Source of the DNA: Bacteroidota bacterium
Lineage (GTDB): Bacteria; Bacteroidota; Ignavibacteria; SZUA-365
DNA length: 43,965 nucleotides
NCBI GenBank assembly: GCA_014860565.1
Contig: JACZJN010000151.1
Coordinates: forward strand, 1 to 43,965
Reading direction: 5' to 3'
In this document: piece by piece, positions 1 through 43,965 of the stretch
Layout of the letters: the number at the start of each line of letters is the position of its first letter
Numbering within the stretch: the stretch's first letter is position 1
The notes under the pieces: model-generated
Databases searched by the model: none
What the model was told of the DNA's origin: nothing
The model's input: the letters and a program-made list of their open reading frames with translations, nothing else
Made by a program: the position numbers and the translations under genes

Positions 1-13
1 CTTTGGCTATTGG
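1..13. repeat. Dispersed repeat fragment (CTTTGGCTATTGG)
   Basis: This 13-nt string recurs as an exact reverse complement at 24115-24127 and with one mismatch at 17023-17035, each time between genes. The rest of 1-65 (gccaaaagccaatggcc and similar) looks like decayed copies of the same short motif. No gene is seen in 1-65. Confidence 0.4.
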
Positions 14-65
14 TTGTAGGCAGGAAGAGTCTCGCCAAAAGCCAATGGCCAACTGCCAACGTGCG

Positions 66-851
66 TCAGCGGTGCTGCCACATTCGGAGGTGCTCGGAGA
101 TGAAAGCAACGGCGGCCTCGTGCTGCTCGCGTCCGTTGCCGTCGACGGCAAGGGGTGGGGCGAACTGGATGTGGATCGGCAGGGTGGGATCGATGGGACC
201 GAAATCCTTGAGCATCTTTCCGTTCTTCCATGCGTCGGTTTTCAGCGCGACCGGGACGATGGGGACGCCCGCTTTCTTCGCAAGCTTGACACCGAGGGAA
301 TTGAACTTGGCCGGATCGAAATTGCTGCTGCGCGTGGTCTGGGGGAAGAGAACGATCGAGGTGCCGTCCGCGAGCCGACGGGCACCTTCGTCGAGCACGG
401 TCTGCAGGTCCTGCCGCGGATTGTCGCGTGTGACGACGATCGGATCACGCGAGCGCATGACGGGACCGAACACGGGATAATCCATCAGACTCGGTTTGAT
501 CACGAATGTGCAGCGACGCACGGGATTGATCAACGACGGAAGGACGAAGGTCTCGAGCGTGCTCATGTGATTCGCGATGAAGATCGCGGGTCCCTCGAGT
601 GCGCGGATGTTGTCCATTCCTTCGATATGCATCTCGCAGCCTGCGCGTTCGACGGCGTTCATGATGTCGATGCTGCTGTCCACCCACTCGGTGTCGCCGT
701 AGCGCCCGCGTTTCGCTCTGTGCGACGAGCGAAAAACGACGGCGACGACGCCGAGGTAGAAGGCGAGCGTGGAGGGGAGAAAAGACGTCCGCCGGTCGGC
801 GGGTGTATGGTAACTGTCTTGAAGTGCGAAAATGGTGCCGTGCGGTATCAT
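66..851 (-). CDS. 1-acyl-sn-glycerol-3-phosphate acyltransferase family protein (PlsC-like)
   Basis: 261 aa, the usual size for the LPLAT/PlsC family, which transfers an acyl chain to a lysophospholipid at the inner membrane. Motif I is present as NHMSTLE (N94, H95, E100), an NHx4E variant of NHx4D. The glycerol-phosphate-binding block reads FPQTTRS where FPEGTRS is usual. The motif IV-like VPIVPVALKT follows. A hydrophobic stretch at about 28-40 could anchor it in the membrane. It lies downstream of the acyl-CoA dehydrogenase, but a terminator at 930-964 separates them, so it is probably its own unit. The substrate cannot be told from sequence; the altered motifs may mean a relative of PlsC rather than PlsC itself. 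Confidence 0.85.
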   Translation of the reverse strand: MIPHGTIFALQDSYHTPADRRTSFLPSTLAFYLGVVAVVFRSSHRAKRGRYGDTEWVDSSIDIMNAVERAGCEMHIEGMDNIRALEGPAIFIANHMSTLETFVLPSLINPVRRCTFVIKPSLMDYPVFGPVMRSRDPIVVTRDNPRQDLQTVLDEGARRLADGTSIVLFPQTTRSSNFDPAKFNSLGVKLAKKAGVPIVPVALKTDAWKNGKMLKDFGPIDPTLPIHIQFAPPLAVDGNGREQHEAAVAFISEHLRMWQHR

Positions 852-929
852 CGGATTTTCAGCTCGCGCCGTGATGATTCATAGATGGTGGTGTGATCGA
901 ATCGCGGGGGAAAGCGATTGCAGCAGGGG

Positions 930-964
930 AAAACAAAAGACGCCGGGTGCGGACACCCGGCGTC
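930..964 (-). terminator. Rho-independent terminator of the acyl-CoA dehydrogenase
   Basis: A perfect 11-bp stem (939-949 with 954-964, gacgccgggtg/cacccggcgtc) closes a 4-nt loop. On the minus strand it is followed by TTTTGTTTT. It lies 20 nt past the stop codon of the dehydrogenase gene. Confidence 0.9.
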
Positions 965-984
965 GTCCGCGCAATGCGCTCGGA

Positions 985-2139
985 TCAAAGATTCCAGAGA
1001 CCGTTTTTCTTCAGCATGTCATGCGAGATGACCAGCTTCTGGATTTCGCTGGTGCCCTCGAAAATGCGGTTGATGCGGCTGTCGCGGTACATGCGCTCGA
1101 TCGGCAGTTCACGCGAATAGCCCATGCCGCCATGAATCTGCACGGCGTAGTCGACGACCTTCTCGAGGCCTTCGCTGCACATGAGCTTGACGGCGGCTGA
1201 CTGAGTCGAGACCTTCTTGCCGGCGTCATAGTCCGCCGCGGTGCGATACACGACGCTTTCCATCGCGTACACCGTGGCCCACATGTCGGCCAGCATGAAT
1301 TGCACGGCCTGGAAATTCGCGATCGGGGAATCGAACTGCTTGCGCTCCTTGGCGTAGCGTGTCGACAGTTCAATGAGTTCCTTGGCGGTGCCGACGCAGC
1401 AGGCGCCGAGGCCGAGACGGCCGGCGTCGAGCGTCTTCATCGCCGTGAGGAAGCCGCGTCCTTCCGCGCCGATCATGTTTTCCTTCGGCACACGAACGTC
1501 CTTGAACGTCAGGGCGTTGGTCATGCTGCCGCGTATGCCCATTTTCTTTTCCTTCGGACCCGCGCTGAATCCCGGCCACTTGGTCTCGACCGCGAAGGCC
1601 GTGACGCCGCGCGTGGTGCGCGCGAAGACGGAGATCACATCCGCGAAGCCACCGTTGGTGATCCAGAGCTTCTCGCCGTTGAGCACCCATTCGTCGCCGT
1701 CGAGTACTGCGCGGGTGCGCACGTTGAAGGAATCCGATCCGGCGGTGGCTTCCGTCAGACCGAAGGCCGCGATCCATTCGCCGGAGCAGAGTTTGGGGAG
1801 GTATTTCTGCTTGAGTTCCTCGCTGCCGCCCAGGAAGATCGCGTTCGTGCCGATCGACATGTGCGCGCCGATCATCGTCGCGGTCGAAAGGCAGCCGCGG
1901 CCCATTTCTTCCTGTGCAATGCAGTAGCCGACCTCGCCGAATCCGCCGCCGCCGTATTCCTCGGGGAACACGGTGCCGAACAGGCCGACCTCGCCGATCT
2001 TGTTGATCAGTTCGCGGGGAATCGCTTCGTCTTCATCTATTTTTGTCGCGACGGGTTTGACTTCCGCATTGACAAATTCCCGCACCATATCGCGGAGCAT
2101 GTTCTGTTCTTCAGAGAATTCAAAAAGGTTCATGGGCAT
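985..2139 (-). CDS. Acyl-CoA dehydrogenase
   Basis: 384 aa, the standard length for short/medium-chain acyl-CoA dehydrogenases. These FAD enzymes oxidise acyl-CoA to 2-enoyl-CoA and pass electrons to ETF. The FAD/substrate signature FGLTEATAGSD lies in the middle domain. The C-terminal helical domain carries QIHGGMGYSRE and the IFEGTSEIQ motif, whose first glutamate (about E361) sits at the catalytic-base position of SCAD-type enzymes. The start MPMNLFEFSEEQ fits family N-termini. It is 106 nt downstream of an SDR on the same strand and has its own terminator. Chain-length preference is unknown; butyryl-CoA-like is a guess from the motif position. Confidence 0.95.
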   Translation of the reverse strand: MPMNLFEFSEEQNMLRDMVREFVNAEVKPVATKIDEDEAIPRELINKIGEVGLFGTVFPEEYGGGGFGEVGYCIAQEEMGRGCLSTATMIGAHMSIGTNAIFLGGSEELKQKYLPKLCSGEWIAAFGLTEATAGSDSFNVRTRAVLDGDEWVLNGEKLWITNGGFADVISVFARTTRGVTAFAVETKWPGFSAGPKEKKMGIRGSMTNALTFKDVRVPKENMIGAEGRGFLTAMKTLDAGRLGLGACCVGTAKELIELSTRYAKERKQFDSPIANFQAVQFMLADMWATVYAMESVVYRTAADYDAGKKVSTQSAAVKLMCSEGLEKVVDYAVQIHGGMGYSRELPIERMYRDSRINRIFEGTSEIQKLVISHDMLKKNGLWNL

Positions 2140-2245
2140 AGCTCTCTAGAGGTGAAACGGCCGGATGTATTCAGATGGAAATCGGTCGCATCATGGAAAC
2201 GCCGCCTGTGCGCGCCGCAATGGCCGCAGCGGGGAGTGCGCCTGG

Positions 2246-3130
2246 TCAGGAAATATCGGTCGGATCCCAGCTGCTTTCGTTGAGCAGGGAAAGGTCGGCG
2301 TACTGGTACGGTGTTTTCTGGCCGACGTAGCTGACCTTGCTTTCCGCGCCGTCAACTCCGATGGTGTTGCCGTTGATGAACTCGGTGCCGGGCTGCATGA
2401 GCGAGAGAATCGCATGGGCTACGTCTTCGGGAGTCGTCGCGCGGCCGAACGGGTTCTTTGCCACCGCGGCGTACAGCATGTTGCGCGCGCCGGGGATTTT
2501 ACTCAGTGCCGGAGTGTCGGTCACGCCGGCGAGGATGGCGTTGCAAGTGATGCCTCGCGGTCCGAGCTCGATGGCAAGCTGCCGGATGTAGCTTTCGAGC
2601 GAAGCCTTTGCGGCGGACACCGCGCCGTAAAATGGGAGATTGAGATTCGCACCGTCACTGGTCATGGCGAAAATACGGCTGCCGCGGCCCAAAAGGTTGC
2701 GGCGGACCAGATCCTGTGTCCAGTAAATAAGTGAGTTCGCCATGACGTCGATGGTCATCTCGAGCTGCGCCTTCTTGATCATTTCGCTCTCGTTGCGTCC
2801 GACCAGGGGCCGCAGCGTGCCGAAGGCGAGACTGTGCATGAGCACCTTTACTTCGGCGCGTCCCTCGCGGTGATGACGCTCGACGAAGTCCTCGATGATT
2901 TTACGACGCTTATGCTCGTCGGCGGCGTTTTCATTGTAAAACACCGCTTGATGGCCGGTCGCCTCGATGTCCTTGATAAGCTTGTGTACGGCGGGCATCG
3001 TCGCCTGCCGGTCGAGATGCACGCCGAGGATGTTGTATCCGTTCTTGGACAGTTCTCGCGCCGCCGCCGCGCCGAAGCCGGACGAGGCGCCGAGAATCAG
3101 AGCCCACTGGGTGCCAGGTTTGCGTGTCAT
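2246..3130 (-). CDS. SDR family oxidoreductase, enoyl-ACP reductase (FabI/FabL)-like
   Basis: 294 aa Rossmann-fold protein. The cofactor loop is GASSGFG (G14-G20). Two features place it with enoyl-ACP reductases rather than classical SDRs: the HSLAFG block at 99-104 (FabI has HSIAFA) and a Tyr-x6-Lys active site, Y168 to K175 (YGAVSAAK), instead of YxxxK. That family reduces trans-2-enoyl-ACP in the last step of fatty-acid elongation. The protein is about 35 aa longer than FabI/FabL, mainly in a tail after the usual NGxTIxVDGA block. It is upstream of the acyl-CoA dehydrogenase on the same strand. Whether the substrate is an ACP or CoA thioester cannot be decided. Confidence 0.8.
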   Translation of the reverse strand: MTRKPGTQWALILGASSGFGAAAARELSKNGYNILGVHLDRQATMPAVHKLIKDIEATGHQAVFYNENAADEHKRRKIIEDFVERHHREGRAEVKVLMHSLAFGTLRPLVGRNESEMIKKAQLEMTIDVMANSLIYWTQDLVRRNLLGRGSRIFAMTSDGANLNLPFYGAVSAAKASLESYIRQLAIELGPRGITCNAILAGVTDTPALSKIPGARNMLYAAVAKNPFGRATTPEDVAHAILSLMQPGTEFINGNTIGVDGAESKVSYVGQKTPYQYADLSLLNESSWDPTDIS

Positions 3131-3261
3131 ATGTTTATCAGGATAGTTCGCAGAAACTCATAATCCATTAATGTAAGGAAAATGGGGGAAAATTCATCGG
3201 CCGCGAAGCGGCCACAGGTCACGGGGTTTCATTCAGAGCTCCGGAGGCAGTAAATTGGAGC

Positions 3262-4446
3262 ATGAATCAGCATCTTTCCGAAGATTTCTTCGACAGAAAC
3301 GGCATCGATTGCAAGCATTTCAACGGCTACAAGCCCTGCTTTCCGGGTGAGGACTGCACGGAAGCGTGTCAGCGGCGGGAGCCGATCGGCACGCGCGTAC
3401 TGATCATCAACCTCGACGCCATGGGCGACGTGGTGATGACGACGGCGCAGCTCGCGGGCATCAAACGGGTGTGGCCGGTGAGCCAGGTTTTCTGGATTAC
3501 CATGGGCAATGCCGCCCGCCTTCTCGACAACAACCCTCTCATCGACCGGGTATTTGTCTGGAACGACGTCAGCCGCCTCGTCCTGCAGCAGCAGGGCTTC
3601 GATGTCGTGTTCAATGCCGACAAGTCGATCGAGGCCTGCGCCTTCGCCGCCTCCCTCGGCTGCGGTGACATCCGCGGGTTTACGTTGTCGGCGAAAGGAC
3701 AGATCATCCCTGCAAATGCCGCGGCAGCGTACAATTTCCGCATGGGCATCGACGATGCGCTCAAATTCCGCGGCAATACACGCACGGGACAGGACATTCT
3801 CGCCGAAAGCTGGGAGCTGCCGTATGAACAGGATCCCTACATCCTGAATCTGACGGAAGAGGAAACGGCGTTCTGCGCCGAACGCCGCGCCGCGTGGGGA
3901 CTCGACGGTTCCGTCGTCTTGGGATTCAACACCGGCTGTTCCGAGCTTTTCCCGAACAAGAAAATGACCGTCGAGCAGCATGTCCGGCTCATCACCATAC
4001 TCGCCGACGACGCGCGTGTCCGCTTTCTCCTGCTGGGCGGACCGGAGGATACGGAACGCAATGCCCGCATCGCCGAACTGATCGCTCCTCTGAACCTGGG
4101 TGACCGCCTGATCTCCACGCCGACGCGCGAAGGTCTGCGCCGCGGCATCTGCTATGAGAATCTTGCCGACGTGGTTGTCACCGGCGACAGCTTCGGCATG
4201 CATCTGGCCATTGGACTCCGCAAGCACGTGCTCGCGTGGTTCGGCCTCAGCTGCTGGGAAGAAATCGACCTCTACGGCCGCGGCCGGAAATTCATTCCCG
4301 AAGGACTGCATTGCGCCCCGTGCTGGAAGCGCAGCTGTCCCTACAATCTCGAGTGCATCGCGATGATCGATCTCAACGGCATCGCCGCAGCCGTGCGCGC
4401 GTTTGCCGACGCAAATCCCGCCACCACCCCCGAGGAGCGGTCATGA
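3262..4446 (+). CDS. Glycosyltransferase family 9 (heptosyltransferase-like) with Cys-rich N-terminus
   Basis: 394 aa. The core matches GT9, the family of ADP-heptose:LPS heptosyltransferases: a first Rossmann domain opening with RVLIINLDAMGDVVMTTAQL at about 44-63, and a second domain with GFNTGCSELFPNKKM, LLLGGPEDTERN and the VVTGDSFGMHLAIGL sugar-nucleotide block. Before the core lies a cysteine cluster, C17-x8-C26-x5-C32-x3-C36, and near the C-terminus another, CAPCWKRSCPYNLEC, which together could bind a metal. Homologues with a similar N-terminal HFxGxKPC block exist in other FCB bacteria (recalled, not checked). The stop overlaps the next start as ATGA, so the two genes are translationally coupled. 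Role: probably LPS core or another surface glycan. Confidence 0.85.
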   Translation: MNQHLSEDFFDRNGIDCKHFNGYKPCFPGEDCTEACQRREPIGTRVLIINLDAMGDVVMTTAQLAGIKRVWPVSQVFWITMGNAARLLDNNPLIDRVFVWNDVSRLVLQQQGFDVVFNADKSIEACAFAASLGCGDIRGFTLSAKGQIIPANAAAAYNFRMGIDDALKFRGNTRTGQDILAESWELPYEQDPYILNLTEEETAFCAERRAAWGLDGSVVLGFNTGCSELFPNKKMTVEQHVRLITILADDARVRFLLLGGPEDTERNARIAELIAPLNLGDRLISTPTREGLRRGICYENLADVVVTGDSFGMHLAIGLRKHVLAWFGLSCWEEIDLYGRGRKFIPEGLHCAPCWKRSCPYNLECIAMIDLNGIAAAVRAFADANPATTPEERS

Positions 4447-4856
4447 AAAAGAACAGAATCACGCTTTATCTCCTCACCGGCATGCTGCTCGTTGCCTGCA
4501 ACGGCGAGCCCTCGCTCGAAGAGCAACTGGCAGGCGCCTGGAAAAACGGCGACGGCAACCTGATCCGCTTCGAAGAAGGCGACAAGGCGGCCGTTGGTCA
4601 GGAAGGGCTCTCCGGGGAAGGCGCCTGCCGCTACGAGATTCGTCAGGACACCGTCGTCGTCACGATGCTGCCTGACGGAGAAACAGACACCTACGTCGTC
4701 TATCGCTTGCGGCTTGAAGACGATACACTTCGAATTTCCTCGCTCGAACGTCATGCGCCCAACAGCGTCAGTTCCCTCACCCTCGAACAGTACGCACAGC
4801 AGGCGGGCCGCCCGCTTTACAAACTGGATTTCACACGCATCAAGAAAAAGAAATGA
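4443..4856 (+). CDS. Small lipoprotein of unknown function
   Basis: 137 aa. It starts at the ATG that overlaps the glycosyltransferase stop and ends in an ATGA overlap with rpe. The N-terminus MKKNRITLYLLTGMLLVAC is a lipoprotein signal peptide with the lipobox LVAC and acylated Cys19. The mature part (LAGAWKNGDGNLIRFEEGD...) is rich in short beta-strand-like runs and may be a small lipocalin-type or beta-sandwich fold. No enzyme motif is visible. Its position suggests an envelope role linked to the glycosyltransferase, or simply shared expression. Confidence 0.75.
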   Translation: MKKNRITLYLLTGMLLVACNGEPSLEEQLAGAWKNGDGNLIRFEEGDKAAVGQEGLSGEGACRYEIRQDTVVVTMLPDGETDTYVVYRLRLEDDTLRISSLERHAPNSVSSLTLEQYAQQAGRPLYKLDFTRIKKKK

Positions 4857-5521
4857 AACGCATCCCCGACGCCCGTCCGCTCATTGCCCCGTCACTGCTG
4901 TCCTGCGACTTCGCGCGCATCGGCGAGGAAATCCAGGCCATCGAGGCCGCGGGGGCTGATCTGCTGCACGTCGACGTGATGGATGGCCATTTCGTGCCCA
5001 ACATCACGATCGGACCGCCGGTGGTCGCGGCGATGAAGGCGCACGCCGCGCGTCCCCTCGACGTGCATCTGATGATCTCCGATCCTGACCGCTACCTGGC
5101 GGACTTCGCGAAAGCCGGCGCGGACATTCTCACGGTGCACTGGGAAGCCTGCGCGCATCTGCATCGCACGGTGCAGGCCATTCATGATCTGGGCCTGCCC
5201 GCCGGCGTGAGCGTCAATCCCGCCACCCCCGTGTGGCTGCTCAAGGACATCCTCGGCGATATCGAGATGGTGCTCGTCATGAGCGTCAATCCCGGCTTCG
5301 GCGGACAGCGTTTCATTCCGCAGGCGCTGGAAAAGATTTCCGAGCTGCGCAACATCGCCGACGATATCGGCTGCACCGACCTGCGCATCGAAGTCGACGG
5401 CGGCGTGACCGCCGAGAACGCGGCGGAAATCAAACGCGCCGGCGCCGACATCCTTGTCTCGGGGTCGGCGATATTCAAATCCGGAGATTACGCAGGATAT
5501 ATCTCCGCGCTTCGCGGCTAG
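4853..5521 (+). CDS. rpe: Ribulose-phosphate 3-epimerase
   Basis: 222 aa TIM-barrel enzyme that interconverts D-ribulose 5-phosphate and D-xylulose 5-phosphate in the pentose phosphate and Calvin pathways. Diagnostic segments in order: IAPSLLSCDFARIGEE, LHVDVMDGHFVPNITIGPPVV (metal-binding His/Asp), LDVHLMI, VHWEA, VLVMSVNPGFGGQ, and the phosphate-binding EVDGGVT...ADILVSGSAIF. It overlaps the lipoprotein stop by ATGA, so it is the last gene of a coupled three-gene unit. No clear terminator follows, only a 15-bp tandem repeat. Confidence 0.97.
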   Translation: MKRIPDARPLIAPSLLSCDFARIGEEIQAIEAAGADLLHVDVMDGHFVPNITIGPPVVAAMKAHAARPLDVHLMISDPDRYLADFAKAGADILTVHWEACAHLHRTVQAIHDLGLPAGVSVNPATPVWLLKDILGDIEMVLVMSVNPGFGGQRFIPQALEKISELRNIADDIGCTDLRIEVDGGVTAENAAEIKRAGADILVSGSAIFKSGDYAGYISALRG

Positions 5522-5537
5522 CGTCGCCGTTTCCGCG

Positions 5538-5574
5538 GGGCGGTGCCTTCCTGGGCGGTGCCTTCCTGGGCGCC
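5538..5574. repeat. 15-bp tandem repeat, about 2.4 copies
   Basis: The unit gggcggtgccttcct occurs at 5538-5552 and exactly again at 5553-5567, followed by a partial third copy (gggcgcc). It lies just after the rpe stop. The remainder of 5522-5704 shows no gene or obvious hairpin terminator. Confidence 0.8.
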
Positions 5575-5704
5575 ATGCAGATGTACCGGCCTTGTCCGGT
5601 TTTCCTGCCGCACTCCCGGGCGGCATTTCCCGCCGCAGTATTCTCAAGATATGGAACTCTGATTCTCTCCCGTGTGTTGGGGATGGATACACACAGGGAG
5701 CCGC

Positions 5705-7015
5705 ATGTACACTGTGACAAATTCTCGAAACGCGTTCTTCATGCTCCGTGAGCGTCGTCCGGCTGTGCCCGAAGACGATGTCGTGCGGATGTGGCTGCAT
5801 CGTGCCCAACCCGACGTCGAATTCGAGACGCGCTGTCGGCGGCGCGTGCGCGTGATCGATCCCGGCACGCGCAACAGGCACGACGGTCCGGATTTCCTCG
5901 GTGCGGTAATCACCGTCGACGGAGTGCTGCGGCGCGGCGAGGTGGAGGTGCATACGCATGCCGAAGACTGGCGCCGGCACGGTCACGACGGTGATCCGCG
6001 TTACGCAGGTGTCGTGCTGCACGTCTGCCTGTACGATGGTGTTTTCTCCGCACCGTTTCCTACGGTGATCCTCAGCGGTCATCTCGGGCAGCCTTTCCGC
6101 GAAGCGTGGCAATCGGCGCGCAACCAGCGTCATGCGCTGGCATGCATGCGTCCGTCCCGGCAACACGCGGTGGCGGTCGCGCCGGCGCTCCCGCCGGCGC
6201 TCCCGCCAGCGGCACCTTTCCGACCGCCGTTCATTCTCCAGACCCGTATGTCCGCCATGGCCGTGCTCGCCGCCGCGCGCCGTTTCGATCGCAAGAAAAA
6301 GCGCATGGAGATCCGTCTCGATGCGCTCCGCCGCGACCTTGAGGAGGCTGCTGCATTTCGCCAGCTCGTCTTCGAGTTGTTCGCGCGCGCAGCCGGCTAC
6401 GGCGGCAACGAGAGGCAGTTCGAAGCGCTGGCGCGCGCCGTACCGCTTCGCACGCTCTCCGGAATCCCGTTGTCCGCGCGTCTGGCGCACATGGCCGCCG
6501 CCGCCGGAGTGGCCGGGGCGGCCCAATCACATGAGCGTTCACTTCAGACGGGGGCATGGAACAGCGCGGCAGTCATGCCGCACAACCGGGTTGGCCGCCG
6601 TCTCGGCTGGTTTGCCGCGTGGTGCGCGCTTCTCGACGATCCTGTCTGGTGGCGTCGCCTGTTCATCCTCGTGCGCGAGCAGCGCAGCGATGCGGCGTTG
6701 TTCATGCCCTTGTTCCAGATGGAGAAGCAGCGCGACAATCCGGGTCCGGAGCGTGTGGCTGAGTTCATGATAAACGTGCTCGCCCCCGCACTGCGGCTCT
6801 ACGGCGAACGCCGCGGCGATGCCCTACTGGCACGGGCGGCGCTGAAATTGTATGTTGCTTCAGCCCCTGCGCCACAGAATCGATACACACGCATGCTTGC
6901 CCGCGCATTCGAGCTGGAGTGTGTGTCAGGTGAAGCGCAGCAGGGGATGATCGAGCTTGCCTCTGAATTCTGTGAAAAGGAACGCTGCACGCAATGTCTG
7001 TATCGTCACGGGTGA
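5705..7015 (+). CDS. DUF2851 family protein
   Basis: 436 aa from the ATG at 5705, which has AGGGAG about 6 nt upstream; an earlier in-frame ATG at 5672 lacks one. Family features visible: an opening like LxxxW with VIDPGTRNRHDGPDFLGAVI, then RGEVEVHTHAEDWRRHGH and YAGVVLHVCLYD, and a C-terminal cysteine block CEKERCTQC. This family is common in Bacteroidota/Chlorobi and has no established function. The GxVExH...DW..H..H pattern resembles a metal-binding site (inference). A proline/alanine run (PALPPALPPAAP, near 6175-6220) interrupts the middle and comes from a short DNA repeat. The next gene starts inside its 3' end. Confidence 0.8.
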   Translation: MYTVTNSRNAFFMLRERRPAVPEDDVVRMWLHRAQPDVEFETRCRRRVRVIDPGTRNRHDGPDFLGAVITVDGVLRRGEVEVHTHAEDWRRHGHDGDPRYAGVVLHVCLYDGVFSAPFPTVILSGHLGQPFREAWQSARNQRHALACMRPSRQHAVAVAPALPPALPPAAPFRPPFILQTRMSAMAVLAAARRFDRKKKRMEIRLDALRRDLEEAAAFRQLVFELFARAAGYGGNERQFEALARAVPLRTLSGIPLSARLAHMAAAAGVAGAAQSHERSLQTGAWNSAAVMPHNRVGRRLGWFAAWCALLDDPVWWRRLFILVREQRSDAALFMPLFQMEKQRDNPGPERVAEFMINVLAPALRLYGERRGDALLARAALKLYVASAPAPQNRYTRMLARAFELECVSGEAQQGMIELASEFCEKERCTQCLYRHG

Positions 7016-8760
7016 TTTCCTTCATTCTTCTGTTCATGCTCGCCACGGGCGCACAGGCGCAGCGCGTGCGCGGCTTGATGGTCTACCATTACAGCGGGCA
7101 GACATTCGTGGCGTGGCAATCGGCCGGATCATCGGTGAAACAGTACACCGTGTATCGCTCCCGGAGCCCGCTGCGCACAGCGCTTGCGCTGCGGCAGGCA
7201 GAGCAGCGGATATCCGTGAAGCCCGGTACGGCCACCAATCGACGTCTGAGCGACGTCCTGCAGCGTCCCGCGTATTTCAGATTGCCCGGTCCCAGCGGGA
7301 CACTCGACTTCACACGTGAGTACGTCGTCGTGACCAGCGGGGAGTCGGGCAAATGGTTCTATGCCGTTACCGCGACCGGGGAGAAGGGAGAGTTCCGGGA
7401 AGTGCGTCCCGGCAAGAACGCCACCGCGAGTGCGGTCCGTGAATACACGACCATCCCTTCTCCGGTGCATCAGGGTCGATTCCCGCATATGGGCCGGTCG
7501 ATCGATGTGTTCGTCCATTGGGTCACGGACCATGATATTCCCGGCTATCCCGCCATGAGCAACATCGCCAGCCAGCCATTCAACTTCGCCTTGCAGAAAA
7601 ACGGCAAGGCAGACAAGCACCCGCTGATCGTGCGCATGCACGGACGGGGCGACAATTTTCTCAATCATTCCAACAGCGTCGACAATCCGCAGGAATACGT
7701 GCTTGCTCTAGACGACGAACTTCCCGGGACTTTGTCGTCCACGTTCTGGTTCGGCTATGACCGCGGCCTCGACATCAACAGGCGCGGAGGTCTGCAGTCA
7801 GCTCCCGGGGAGGGCGTGGTCGACTACACCATGCGCAGGGTACAATGGACGATCGACTGGGCGCTGCGGAGACTCCCGATCGACAGTACGCGTGTCTTTC
7901 TCAGCGGCATCTCCATGGGAGGTTCCGGCGTGGCGTTCTCGCTGTTCGGGCTCGGCAGCCGCATCGCGGCAGCGCTTGCCACCATACCACGCCTTGACTA
8001 CGCAAGCTTTGACAGTTTGGAAACACCGCAAGGGAAATCCGCCCATCGCGTGTTTCAGGCCCTCTGGGGCAGCGTCGACCGCAACCCGCGCATGTTCGAC
8101 GGACGTGCGGTTTACGATATGCTGAATTTCGGCTCGCGTATGCGCAGCGTTGATCTTCGCAATTTCCCACCCCTGCGTGTGATCAGCGGTCGGGCAGATT
8201 CCGTGGTGGGGTGGAAGCAGGCGCTCGGTAGTATGCGTTCTGCCGATGCGGCGGGTGCCGGAGTGGAATTCTTCTGGGACGACCGCGGGCATGACGCGCA
8301 TGGCGAACATCCCTGGACGCCTCAAAAAAATCTTGTCGACTTTGCGCGCTACCGAGGCAACCGCAGCTGGCCGGCATTCAGCCGCGTCAGCACGAACCCG
8401 GATCCCACCCTGGTTTCGCCAGGGAGTTGGAACGCGGCAGTGACATGGTACGAGCCGGTTATCGACGAAGCCGACCGCTGGTCGGTGGGACTGAAGCGCG
8501 CCGCCCTGGAAATGCAGGACAGTCTTTCCGTGGCGAGCGGTACGCTGACCACCGACGTCACGCCTCGCAGGCTGCAGCGCTTCCTGGTGACGCGCGGCAT
8601 GTGGTTCGCCTGGTCGCTGACCATCGGAAAGGATGAAATCGCGAGCGGGAAAGTTCGGGCCGTGCGGGATGGGGAGCTGACCGTCCCCGATCTGCCTGTT
8701 CCCAAGCTCCCTTCCCGTTTGGAAATTCGTTCCGTCCCTGGACCGGTCTTCGATCGTTGA
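6994..8760 (+). CDS. Secreted alpha/beta-hydrolase (prolyl-oligopeptidase/esterase type)
   Basis: 588 aa. A signal peptide of about 22 residues ends AQA|QR. Residues about 27-60 look like a fibronectin III-type strand pattern (FVAWQSAGSSVKQYTVYRS). The hydrolase domain has LIVRMHGRGDN (oxyanion region, about 211), the nucleophile elbow G305-I-S307-M-G309, a candidate Asp402 in SGRADS and candidate His433 or His436 in DRGHDAHGEH. Enzymes of this type cleave esters or peptides in the periplasm or outside the cell. No T9SS sorting domain is seen at the C-terminus. The gene overlaps the DUF2851 gene by 22 nt, so they are probably cotranscribed. Substrate unknown. Confidence 0.8.
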   Translation: MSVSSRVISFILLFMLATGAQAQRVRGLMVYHYSGQTFVAWQSAGSSVKQYTVYRSRSPLRTALALRQAEQRISVKPGTATNRRLSDVLQRPAYFRLPGPSGTLDFTREYVVVTSGESGKWFYAVTATGEKGEFREVRPGKNATASAVREYTTIPSPVHQGRFPHMGRSIDVFVHWVTDHDIPGYPAMSNIASQPFNFALQKNGKADKHPLIVRMHGRGDNFLNHSNSVDNPQEYVLALDDELPGTLSSTFWFGYDRGLDINRRGGLQSAPGEGVVDYTMRRVQWTIDWALRRLPIDSTRVFLSGISMGGSGVAFSLFGLGSRIAAALATIPRLDYASFDSLETPQGKSAHRVFQALWGSVDRNPRMFDGRAVYDMLNFGSRMRSVDLRNFPPLRVISGRADSVVGWKQALGSMRSADAAGAGVEFFWDDRGHDAHGEHPWTPQKNLVDFARYRGNRSWPAFSRVSTNPDPTLVSPGSWNAAVTWYEPVIDEADRWSVGLKRAALEMQDSLSVASGTLTTDVTPRRLQRFLVTRGMWFAWSLTIGKDEIASGKVRAVRDGELTVPDLPVPKLPSRLEIRSVPGPVFDR

Positions 8761-8961
8761 TTATTTCTCGAATTTATCCGATCTTATAACTTATCCGCTT
8801 GGATTTGATCGAAGTACCTCACGTATCCGCATTGGCGTGGAATGCTCCCGTGGAGTTTTCACACGCAGTCCCAAACTCGTGAATCATGTTCGGATTCATT
8901 CGCACGGCACATGCGTGCCACACGCGTCCAACGCTCTTGCACCACTGACAGAGTAACACAC

Positions 8962-9609
8962 ATGGATAGTATCTCCAAGGCAGCTTTCCGCAGGCTCCCA
9001 CGCTACCATCAGATTCTCAACGCGTACGAGGCTGTCGGGCGCGAGTATATCTCTTCACGGGAGCTCTCCGAGATTCTCGAGATTAACGAGACCCTGGTTC
9101 GGAAGGACATGGCGGATCTGAAGATCCGCGGCAGACAGAACCAGGGATACGGTATCAGCGCCCTCCGCGCACGTATCGAGGATTTCCTCGGTCTGCAGGA
9201 AATAACCGAGGCGCTGGTTGTCGGCGGCGGGCATCTCGGTACCGCGCTTGCGACCTACCCGGGCTTCGAACATTACGGTCTGAAAATCGTGGGCGTGTTT
9301 GATGACGATCCGCAGAAAATCGGCACGAAAATAGGCGGACATTCCGTGCTCTCCGTCAATCGTCTCGCAGCGGTCATCCAGAAGAAAAACATCAAGCTGA
9401 TTATTCTCACCGTCCCGCGCCATGTCGCGAAAGAGGTCACGGAGGTCGCGGTCAACGCAGGGGTGCTGGCAATCTGGAATTTCACGCCCTGCGAACTCAA
9501 CGTCCCCTCCGGCGTCAAGGTGCGCAACGAGCAGATCATCGGCGGCTTCATGGCGCTTTCGTACTACTTGAAAAACGTCACCGGGAGTCCCGACGATAAC
9601 GGGGAATAG
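8962..9609 (+). CDS. rex: Redox-sensing transcriptional repressor Rex
   Basis: 215 aa, the normal Rex length, starting at MDSISKAAFRRLPRYH; 40 in-frame codons upstream are not Rex-like. The N-terminal winged helix has LPRYHQILNAYEAVGREYISSREL and the recognition region VRKDMADL. The Rossmann domain begins VVGGGHLGTAL and continues FDDDPQKIG. Rex senses the NADH/NAD+ ratio and represses fermentation and respiratory genes when NAD+ is high. The residues after RKDM read LKIRGRQNQGYG instead of the common FGxxGxxGxGY, so DNA contacts may differ slightly. It is convergent with rseP with only 9 nt between stop codons. No clear Rex operator was found nearby. Confidence 0.92.
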   Translation: MDSISKAAFRRLPRYHQILNAYEAVGREYISSRELSEILEINETLVRKDMADLKIRGRQNQGYGISALRARIEDFLGLQEITEALVVGGGHLGTALATYPGFEHYGLKIVGVFDDDPQKIGTKIGGHSVLSVNRLAAVIQKKNIKLIILTVPRHVAKEVTEVAVNAGVLAIWNFTPCELNVPSGVKVRNEQIIGGFMALSYYLKNVTGSPDDNGE

Positions 9610-9618
9610 GCGGTTCGA

Positions 9619-10941
9619 TTAAAAGATATCGTTGTAGATCACGAATACCATCAGCGCAAGCAGGAGCACCATGCCCACCTGCTGTAGCGCGATCTTGATC
9701 TTGTTGGGGACCTCACGGCGGAACAATCCTTCGTAAATCAGGAAGATCAAATGGCCGCCGTCAAGCGCAGGGATGGGGAAGATATTTATGATCGCGAGAC
9801 TGATGCTCAGCAGAGCCATGAGGCTCAGGAAGCTGACGATGCCCGCCTCGGCGGATTGCGCAGCCATCTCTGCGATTTTCACCGGCCCCCCGATGCTCTG
9901 CTTGAAGCTCGCCTCACCGATGATGATATGATAGATGTTGGTGAGGAACATGTCCGTGACGCGCACGAGACCCTGCACACCCACCGACAGCGCTTCAAAC
10001 ACACCGTAGTGCACTTTCTCCACCGGTCCCGGGATGCTGGCCACAGGAATGATGCCGATTTTTCCGTTCGCCGTCGGGGTGACGGACGCGGACATCGTTT
10101 CTTCACCGCGCAGCCAGACGATTTTTATCGGCTTTTCGGGACTGGCGCTGACGCTTTTAATCACGTCACCCGGCGTATAGATCGGCATGTCGTTAATGGT
10201 GATGAAGATGTCTCCCACCATCATTTCCGCGCGGGAGGCGGGGAGCCCCGGTTCCACCCCTGCGATATATGTTTGCGCGCCCTCTGGACTGATGCCGAAC
10301 ATGGAAATATCGATTCCCTGCAGCTTCTGTTTCGGGATGCGCACCAGTTGACGTTCACCGTCCCGGCGCACTTCCATACGCAGATCGCGTGTGAGTTGTG
10401 CGTAGACGATGGCCTCGCGAATGCCTTCCCATGTGTCCATCTCCTCCCCGTTGATGGCCAGGATGCGGTCGCCTGTGCGGAGCCCGTAGAGCATGGCGAC
10501 ACTGCTGTCCGCCACATGTCCGATCGTCGTGACCCGGTGATGCTCCATGCCCTGGGTGAGATTGATTCCCCAGAAAATGGCGATCGCGAGAAGGATATTC
10601 ATCACGACGCCTGCAACGATGACGATGATGCGCTGCCAGACTGGCTTGGCGCGGAATTCCCATGGTTCAGGCGGCAGGTCGAGATGCTCGGTGTCCATGC
10701 TTTCATCGATCATGCCCGAGATTTTCACGTACCCGCCGATCGGCAGCCATGACACACAGTAGTCCGTTTCTCCGATCTGCTTTCCGAAGGCGCGAGGCGG
10801 GAAGCCGATCGAGAAGCGTTCGACACGCATGCCGAAGGCCTTCGCGGCAAGAAAATGCCCGAGCTCGTGAATGAGCACCAGCACGCCGATGATGATGACG
10901 AAATAGAATATCTGACTGAGAATTTGCGCGAGAGCGTCCAT
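9619..10941 (-). CDS. rseP: RIP metalloprotease RseP (site-2 protease)
   Basis: 440 aa membrane zinc protease that cuts anti-sigma factors and other single-pass proteins within the inner membrane. The zinc site HELGH is at 25-29 in the first membrane helix. Two PDZ-like domains follow (about 120-205 and 205-300, with GLRTGDRILAINGEEM and MMVGDIFITINDMPIY). The C-terminal NIFPIPALDGGH supplies the third ligand Asp at about 394. The start at 10941 was chosen because family proteins begin just before the first helix; it is 7 nt after the dxr stop, so dxr-rseP is an operon, a widespread arrangement. Confidence 0.96.
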   Translation of the reverse strand: MDALAQILSQIFYFVIIIGVLVLIHELGHFLAAKAFGMRVERFSIGFPPRAFGKQIGETDYCVSWLPIGGYVKISGMIDESMDTEHLDLPPEPWEFRAKPVWQRIIVIVAGVVMNILLAIAIFWGINLTQGMEHHRVTTIGHVADSSVAMLYGLRTGDRILAINGEEMDTWEGIREAIVYAQLTRDLRMEVRRDGERQLVRIPKQKLQGIDISMFGISPEGAQTYIAGVEPGLPASRAEMMVGDIFITINDMPIYTPGDVIKSVSASPEKPIKIVWLRGEETMSASVTPTANGKIGIIPVASIPGPVEKVHYGVFEALSVGVQGLVRVTDMFLTNIYHIIIGEASFKQSIGGPVKIAEMAAQSAEAGIVSFLSLMALLSISLAIINIFPIPALDGGHLIFLIYEGLFRREVPNKIKIALQQVGMVLLLALMVFVIYNDIF

Positions 10942-10948
10942 CAGGTCT

Positions 10949-12139
10949 TTATCCGGTCGTTGGCTGAAAATCAGTTTGTGAAATATGTGCTTCCGCCCAT
11001 GCGCGTGTGCTGCGGTCGGCATCGATAATGTCTTCGATCGACGCAGCGGCACCATGCGGCACGTGGGAGAGACTTTCCTCGATCAGTTCCGCGATGCGCG
11101 GAAAGGTGATCTCGCCGCGGAGAAACGCCGCGACGGCGACTTCGTTGGCGGCATTGAGGCAGGCGGGCGCAGTGCCCCCCGCGTGCAGCGCGTCGTAGGC
11201 CAGGCGAAGACAGGGGAATGCCTCCACGTCGGGGCTTTCGAAGGTCAGCGTGCCGATGCGTGCGATGTCAAGGCGCTCGTAATCCGCCGCCAGGCGGTCG
11301 GGATACGTGAGCGCGTAGTGGATGGGGATTTTCATGTCGGGCACGCCAAGCTGGGCCTTGACCGAGCCGTCGCTGAATTCCACCATGGAATGAATGATGC
11401 TCTGGGGATGAACCACCACGTCGATCTGTGCCGGGGCGACGCCGAAAAGCCAATGCGCCTCGATCACTTCGAGTCCCTTGTTCATCATGGTCGCCGAATC
11501 GATGGTAATCTTGCTTCCCATGCTCCAGTTCGGGTGGCGCAGCGCCTGTGCGGGGGTGACGGCCTGCAGGGCGTCGGATGTCCACCCGCGGAAAGGACCG
11601 CCGCTTGCGGTCAGGAGAATGCGCGCGACGCTGTGCGAGGGTTCACCCACGATGCATTGCTGTATGGCGCTGTGTTCGCTGTCGATCGGCAGCAGCGCCA
11701 CGCCGTGCTCCCGTGTGAGTGCGGTGATGATTTCTCCGGCGACGACAAGGGTTTCCTTGTTCGCCAGCGCGATGGTCTTGCCGGCGCGGATCGCGGTCAC
11801 TGTCGGCAGCAGCCCTGCAAAACCGACCAGGCTGCTGACCATGGTGTCGTAATCCTCGCGGCCTGCGATTTCTGTCAGCGCATCGTCGCTGTCCAGCACC
11901 TGCGTGATGTCGCCCACGTCTGCCAGGACCTGTGCGCGAGCGGCAGGGTCGCTCACGGCTACCGCCGCGGGACGGAATTCCCGCACTTGCGCCGCCAGGA
12001 GCTCGGCGTTGCTGTTGCCAGTGAGATAGCGGACGGCGAAATGCCCGGAATGCCTCCGCACGACCTCGAGCGTATTGCACCCGATCGATCCGGTGGACCC
12101 GAACACTGCCAGTATTTTCATTCCGCTATTCATATACAA
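10949..12139 (-). CDS. dxr: 1-deoxy-D-xylulose 5-phosphate reductoisomerase
   Basis: 396 aa. It catalyses the NADPH-dependent rearrangement of DXP to MEP, the committed step of the non-mevalonate isoprenoid pathway. The NADPH loop is FGSTGSIG (about 13-20). Other markers are LANKETLV, the metal/substrate region PIDSEHSA, LTASGGPFR and WSMGSKITIDSATMMNKGLEVIEAHWLF. The start could be the ATG at 12139, 12133 or 12121 (MKILAVFG); none has a strong ribosome site. rseP follows after 7 nt. Upstream, 12140-12559 has no gene but holds a long palindromic repeat. Confidence 0.97.
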   Translation of the reverse strand: MYMNSGMKILAVFGSTGSIGCNTLEVVRRHSGHFAVRYLTGNSNAELLAAQVREFRPAAVAVSDPAARAQVLADVGDITQVLDSDDALTEIAGREDYDTMVSSLVGFAGLLPTVTAIRAGKTIALANKETLVVAGEIITALTREHGVALLPIDSEHSAIQQCIVGEPSHSVARILLTASGGPFRGWTSDALQAVTPAQALRHPNWSMGSKITIDSATMMNKGLEVIEAHWLFGVAPAQIDVVVHPQSIIHSMVEFSDGSVKAQLGVPDMKIPIHYALTYPDRLAADYERLDIARIGTLTFESPDVEAFPCLRLAYDALHAGGTAPACLNAANEVAVAAFLRGEITFPRIAELIEESLSHVPHGAAASIEDIIDADRSTRAWAEAHISQTDFQPTTG

Positions 12140-12238
12140 TCAAACAAGTTAACCAACCCCTCCCGCTTCCGCAACAGAGAAACACGTCGCCATGAGGGGA
12201 GAACACCGATTTCCGGAGAAACATTCAGAGGCGTGGGA

Positions 12239-12451
12239 GAGAAAGGGAGGGAGGATGCAGAGGACGCGGAGAATGCCTTTACCGCAGAGTCACGCGGAGA
12301 CGCACAGAGGGTTTTTGAATACCATCGGATTCTGTTTGCGTTACAGTGATAGGCTTCCGAGATGGAACTCTTGATGAAATCCTCGGCGTGCCTCAGCGCG
12401 CCTCCGTGTTAAAATCTTCTCTGTGTCCTCTACAGCCTCCCTCCCTTTCTC
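12239..12451. repeat. 213-nt imperfect palindromic repeat element
   Basis: The outer arms 12239-12272 and 12418-12451 are inverted repeats matching at 30 of 34 positions. Nested inner arms 12283-12299 and 12382-12398 match at 14 of 17. The arms have the purine-rich gcagaggacgcggag / cgcagagtcacgcggag texture of short palindromic sequences scattered through many environmental genomes (recalled). No coding frame looks real. It fills most of the 420-nt gap between dxr and the TPR gene. Confidence 0.75.
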
Positions 12452-12488
12452 CTCCGGCGCCTTCTTCCGGGGAATTCGCGGGTACTCA

Positions 12489-12517
12489 TTGTGTGGGCGG
12501 TGCATTCTTCCTATAAT
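12489..12517 (+). promoter_or_regulatory. Candidate sigma-70-like promoter for the TPR operon
   Basis: TTGTGT (12489-12494) and a perfect TATAAT (12512-12517) are separated by 17 nt, 42 nt before the chosen start of the TPR gene. The spacing is ideal for a housekeeping promoter, but this lineage may use a different consensus. Confidence 0.4.
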
Positions 12518-12559
12518 TATTGGATGATTTACCCGATACATGAGATTGGATACGCTGCG

Positions 12560-14422
12560 ATGAAATACATGGTGCTTCTGTTTCTCCTTCTGACCGCCGC
12601 GGCGCCGTATGCGCGGGGACAGGCGGCGGATGAAATGAACACGCTGCGACTGGCGCAGACGTACGAGCAGTCGGGAAAATATGAAGAGGCATTGCGCTTC
12701 TACCAGGATCTGTTCCGCCAGCGTCCGTCCAACAGCAGTTATTTCGAAGGTGTGCGGCGCAGTCTTACCGCCCTCAAGCGCTACGATGATGTTGCTGCGC
12801 TGTTGACACAACGGCTCGCGCAGTATCCGCAGGATTTTACGCTGCGGGTGTTTCTCGGCGGGCTTTGTCTGCAGCGCGGACAACTCGACAGTGCCTCGGC
12901 CGAATGGGAAACGGCGATCGCGCTGAACACGCGCAATGCGCAGGCCTATTCGCTGATCGCGGATCAGTGCATCAACGCGCGTGAGTACAGCCGCGCGATC
13001 GACTATCTCCGCAGGGGACGCGAGGCGCTCGGGTCGCCGACGATGTTTGCTTTCGAAATAGCACGCGCCTCCGCGATGAATATGGATTTTGACGGGGCGA
13101 TGGACGAATACCTCAGCTACCTTCGCGCCGTGCCGCAGGCGCTTTACCAGATACAGCAGCAGCTTTCGATGTTTTCCGACATCCCCGAGGCACTCGACGC
13201 CGCCGTGCGCCGCGCCCGGTTGCAGGCGGAAGATACACCCGACAACGAGGCGCTGCAGTATCTGCTCGCATGGTTGTATATGGAACGAAAAGATTATACC
13301 TCGGCCTACGGGGTGTATCGGACGATCGACCAACTGAAAAAATCTGAAGGGACGGAAATCATAAAATTTGCGTCCCGGGCCTTCAACGACAAATCATTCG
13401 CGATCGCCGCGGAAGCCTTCGGCGAAGCAGTATCACGGCACCCGAACGCGTCCTACGTGCCGCAGGCCGAATTCCAGCGCGCGCGCAGTCTTGAAGAGTT
13501 GTATGCCGTGCAGGGATTGCCCGAAGTACTTGAACCCGCGCCCGAGAACACGCGCTATCCGAGCAGTGAGGCCGTGACCTCTTACGAAGGCGCCATCCGG
13601 CTCTACGAGGAAATCGCGAACAAGTATCCTGGTCTCGCCGTAGGCAACGAAAGTCTCTATCGCATCGGATACATCAAGTTCCACCGTTTCGGCGATATCG
13701 ACGGCGCACTCGAAATCCTCCGCGAGATTGCGGACACACGTCGTCAGGTGTTCGGCAGCTCCGATGCCGATGTACTGATCGGCGACATCCTCGTCGCGAG
13801 CGGCGATCTCGATGCCGCCATCGCGCAATATGACAAGGTGCTTCCGGCGCCGCGGCTCGAAACGGAGCTGCGCAGGGATGTACAGTTCAAAATCGCTGAA
13901 GCATATTTTTTCAAAGGCGAATTCGACACCGTGCTGGTGCAGCTCGAACCGCTTACCGCGGATGCGGGCTCCGATATCACCAACGATGCGCTCGATCTCT
14001 CCGCCCTGATCGCCCAATACCGTATGCCCGGGGAGGTGCCGCTGCAGCGGTATGCGCAGGCACTGTTTCTCGAGCGGCAGCGGAAGTATTCCGAAGCAGC
14101 CGCAATGGCGCAGGACATCATCACGCAGTTCTCCACGAGCGACCTGGTGGATCTCGCGTACCTCAAAGAGGCGGAACTGCAGAAACGCAGCGGACGCGTG
14201 CAGGATGCCGCCGCGAGCTATCAGGCCTTTCTCGACGCACGCACGGAGAGCTTCCTGCGCGATCGGGGGATGTTTCTTCTCGCGGAGCTGCGCGAGGAAA
14301 AACTCGAAGACATTCCCGGCGCGATTACACTCTATCAGCAGCTGCTGAGCGACTTTCCATTCTCGCAGTTCGCCTCCCGCGCGCGCGAACGCATTCTCAA
14401 CCTCCGCAAGGGGAATTCCTGA
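12560..14422 (+). CDS. Secreted tetratricopeptide-repeat protein
   Basis: 620 aa from the ATG at 12560, chosen because it begins a signal peptide (MKYMVLLFLLLTAAAPYARG, cleavage near residue 22). Almost the whole mature chain is built from 34-residue helical repeats, for example AQTYEQSGKYEEALRFYQDLF, LIADQCINAREYSRAIDYLR, and later AIAQYDKVLPAP and SEAAAMAQDIITQF, so it is a periplasmic or outer-membrane scaffold. The repeats near the C-terminus resemble the tandem blocks of YbgF/BamD-type proteins. It overlaps the next gene by 1 nt (TGATG), which means tight translational coupling. TPR proteins bind other proteins; the partner is probably the following gene product. Confidence 0.85.
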   Translation: MKYMVLLFLLLTAAAPYARGQAADEMNTLRLAQTYEQSGKYEEALRFYQDLFRQRPSNSSYFEGVRRSLTALKRYDDVAALLTQRLAQYPQDFTLRVFLGGLCLQRGQLDSASAEWETAIALNTRNAQAYSLIADQCINAREYSRAIDYLRRGREALGSPTMFAFEIARASAMNMDFDGAMDEYLSYLRAVPQALYQIQQQLSMFSDIPEALDAAVRRARLQAEDTPDNEALQYLLAWLYMERKDYTSAYGVYRTIDQLKKSEGTEIIKFASRAFNDKSFAIAAEAFGEAVSRHPNASYVPQAEFQRARSLEELYAVQGLPEVLEPAPENTRYPSSEAVTSYEGAIRLYEEIANKYPGLAVGNESLYRIGYIKFHRFGDIDGALEILREIADTRRQVFGSSDADVLIGDILVASGDLDAAIAQYDKVLPAPRLETELRRDVQFKIAEAYFFKGEFDTVLVQLEPLTADAGSDITNDALDLSALIAQYRMPGEVPLQRYAQALFLERQRKYSEAAAMAQDIITQFSTSDLVDLAYLKEAELQKRSGRVQDAAASYQAFLDARTESFLRDRGMFLLAELREEKLEDIPGAITLYQQLLSDFPFSQFASRARERILNLRKGNS

Positions 14423-15684
14423 TGAAATATCTTTTTTCTGTCCTGCTCGTCCTGACGGCGCTCTCGTCGCCGCTGCGCGCGCAGCAGAGCATTCTCATAC
14501 CCATGGACCTCCAGCAGACCGACCACCTGAAAGCCTACGGCATCGTGTACTGGGCGCTCACGCGTGGCGTCGATACGGACTGGCTGCTGAACTATCGCGG
14601 TGGAAGCTTTCTGATACCGCATTACGCATTCATCGCTGACGAATGCCGCCTGCGGGGCGTTTCATTCGACCTCCTTGACGGGGCGAGCGCCGCCGGCATC
14701 ATCGCGGAGGTGAGCAGTCCCGACGCCAACATGGATGTCGTGCGTCTGGAAAAAGCGCCCAAGATTGCGGTGTACGTCCCGCCCAATTTCCAGCCCTGGG
14801 ACGATGCGGTGACCCTCGCCCTCGAATATGCCGAGGTGCCGTATGAGAAACTGTGGGACGAGGACGTCCTCCTCGGCAAGCTGAGCGAATACGACTGGCT
14901 GCATCTGCACCATGAAGATTTCACCGGTCAGTACGGGAAGTTCTACGGACAGTTCAGCACCTTCCCCTGGTACATCCAGCAGGTGGCCATCAACGAATCG
15001 ATGGCCAAGCGCCTCGGCTACGGGAAGGTCAGCGAGATGAAGAAAGCCGTGGCCCGTGCGATCAAGGAATATGTCGGAAGCGGCGGATTTATGTTCGCCA
15101 TGTGTTCGGCGACCGATACCTACGACATTGCCCTCGCGGCGGAGAACACCGATATCTGCGACGTGATGTTCGACGGCGACTCGCCGGATCCCAACTGCCA
15201 GAGCAATCTCGATTTCAGCAAGACCTTCGCGTTCGAGAATTTCAAGCTCGTGATGAATCCCTACGAATACGAGTACAGCGACATCGACATGACGCCCGCG
15301 TTCGGCGGGCGTCCCGACAACGATTATTTCACCCTGTTTGATTTCTCCGCGAAATACGACCCCGTTCCGAGCATGCTCACGCAGGATCACGTGAACGTCA
15401 TCGCCGGCTTCCTTGGCCAGACCACGGCGTTCAGGAAATCGCTGATCAAAAAGTCCGTCACCATTCTCGCTGAAAAGGACGGCGCGGGGGAAGTGCGCTA
15501 TCTGCATGGAAATTACGGACGCGGAACGTTTACCTGGTACGGCGGGCACGATCCGGAAGATTATCAGCACCGCGTGGGGGATCCGCCCACCGATCTGTCG
15601 CTGCACAAGAACTCCCCGGGCTACCGCCTGATTCTCAACAATGTTCTTTTTCCCGCCGCCAAGAAAAAACAGCTGAAGACCTGA
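14422..15684 (+). CDS. Secreted 'asparagine synthetase B'-like conserved protein of unknown function
   Basis: 420 aa with a signal peptide (cleavage after about residue 20, LRA|QQS). The sequence SILIPMDLQQTDHLKAYG, the LLNYRGGSFL block, LEKAPKIAVYVPP, the YDWLHLHHEDFTGQYGKF block, FMFAMCSATDTYDIALAAE and the terminal GYRLILNNVLFPAAKKK are recalled as near-invariant in a Bacteroidota/Chlorobi family that databases label asparagine synthetase B. No Cys2 glutaminase centre and no ATP-pyrophosphatase motif of AsnB is visible, and AsnB is cytoplasmic, so that name is doubtful. The conserved HLHHED and CSATDT patches look like an active or binding site (inference). It is translationally coupled to the TPR protein and sits 1 nt before miaE. 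Confidence 0.8.
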   Translation: MKYLFSVLLVLTALSSPLRAQQSILIPMDLQQTDHLKAYGIVYWALTRGVDTDWLLNYRGGSFLIPHYAFIADECRLRGVSFDLLDGASAAGIIAEVSSPDANMDVVRLEKAPKIAVYVPPNFQPWDDAVTLALEYAEVPYEKLWDEDVLLGKLSEYDWLHLHHEDFTGQYGKFYGQFSTFPWYIQQVAINESMAKRLGYGKVSEMKKAVARAIKEYVGSGGFMFAMCSATDTYDIALAAENTDICDVMFDGDSPDPNCQSNLDFSKTFAFENFKLVMNPYEYEYSDIDMTPAFGGRPDNDYFTLFDFSAKYDPVPSMLTQDHVNVIAGFLGQTTAFRKSLIKKSVTILAEKDGAGEVRYLHGNYGRGTFTWYGGHDPEDYQHRVGDPPTDLSLHKNSPGYRLILNNVLFPAAKKKQLKT

Positions 15685-15685
15685 T

Positions 15686-16261
15686 ATGCTTCGACTCAAA
15701 TGCGAGAGCAACAGCGGATGGGCGTCGGCCGCGCTGGCCGATCTCGATACCCTGCTTATCGATCACGTGCATTGCGAGAAGAAGGCAGCGTCCACCGCGC
15801 TGAGTCTGATCAACCGCTATCCCGAGAAAACGCTGCTGGTCGATGAGATGATCACGCATGCGCAGGAAGAGCTCGAGCATTTCGCGCTGGTTCTGGGGTA
15901 TCTCAAGGAACGCGGCGTGGCTCTGCGCAGGGATTCTGCCGATCCGTACGTCAACCAACTGCTCGAACACGCCCACCGCGACGAGCCGCGGCGCCTGCTC
16001 GACGCGCTCATCGTTGCAGCCCTTATCGAAGCGCGCAGCTGCGAACGCTTTCAGCTGCTGGTCGACGCGCTGCCTCCCGGCGAGCTGCGCGATCTCTTCG
16101 ACGGGCTCATGCCCTCGGAAGCCCGGCATTTCACGATGTTCCTGACGCTCGCCCGTGAGTACTTTCCCGCCACGGAAGTGGAACAGCGCCTCGAGGAATA
16201 CACCCTGATCGAAGCGGATATCGTCCGTGCGCTGCCCGACGAAGCACGTATGCACGGGTAG
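15686..16261 (+). CDS. miaE: tRNA-(ms2io6A)-hydroxylase
   Basis: 191 aa ferritin-like diiron enzyme that hydroxylates the isopentenyl group of ms2i6A37 in tRNA using O2. The expected ligand set is visible: E31 in HCEKKA, E62 and H65 in EELEHF, E115 in IEARSCERF, and E145 and H148 in SEARHF. The length and the order of motifs match the MiaE family closely. It follows the AsnB-like gene by 1 nt, so it shares that transcript. Its presence implies at least occasional exposure to oxygen and the presence of miaA/miaB elsewhere. Confidence 0.93.
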   Translation: MLRLKCESNSGWASAALADLDTLLIDHVHCEKKAASTALSLINRYPEKTLLVDEMITHAQEELEHFALVLGYLKERGVALRRDSADPYVNQLLEHAHRDEPRRLLDALIVAALIEARSCERFQLLVDALPPGELRDLFDGLMPSEARHFTMFLTLAREYFPATEVEQRLEEYTLIEADIVRALPDEARMHG

Positions 16262-16276
16262 GAGGCAGTCCATTGC

Positions 16277-16303
16277 TTGTAGGGGCGAGCCAACGGCTCG
16301 TCC
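16277..16303. repeat. Short dispersed repeat (TTGTAGGGG family) with small palindrome
   Basis: TTGTAGGGG at 16277-16285 is shared with the 32-nt palindrome at 24024-24055. It runs into a small inverted repeat, cgagcc/ggctcg around a 3-nt loop. It sits just before the membrane-protein gene and makes upstream in-frame ATGs (from 16273) unlikely as true starts. Confidence 0.4.
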
Positions 16304-16347
16304 ATTGCAGGAGGCGTGTTGGGCGAGCATCTGGCTCGGCGTTACTG

Positions 16348-16974
16348 ATGGAAAGGAAGATGGATCGGATTGCGCTGATCATACTGATCGTGATGCTCGC
16401 CGCGCAGAGTCTTTGCGCGCAGTACCGCGAAACATCCGGGCTGCCGCTGTCCGCTTCGTCGCTCGCTGCCACAGGGATGGACGAGGATTCTCTGCGATCA
16501 GTTGCCATGGTCGAACATGCGGAAGCCGGCGCGGTCGAAAAGGTACTGTATCTGACCGGAGCGACGCTGGGATTCGCGCTCTTCGATTACATCGGTTATA
16601 ATCTGGTACGCGACGACAAGACGGCGATGCCGTATTACCGGGTGCTGCAGGGACTCGTGCAGCTCGGCATTTCATGGTTTCTTTACGAACAGGTAGGATT
16701 GCCGACGGCGATCGGTTTCAACTTGATATGGTGGACATGGGGAGCCGACGCCATTTTCTATGGCTACACCGAACTGTTCAACGTAGGTGGGAGTTGGCGA
16801 GGAAGAGGAGTTTTCGAGGGGGATATCATGAACAACAACTGTACCTGGGCGTCGTGGACGCCGGTAGGAATAACGCGCGGCATGGATCCGGAAAAGAAGA
16901 TCGCCGGGAACACGCTTGTCGCGCAGAGTCTCGTCGGCGCCGCACTGGCCGTGACCATCACACTGCGCTTTTAA
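16348..16974 (+). CDS. Integral membrane protein of unknown function
   Basis: 208 aa from the ATG at 16348; an ATG at 16360 (MDRIALIILIVML) is equally possible and gives a cleaner signal peptide ending LCA|Q. After a polar stretch there are about four hydrophobic segments: VLYLTGATLGFALFDYIGY, VLQGLVQLGISWFLY, AIGFNLIWWTWGADAIFYGY and LVAQSLVGAALAVTITL. Tryptophan and tyrosine are frequent at their ends, as in inner-membrane proteins. I do not recognise the family. It follows miaE on the same strand with a repeat in between, so it may be a separate unit. Confidence 0.65.
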   Translation: MERKMDRIALIILIVMLAAQSLCAQYRETSGLPLSASSLAATGMDEDSLRSVAMVEHAEAGAVEKVLYLTGATLGFALFDYIGYNLVRDDKTAMPYYRVLQGLVQLGISWFLYEQVGLPTAIGFNLIWWTWGADAIFYGYTELFNVGGSWRGRGVFEGDIMNNNCTWASWTPVGITRGMDPEKKIAGNTLVAQSLVGAALAVTITLRF

Positions 16975-17022
16975 TCCGCCCACAAGAACATATCAAATGG
17001 GCAACGGCGGATGAAGATCCGA

Positions 17023-17035
17023 CTTTGGCGATTGG
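17023..17035. repeat. Dispersed repeat fragment (CTTTGGCGATTGG)
   Basis: This copy differs by one base from positions 1-13 and is followed by caatcagcaatcagc, a typical decayed-repeat texture. It lies between two convergent genes. Confidence 0.4.
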
Positions 17036-17045
17036 CAATCAGCAA

Positions 17046-17459
17046 TCAGCTATCCGCCATCTTCGTCCTGGCGCGATACTCCGCGATGGCCTTGTGCAGG
17101 GTGATGCTCGACGCCTCCGCGCACTCGAATTTATTGCGCGGGAGACCTTCAAGCCAATCGACGATATCCTGCATCTCGATGCGTTCGGCTTCATCGATGG
17201 ACTTTCCGATGACCATTTCCGCAACCCCGGATGCGGAGGCCTGCAGTCCGGAACATCCGACGAAGCGGAATGCCGCGTCGCGAATGATATTTTCTTCGAT
17301 GCGAAGATCGAGCATCAGTACGTCGCCGCATCCCGCCTGGTGGCGCACGCTGATCGTCGGGCCGTCGAGTTCCCCGTAATGGAGCTCGGCGTCGAGCACG
17401 TCGACGGCTTTCTCCGAATATCCGAGGGCCTTGAGCAGTTCCTTCCGCATGTCGTCCAT
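17046..17459 (-). CDS. NifU/IscU-like iron-sulfur cluster assembly scaffold
   Basis: 137 aa. The three cluster-binding cysteines of the NifU N-terminal/IscU fold are in place: C44 in AGCGD with D46, C69 in [12 protein letters not shown], and C113 in KFECAEASS. The fold builds 2Fe-2S clusters and passes them to target proteins in the cytoplasm. The last motif lacks the histidine (HC) typical of IscU, and the leucine that usually follows C is replaced, so it is closer to SufU/NifU-type scaffolds. No isc or suf partner is in the window. The gene is convergent with the membrane-protein gene and divergent from sucD. Confidence 0.85.
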
Positions 17460-17513
17460 TGCCTTCTCCGCACTGTTGTTCCGAAACTACGATATTTCCT
17501 CGAATACTCCTCG

Positions 17514-17545
17514 TTTGTTTCGTCTTCATGAAATCGTTAATTTTA
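17514..17545 (+). promoter_or_regulatory. Candidate Bacteroidota-type promoter of sucD
   Basis: TTTG (17514-17517) and TAATTTTA (17538-17545) are 20 nt apart. This fits the Bacteroidota -33 TTTG / -7 TAnnTTTG pattern with one mismatch, 56 nt before the sucD start. Confidence 0.4.
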
Positions 17546-17601
17546 AGAATCTTGAATTTTCCCACAGTATTTACGTCCATCTCAGCGCGTGGAGAACCAG
17601 A

Positions 17602-18507
17602 ATGAGCGTATTAGTTGACAAAAAAAGCCGTGTGATCGTGCAAGGCATCACGGGTTCGGAAGGAACCTTCCATGCAACGCAGATGATCGAATACGGTACG
17701 AAGGTCGTCGGCGGCGTCACGCCGGGGAAGGGCGGCAGCGAGCATATCGGAGTTCCGGTATTCAACACCGTAAAGGACGCGGTCGCGAAGACGAAGGCGA
17801 ACGTGTCGGTGATCTTTGTTCCTCCTGTCGCAGCCGCGGATGCCATCATGGAAGCGGCCGATGCGGGCATCGGCCTGATCGTCTGCATTACCGAAGGACT
17901 CCCCACGCGCGACATGGTGCAGGCGTTTGAGTTCGTGCAGCAGCGCGGCGTGCGCCTGATCGGACCGAACTGTCCGGGCATCATTTCACCGGGACTGGCG
18001 AAAGTCGGCATCATGCCCGGCTTCATCCATAAAAAAGGGCATGTCGGTGTTGTCTCCCGCAGCGGAACGCTCACGTACGAAGCCGTGCACCAGCTCACGA
18101 CGCTGGGCATCGGACAGTCGACCTGCATCGGCATTGGTGGTGATCCGATCATCGGCACGCAGTTCATCGACGCACTCAAGCTTTTCAACGAAGATCCTGA
18201 AACCGATGCGGTCGTCATGATCGGTGAAATCGGCGGTACCGCGGAAGAGGAAGCGGCTGCGTGGGTCAAAAAGAACATGACCAAGCCGGTCGTCGGCTTT
18301 ATCGCCGGCCGCACCGCGCCTCCCGGACGTCGCATGGGCCATGCCGGCGCGATCATCGCGGGTGGAAAGGGAACCGCGGCCGACAAGATGAAGGCGATGA
18401 AAAGCGCAGGCATTCACGTCGTCGACAGTCCCGCCATCATCGGTGTCACCGTCGCGAAGGCGCTTGGCCTCGAGGTGCAGGGACAGAAGCGCAACGTCAA
18501 GAAGTAA
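17602..18507 (+). CDS. sucD: Succinyl-CoA ligase subunit alpha
   Basis: 301 aa, exactly family size. The enzyme interconverts succinyl-CoA and succinate with substrate-level ATP or GTP formation in the TCA cycle. The CoA-binding domain begins [17 protein letters not shown]; the active-site phosphohistidine is H247 in [19 protein letters not shown] and [12 protein letters not shown] are also typical. The start at 17602 has GGAGA 7 nt upstream. sucC is not adjacent, so the subunits are encoded apart. The gene stands alone between a promoter candidate and a strong terminator. Confidence 0.97.
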
Positions 18508-18528
18508 CGCCTCTTCCGACGAGAAATG

Positions 18529-18562
18529 AAAACGCGGGGTGCGATGCGCATCCCGCGTTTTT
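18529..18562 (+). terminator. Rho-independent terminator of sucD (probably bidirectional)
   Basis: A perfect 10-bp stem, aaaacgcggg (18529-18538) with cccgcgtttt (18552-18561), is extended by an inner gtgcg/cgcat stem and followed by further Ts. Because A and T runs flank both sides, it could also stop the opposing CAP-domain gene. Confidence 0.93.
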
Positions 18563-18633
18563 ATTTACGTGAAACTGCAGGGGATCGGACGGATCGCCTA
18601 CGAATAATCAGTCGGTGTAATCCGTGCGTGCTC

Positions 18634-19215
18634 TTATCGTGACTTGGCGAAGATCTGCGTCAGGTAATACGCGCCACTGCTGCTCTGCGCGACACCGATG
18701 CCCGTGAGATCATAGTTCCCTTCAATATTTGCGCGATGGCCGTCACTCTTGATCCAACCATCGAAGGCGACGCGCGCAGGATCGCTGTATCCGCTGTTCA
18801 TCGCCACATTCTCTCCTGCCCCACCGATGTTGATGTTCTTTCTGATTTCGTTCACTCGATCTTCGAAGCCATCATGGCTGAAGGGCACCGAACCGGCGGC
18901 CATGTTCGTGCTGTGCTTGCGTGCCTGAGCGTCGATGATATCGTTGCGCGTCAGCGGCGCGTAACCATTGTCGACACGATACTGGTTGACCAGCGTGAGC
19001 ACGCGCGCTTCGATTTCGGAGATACCTGGATCGGTCGGCGGGGTGATCGGACCGTCGTCTTCAGTGCAGGAAACGAGCAGCAGCAGCAATGCGATCGGAA
19101 GAATCAGGATGCGCCGATGCGCAAGGTTCCGCAGATGGACGAGCACCTGCGCGGGGAGCGCCGCATGTAATCGGGAGAAACGGAGGGAAAATTCCTGCAG
19201 ATTGCTTTTTCGCAT
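18634..19215 (-). CDS. CAP-domain (SCP/YkwD-type) lipoprotein
   Basis: 193 aa as drawn. The N-terminal hydrophobic run RRILILPIALLLLLVSC ends in a lipobox with Cys50, so the true start is probably internal; the in-frame GTG at 19146 would give a 27-residue signal peptide. After a short linker the CAP domain has VLTLVNQYRVDNGYAPLTRND, ARKHSTNMA, SHDGFEDRV, GENVAMNSG and GWIKSDGHRANIEG, with the family's His/Glu cavity residues. Bacterial CAP proteins are secreted and mostly of unknown function. It is divergent from the glycosidase-like gene, 50 nt apart. Confidence 0.88.
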   Translation of the reverse strand: MRKSNLQEFSLRFSRLHAALPAQVLVHLRNLAHRRILILPIALLLLLVSCTEDDGPITPPTDPGISEIEARVLTLVNQYRVDNGYAPLTRNDIIDAQARKHSTNMAAGSVPFSHDGFEDRVNEIRKNINIGGAGENVAMNSGYSDPARVAFDGWIKSDGHRANIEGNYDLTGIGVAQSSSGAYYLTQIFAKSR

Positions 19216-19265
19216 GAGAATTCGTATTCAGGAGCAACAACGGTTATGACAAAATCCATCATCCC

Positions 19266-21059
19266 ATGAAAAGAAACAACTTCAAAGCTCTCGTTATTTG
19301 CTTGGTCGCGCAGGCGTCGTTCGCACAGGCGGCGTTCGCGCAGTCAGCGGACTGGCCCCCCGAAGACATCCAGCCCGCCCCCATCATGCAGGGACTGTCG
19401 CTGGCGGAGGGACGATTCGTCCCGTCGACGAGCCGGTGGAACCTTGTCTGGGCGGATCAGATCATCCCGTACCGCTACAGCGCGGCGCAGCTGGCATTCG
19501 CCGCGCGGCATTACGTCGGATCGCAGAAACTCTGGGCCGATCAGGCGGCGCAGTTCCGCGCGATCGACGCGAACTTTCTCATGCTCATCTACCATCTCGC
19601 CGCTGGTATCAACCCGGCGAAGAACAGCGATTGTCCCGATCCGAAATCCCTGGGTGACGACGGCTACATCGGCGTCGTCGCGCCGGAAGGATATGTATCC
19701 GAATGGAGCACGCACTTCCTGCCATGGCTCTCCGCGAAAGGGATTGCCACGACCGGTGCGCGATTCGAGGACCTCTTCCAGCACTATGACGCCGTCGATT
19801 CCTCGACACGCGTATGGCATCAGGACCCGTACTGGCTGATGAATCTCGACAACGCCGACTGGCGCGGCTACGTCGGTGACGCCTGCCTCGGGTGGATGCA
19901 GGGCAATGAAGACGAGGGCTGCTTTTTCGATGTCGCCGTCGAAACAAGCAGCGCGCTGTACAATCCGAAGGCGCAGAACCCCGCGCCCGGAAATTTCGAT
20001 TGGTGGGCCACACCACATTACCCGGCGCAGACTCCCGCGGGCATTGCCGACTGGCGGGCTTTCGGGAATTGGATGAACGCGCAATACCTTGCGTATTTCC
20101 AGGACATCTATCGCCGCTTCCACGGCGGAACGAGGGATTATCTCGTCATACCGAACGTAGATCAGATGGTGACCACGGTGTATGACCCGGTGTGGCTCGA
20201 TGGCGATGCGCAGGGAGAGACGGTCGACGGGGTGATGATGGAGGGGTTCGGCAATTACAACGGGTACGATATGTGGCTCACGCTGGAACGCTGCGTGCGG
20301 CATGTCACGGGACGGGGGAAAATTCTCATCGCGCAGTTCAGCACCGGGGATGCGACCGACCGGTTGCGCCGGGCCGGCATGTACATGCTGGTGAAGAATG
20401 CGAACAGTTTCATCAACGTTGTGAGCGGCGAGGTGACCTGGTATCCCGAATATGAAGTGGACCTCGGAGAAATGTCGCCCGTTCCCGGCGATCTTGAAGA
20501 ACTGCGCGTCAGCGGCAGTGGGGCGGAGGGACTCTGGCAGCGCGAATACGAGAATGGAATGGTGCTGGTGAACACGGCAGGGAACATGGCGTCATTCGAC
20601 CTTCCGTCAACCAAGGTGTGGAGGCGTTACGATCCGCAGGGCGGTGGTGCCGTGGCGGAAAACGGGACTCCCGCTCCGCAGGAGCAGCGTTGGTCTGCGC
20701 CCGTGACCCGGGTCGAAGTTCCGGCATCGGACGCCGTGATTCTACGGAAGGATGCCGACACCGACGTGGCGGAGATCCGTCCCGCACCGGAGCGACCGCG
20801 CTTGCTTTCATGTGCTCCGATGCCCGTCCCTACGCGTGGAGCAACGGTCGAAATGGAAATCTCATCTGAAATGGTGGGCAAGTGGTCCCTCGAACTGCGT
20901 GATATACTCGGACGGCTCGTCCGGCGACAGATACTATCCCTTTCCCACCCAGGCATCCAGGCAATACGGCTGCAGGGTGGTCACCCGCAGGGGTGTTACC
21001 TGCTTCGTCTCGTGCATTCTAAGGGCGCTTCCGCGACGATGCGTGTGTTGTTCCGCTGA
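19266..21059 (+). CDS. Secreted putative glycoside-hydrolase-like protein with T9SS-type C-terminal domain
   Basis: 597 aa. A signal peptide ends near residue 25 (AFA|QS). The central 60-440 region is rich in Trp, Tyr and Asp and has barrel-like blocks: FLMLIYHLAAGIN, LMNLDNADWRGYVGDACLGWMQ, DEGCFFDVAVE, DYLVIPNVDQM and VMMEGFGNYNGYDMW. This resembles hypothetical glycosidase families of the GHL15 type (recalled, unproven); E or D in DVAVE and MMEGF could be catalytic. The last 85 residues (WSLELRDILGRLVRRQ...GCYLLRLVHSKGASATMRVLFR) have the shape of a T9SS type A sorting domain. It is probably exported to the cell surface or medium. Confidence 0.65.
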   Translation: MKRNNFKALVICLVAQASFAQAAFAQSADWPPEDIQPAPIMQGLSLAEGRFVPSTSRWNLVWADQIIPYRYSAAQLAFAARHYVGSQKLWADQAAQFRAIDANFLMLIYHLAAGINPAKNSDCPDPKSLGDDGYIGVVAPEGYVSEWSTHFLPWLSAKGIATTGARFEDLFQHYDAVDSSTRVWHQDPYWLMNLDNADWRGYVGDACLGWMQGNEDEGCFFDVAVETSSALYNPKAQNPAPGNFDWWATPHYPAQTPAGIADWRAFGNWMNAQYLAYFQDIYRRFHGGTRDYLVIPNVDQMVTTVYDPVWLDGDAQGETVDGVMMEGFGNYNGYDMWLTLERCVRHVTGRGKILIAQFSTGDATDRLRRAGMYMLVKNANSFINVVSGEVTWYPEYEVDLGEMSPVPGDLEELRVSGSGAEGLWQREYENGMVLVNTAGNMASFDLPSTKVWRRYDPQGGGAVAENGTPAPQEQRWSAPVTRVEVPASDAVILRKDADTDVAEIRPAPERPRLLSCAPMPVPTRGATVEMEISSEMVGKWSLELRDILGRLVRRQILSLSHPGIQAIRLQGGHPQGCYLLRLVHSKGASATMRVLFR

Positions 21060-21116
21060 GGCGATCAATGTCCCACGAGTGCCTGCTGCGGACGATGTGC
21101 GTGGCCGGTGGGGATG

Positions 21117-21593
21117 TTACTGCTCGAGATGCTCGAGCATCGCGTAGTTGAGCAGTTCATCTCCGCTTCGGATCTCGGCATTGTGACATCCCACGCGATT
21201 GCAGATGCCGATGCAATTCCCGAAGTCCGGCACCGGGCGGGTGAAGAGGGCGAGAATGTCTCCACCGCAGCTGCATTCATCGTACATGGGAAGCGGTACG
21301 CCGCATTCCGGGCACAGCAGAGTAAGAATGCCACCTTTCTCGAGGTGCATTCCAAGCGTGATGCGCGACTTGTCGCCGTAGACAGGACTGATGGCGACGA
21401 GGCCTTCGCTCAGCCCTTTCCGCACGCGCATGAGAATGCCGCTGTGTTCGCAGAAAACCGCTTTATCGGTTACGAGGTTGTGTCCTCGCGGACAATAGCA
21501 TGACTTTACCACCAATGCCCTGCTGCTTTCACGCAGTTCGCGCATCACAGGCGATGGAAAAATCATCATCCCATTTTCATGGAAAATGCGCAT
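21117..21593 (-). CDS. Cysteine-rich protein of unknown function, probable zinc binder
   Basis: 158 aa, no signal peptide or membrane segment. Cysteines are arranged as CYCPRGHNLV (32-41), then LCPECGVPLPMYDECSCGGD (93-112) and NCIGICNRVGC near the C-terminus. The middle cluster looks like a zinc ribbon and the last like a second metal site. I do not recognise the family. The gene is convergent with the glycosidase-like gene and is followed upstream by 355 nt without a convincing gene. Confidence 0.65.
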   Translation of the reverse strand: MRIFHENGMMIFPSPVMRELRESSRALVVKSCYCPRGHNLVTDKAVFCEHSGILMRVRKGLSEGLVAISPVYGDKSRITLGMHLEKGGILTLLCPECGVPLPMYDECSCGGDILALFTRPVPDFGNCIGICNRVGCHNAEIRSGDELLNYAMLEHLEQ

Positions 21594-21880
21594 GAATCCT
21601 CCTCAGGGGAAGCAGTATGTAGTGGAGAGTACGACGTATTGTAACATGAAATCGATAAACATGCAATCCCAGGATGAACTTGCGCATCAGGCGTATTGCA
21701 GATACAAGTACTTCCGCCTGCTCCAGGCTGCAGACACATTTCGATCCGAGAGAACTGACCCGTGATCGATTTGAGTGAAAATGTCGCGATATTTCGATGC
21801 GATGAAGTGTCCTGCAGCCGTCATTTCAGGCATTTTCGCAGAGGCGCAGTTTCCATGGAAGCGATATAGGCGAAAACAGC
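21594..21880. other. Intergenic stretch without a recognisable gene
   Basis: Short open frames exist on both strands but none has a family signature, ribosome site or plausible composition. The region is less GC-rich than its neighbours and probably carries the upstream signals of the cysteine-rich gene on the minus strand. Confidence 0.5.
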
Positions 21881-21918
21881 AAAAAAAATGGGCCAACCGC
21901 ACATTAGCGGTCGACCCA
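21881..21918 (-). terminator. Rho-independent terminator of the carboxylase operon
   Basis: A 12-bp stem with two mismatches (21889-21900 and 21907-21918) around a 6-nt loop is followed on the minus strand by eight Ts. It lies about 30 nt past the stop of the biotin carrier gene. Confidence 0.85.
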
Positions 21919-21948
21919 TGGGGGGGAGGGAGGGAGATCAAATATACA

Positions 21949-22266
21949 TCATTCGAACTCGATTAGCAACTGATTTTTTATCACACGTTCATTTTTTTGC
22001 ACGTGGACACTTTTCACCGTGCCGTCGTACAGTGCGGTGACGTCGTTTTTCATCTTCATCGCCTCGAGAACGAGAAGACTGTCACCCCATTTCACCGTCT
22101 GTCCGGCCTGCACACGCAGTTCCTGGATGACGCCGGGTATGTAGGCGAGCACGTGTTTCGGGTTCGGTTTTGCGTATGGCCGGCGGAACTTGAATTTTTC
22201 TGTCAGCCGGGTTTCATACTGCGAATCGTCGATGACGAAAATGCTGAGTTTGTCTTTCTCTTCCAT
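21949..22266 (-). CDS. Biotin carboxyl carrier protein (acyl-CoA carboxylase)
   Basis: 105 aa. The biotinyl domain occupies residues 38-105 and contains the biotinylation motif LEAMKMKND, with Lys71 as the modified residue, plus YIPGVIQELRVQAGQTVKWGDSL before it and the GTVKSVHVQKNERV block after it. The first 35 residues are a short charged segment. It shuttles CO2 as carboxybiotin between biotin carboxylase and the carboxyltransferase. The start lies 3 nt after the carboxyltransferase stop, so the two form an operon. A biotin carboxylase gene is not present in the window. Confidence 0.93.
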   Translation of the reverse strand: MEEKDKLSIFVIDDSQYETRLTEKFKFRRPYAKPNPKHVLAYIPGVIQELRVQAGQTVKWGDSLLVLEAMKMKNDVTALYDGTVKSVHVQKNERVIKNQLLIEFE

Positions 22267-22269
22267 GGC

Positions 22270-23814
22270 TTAGAACGGCGGGATGCCGTGTTTTTTCTGG
22301 GGGCGGTATTCCTGCTTGTCGCGGGAGATTTCGATAGAATGAATCAGAAACTCGCGTGTTTCATGCGGGCCGATCACTGCGTCGACGTGGCCGTTCGCCG
22401 CCGCGATGTAGGGGTTCGCGAACTTCTCGGTGTATTCCTGCACCTTCGTCTGCCGCATGGCATCGGGATCGTCGGCCGCGGCGATTTCGCTGCGGAAGAT
22501 GATATTTGCCGCACCTTCGGGGCCCATGACCGCGATTTCCGCGGTGGGCCAGGCGAAGACAAAATCGGCTCCCAGATGCCGGGAGCACATTGCGATATAG
22601 CCGCCACCGTATGCCTTGCGGAGAATGACCGTTACTTTCGGTACCGTGGCTTCGCTGTAAGCGTAGAGGATCTTCGCCCCGTGGCGGATGACGCCCGCAT
22701 GTTCCTGGTCGACGCCGGGCAGATATCCGGGCAGATCGACAAGCGTGATCAGGGGAATATTGAATGCGTCGCAGAAGCGGATGAAGCGCGCTGCCTTGTC
22801 GGAGCTGTCCACGTCGAGAACGCCGGCGAGCACCAGCGGCTGATTGCCCACGATACCTACCGTTTCTCCGTTCAATCGCGCGAAGCCGATGACGATGTTC
22901 GCCGCCCAGTGTTCCTGTATCTCGAGGAAATCGGAATCGTCACAGAGAGATTTGATGAGAGTGCGCATATCGTAGGGCAGGCGCGGGTTCACCGGAATCA
23001 CCTTCTCCACATCAAACTCGGGCTTCGGCTGCCTGGCGGGGAATGCATCGGGCCTTTTCCGGTTGTTCCATGGAATGAAGGTGACCAGCCGCTTGATCTG
23101 CTCGAAACACTCTTCTTCGCTGTGCGCGAAGAAATGCGCGTTGCCGGAGATTTCCGTCTGCACGCGTGCGCCGCCGAGGTCCTCCATCGAGATTTCCTCG
23201 CCAAGCACGGTTTTGATTACTTCGGGACCGGTAATGAACATTTTCGAGATTTTGTCGACGACGAACACGAAGTCGGTGAGTGCGGGCGAATAGACGGCAC
23301 CGCCGGCGCAGGGACCGAGAATGACAGAGATCTGCGGAATGACGCCGGACGCCTGGGTGTTGCGGTAGAAAATCTCGCCGTAGCCAGCGAGGGAATTGAC
23401 GCCTTCCTGGATGCGCGCGCCACCCGAGTCGTTGATGCCTATCAGCGGGAGACCCAGCTTCATCGCGTGGTCCATGATCTTCGTGATTTTCCGCGCGTGC
23501 GCCAGGCCGAGCGATCCGCCGGCCACGGTGAAATCCTGCGCGAATATGCAGACAGGGAAGCCGGATATCTTCCCCGTGCCTGTTATGACGCCGTCCGCAG
23601 GCAACTGCTTCTTGTCCATGTTGAAATCGCTGCACTTGTGTTCGACGAAGAGGTCGTACTCGTGAAACGATTCCTGATCGAGGATGGCCGTGATGCGCTC
23701 ACGCGCGGTGAGCTTGCCCATGGCCACCTGCTTTTCGATGGCTTTTTCTCCTCCGCCGAGAATTACTTTCGCCTTCCGCCGGAAAAATTCCAGCATTTGA
23801 GATGCGAGAGACAT
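22270..23814 (-). CDS. Acyl-CoA carboxylase carboxyltransferase subunit (propionyl/methylmalonyl-CoA type)
   Basis: 514 aa from the ATG at 23814, which has GGAG about 10 nt upstream; a TTG-started extension to 23874 is not family-like. It contains the two crotonase-fold halves of the PccB/MmdA family: KLTARERITAILDQESFHEYD, LPLIGINDSGGARIQEG and GPCAGGAVYSPALTDF in the N-half; LVDLPGYLPGVDQEHAGVIRHGAK, RKAYGGGYIAMCSRHLGAD and WPTAEIAVMGPEGAANI in the C-half. It moves CO2 from carboxybiotin to propionyl-CoA or a similar acyl-CoA. It could also work in a sodium-pumping decarboxylase, but no membrane subunit is near. Confidence 0.93.
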   Translation of the reverse strand: MSLASQMLEFFRRKAKVILGGGEKAIEKQVAMGKLTARERITAILDQESFHEYDLFVEHKCSDFNMDKKQLPADGVITGTGKISGFPVCIFAQDFTVAGGSLGLAHARKITKIMDHAMKLGLPLIGINDSGGARIQEGVNSLAGYGEIFYRNTQASGVIPQISVILGPCAGGAVYSPALTDFVFVVDKISKMFITGPEVIKTVLGEEISMEDLGGARVQTEISGNAHFFAHSEEECFEQIKRLVTFIPWNNRKRPDAFPARQPKPEFDVEKVIPVNPRLPYDMRTLIKSLCDDSDFLEIQEHWAANIVIGFARLNGETVGIVGNQPLVLAGVLDVDSSDKAARFIRFCDAFNIPLITLVDLPGYLPGVDQEHAGVIRHGAKILYAYSEATVPKVTVILRKAYGGGYIAMCSRHLGADFVFAWPTAEIAVMGPEGAANIIFRSEIAAADDPDAMRQTKVQEYTEKFANPYIAAANGHVDAVIGPHETREFLIHSIEISRDKQEYRPQKKHGIPPF

Positions 23815-23956
23815 GAATCGGGGTCTCCGTTCTGTGAATGAAGAAGGGCGGTCCGCTGCGAACCTGCCCATCAAATGACAGATACTAAGATACGATTATC
23901 CAACGAGATATAGCGAATATTTTCACTTTCCCGCGGTTCCGCTCCGCGGGACGAGA

Positions 23957-23982
23957 TAGGACGTAGGACGTAGGACGTAGGA
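23957..23982. repeat. 7-bp tandem repeat (TAGGACG), 3.7 copies
   Basis: Three exact units at 23957-23963, 23964-23970 and 23971-23977 are followed by a partial unit. It is part of a 339-nt gap (23815-24153) filled with short repeats; no gene is visible there. Confidence 0.8.
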
Positions 23983-24023
23983 CCTTGGCCTTTGGACCTT
24001 GGTTCGCCGTTCCCCTTCGTTTC

Positions 24024-24055
24024 TTGTAGGGGTGCAGCATGCTGCGCCCCTACAA
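24024..24055. repeat. 32-nt palindrome (TTGTAGGGG ... CCCCTACAA)
   Basis: The two 16-nt halves are reverse complements except for one G-T position. The outer sequence TTGTAGGGG is shared with 16277-16285. Similar palindromes are dispersed in many environmental genomes (recalled). It could fold as a hairpin, but it lacks a T tail and lies about 100 nt beyond the downstream end of the secreted-protein gene. Confidence 0.7.
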
Positions 24056-24114
24056 TGTGTACACGCTTCTCCCGCGAAGGGGCTGAGGTGAAACATGTGG
24101 CGCAACGTCAGGCA

Positions 24115-24127
24115 CCAATAGCCAAAG
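24115..24127. repeat. Dispersed repeat fragment (reverse complement of 1-13)
   Basis: This is an exact inverse copy of positions 1-13, located 27 nt from the end of the secreted-protein gene. Confidence 0.4.
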
Positions 24128-24153
24128 TCGCGACGGGCGAAGCCCGGAGCAGC

Positions 24154-25656
24154 TTACCGGAGCAGCAACATGCTGCGTGTGAGCGTGTGCTCGCCCGCCT
24201 GCAGACGGTAGAGATAGAGTCCGGTCGGGAGGCCGCTGGCGCGGAAATCCGTGCTGTGCTCACCTGCGTCGTACGTGCCCTGAACCAGCGTGGCCACCAG
24301 GGCGCCGGACAGGCTGAACACATCGAGTCGGACCTGGGCAGGAGCGGCCAACGTGAAGGTGATGCGGGTGGATGGGTTGAAGGGGTTGGGGTGATTCTGC
24401 CGCAGAATGGGAGGCGCGGTAAAAGAGACGTTCTTCAGGTACTGATTGCAGATGCTGTCGATCGTCACGCTTCCGTCTACCATCAGTGCGCGAGGATTGC
24501 CGGCGTTGAACACCAGGTCGTGCATGAGGAGGGGACTCACCGGAGGATTCTCCCATACCGCCCAGGCGCGCAGGAAGACCAGCGTCCCGGTACCCACGAG
24601 CGGCGTACCGTTCGTGCCGGTGACGGTCAGCCGCCCCGGAGCCGTCACGGTCATGGTGACGTTGAAGGAGGCGCTGAGTGTACCGCGTGTTTCCACGCCG
24701 ACGGGGAGCAGAAGGCTTCGATCGTATTCAAGGTCAAAGCGGAAGCTCGTCGTGTTCGACCCGTCGCGGTTGGTGAACAACGTGACCGGTATCAGGTTCT
24801 GCTCCTGTGCCTGCGCGCGCAGTGTATTCACACAACCGGCTTCGAGCGTGGTGACGCCGGTGCCGCGCAGCGGAATGCGAATAACGCGGGAATCACTGTC
24901 TGTACTGGTGAATTCGAGGAACGCATTTTTGACAAATACACTGGTCGGCGTGAAGCGCAGCGTGAAGCTGTCGCGTTCACCGGGCTGCAGTATGTAGTCC
25001 GAAGCCCCGAGGTATTGGAATTCCCCCGGATCGGCGCCGCCGATACCGAATTCCTCAAGACGCAGGGCGCCGTATCCGACATTCTCGAACACCACGATCG
25101 TATCGCGGAACGCGCCCAATTCGACTTCTCCGAAATCGATCTCGGCGGAATCGATGGCGATCTCCGGGGATACATTGTATATGCGCACGCGGATGGCACC
25201 GGTATTGTCGGCGTGGCGGTCGATCGAAAGGGGTGGATGGTCCTCGATAAATAGTGCAAGCGGCGCGTCGAGGCCGATGAACGGCAGTCGATACGTGTAT
25301 GTTGCGCTGGGTCCCGGCGGAACGATGCGGGAGGATATAGGCTGCCCGTTGACGAGAAAGCCGTTGGTGCCGGAAGTGGAGAGGCCCGGGAAGCCGAATT
25401 CACCGGGGGGAATGTCGCGATAGAATGCCGCATCTGCCAGACCGACGCTGTCGTTCTGCGCGTTCCGCCAGAAGGAATATGTTCCCGTGCAGATGATATC
25501 GTAATTCTTGTCCCGGGTCAGGAACACCGATTGTTTCGGCGTCGTGTCGACCGCGAAAACGACGACCTCCTCCATGAACAGCTGTGCCGCAGCAGGCGCG
25601 GCAGGAAGGAGGAGGAAAAAGATGACGGGCAGCAGAAACAGGTATTTTTGTCGCAT
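24154..25656 (-). CDS. Secreted beta-sandwich protein with T9SS type A sorting domain
   Basis: 500 aa from the ATG at 25656, which opens a signal peptide (MRQKYLFLLPVIFFLLLP..AAA|QLF). Residues about 165-275 look like an ASPM/SPD-2/Hydin-type or choice-of-anchor D repeat: IDFGEVELGAFRDTIVVFENVG, FTLRFTPTS, IPLRGTG. A cohesin-like strand region follows. The C-terminal 85 residues start with RQNHPNPFNPSTRITFTL and end GLYLYRLQAGEHTLTRSMLLLR, a clear T9SS type A sorting domain, so the protein should cross the outer membrane through type IX secretion. It starts 14 nt after the pyruvate kinase stop, as the last gene of that operon. Function unknown, probably adhesive or structural. Confidence 0.85.
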   Translation of the reverse strand: MRQKYLFLLPVIFFLLLPAAPAAAQLFMEEVVVFAVDTTPKQSVFLTRDKNYDIICTGTYSFWRNAQNDSVGLADAAFYRDIPPGEFGFPGLSTSGTNGFLVNGQPISSRIVPPGPSATYTYRLPFIGLDAPLALFIEDHPPLSIDRHADNTGAIRVRIYNVSPEIAIDSAEIDFGEVELGAFRDTIVVFENVGYGALRLEEFGIGGADPGEFQYLGASDYILQPGERDSFTLRFTPTSVFVKNAFLEFTSTDSDSRVIRIPLRGTGVTTLEAGCVNTLRAQAQEQNLIPVTLFTNRDGSNTTSFRFDLEYDRSLLLPVGVETRGTLSASFNVTMTVTAPGRLTVTGTNGTPLVGTGTLVFLRAWAVWENPPVSPLLMHDLVFNAGNPRALMVDGSVTIDSICNQYLKNVSFTAPPILRQNHPNPFNPSTRITFTLAAPAQVRLDVFSLSGALVATLVQGTYDAGEHSTDFRASGLPTGLYLYRLQAGEHTLTRSMLLLR

Positions 25657-25670
25657 GGGGCTTTCCGAAC

Positions 25671-27095
25671 TTACAGGCTGTGTACTTCCAACATATTGGT
25701 TGAGACCCTCTTCTGCAAGGGACTTCCTGCGGAATACACGACATGCTGTCCCTTCTCCACGAGTCCGGTCGCGAGCAAATGTTCGCGCAGTGCCGTCAGC
25801 TGGTAGTTGAGTTCGCCGAGCGGTGGAATGAGAACAGGGATGAGTCCCCAGGTAAACGCCAGTTCGCGCATGGTTTGTTCGTCGTCGGTGACTGCGAGGA
25901 TCGGCGTTGCGGGACGGTATTTCGCGATTACGCGCGCGGTTCCGCCCGAGCTGGTCAGGCAAACAATCGCCGCGGCCTTGATCTGCTCCGCAACGACGCA
26001 GCTTGCGCGTCCTATGGCGTCGGCGACGTTGGTCTGCATATCGTCAGGGATATCATGCGCCGTACCTGTCGCAGCATTGCCGCTTTCCTCAATCGCACGG
26101 ATGATGCGGTCCATGTACGTCACGGCCTCCACCGGATACGCGCCGACGCTTGTCTCGCCGCTGAGCATCACACAGTCGGTGCCGTCGAGGACGGCGTTTG
26201 CTACATCGCTGGCTTCGGCGCGCGTGGGACGCGGGTGTTCGATCATGGATTCCAGCATCTGTGTCGCCGTGATGACGGGCTTCCCATAGAAATTACAGCG
26301 GCGGATGATATGCTTCTGCAGCACGGGCACTTGCTCGGCCGGCATCTCCACGCCGAGATCCCCGCGCGCGACCATGATGCCGTCCGCCTCGGCGATGATA
26401 TCTTCGATGTCGGAATAGCCCTCGTAGCGTTCGATTTTCGCGATGATCGGGACGCAGCGGCCGAGGAGCTTCATCGTCGTTTTCAGTTCAATGATGTCGC
26501 GTTCCGATCGCACGAACGAGAGCGCCACGGCATCGACCCCGGCGGCGAGGCCGAATTTCAGATCGTCAATGTCCTTCTCACTCAGCGGGGGAGCTGAAAT
26601 CGTGGCACCGGGAACGATGATGCCCTTGTTGCTGCGAAGCACACCACCTTTCACGACGTGGGTCCGGATGCTGCTGCCCCTGACCTCCTCGACATTCAGA
26701 ATGATGTAGCCGTCATCGAGAAGAATGTTCTGTCCCTCGCGCACGTCACCCGGCAGCGACTGGTACACAGTCGACACCTGGGTGACATCACCAGTCCCGA
26801 TATCCTCCGTCGTAATGGTGAAGGCGCCCCCGTCCTGTAATTCGACCCCGCCTTCCGGCATCGCGCCGGTGCGGATTTTCGGTCCCTGCAAATCCTGCAG
26901 GATGGCGATCGGTTTCGCGCTCTCCCGGGCGACATCGCGGATGCGCTCGATGATGCCGGAGTACTCCTCGTGCGTGCCATGCGAGAAATTGAGGCGGGCG
27001 ATATTCATGCCGGCCTCAACGAGTTTCCTGAGGGAATCGCGGTCTTGTGACGCGGGACCGATGGTGCAGATGATTTTGGCGCGGCGATGTGTCAT
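25671..27095 (-). CDS. pyk: Pyruvate kinase
   Basis: 474 aa. It catalyses phosphoenolpyruvate + ADP to pyruvate + ATP, the last glycolytic step. Signatures in order: KIICTIGPASQD, MNIARLNFSHGTHEEY, DLQGPKIRTG, the catalytic-lysine/metal block IIAKIERYEGYSDIEDIIAEADGIMVARGDLGVEM (positions about 220-255), TATQMLESMIEHPRPTRAE and DCVMLSGETSVGAYPVEAV. The C-terminal regulatory domain is complete. It is 6 nt after the sirtuin stop and 14 nt before the secreted-protein start. Confidence 0.98.
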   Translation of the reverse strand: MTHRRAKIICTIGPASQDRDSLRKLVEAGMNIARLNFSHGTHEEYSGIIERIRDVARESAKPIAILQDLQGPKIRTGAMPEGGVELQDGGAFTITTEDIGTGDVTQVSTVYQSLPGDVREGQNILLDDGYIILNVEEVRGSSIRTHVVKGGVLRSNKGIIVPGATISAPPLSEKDIDDLKFGLAAGVDAVALSFVRSERDIIELKTTMKLLGRCVPIIAKIERYEGYSDIEDIIAEADGIMVARGDLGVEMPAEQVPVLQKHIIRRCNFYGKPVITATQMLESMIEHPRPTRAEASDVANAVLDGTDCVMLSGETSVGAYPVEAVTYMDRIIRAIEESGNAATGTAHDIPDDMQTNVADAIGRASCVVAEQIKAAAIVCLTSSGGTARVIAKYRPATPILAVTDDEQTMRELAFTWGLIPVLIPPLGELNYQLTALREHLLATGLVEKGQHVVYSAGSPLQKRVSTNMLEVHSL

Positions 27096-27101
27096 GTTTT
27101 T

Positions 27102-27914
27102 CTATGCTGTTGTTCGCAGACGTTTCGTGGTTTCGATGATCATCGGCAGCGCAACGCCGGAAGGTGCAGCGATGCACTCGTCCATCTGTCGGGCGATGGC
27201 CGAAAGTTCTGGATTGATTTCGACGACATAGGCCCCATTCTGATGCGCGATCAACGGAAGCGCGGCGGCGGGATAGACGAGTCCGGAAGTTCCGACGCTG
27301 AGAAACAGGTCGCAAGTCCGGGCCGCCTCCTGCGCGAAGATGAGTTCACTTTCCGGAAGGGATTCACCGAACCACACGACGCCGGGGCGGATCAGGCCGC
27401 CGCATTCGCAGCGCAGAGCGTTCTCGGAGGGCGGGGCTTCGTCGCCTGGATACGCGCGGGCGCAGTCCAGACAGCGGCTGCGTTCGATATTGCCGTGCAG
27501 CTCGTGCACGTCGCTGCTCCCGGCGCGGCGGTGCAGGTTGTCGACGTTCTGGGTGATCAGCGAGAAGCGGGGAAACAGCGTCTCGGCCTCCACAAGGGCG
27601 AAGTGCCCTGGATTGGGCTGCACGCCGCGGATGATGCCGCGCCTCCACGAATACCAGTGCCAGACGAGATCGGGATCCCGGGAAAAAGCCTCGCGCGTGG
27701 CGAGCTGCGTCGGATCGTACTGTGCCCAGAGTCCGCCCGACGACCGGAAGGTGGGGACACCGCTTTCAGCCGAGACTCCGGCGCCGGTGAGCACGACCAG
27801 GTGTTTCGCCTCGGCAATCGCGTGTTCGAGGGAAGGAGTGATGAGGCTGGGGTGAGAAAAAGGGTCCACGGAATCTCCGGTTTCACTCGTGATCGGACTG
27901 GGGACGTGCGGCAT
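27102..27914 (-). CDS. NAD-dependent protein deacylase, sirtuin (class III / SIRT5-CobB type)
   Basis: 270 aa. The NAD-binding GAGVSAESGVPTFR is at 44-57, TQNVDNLH at 121-128, catalytic His140 in ELHGN, and the zinc cysteines are C148, C151, C169 and C171. Y88 and R91 (YSWR) correspond to the Tyr-x-x-Arg pair that in SIRT5 and CobB binds negatively charged acyl groups, so desuccinylase or demalonylase activity is likely. The family uses NAD+ to remove acyl groups from lysine. The first 30 residues are extra and the true start could be later. The start abuts the acylase stop (TGAATG) and pyk follows 6 nt downstream. Confidence 0.92.
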   Translation of the reverse strand: MPHVPSPITSETGDSVDPFSHPSLITPSLEHAIAEAKHLVVLTGAGVSAESGVPTFRSSGGLWAQYDPTQLATREAFSRDPDLVWHWYSWRRGIIRGVQPNPGHFALVEAETLFPRFSLITQNVDNLHRRAGSSDVHELHGNIERSRCLDCARAYPGDEAPPSENALRCECGGLIRPGVVWFGESLPESELIFAQEAARTCDLFLSVGTSGLVYPAAALPLIAHQNGAYVVEINPELSAIARQMDECIAAPSGVALPMIIETTKRLRTTA

Positions 27915-30347
27915 TCATGGCCGCAGGACAAGCCGTTTCCATTTTGCGTTGAGAATCGCCTGTCGGTTAATAATCAGCCGATGAAGCGCGCCGCTTTGCC
28001 AGAGCGCCGTGTGGTCGGCGTAGTGGTCGCTGAATACCTGCCCCGATTGTCCCGTGGTGAGGATTATGTAGCTCGAGTCGGGTGAAGCCAGATCAGCGAT
28101 GAAGCGCATTGAAGGGCCGATCGCGGCATCGTAGGGCGTGTTGAAGCTGAATTCTCCATTGTTGACCGTCGTATTATTGCCGCCGATCGCATACGGGCCA
28201 ACATTGAAGATGTGGTCGAGCGGGGTCGTCGCACCGAGCAGATGCCGGAAGGTTACGGTGTGCAGATCGCCCCACGCCCAGGTCTGCATATTCGCGCCGA
28301 ATTGTCTCCGGAGCTGCATGACCGCCTCGGTGATACTTTTGATCAGAATATGCTGACGTGTCTCGCGGCGTGGGGTGCGCACATCATCGAAGATTGTCGT
28401 ACTGGTGTCGGCCAGAAGCCGGGGGAAGACGCGCGTGGGAATATTTGAGAGGAAGACATAGTTGCGGAACAGCGTACTGTCCATCTCGTCTTCGAAGGTG
28501 TTGTGCAGCAAACGGACGTAGGCGACGTTGAAAATGCTGGCCTCCACCGAAGAAACATGCATGCGGCAGTCCCATTTCGCAAGCATGTTCATCACACGCG
28601 TCAGCAGAACCGGTCTGCTGGGCCAGGAACGCAGCGCCCCGACAAGGGCATCGCGAATAGTGTCGGCTGAAACCGAGAGGACATCCATCTGCATAAGCTT
28701 GAAATCGGCAGCACTGAAATTGGGTTGGTCCTGCAGAAGCTGGCGAATACGGCTGATGCGCCCATCGCTTTCCCACAGCGACGACAGATGCTGTGGATAG
28801 GATGCCACGATGCGGTTGTTGGCGGTGGCGAGCACATTGCCTGGCGGATTATAGCTTCGGGGCAGGTCGGCAAACGGGATCATTCCACGCCAGGGCGTCA
28901 TGATTCCCGTACCGTCGTTCGGCAGCTGAGGAGAAATACCCGGGTCGCGCAGGGGAATGTGTCCCGCCGCGGTATAGCCGATATTACCCTCGATATCTCC
29001 GAAAGTGAAATTCTGTGCGGGAACACCGAAAAGCGAAAGTCCCGAAAGAAACTCGTTCCAGTTTTTTGCGTGGTTGATGCGGTAGAGCGCGAGAATTTCG
29101 TCGCTGGCATCCTGGCCGGCCCATCGCATGCTCACCGACGGTGCGGGGGTGAAGCGGTCGGGTTTGCGAAGGACGCCTTTCTGTGGATACACGTCGGTGA
29201 TGATCGGGCCGTGTACCGTGCTGTACACCTGTATGACCACGGGCAGACTGTCCTTGACGAGTATCGAATCGGTTCGCACCTGCAGGGGCAGGATGCGTTC
29301 GCCGATGCGATAGGTCGAGTCGCGGTAGTTCACGTCTTCGACAAAGAAATCGACATCGTCGGCCATGAGGTTGGTCATGCCCCAGGCGATGTGGCTGTTG
29401 TGTCCGATCACGATGGCGGGGGCCCCGGGGACGCTTACGCCCGCCACGTTGAGTCCCGGCGCTTCGATGTGCATGATGTACCAGCGCGCGGGCTGCATGT
29501 ACAGCAGATGCGGGTCGTTTGCAAGCAGGGCACTCCCCCGCGACGATCGGTCGCGGGTGACCACCCAGCTGTTGCTGCCGATGGCGGATCCGGATGTGCC
29601 TGACAGACGCTGGGCTGCCAGCAGGGCGTCACGCATCCCGTCGCCGATCGCGAGGGAAGGCGCATAATCGGGAGGCAGAATCAGCGGCGCGTCGTCAGGA
29701 TAGGACGGAAAAAGACTACGGGCTTTTTCCTCACCGAGTTTCTGAACAAGTTCACCGAGGGTGAGATCAACCCACCAGGACAGTGCGAGTTCCCAGCCCA
29801 TGAGCCGGGCGATGACCAGGGAATGTGTGGGCGTCCATTCTTCCGGCGCATACTGCAACAGGTCGAATTCGAGCGGGTAACGCCCTTCCATCTCGTGAAT
29901 GTAGGCATTGACGCCCCTGCTGTATGCCTGCAGGATATTCCGTGTCTGTGCGGAGACGGTGCGCAGCAGGCTGTCGGCGAGGGCGGTGATACCGACCGTG
30001 CGCATGAGGCGATCGACCGGCACGGCTTCCGATCCGAGCACTTCGGCAAGACGTCCCATGCCGTAGCGTCGCGCCATGTCCATCTGCCACAATCGGTCCT
30101 GTGCGTGAACATATCCCGCCGCGACATAGGCATCGTACTCCGCATTCGCGAGAATATGCGGGATGCCCGCCGGATCGCGGATGATTTGCACTTCCCCCGA
30201 AATGCCGGGGATCGTTCGTCCTCCCTCCTGTTCCGGCAGCGACTTGGTCATCACATGAAAAAGGGCGAGTGCGCCCACCACTAGCAGGACCGTCAGTGCG
30301 CTGATGATTCCGACAATGAAAATGCGGGTATTTCGTCGAGCTGCCAT
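27915..30347 (-). CDS. Penicillin acylase family protein (Ntn hydrolase)
   Basis: 810 aa, family size. An N-terminal hydrophobic segment (IFIVGIISALTVLLVVGALALF, 9-30) is a signal or anchor. The alpha-chain part includes GYVHAQDRLWQMDMARRYGMGRLAEVLG. The self-cleavage site that frees the nucleophile is IGSNSWVV, with Ser258 as the new N-terminus of the beta chain, followed by LLANDPHLLYMQPARWY. Later GHNSHIAWGMTN matches the family. Members hydrolyse amides such as penicillins or N-acyl-homoserine lactones in the periplasm; the substrate here is unknown. It is the first gene of the minus-strand run acylase, sirtuin, pyk, secreted protein. Confidence 0.92.
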   Translation of the reverse strand: MAARRNTRIFIVGIISALTVLLVVGALALFHVMTKSLPEQEGGRTIPGISGEVQIIRDPAGIPHILANAEYDAYVAAGYVHAQDRLWQMDMARRYGMGRLAEVLGSEAVPVDRLMRTVGITALADSLLRTVSAQTRNILQAYSRGVNAYIHEMEGRYPLEFDLLQYAPEEWTPTHSLVIARLMGWELALSWWVDLTLGELVQKLGEEKARSLFPSYPDDAPLILPPDYAPSLAIGDGMRDALLAAQRLSGTSGSAIGSNSWVVTRDRSSRGSALLANDPHLLYMQPARWYIMHIEAPGLNVAGVSVPGAPAIVIGHNSHIAWGMTNLMADDVDFFVEDVNYRDSTYRIGERILPLQVRTDSILVKDSLPVVIQVYSTVHGPIITDVYPQKGVLRKPDRFTPAPSVSMRWAGQDASDEILALYRINHAKNWNEFLSGLSLFGVPAQNFTFGDIEGNIGYTAAGHIPLRDPGISPQLPNDGTGIMTPWRGMIPFADLPRSYNPPGNVLATANNRIVASYPQHLSSLWESDGRISRIRQLLQDQPNFSAADFKLMQMDVLSVSADTIRDALVGALRSWPSRPVLLTRVMNMLAKWDCRMHVSSVEASIFNVAYVRLLHNTFEDEMDSTLFRNYVFLSNIPTRVFPRLLADTSTTIFDDVRTPRRETRQHILIKSITEAVMQLRRQFGANMQTWAWGDLHTVTFRHLLGATTPLDHIFNVGPYAIGGNNTTVNNGEFSFNTPYDAAIGPSMRFIADLASPDSSYIILTTGQSGQVFSDHYADHTALWQSGALHRLIINRQAILNAKWKRLVLRP

Positions 30348-30538
30348 CTTGGAAAACTAGCATGGATGCGGTCGAAATCCAATCGACTGCCATCCCTCGG
30401 AACCTGTTGGAAGGAGAGCGGAAATACCAAAAATAATGCGTAACATTAGCCATTGCGGGTTGATTTCGCTTTTTGCATTTTAGTCCTGTGTCGCAATCAT
30501 CTTGAACAACAGCTGTGGCTTTGCCCGTGAATAACCCC

Positions 30539-32062
30539 ATGGTTCGAGGTACTTTGTTTTTTCTTTTGCTTACCATGAGCGTACCTGTTGCCTTCGCGCA
30601 GCAGGATTTCCCTGAGCGCGAGAATCTCGGTCCCATGATAAATTCCGAATATCACGAAGTGCTGCCTGTGATCGCCCCCGACGGGAAGACTCTTTATTTT
30701 GTGCGAAAAGACCATCCTGAAAACGTAGGAAGGGAGAAAAAGGACGATATCTGGTTCAGTCGGCTGCAGGTTGACGGGAGCTGGGGACCCGCCCAGAACA
30801 TCGGTTCGCCGCTGAACGACGACGGCTACAATTTTGTCTGTACGGTTATGCCTGACAATAACGCTTTGCTGCTCGGCAATAAATATTATCCCGACGGTAC
30901 GCAGGACGAGGGCGTTTCGATGACATTCCGAAGCGACAGCGGCTGGGCCTTCCCCGTGAATCTTGAAATCAAAAACATCAACAATCTCTCCGATCTTTCG
31001 GAATATACCGCATCGCCCGACGGACGGGTGATCATCATGTCGGTTCTTCGCGCAGATAGTATCGGCGGGCGCGATCTCTACGTCAGCCTCAAGAAGGAAG
31101 ACGGAACATGGAGTGATCCCGAGAACATGGGGACAACCATCAACAGCAAGTTTGCGGATATCACTCCGTTCCTTGCAGCCGACGGTGTGACTCTGTATTT
31201 CTCCAGCGATCGGCCCGGAGGCTTCGGCAGCAACGACGTGTACATGACGCGGCGGCTGGATTATACGTGGAAAAACTGGTCCCAGCCACGCAATCTCGGA
31301 TACCCGATCAACACAGCGGGGTGGGATGCGTATTATACCGTGCCCGCGAACGGCGAATTCGCCTACTTCGTCTCGACGAGCAGCGGCTACGGCAAAGGCG
31401 ATCTGTTCCGAATCACGCTGCCCGAGAGCGCACGCCCCATGCCCGTCATGATGGTCGGTGGCATCGTACGTGATATTGACGGTAACAAGATTCCCGCAAC
31501 GATCGTATACGAGCGTCTGACCGACAGTAAATCGGCGGGAACCGCACACGCTGATCCGAAGACTGGTGAATATAAGATCGCACTTCCCATGGGTTATGAG
31601 TACGGATTTCACGCAGAGTCGGAGGGCTATTACCCCGTCAGCGCGCATCTCGATATTACTGATTTGACTAGTTTCGACGAGATTCGACGGGACCTCGTTC
31701 TTGCGCCGCTTAAACGCGGTTCGGCAATTCCGCTAAAAAATGTTTTTTTTAAGTTCAACAGCGCTGTGCTTCGGGATGAATCCAAGCCCGAACTCGATCG
31801 CCTGGTCAAGCTACTCCAGGCGCATCCAAGCATGATCATTCAAGTCGATGGCCACACGGACGACATCGGTGGGTACGAGTTTAATCTCAATCTATCACGA
31901 CACCGCGCAGCAGCAATGGTGAATTATCTGGTTGAGCATGGCATCAACCCGGTGCGGTTGATCCCTCGCGGATTCGGTGAAACCCGTCCCGTTGCCTCCA
32001 ATGACACCGACGAGGGACGTCAGCTGAACCGGCGTGTCGAGTATACGATTCTCCAGAACTGA
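30539..32062 (+). CDS. PD40 beta-propeller / OmpA-family envelope protein
   Basis: 507 aa from the first ATG; in-frame GTGs at 30515 and 30527 are alternatives. The signal peptide MVRGTLFFLLLTMSVPVAFA is followed by PD40/WD-like propeller blades (VIAPDGKTLYFVRKD, YTASPDGRVIIMSV, FLAADGVTLYFSSDRPGGFGSNDVY, TVPANGEFAYFVS). Residues about 300-390 resemble a carboxypeptidase-regulatory-like domain (VGGIVRDIDGNKIPATIVYE). The C-terminal 110 residues are an OmpA peptidoglycan-binding domain: FFKFNSAVLRDESKPELDRL, VDGHTDDIGGYEFNLNLSRHRA, GFGETRPVASNDTDEGRQLNRRVE. This layout resembles PorE of the T9SS without its TPR and without a lipobox. It leads the plus-strand cluster to lpxK. Confidence 0.88.
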   Translation: MVRGTLFFLLLTMSVPVAFAQQDFPERENLGPMINSEYHEVLPVIAPDGKTLYFVRKDHPENVGREKKDDIWFSRLQVDGSWGPAQNIGSPLNDDGYNFVCTVMPDNNALLLGNKYYPDGTQDEGVSMTFRSDSGWAFPVNLEIKNINNLSDLSEYTASPDGRVIIMSVLRADSIGGRDLYVSLKKEDGTWSDPENMGTTINSKFADITPFLAADGVTLYFSSDRPGGFGSNDVYMTRRLDYTWKNWSQPRNLGYPINTAGWDAYYTVPANGEFAYFVSTSSGYGKGDLFRITLPESARPMPVMMVGGIVRDIDGNKIPATIVYERLTDSKSAGTAHADPKTGEYKIALPMGYEYGFHAESEGYYPVSAHLDITDLTSFDEIRRDLVLAPLKRGSAIPLKNVFFKFNSAVLRDESKPELDRLVKLLQAHPSMIIQVDGHTDDIGGYEFNLNLSRHRAAAMVNYLVEHGINPVRLIPRGFGETRPVASNDTDEGRQLNRRVEYTILQN

Positions 32063-32084
32063 CACACAGATAACAGGTTTTATT

Positions 32085-32426
32085 ATGGACGCAACCCAGC
32101 CGCGGATAAAGTTCCGCTCCATGCCTGTACAGGTGCTGCTCGTCATCGTCACACTGGGCATATACACGCTGTACTGGTTCTACCAGACCGCCGTGGAGAT
32201 GCAGGATGCAATCGACGACCATTCCGGTTCCCCCGGACTGTGGGTGTTCCTGATGTTCGTTCCTTTCGGAGCATTCTTTTCGTACTATTACTATTCGGAG
32301 CTGTACGAGAAATTTACCACCGCCGATTTCAATCGCTGGCTGCTCTGGCTTATCTGGCTTGTCTTTTCCCCTGCGGTATGGTTCATCGTACAGACGGAGA
32401 TGAACCGCCGCTCGACATATCACTGA
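32085..32426 (+). CDS. DUF4234 membrane protein
   Basis: 113 aa from the ATG at 32085, 22 nt after the OmpA-type gene. Three hydrophobic helices are clear: VLLVIVTLGIYTLYWFYQT (24-42), LWVFLMFVPFGAFFSYYYY and WLLWLIWLVFSPAVWFIVQ. The LGIYxLYWFY block is typical of DUF4234 proteins, which have no known function. Likely in the inner membrane and cotranscribed with the gene before it. Confidence 0.8.
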   Translation: MDATQPRIKFRSMPVQVLLVIVTLGIYTLYWFYQTAVEMQDAIDDHSGSPGLWVFLMFVPFGAFFSYYYYSELYEKFTTADFNRWLLWLIWLVFSPAVWFIVQTEMNRRSTYH

Positions 32427-32474
32427 ACGGCTTCATGACGTTCCGCCATTCTCATTCCCATCAATCAGAAGCAC

Positions 32475-32696
32475 ATGAGCAAGTTCGAAACCACGCTGTC
32501 TGACCGTTCCGATTGTCACATCACGCTGTTTCATGACCCAGAAGATCCGTCCACCTTCATTGTAAGAAAGTGGAAACGCGGCATTTTCGGCAGACGCATT
32601 GCACTTTCGCGCTGGTTCCTGACCCGGAAGCAGGCCGAAGCCTACGTGCACAAACTCATGAAGGAATGCGGCGGCACCGGGCGCGTCGCATCCTAG
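32475..32696 (+). CDS. Small basic protein of unknown function
   Basis: 73 aa, no signal peptide. It contains DCHITLFHDPEDPSTFIVRKWKR and RWFLTRKQAEAYVHKLMKEC, a mixed strand-helix pattern with many aromatic and basic residues. It lies in a tight plus-strand run, 48 nt after DUF4234 and 8 nt before the next small gene. Support comes mainly from position and codon pattern; I do not recognise a family. Confidence 0.55.
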   Translation: MSKFETTLSDRSDCHITLFHDPEDPSTFIVRKWKRGIFGRRIALSRWFLTRKQAEAYVHKLMKECGGTGRVAS

Positions 32697-32704
32697 GTGC
32701 GGTC

Positions 32705-32950
32705 ATGGACGACATCCACTGTTATTCGATTGAACATGTGCGCGCGCAGGCCGAAGTGGCCATGGCGCGCTCCGGTTACTACGAGCTGCGGTTCTATGCG
32801 GAAAGTGGGCGCCCCGCACGCGAGAAAACCGACAGCATCGAGACCTTTTACTATTATCCCTCCGGCGGCACCATCCGCGACCGCGAGATGAATATCGTTT
32901 ACTACGAACCCAAACTCGACAAGTACCACACCTCCAATCGCGACGTCTGA
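32705..32950 (+). CDS. Small protein of unknown function
   Basis: 81 aa starting MDDIHCYSIEHVRAQ. It has tyrosine-rich strands (GYYELRFYAES, ETFYYYPSGG, MNIVYYEPKLDKYH). The start follows the previous stop by 8 nt and the nitrilase gene follows after 25 nt, so it probably belongs to the same transcript. No motif points to a function. Confidence 0.55.
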   Translation: MDDIHCYSIEHVRAQAEVAMARSGYYELRFYAESGRPAREKTDSIETFYYYPSGGTIRDREMNIVYYEPKLDKYHTSNRDV

Positions 32951-32975
32951 TGCACGATCGCCGCGACAGCTGCGC

Positions 32976-33770
32976 ATGATAATTGCCGCTCTTCAATTCT
33001 GTCCGTCGTTTCTCGACGTGAAAGCAAATCAGCAAACGCTCGCTTCGTATCTCGAAGCGGTCGAGGCGGATCTTGTGGTCTTGCCGGAACTTTGTACGAC
33101 AGGCTATTTTTTCCATGACGCCGCTCAGCTGCATGCGGTGGCGGAGCAGCACAACGGTGCGAGCATGCGGTTCTTCCGTGAACTGGCGGCTGACCGCAAC
33201 ATGGCGATCGTTGCGGGCTTTGCCGAGCGCGATGGCGACGCGATTTACAATTCCGCCGCCACGGTTTTCCCCGACGGACGAGTTGAAATCTATCGCAAGG
33301 TGCACCTCTTCGCCGAGGAGAAAGCAATCTTCACGCCGGGAAACCTTGGCTTTCCGGTTCTGCGCTGGGGCGATCGTTTGCGGCTTGGCGTTATGATCTG
33401 CTACGACTGGCGTTTCCCCGAAGCCGCGCGCACGCTCGCGCTCAAGGGAGCACAACTGATCGCCCATCCGTCGAATCTCGTTGCCGCTCCGCGGCTCTGG
33501 AAGCCGGTTATGCGGACGCGTGCATTCGAGAATAAAGTGTTTACCGCGACGGCCAACCGCAACGGGGAGGAACGGCGCGACGACGAGCGACTCGTGTTTC
33601 ACGGGTGCAGTCAAATCGTTGCTCCGAACGGCACGATGCTCGAAGAAGTCGACGAACTGTACGAGGGATGGCTGCTGGCGGATATCGATCCGTCGAAGGC
33701 GGACGAGAAATCCTTCTCGCAGTGGAATGACATCATGGCCGATCGCCGGCCTGATTCGTATGATCTGTAG
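32976..33770 (+). CDS. Carbon-nitrogen hydrolase (nitrilase superfamily, amidase type)
   Basis: 264 aa. The Glu-Lys-Cys triad is complete: E38 in VLPELCTTGY, K108 in YRKVHLFAEE and C142 in GVMICYDWRFPE. These enzymes hydrolyse amides or condense them; without the large insert of nitrilases, it is likely an aliphatic amidase or omega-amidase-like enzyme. It is cytoplasmic. It sits 25 nt after a small ORF and 9 nt before the DUF374 acyltransferase. Substrate unknown. Confidence 0.92.
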   Translation: MIIAALQFCPSFLDVKANQQTLASYLEAVEADLVVLPELCTTGYFFHDAAQLHAVAEQHNGASMRFFRELAADRNMAIVAGFAERDGDAIYNSAATVFPDGRVEIYRKVHLFAEEKAIFTPGNLGFPVLRWGDRLRLGVMICYDWRFPEAARTLALKGAQLIAHPSNLVAAPRLWKPVMRTRAFENKVFTATANRNGEERRDDERLVFHGCSQIVAPNGTMLEEVDELYEGWLLADIDPSKADEKSFSQWNDIMADRRPDSYDL

Positions 33771-33779
33771 GGACCGCGT

Positions 33780-34406
33780 ATGAAGAATTGGCTCCTGCGT
33801 ACACTTATCGAACTGGTTAACCGCACCATTACATTCTCGTCCGAGAACGAAGCGCCCGTACGCGCTCTGCTCGACGCAAGGCGGCCCTTTGTGCTGGTGT
33901 TCTGGCATGGGTCGATGACATACCCCTGGTGGCGAATGCGCAGCAATAACGCGGCGGCGCTGGTGAGCCAGAGTAAAGACGGTCAACTGCTCGCCGACCT
34001 GCTGCAGAGCTGGGGCTATTCTGTGTTGAGGGGTTCGAGCAGTCGAGGCAGCAAGGAAGCGATGACGGCCATGCGCGGTGCGGTGCGTGACGGACACGTA
34101 TTGTGCGTGACGCCTGATGGCCCTCGCGGCCCGTACCACGAAATGAAAATGGGGGCCGTGCGCGTCGCGCAAACAATGAACGTGCCGCTGGTGCTGGTCA
34201 GCGTCGGCTACCGGCGATACCGCCGGCTGCGCAGCTGGGACCGTTTCGAGGTGCCGTGGCCCTTCACACGCGCCCGTGTGCTGTATAGCGATCCGCTCAC
34301 CATCGCTCCCGAACTGCAGGGCGAGCCGCTCGACGAACGACGGCATGAGATTGAAAAAATGCTGAATGCGCAGTACCGGGAGGCTGTGCTGGAGGTTGCC
34401 CCCTGA
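33780..34406 (+). CDS. DUF374 lysophospholipid acyltransferase family protein
   Basis: 208 aa. Diagnostic blocks are VFWHGSMTYPWW (catalytic-type His43), SQSKDGQLLADLLQSWGYSVLRGSSSRGSKEAM and CVTPDGPRGPYHEMKMGAVRVAQTMNVPLV. DUF374 proteins belong to the acyltransferase superfamily and often lie next to lipid A genes, as here beside lpxK. A late acylation step of lipid A or a Kdo-related role is an inference. Its stop overlaps the probable start of lpxK, and its 3' end carries the GGAGG that serves lpxK. Confidence 0.85.
   Translation: MKNWLLRTLIELVNRTITFSSENEAPVRALLDARRPFVLVFWHGSMTYPWWRMRSNNAAALVSQSKDGQLLADLLQSWGYSVLRGSSSRGSKEAMTAMRGAVRDGHVLCVTPDGPRGPYHEMKMGAVRVAQTMNVPLVLVSVGYRRYRRLRSWDRFEVPWPFTRARVLYSDPLTIAPELQGEPLDERRHEIEKMLNAQYREAVLEVAP
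34391..34405 (+). promoter_or_regulatory. Strong ribosome binding site deciding a non-AUG lpxK start
   Basis: GGAGG at 34391-34395 is spaced 7 nt from CTG at 34403 and 10 nt from ATA at 34406. The first ATG, at 34436, has no such site (tattttttcggcgcc precedes it). Confidence 0.65.
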
Positions 34407-35443
34407 TACGCGCGCTCTCATATTTTTTCGGCGCCATGGTCGGACTGCGAAATCGCGCGTTTGATCATCGGCTGCTGCGCACAGAGCACGTCGACGTGCC
34501 TGTCATTTCCATTGGGAATATTTCTGTGGGAGGGACAGGGAAAACGCCTTTGGTGGAACATCTGGCCGCGCATCTGCTCGGCATCGGTCGGCGGCCGGCT
34601 GTTGTCACGCGTGGCTACCGGCGTGCGACGAAGGGGAATTTCATTGTCTCCGACGGACGCGGCCATGTGGCCTCGGCACGGCAGGGAGGCGACGAGGCGG
34701 TACAGATCGCACAAAAACTCCCCGGCCTCGTCGTCATCGCCGATGAAAAACGGATTCGCGGGTGCCGCCTCGCCGCTGAGCAGTTTTCCGCCGATATCAT
34801 TCTTCTCGACGACGCCTTCCAGCATCGGAACATGCATCGCGACGTCGATATCGTCGTCGTCGACGCGACGGAGAATCTCGATTCAAGGGAGATGTTGCCT
34901 GCCGGACGCCTCCGTGAGCCGCTTGCCAGTCTCCGACGTGCGGATGCAATCGTGCTCAGCAAATGCAGGCCGGCCACACCGGTCGCTGCAATGAAAAAGA
35001 CGCTTGTCACCTATTCCGACGCGCCCGTATTCGCCGCACGTTTTGTGCCCCGCCGTATACGGCGGCTCGGTGCAAAGGAGAGCCTCCCGCTCGAGACATT
35101 GCGAGGCCTGCCGCTCGGCGGCTTCTGCGGTATCGGGAGGCCAGAGGGTTTCAGGCGCACGCTCGATGAACTCCAGGCCAACATCGTCACGATGCGCGAT
35201 TATCCGGATCACCACTGGTACACTGCGGCTGATATCACAGAACTGCAGCGCCAGGGAGGGGACGCGGGCGCTCTCGGCTGGATCACAACGGAGAAGGATG
35301 CCGTGCGTCTTCGCGACGACAATGCCTGGAAGAGTCTCGGTGAGGTCTATTATCCCGAGATGGAGGTGGAGTTCGTCGGCGATTCGGTGGGATTGTTCAT
35401 TCTGCTGGCAAATGCCTCCGCCCGCGGCGCGCACGTGCGATAA
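34403..35443 (+). CDS. lpxK: Tetraacyldisaccharide 4'-kinase
   Basis: 346 aa if it starts at CTG 34403 (335 aa from ATG 34436). It phosphorylates the 4' position of the lipid A disaccharide at the inner membrane. The P-loop is ISVGGTGKTP; VVTRGYRR and LLDDAFQHRNMHRDVDIVVVDA match the family, and the C-terminal WITTEKDAVRL is typical. The upstream codons read LIRALSYFFGA, which aligns with the LPLSWLYG helix of E. coli LpxK, so the protein very probably begins before the ATG. The stop region overlaps the opposing zinc-finger gene by 94 nt. Its presence implies a classic lipid A outer membrane. Confidence 0.93.
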   Translation: MIRALSYFFGAMVGLRNRAFDHRLLRTEHVDVPVISIGNISVGGTGKTPLVEHLAAHLLGIGRRPAVVTRGYRRATKGNFIVSDGRGHVASARQGGDEAVQIAQKLPGLVVIADEKRIRGCRLAAEQFSADIILLDDAFQHRNMHRDVDIVVVDATENLDSREMLPAGRLREPLASLRRADAIVLSKCRPATPVAAMKKTLVTYSDAPVFAARFVPRRIRRLGAKESLPLETLRGLPLGGFCGIGRPEGFRRTLDELQANIVTMRDYPDHHWYTAADITELQRQGGDAGALGWITTEKDAVRLRDDNAWKSLGEVYYPEMEVEFVGDSVGLFILLANASARGAHVR

Positions 35444-35748
35444 CGCAGCACACCGGAACATTGCTCACAAAAATGCGCGGTCGGATTCTTCTCAAGGACC
35501 GGAAGGGCAATCGGCCCCTTGCAGAAGATGCAGCGGCCGAATTCGTCGCGTCGCATGCGCTCGAGGGCAAGCCGCAGTTCGTTGAGCTGCGGGTCGGATT
35601 TGAAAGCGAGCTTGGCTGTGATGGTCGCTTCCGACAGGTCCGAGGCAGGATCCATATAGACATCCTGTAGAATGAATGCGATGCGCATGAGAATGATCTC
35701 CCGAATTACCCCAGTGCGCATGTCCTGCGTTTCGCCGCGTTTGTCCAT
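35350..35748 (-). CDS. DksA/TraR C4-type zinc-finger protein
   Basis: 132 aa. The C4 zinc finger is C73-x2-C76 and C94-x2-C97 (GRCIFCKGPIALPVLEKNPTAHFCEQC), preceded by the ALERMRRDEFG helix that is typical of the DksA/TraR family. DksA-like proteins bind RNA polymerase through its secondary channel and modulate initiation, often with ppGpp. The N-terminal half is shorter than a full DksA coiled coil and has unusual composition, so it may be a TraR/YbiI-like variant. The C-terminus (NNPTESPTNSTS) is polar and probably disordered. It overlaps lpxK tail-to-tail by 94 nt. Confidence 0.8.
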   Translation of the reverse strand: MDKRGETQDMRTGVIREIILMRIAFILQDVYMDPASDLSEATITAKLAFKSDPQLNELRLALERMRRDEFGRCIFCKGPIALPVLEKNPTAHFCEQCSGVLRYRTCAPRAEAFASRMNNPTESPTNSTSISG

Positions 35749-35927
35749 GGAATCCCACGATGTGCTGATACGTTGAATAACGACACATCAATCTAGCGGA
35801 GATTGATCAGTGAATGATTGGAAGTTGATGTGAATTTGGTATAGAGTCAAGGCAAGAGGAAATGCCCTTTTGGGAAGTTCCGGGTCCGGGGGCCCCTACC
35901 GAGGAGAATCGCGGTATTCCCCTTCCT

Positions 35928-37796
35928 TCATTTCATGTAAACCATCAGAATGGACACATCGGAACTGCTGACGCCGGAGATCCGAGACGCCTGGCCGACG
36001 GAACGAGGCCGCACACGCATCAGCTTTTCGCGACCTTCACTGGAAAGAGAATGCACACGGCTGTAATCGAAATTTTCCGGAATCATCATGCTTTCGGCAT
36101 GGCTGAATTTTTCTACATCCCGACGCTGTCGCTCGATGTACCCGAGGTACTTGGTTTCGATCTCCACCTGTTCGACGATACGCGGATCCGCCAGCGCGGT
36201 CGCCACAGCTGCTTCCGAGGCGATGCCGTCGAGACGCAGTACATCCGCTGCTCGGACTTCCTCCCGCCGGATGATTTTTCCCAGAAATTCATTTTGCGTT
36301 ACGGGAGACGACTGCACGGATGCGAGATAGGGATTCAGCACGCCGGGGCTCGCGGTGCGCGACTCGACCAGCGTGCGGACGGACGCGATCACATCCTCTC
36401 GATCGCGCACCGACGCATAGACCGCATCCGGGATGAGTCCCAGGCGATTTCCGTGGGGCATCAAACGCCGGTCGGCATTGTCCTGCCGCAGCAGCAGCCG
36501 GTACTCCGCGTGCGAGGTGAACATCCGGTAGGGTTCGAGCGTGCCCTTGTTGACCAGATCGTCGATGAGCACACCGATGTAGGCTTCGCTCCGGGAAATG
36601 ATGAACGGCGCTTCGCCCCGCAGCGCGAGTACGGCGTTAATGCCGGCGATCAGTCCCTGCGCCGCGGCCTCTTCGTAGCCCGAGGTTCCGTTGACCTGCC
36701 CGGCAAGATACAATCCGCGGATGGCTTTTGTCTCAAGCGTCAAATGCAGTTGATGCGGCGGAAAGAAATCATACTCCACTGCATAGCCCGGGCGCAGCAT
36801 CTCCACGCGCCGCAGACCTGACACCGTGCGTAGTGCGCGGAGCTGGATGTCGGAGGGAAGGCTGGATGAAAATCCGTTGACGTAGACGATATCGGAGTTG
36901 CGTCCTTCGGGCTCAAGAAACAGATGGTGGCTCTCTCGCTCAGAAAAACGGACAATCTTGTCTTCTATGCTGGGGCAGTAGCGCGGCCCGGCTCCCTGAA
37001 TGCGCCCGGTGTACATCGGGGAATGTTCGAACCCTTCGCGCATGACGGCGTGCGTTTCCGCGCTGGTATGGGTGATGAAGCAGGGCACCTGCTCGAACGA
37101 AGGGAGTGGAGACTGGAAGGAAAACGGCATGGGGTGCTCGTCGCCGGGGGCGAGCGTGGTTTCATTCAGGTCGATGCTTGCCAGCGAGATGCGCGGCGGA
37201 GTGCCCGTTTTCAGCCGGGCAGTCTCGAAACCGTGGCGCAGCAGTGTCTCAGTGATGCCCGTGGCGGGGTTTTCGCCGAAACGTCCGCCGATACTCCGAT
37301 CGAGTCCGGTGTACATGGCCGCGTTGAGGAAAGTGCCGGCGCAGACGATGAGGGCGCGGCACTGCATTTCCGTCCCCGCGGTTGTCGTGACTCCGGTGAC
37401 GCGGTCGTTTTCGATGTGAAGATGGGAAACCGAAGCAGAAACGATGGTCAATCCGGTAGTGCGCTCAAGGTGTTGTTTCGCCGCTGCTGAATAGGCGTCA
37501 CGGTCGTTCTGACTACGAGGCGACCACACGGCGGGACCCTTGGACCGATTGAGCATTTTATACTGAATGGCGGAGGCGTCGGCGATGAGCCCCATGAGGC
37601 CGCCGAGGGCGTCGATTTCGCGAACAAGGTGCCCTTTCGCCGTCCCACCGATCGCGGGATTGCAGGACATACGTCCGATGGCATCGGCATCCATCGTGAC
37701 CAGCGCGACTGAACAGCCCATGCGGGCCGCGGCGCTGGCCGCTTCTATGCCGGCGTGTCCACCACCGACCACGAGGATATCAAAGGATTTATTCAT
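35928..37796 (-). CDS. mnmG: tRNA uridine-5-carboxymethylaminomethyl(34) synthesis enzyme MnmG
   Basis: 622 aa, the standard size. With MnmE it makes (c)mnm5U34 in the wobble position of several tRNAs using FAD and methylene-THF. The FAD loop is [68 protein letters not shown] and [11 protein letters not shown] follow, and the C-terminal domain has [15 protein letters not shown] and [12 protein letters not shown]. It stands alone with 180 nt to the zinc-finger gene upstream of its 3' end and 277 nt in front of it. Confidence 0.98.
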
Positions 37797-38006
37797 ACCA
37801 GATATAAAACATACGAATCATCGGGAAGATTTCATCACCGGTTGTTTAGCGAATTCTACCCTCTATCGGTGATTCGCGTCCGAAAGGGGAAAATTTATTC
37901 CCCTGAGCATTGCAACCTTCGTCCAGAACCCCCGTAACAAGACCAGGCTAAAGACTTAGGGAGAAAAAAATCCCCACTCATTACACCCTCCTCCGTCAAT
38001 CAGTAG
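37797..38006 (+). other. Intergenic region, possible small RNA ending at 38040
   Basis: No coding frame is convincing. On the plus strand there is a hairpin, aggggaa/ttcccct (37885-37891 with 37898-37904), and the region ends in a strong plus-strand terminator. Both flanking genes are on the minus strand, so this terminator belongs to no annotated gene. A non-coding RNA is a guess; the mnmG promoter must also lie here. Confidence 0.35.
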
Positions 38007-38040
38007 TGGCAGGTATGCGAGATCACCTGCCATTTTTTTT
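38007..38040 (+). terminator. Orphan plus-strand Rho-independent terminator
   Basis: A perfect 8-bp stem, tggcaggt (38007-38014) and acctgcca (38025-38032), is followed by eight Ts (38033-38040). Read on the minus strand it has no T tail, so it is unlikely to serve the metallohydrolase gene that ends at 38074. Confidence 0.8.
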
Positions 38041-38073
38041 GTATGGAGGCGGCTGAAAGTACGTATTCGCAAA

Positions 38074-39474
38074 TTATATGAGGTACGAATCTCCGGGTGA
38101 CGGAATTTCGACATTCTGGAGTCCGAGTTCATCCTGCAAGGCCGACTGCAGTTTCTGTTCCTGATCGAGGTCCCCGTGGACGATGAAGGAATGCTGCAGT
38201 CGGGCAGGATTGAAGCGGCGGTGATAGTCAAGGATCTCGTTTCGATCGGCATGTGCCGACAAGCTGTTGAGCACGACCACTTCCGCATTCAAAGCGAAGT
38301 CCTCTCCGAATATTCGCACCGTTTTCTCACGTTCCACGATGCGCCTGCCGAGCGTGTGTTCCGCGTTGTATCCGGTGATCATGATCGTATTGCGAGGGTC
38401 CTCGATATTGTTGCGCAGGTGGTGCAGAATGCGGCCGCCTTCACACATGCCCGAACTCGATATGATCATCATCGGGTCGGTGCGCCCGTTGAGATCCTTC
38501 GATTCACCGACATGCATGATGTAGTGCAGGTTTTCGAAACTGAAGGGATTCTGATGTGTAAGGACGGCCTGCCGCGCCTCTGCGTCCATGCATTCCGGAT
38601 GAATGCGGAAAATCTGCGTTGCGTTCACCGAGAGGGGACTATCCACAAAAATGGAAATTTCGGGCAGTCGGTTCTGTTCGCGGAGCTCATGCAGGTGGTA
38701 TACGAGTTCCTGTGTGCGTCCGACCGAGAAGGCCGGGACGATAATTTTACCGTTACGCGCGACCGTGCGTTTGATGACGTCTTCCAGCGTATCGAGAATG
38801 ACCTCGTTGCCAGCATGAATCCGTCCGCCGTAGGTGCTTTCGGTGATCAGGATATCGACGTCGCCGACATGCTCTGGATCCTTGAGGATCGGTCGGTCGG
38901 GGCGGCCCAGGTCGCCTGTATAGCAAAGCTGCAACTCGCGTTCGCCATCCCGGATATCGTAAAGACCGATCGCGGACCCGAGGATGTGTCCCGCATCATA
39001 AAACGTTACGTCGACGTCTTCCGTCACCCTGGTCTTGCGCCGGTAGCCGACGGTCTGGAACTGTCCGAGTACATCGATCACATCGTCCGCGTCGTACAGC
39101 GACTCGACGGGTGGCAGTCCCTTTCGTGCATGCAGCTTATTGACAAACTCCGCATCCTTCACCTGCAGGAAGGCGCTGTCGAGCAGCATGATGTTGGCCA
39201 GGTCGCGTGTAGCGGCCGTGCAGATGATCGGGCCGCGGAAGCCGTGCTTGTACAGCATTGGAATCTTGCCGCTGTGATCGATGTGCGCATGTGAAAGCAC
39301 GAGAACGTCGATCATTTCCGGATCGAAGGGGAAGCTGCTGTTTTTCTCCCAGGCTTCCGCGCGACGCCCCTGGAAAAGACCGCAGTCGAGAAGTATGCGC
39401 TTGCCGTTGACTTCGAGAAGGTGACTGGAACCGGTGACGTTGCGCGCGGCTCCGTGAAAAGTGAGACGAATCAT
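38074..39474 (-). CDS. Beta-CASP metallo-beta-lactamase-fold RNase-like hydrolase
   Basis: 466 aa from the ATG at 39474, which has GAGGA 6 nt upstream; an ATG 15 nt earlier lacks a site. The metallo-beta-lactamase motif HAHIDH is at 62-67, followed by DAGHILGS and YTGDLGR. The beta-CASP insert has ESTYGGR, PAFSVGRTQELVYHL and IISSSGMCEGGRILHHL, and the RMMBL part has GYNAEHTLGRRI, LNSLSAHADRNEIL and the final motif HGDLDQEQ. This family includes CPSF-73, YsdC-like and archaeal RNases that cut or trim RNA. The exact substrate is unknown. It lies 120 nt downstream of the E1 gene. Confidence 0.93.
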   Translation of the reverse strand: MIRLTFHGAARNVTGSSHLLEVNGKRILLDCGLFQGRRAEAWEKNSSFPFDPEMIDVLVLSHAHIDHSGKIPMLYKHGFRGPIICTAATRDLANIMLLDSAFLQVKDAEFVNKLHARKGLPPVESLYDADDVIDVLGQFQTVGYRRKTRVTEDVDVTFYDAGHILGSAIGLYDIRDGERELQLCYTGDLGRPDRPILKDPEHVGDVDILITESTYGGRIHAGNEVILDTLEDVIKRTVARNGKIIVPAFSVGRTQELVYHLHELREQNRLPEISIFVDSPLSVNATQIFRIHPECMDAEARQAVLTHQNPFSFENLHYIMHVGESKDLNGRTDPMMIISSSGMCEGGRILHHLRNNIEDPRNTIMITGYNAEHTLGRRIVEREKTVRIFGEDFALNAEVVVLNSLSAHADRNEILDYHRRFNPARLQHSFIVHGDLDQEQKLQSALQDELGLQNVEIPSPGDSYLI

Positions 39475-39594
39475 ACGTAATCCTCGCATGTGGTATTCGG
39501 TGTATCCGGGATCGCCACGGCGGCGGCCGGACAGGCATCTGGGTGCGGGACGCTCTCACAGCGGTGATGACGCCACTGCTTCCAGACACAGGAT

Positions 39595-41685
39595 TCAATA
39601 GCGGGCCAGTTCGCGTCCCGCGGAAAGAATGTTGTTCTCGCTGACAAGCGTCGCTTCCTCCAGCACTTTCGCGAAGCCTACCGGTGTATCGAGCGAGGCG
39701 ACGCGGCGGACGGGGGCATCGAGATGTTCGAAGAGTGCCTCGCCGATGAAGGCGGAGAGTTCGCCGCCGAATCCTCCGGTGCGCGCGGCCTCGTGCAGCA
39801 CCATCGCCTTTCCGGTTTTTTTCACCGTGGCGGTAATCGCCTCATGATCGTAGGGAAGGATGCTCCGCAGATCGAGCACGTCGCATTGCACACCTTCGCT
39901 CGCGAGTTGCTCGGCCGCCCGCAGCGCCAGATGCACGGTGTTGCCGTAGGTGATGATGCTGAGATCGGTACCCTCGCGGCGGAGCCGGGCACGGCCGATC
40001 GGCACGCACAGTTCCGGCCGGGGATACTGTGTTTTCGCCCATGGATGATTGTAGAGGTACTTGGGCTCGAGGTACACGGTGACCCCGCGCGTGCGGAAAG
40101 CGCAGCGCAGCAGACCCGCGGCATCTTCGGCGAAAGCCGGCATGACGATGCGCAGTCCGGGAATATTGGCGATGGCCGCCTCGATGCTCTGGGAGTGATA
40201 CAGACCTCCCTGGATGTAGCCGCCGGAGGCGAGTCGCACGATGATGTTCGGTGTGAACTGTCCGTTGCTGCGCCAATGCTCGTGCGCGGTGTTGACGAGC
40301 TGCTCCATCGCTGGCCAGAAGTAATCCGCGAACTCCGCGCCTTCCACCACCACCCAGATGTCGTCGCTGTAGCGGCAGAAGCCATTGGCGGTGCCGAGGA
40401 TGAAATCCTCCGCGATCGGAGCGTTGAACACGCGGGCGTTGCCGAACTCCTGCAGCATGCCCTTGGTGACGTTGAACACCCCTCCTTTCTCACGCGACGC
40501 CACGTCCTGTCCCCAGAGGAAGGTGCTGGGATTGCGGCGGAATTCTTCATGCAGGGCGCGGTTGATCGCATCGCGCATGCTCACGGGCTCGTCTTCCCCT
40601 TCATGTTTTTTCATGAGGCGGGAAAAATCGTCGTTCGACAGCGGACAGACATGCGTATCGTCGGCAAAGACATGGCGCGTGACGGACGAGGGGTCCGGTT
40701 CGGGCGCGGCTTCTGCGCGGGAGCTTTCTTCATCGAGCTGTCGGAGGTTCTCGGCTTCGATGGCTGCCAGTTCCTCCACGCTGCAGATGCCTTCTCCGAG
40801 CATGAAGGCGCGCAGGCGCAGGAGGGGATCGCGGCGGCGCGCTTCCTCGAGTTCCTCCTCGCTGCGGTAGAGTTCATGCCGGTCGGAATTGCTGTGGGCA
40901 CCGATGCGCACGCAGTCGGCATGCACCATGGCGGGACCCTTGCCCTCGCGCGCATATGCGCAGGCCTGCTGCATGACGTTCCATGAATCGAAGATGCTCG
41001 TTCCGTCGCAGTTGAGCACCAGCAGGTTGCGGAAGCCGTGGAAATTGTCGGCGATGTTGGTGTTGGCGCTTTGCTCGTGGACGGGTACGGAGATCGCGTA
41101 CCCGTTATTCTGAAGCACGAAGACGACCGGCAGCTGTTCGCGGCAGGCGCCGCTGAGGGCCTCATAGAAATACCCCTCCGAAGTCGCCGCCTCCCCGCTG
41201 CTGTAGAAGGAAATTTCATCGCCGTCGAAGCGCTGGATGGCGCGCGCCACACCGACCGCGTGCAGGGAATGGCTGCCGACACAGGACGATACGTTCTGTA
41301 TGCGCATCGCGGGCTTGGCGAAATGGTTGCTCATGTGGCGGCCGCCGCTCGCCGGATCAGTCGCCTTCGAGAGACCATTGAGTATGATCTCCTCCACGCT
41401 CATGCCTGCCGCCAGCACCGTCAGCAGGTCGCGATAGTAAGGAAAGAGAAAATCTCTGCCGCGGTGTACCGAGAGGCCGAGCGCGAGCTGGATACCTTCG
41501 TGTCCGGCGCACGGAGCGTGGTACGACCAGCCCTTCGACATCTTTAAATAGCGTGCTGCCTTTTCGTCGAGGCTGCGGCCGAGATGCATCAGACGGTACC
41601 AGTCGCGGACAGTTTCGACCGGGACGTGATCAGGCCGCGATCCGAGCGGGAAAAGTTCAGGAGAGGAAACACGTGTATCGTTCAT
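39595..41685 (-). CDS. Fused alpha/beta thiamine-dependent 2-oxoacid dehydrogenase E1
   Basis: 696 aa. The alpha half (about 25-340) has YHAPCAGHEGIQLALG, SGGRHMSNHF and the TPP block SSGEAATSEGYFYEALSGACREQLPVVFVLQNNGYAI. An acidic/proline linker (about 325-345) leads to the beta half with SMRDAINRALHEEFRRNP, GGVFNVTKGM, APIAEDFILGTANG and VLDLRSILPYDHEAI. Fused E1 proteins are common in Bacteroidota and usually act in the branched-chain (2-oxoisovalerate) or pyruvate complexes. E2 and E3 are not in the window, so the substrate is undecided. It precedes the beta-CASP gene on the same strand. Confidence 0.92.
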   Translation of the reverse strand: MNDTRVSSPELFPLGSRPDHVPVETVRDWYRLMHLGRSLDEKAARYLKMSKGWSYHAPCAGHEGIQLALGLSVHRGRDFLFPYYRDLLTVLAAGMSVEEIILNGLSKATDPASGGRHMSNHFAKPAMRIQNVSSCVGSHSLHAVGVARAIQRFDGDEISFYSSGEAATSEGYFYEALSGACREQLPVVFVLQNNGYAISVPVHEQSANTNIADNFHGFRNLLVLNCDGTSIFDSWNVMQQACAYAREGKGPAMVHADCVRIGAHSNSDRHELYRSEEELEEARRRDPLLRLRAFMLGEGICSVEELAAIEAENLRQLDEESSRAEAAPEPDPSSVTRHVFADDTHVCPLSNDDFSRLMKKHEGEDEPVSMRDAINRALHEEFRRNPSTFLWGQDVASREKGGVFNVTKGMLQEFGNARVFNAPIAEDFILGTANGFCRYSDDIWVVVEGAEFADYFWPAMEQLVNTAHEHWRSNGQFTPNIIVRLASGGYIQGGLYHSQSIEAAIANIPGLRIVMPAFAEDAAGLLRCAFRTRGVTVYLEPKYLYNHPWAKTQYPRPELCVPIGRARLRREGTDLSIITYGNTVHLALRAAEQLASEGVQCDVLDLRSILPYDHEAITATVKKTGKAMVLHEAARTGGFGGELSAFIGEALFEHLDAPVRRVASLDTPVGFAKVLEEATLVSENNILSAGRELARY

Positions 41686-41857
41686 TCTTCATTCCAGTCA
41701 ATGGTGAGAAAGAAAAATAGGGCTTCGTCCGCGGTGTTCCAACCACGCCTGCGAGGCGGTGCGTTCGTTTGTGGGAGCACTCGAAGGGGGCGGGGTGCGG
41801 GAACAGGGAGGCAAAACGATATGACCTGCGTTTCACCCCTGTTATTATTGAGGAAAA

Positions 41858-41872
41858 AGTGCATCATGCACT
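41858..41872. promoter_or_regulatory. Perfect 7+1+7 palindrome upstream of the HU promoter (operator candidate)
   Basis: AGTGCAT-C-ATGCACT is an exact inverted repeat that ends 9 nt before the -33 element of the HU promoter. Its position around -55 suits an activator or a repressor. No known regulator is assigned. Confidence 0.45.
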
Positions 41873-41881
41873 CAAAAAGTA

Positions 41882-41912
41882 TTTGACACCAGCCAAATTT
41901 TCTTTATGTTTG
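41882..41912 (+). promoter_or_regulatory. HU gene promoter, Bacteroidota type
   Basis: TTTG (41882-41885) and TATGTTTG (41905-41912) are separated by 19 nt, an exact fit to the Bacteroidota -33 TTTG / -7 TAnnTTTG promoter. The same stretch also reads TTGACA-N16-TATGTT, close to the E. coli sigma-70 pattern. The start codon is 39 nt downstream. Confidence 0.7.
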
Positions 41913-41951
41913 ATCGAGCAATCCATCACACTCACCAACACAGGAGGCACC

Positions 41952-42248
41952 ATGGCAAAAGCAGCAGCGAAGCCCATGACCAAAAAAGAGATCATCGACG
42001 TCCTCGCCGAGAAGAACGGTCTCAACAAAAAGCAGACCGAAGAGTTCATCGCTAGCTACAATGATCTGATTTACAAGCAGACCAAGAAGACGAAAGAATT
42101 CGTCATGCCTGGCTTGGGCAAGTGGGTCACCGGCAAGACCAAAGCGCGCAAGGGCCGCAACCCGGCCACCGGCGCAGAGATCAAGATTCCGGCAAAGACC
42201 GTACTGAAGTTCCGCGTCGCCAAGGCAGCCAAGGACTCGATCCTCTAA
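41952..42248 (+). CDS. hup: HU family DNA-binding protein
   Basis: 98 aa from the ATG at 41952, with AGGAGG 5 nt upstream. It is a small basic dimeric nucleoid protein that bends DNA. Helix 1-2 region MTKKEIIDVLAEKNGLNKKQTEEFIASYNDLI is typical; the arm region has GLGKWVTGKTKARKGRNPATGAEIKIPAKT, and the C-terminus KTVLKFRVAKAAKDSIL closes the fold. An eight-residue MAKAAAKP extension precedes the usual start. It is a single-gene unit with a strong promoter and terminator, as expected for an abundant protein. Confidence 0.96.
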   Translation: MAKAAAKPMTKKEIIDVLAEKNGLNKKQTEEFIASYNDLIYKQTKKTKEFVMPGLGKWVTGKTKARKGRNPATGAEIKIPAKTVLKFRVAKAAKDSIL

Positions 42249-42272
42249 CAACGTCGGGCTTTTATCGATTTC

Positions 42273-42298
42273 AAAGGCGCCCTCGTGGCGCCTTTTTT
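42273..42298 (+). terminator. Rho-independent terminator of the HU gene
   Basis: aaaggcgcc (42273-42281) pairs with ggcgccttt (42287-42295) around a 5-nt loop, followed by more Ts (to 42298) and a second T run. Confidence 0.93.
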
Positions 42299-42320
42299 CT
42301 TCCCTTTTTTTTCTCTCCGA

Positions 42321-42341
42321 CACGCCTATATTACAGGCGTG
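42321..42341. promoter_or_regulatory. Inverted repeat before the ComM gene
   Basis: CACGCCT (42321-42327) and AGGCGTG (42335-42341) are a perfect 7-bp inverted repeat with a 7-nt spacer in the 98-nt gap between the HU terminator and the ATPase start. It may be an operator or a leader hairpin. Confidence 0.35.
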
Positions 42342-42396
42342 ATCCGCAAGGGAGCCGCGGACACGCCAACCATCATAGACAAAGGAACAGGGAGCC

Positions 42397-43935
42397 ATGA
42401 TTTCCACGGTCTTCAGTGCGTCCACGCACGGCATTAACGCATTCATCGTCGGAGTCGAAACGCATATCGAGAGTCAGATACCGGGGTTTATCGTCGTCGG
42501 TTTGCCTGACAACGCGGTGAAAGAAAGCCGCGAACGGGTGTCGGCGGCGATCAAGAATTCCGCGTTCACGTTTCCCATACGGCGTATCGTGGTCAACCTC
42601 GCACCGGCCGATGTACGCAAGGAAGGGTCGGCCTTCGACCTCCCGCTGGCTATCGGCATTCTCAGCGCGACCGAGGTGCTGCAGGCCGACGCGCTCGAGC
42701 GCACGGTCTTTCTCGGTGAACTTGCGCTCGACGGGAGCATGCGTCCCATCCACGGCGCACTCTCGATCGCGCTCGAGGCGAAGAAACGCGGCTTCCGGCG
42801 CATCATCCTTCCCGCTGCGAATGCGCGCGAGGCGGCGATGGTGCAGGGGATCGACATTTATCCGTGCCAATCGCTGCGGGAGGCGGTCAGCTGTGTCGAC
42901 GGCACGCATCCCGACTGTCGTCCGTTCCGCGTGGATGTCACGCAGGTGATCCGCGAGCAACAGGAAAAAAGCATGCTGGATTTTTCGGATGTGAAGGGAC
43001 AGGAGAATGTGAAGCGAGCGCTGGAAGTCGCAGCCGCCGGGGGACATAACATCATCCTGATGGGCCCCCCCGGTTCGGGCAAAACCATGCTCGCCAAGCG
43101 CATTCCTTCCATTCTGCCTCCACTGACATTCGATGAAGCGTTGGAGACGACCAAGATTCACTCCATCGTGGGACTGCTTGCGCCGGGATCGGCCATCGTC
43201 GGCACGCGTCCCTTCCGCGCGCCGCATCATACGATCTCCGATGCCGCACTGGTCGGGGGTGGCATCGGATATGCGCGTCCGGGCGAGATCAGTCTTTCAC
43301 ACAACGGTGTATTGTTTCTCGACGAATTGCCGGAATTCGCGCGCAACGTGCTCGAAGTGCTGCGCCAGCCGCTCGAGGAAGGGATGGTAACCATTGCGCG
43401 TTCGAAGACCAGCGTTGAGTATCCGGCGAATTTCATGCTCGTCGCGGCGATGAATCCCTGTCCCTGCGGGAACAGCGGAAATCCACGGCACGAATGCAGC
43501 TGCAGCGAACAGCAGGTGCAGAAATATATGGGGAGAATCTCCGGTCCGCTGCTTGACCGCATCGACATTCACATAGAATGTCCCCAGGTGAAATATCAGG
43601 AGCTCGCCAGTGAGCGGCGGGGGGAACCGTCGGATCGCGTACGAGCCCGCGTCGTCGCCGCGCGCGAACGACAGCTTGCGCGCTTCGCCGCGCGGAAGGG
43701 CATGCATTGCAACGCCATGATGGGGACGCGCGACATCGCGCAATACTGCCGCGTCGACGACCGTTGCCGTGATCTCCTTCGTTCCGCCTCGCAGACGCTG
43801 GGTTTCAGCGCCCGCGCCTATGATCGCATTTTGAAAGTGTCACGCACCATCGCCGATCTCGGCGCCAGCGATCGCATCCTCCCCGAACATATTGCGGAGG
43901 CCATTCAATATCGCGATCTCGATCGGCGCATGTGA
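42397..43935 (+). CDS. comM: ComM/YifB family Mg-chelatase-like AAA ATPase
   Basis: 512 aa, complete. The N-terminal Lon-type ChlI domain begins MISTVFSASTHGINAFIVGVE and contains VGLPDNAVKESRERVSAAI and GSAFDLPLAIGIL. The Walker A is GPPGSGKT at 223-230, Walker B-like VLFLDELPEF follows, and the zinc-like C-block NPCPCGNSGNPRHECSCS is present. The C-terminal winged region has RVDDRCRDLLRSASQTLGFSARAYDRILKVSRTIADL. ComM is a hexameric helicase that helps branch migration during natural transformation and related recombination. The start has GGGAG 5 nt upstream. Confidence 0.95.
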   Translation: MISTVFSASTHGINAFIVGVETHIESQIPGFIVVGLPDNAVKESRERVSAAIKNSAFTFPIRRIVVNLAPADVRKEGSAFDLPLAIGILSATEVLQADALERTVFLGELALDGSMRPIHGALSIALEAKKRGFRRIILPAANAREAAMVQGIDIYPCQSLREAVSCVDGTHPDCRPFRVDVTQVIREQQEKSMLDFSDVKGQENVKRALEVAAAGGHNIILMGPPGSGKTMLAKRIPSILPPLTFDEALETTKIHSIVGLLAPGSAIVGTRPFRAPHHTISDAALVGGGIGYARPGEISLSHNGVLFLDELPEFARNVLEVLRQPLEEGMVTIARSKTSVEYPANFMLVAAMNPCPCGNSGNPRHECSCSEQQVQKYMGRISGPLLDRIDIHIECPQVKYQELASERRGEPSDRVRARVVAARERQLARFAARKGMHCNAMMGTRDIAQYCRVDDRCRDLLRSASQTLGFSARAYDRILKVSRTIADLGASDRILPEHIAEAIQYRDLDRRM

Positions 43936-43965
43936 GGAGCGGGGAGGAGCGGGGAGGATCGGGGA
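43936..43965. repeat. 10-bp tandem repeat, three copies, at the window end
   Basis: GGAGCGGGGA occurs at 43936-43945 and 43946-43955, with GGATCGGGGA at 43956-43965. It begins directly after the ComM stop and may continue beyond the window. Confidence 0.8.

Follow-up and report, generated by a model that had tools for sequence, protein, structure and literature searches.

A probable CTG start codon for lpxK at an overlapping gene junction in a Bacteroidota draft genome

The translation of lpxK in this Bacteroidota genome appears to start at a non-canonical codon, most likely CTG 34403, with ATA 34406 as a weaker rival. This reading of the sequence follows from the absence of a canonical codon before the twelfth alignment column, from the columns at which related lpxK genes start, and from the fit of columns 5-11 to the family, and it supports the original prediction, which had named CTG or AUA as the start. 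The window is the whole stretch of DNA analysed (43,965 nucleotides), and columns were counted with CTG 34403 as column 1 and ATG 34436 as column 12. The lpxK frame contains no ATG, GTG or TTG between TGA 34352 and ATG 34436. The previously reported positions of the GGAGG, the CTG, the first ATG and the overlapping TGA were all confirmed in the sequence, and the parts of the junction are as follows.

33780 to 34406, + strand: upstream gene for a DUF374 family acyltransferase-like protein; open reading frame of 208 aa ending LEVAP, then TGA 34404-34406; Pfam DUF374, 1.2e-24
34391 to 34396, + strand: possible Shine-Dalgarno (SD) site GGAGGT (GGAGG at 34391-34395) within the end of the acyltransferase gene; read from the sequence, pairs with the 16S tail
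34403 to 34405, + strand: proposed lpxK start codon CTG, in a CTGA overlap with the TGA; the column of GTG or ATG starts in genomes G001, G002, G005, G009 and G010
34406 to 34408, + strand: rival start codon ATA, in frame, 10 nt after GGAGGT
34403 to 34435, + strand: N-terminal extension LIRALSYFFGA; columns 5-11 match the profile of 59 relatives
34436 to 34438, + strand: first canonical in-frame codon ATG, probably an internal methionine; no SD, and ATG at that column in 0 of 59 relatives
34403 to 35443, + strand: lpxK, 346 codons plus stop if started at CTG; Pfam LpxK 6.2e-88, and TIGR00682

The acyltransferase TGA lies on the lpxK CTG in a four-base stop-start overlap of the NTGA form (CTGA, 34403-34406), and a run of five C residues (34399-34403) sits directly at the junction. 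The RNA fold at the junction was not unusual (z 0.54), and an Rfam search of the window returned no match.

Identity of the lpxK product

The product matched PF02606 with 295.5 bits (cut-off 27, E 6.2e-88) and TIGR00682 with 204.9 bits (cut-off 91.95); another NCBIfam model, NF001892, was matched with 134.3 bits, under its cut-off of 327. It was the single match in the 4.75 Mb draft genome (223 contigs, 97.8% complete), which also carries lpxB, and four distant loci from the scan of the contigs were left out of the comparison. The alignment with the solved Aquifex LpxK begins at query residue 5 (FSYLYEKIINFRN with LSYFFGAMVGLRN).

Start codons of lpxK in related genomes

Of 61 genomes searched, including the one that the window comes from, all but G054 gave an lpxK match, and the start region was read in each of the 60. 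The starts given for relatives are candidate codons, with columns taken from the tblastn offset and N-termini assumed to be gapless. On this basis, ATG, GTG or TTG occurs between the in-frame stop and column 12 in 58 of the 59 relatives, G026 being the exception. Within the genus the candidates lie at column 1 (G001 GTG, G002 ATG) or column 0 (G003 ATG), and within the family at column 1 (G005, G009 and G010, all ATG), column 0 (G007, GTG), column 4 (G006, G008 and G011, all ATG) or column 7 (G004, ATG). In the rest of the order, G012 has ATG at column -2 and GTG at column 1, and G013, G014 and G015 have GTG at column -7. Column 1 is thus the nearest canonical start in 5 of the 59 relatives, within the family, and the nearest start lies one codon upstream in two more; the others are spread over columns -17 to 7.

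The check proposed with the original prediction, whether relatives carry ATG or GTG in place of the CTG, came out in its favour (GTG in G001; ATG in G002, G005, G009 and G010; one codon upstream, ATG in G003 and GTG in G007). The opposite outcome, homologues that start at the column of ATG 34436, was not found, as none of the 59 has ATG there; column 12 holds GTG in G004 and G007 and TTG in G058, each of which has an earlier candidate.

The junction itself has counterparts. G006, an independent assembly from another genus, has the identical CTGA overlap (CTGATTCGCATG) with an ATG three codons further on, and G012 has GGAGG, TTAC and then ATGA, with ATG where the window has CTG. Together, these two junctions indicate that the overlap of the acyltransferase and lpxK genes recurs in the order. 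For three relatives (loci L008, L011 and L018), the frame picked for the upstream gene was not that of the acyltransferase. In the window, lpxK may once have had a canonical start whose first base was lost, or else an ATG at column 4 that has disappeared.

The segment LSYFFGA (columns 5-11) scored 10.6 bits against a profile of the 59 relatives, which takes in remote ones. In the six frames of the window, 6 of the 76,135 stop-free seven-residue stretches scored at least as high, the segment itself being among them; in 40 other stretches of the genome the figure was 168 of 1,046,427. Several true relatives scored below the window, the lowest at -1.9 (L101). It had been claimed that a start at the ATG would cut off conserved residues. 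For columns 5-11, which fit the family, the claim stands, but the first few codons do not seem strictly needed, since candidate starts lie at column 4 or 7 in several relatives. Initiation at ATG 34436 would drop the conserved block. Barring a sequence error or a working shorter enzyme, the data are thus most naturally read as a non-canonical start near columns 1-5.

One in-frame stop was seen inside the lpxK match of two draft genomes (TAG in G001, locus L006; TAA in G062, locus L108).

Ribosome site and CTG starts in the genome

GGAGGT lies 7 nt before the CTG and can pair over six bases, as the 16S tail of the same genome reads GGATCACCTCCTTTC. The use of such sites was surveyed in a 665,093-base sample made up of the window and 40 further stretches (L036-L075), with mechanical gene calls. 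Although the 16S has a normal anti-SD, a 5-base SD stood 4-10 nt before an early ATG in only 83 of the 501 predicted genes, and the excess over expectation was clearest at spacings of 3-7 nt, with smaller numbers at 8-10 nt. The GGAGG of the junction is formed by the codons CTG GAG GTT of a conserved Leu-Glu-Val at the end of the acyltransferase, and with the codon use of this genome, Leu-Glu before a G yields GGAGG about 19% of the time. With few genes here preceded by an SD and the motif lying within these codons, the ribosome site is weaker evidence than was first held: its spacing from the CTG, described as ideal, does fall among the enriched spacings of 4-8 nt, but the site carries little weight alone.

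In the 402 longer predicted genes, 5-base SD matches near gene starts were in clear excess before ATG (47 seen, 5.1 expected), and the counts were 5 against 4.3 for GTG, 3 against 4.6 for TTG and 1 against 4.7 for ATA. GTG and TTG codons near gene starts accordingly showed no SD excess. For CTG the count was 10 against 8.8, no clear enrichment, and broad use of CTG starts in the genome was discarded as an explanation on this result from the 665,093-base sample. GGAGG alone preceded CTG six times where 1.9 were expected, a small excess that counts in the window's own case. The GGAGG fits a CTG start but is no strong proof of it, being not clearly more than chance.

The overlap had been read as a compact coupling arrangement. 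It is present as described, but such overlaps also arise by chance: among predicted gene pairs, NTGA overlaps numbered 13 with CTG (the window's case included), 32 with ATG, 8 with TTG and 7 with GTG, and 5 of the 13 CTGA overlaps run straight into an ATG. Translations of three of the remaining seven CTGA overlaps gave no second convincing CTG-start gene. The first looks like a biotin carboxylase and has TTG where the start is expected, another has a Met-Met signal-like start, and the third, uracil-DNA-glycosylase-like by eye, gave no clear picture; a fourth overlap contained stops. A relaxed initiator tRNA likewise found no support, judged by the anticodon stem. The only exact GGGCTCATAACCC site in the genome belongs to an ordinary tRNA-Met with a CAT anticodon, and since its anticodon stem looks ordinary, no relaxed recognition is seen.

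Alternative starts and possible sequence error

A shorter but still active LpxK of 335 aa, started at ATG 34436, is very doubtful, as the residues ahead of this ATG are still conserved and none of the 59 relatives has ATG in its column. It would be the first canonical codon, the RN block, the VPVISIGN block and the P-loop would all be kept, and G004 also has a late start, at column 7. The ATG was said to have no ribosome site, and we found no SD match of at least 4 nt at a spacing of 3-11 nt before it, though most genes here lack one. The ATA at 34406 is in frame behind the same GGAGGT, and AUA is a possible weak initiator. Its spacing of 10 nt is outside the enriched 4-8 nt, though some ATG starts have this spacing (10 seen against 0.5 expected), and few relatives have their first possible start at column 2 (ATG in G033; none in the order), so that a start at ATA is extremely unlikely; CTG is preferred over it because of the start column of the relatives and a spacing that is common in the genome.

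The sequence could also be wrong, or the strain atypical, with a wrong base at 34403, or an insertion or deletion among the five C residues, hiding a canonical start or a different junction. The genome is a draft, the CTG column is ATG or GTG in other relatives, and a C run one base longer or shorter would fuse lpxK to a different frame upstream. We consider this unlikely nonetheless, given that G006 shares the CTGA overlap and that the acyltransferase end LEVAP resembles the ends of relatives (LEVS, LEVSPVAQA and LEVAPEDTP), which makes the frame up to the junction look right.

Non-canonical starts in infC and in another lpxK

The infC gene of this genome (L107, contig C16 of G000, just upstream of 118059) contains no canonical start codon ahead of the conserved RIN block. 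Within the order, infC was returned from 14 of 16 genomes (loci L138-L144, L146-L150 and L153, with L107), and all 14 have GGAGG, 4-5 nt and then ACG at the expected start (13 by script, G010 by reading). In twelve of them the stretch from the stop to the RIN block is free of ATG, GTG and TTG; of the other two, G003 has an ATG seven codons downstream of the ACG and G004 has one five codons upstream of it. Ten of the 14 have a further Thr as the second codon after the ACG; the third base of that codon varies (ACG, ACC, ACT or ACA), while the first ACG is invariant. A conserved ACG thus seems to serve as the infC start in the order, perhaps a more surprising observation than the CTG of lpxK. Across the whole set of 28 infC genes, 21 have no canonical candidate, and outside the order many have, by eye, ATC or ATT behind GGAG-like runs. 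An exact-phrase literature search of one library found no paper on an infC ACG start or a bacterial ACG initiation codon. The apparent non-canonical infC start of the lineage was counted in favour of CTG use in lpxK.

Another lpxK, that of G026 (L030), also lacks any ATG, GTG or TTG ahead of column 12. Its genus mates were read together with G070 (L108, L109 and L113): the only candidate is GTG at column 8 in G062 and TTG at column 5 in G070, which shares the family of G026, and G061 has both of these codons. The other eight genomes read from family f14 have an lpxK candidate start at column 4 or earlier. By eye, the upstream gene looks different in G026 and related genomes.

Discussion

We propose, with a probability of about 0.75, that translation of lpxK begins at CTG 34403 and uses initiator fMet-tRNA. 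The initiator would read the CTG after a 30S subunit binds at the CTGA junction, or after a just-terminated ribosome re-initiates there having translated the acyltransferase gene, with the GGAGGT probably aiding initiation. The weakness of the codon would keep LpxK synthesis low, tie it to translation of the upstream gene and make it sensitive to IF3. We infer the use of the CTG itself, the coupling, the low output and the IF3 sensitivity.

In the wider setting, the lpxK CTG is very probably a fresh example of a known phenomenon, that of rare non-canonical starts policed by IF3, and the original prediction very probably interpreted it rightly. Gene finders limited to ATG, GTG and TTG would trim 11 N-terminal residues off LpxK. 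It is a long shot that in this lineage several essential genes retain non-canonical starts (CTG in lpxK, a conserved ACG in infC), with the IF3 level setting the synthesis of the lipid A kinase; if true, this would make a small IF3 regulon linking outer-membrane building to translation capacity.

Comparison with known systems

Non-canonical starts have been characterised for few bacterial genes (PMC5472188), so the lpxK candidate, which belongs to the lipid A pathway and lies in a genome with an apparently odd infC start, gives a clean case for studying the use of weak starts and their possible control by IF3. CUG initiates poorly with the ordinary initiator tRNA (PMC11497404), and IF3 represses non-canonical starts (PMC5472188). 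A warning against assuming CTG use in lpxK comes from Caulobacter dnaA, in which a CUG preceded by an SD is toeprinted yet is not used in vivo (PMC8443254). At E. coli stop-start junctions, an SD promotes re-initiation and excess IF3 reduces it (PMC2268962). A literature search on the lpxK start codon returned no title naming lpxK.

By profile and by its solved relative (Aquifex aeolicus 4ehx), the product is a member of the LpxK family, tetraacyldisaccharide 4'-kinase (PF02606, TIGR00682), and its start codon is its sole unusual feature. Like lpxK, infC is an essential gene with a non-canonical start behind a possible SD, ATT in E. coli and ATC in Streptomyces (PMC5472188); in lpxK, however, the candidate codon is CTG, and the autoregulation by IF3 does not apply. 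The sigR gene of Streptomyces, with an IF3-repressed GTC start (PMC5472188), resembles lpxK in that annotation misses the start and low output is likely. The sigR start was proven by mutation and Western blots and is conserved across Streptomyces, whereas CTG is seen as the sole candidate lpxK start in one species. The closest geometry is that of the four-base overlaps of the ATGA type with re-initiation (PMC2268962), a form that G012 has together with GGAGG, and from which the lpxK junction differs in having C for A as its first base.
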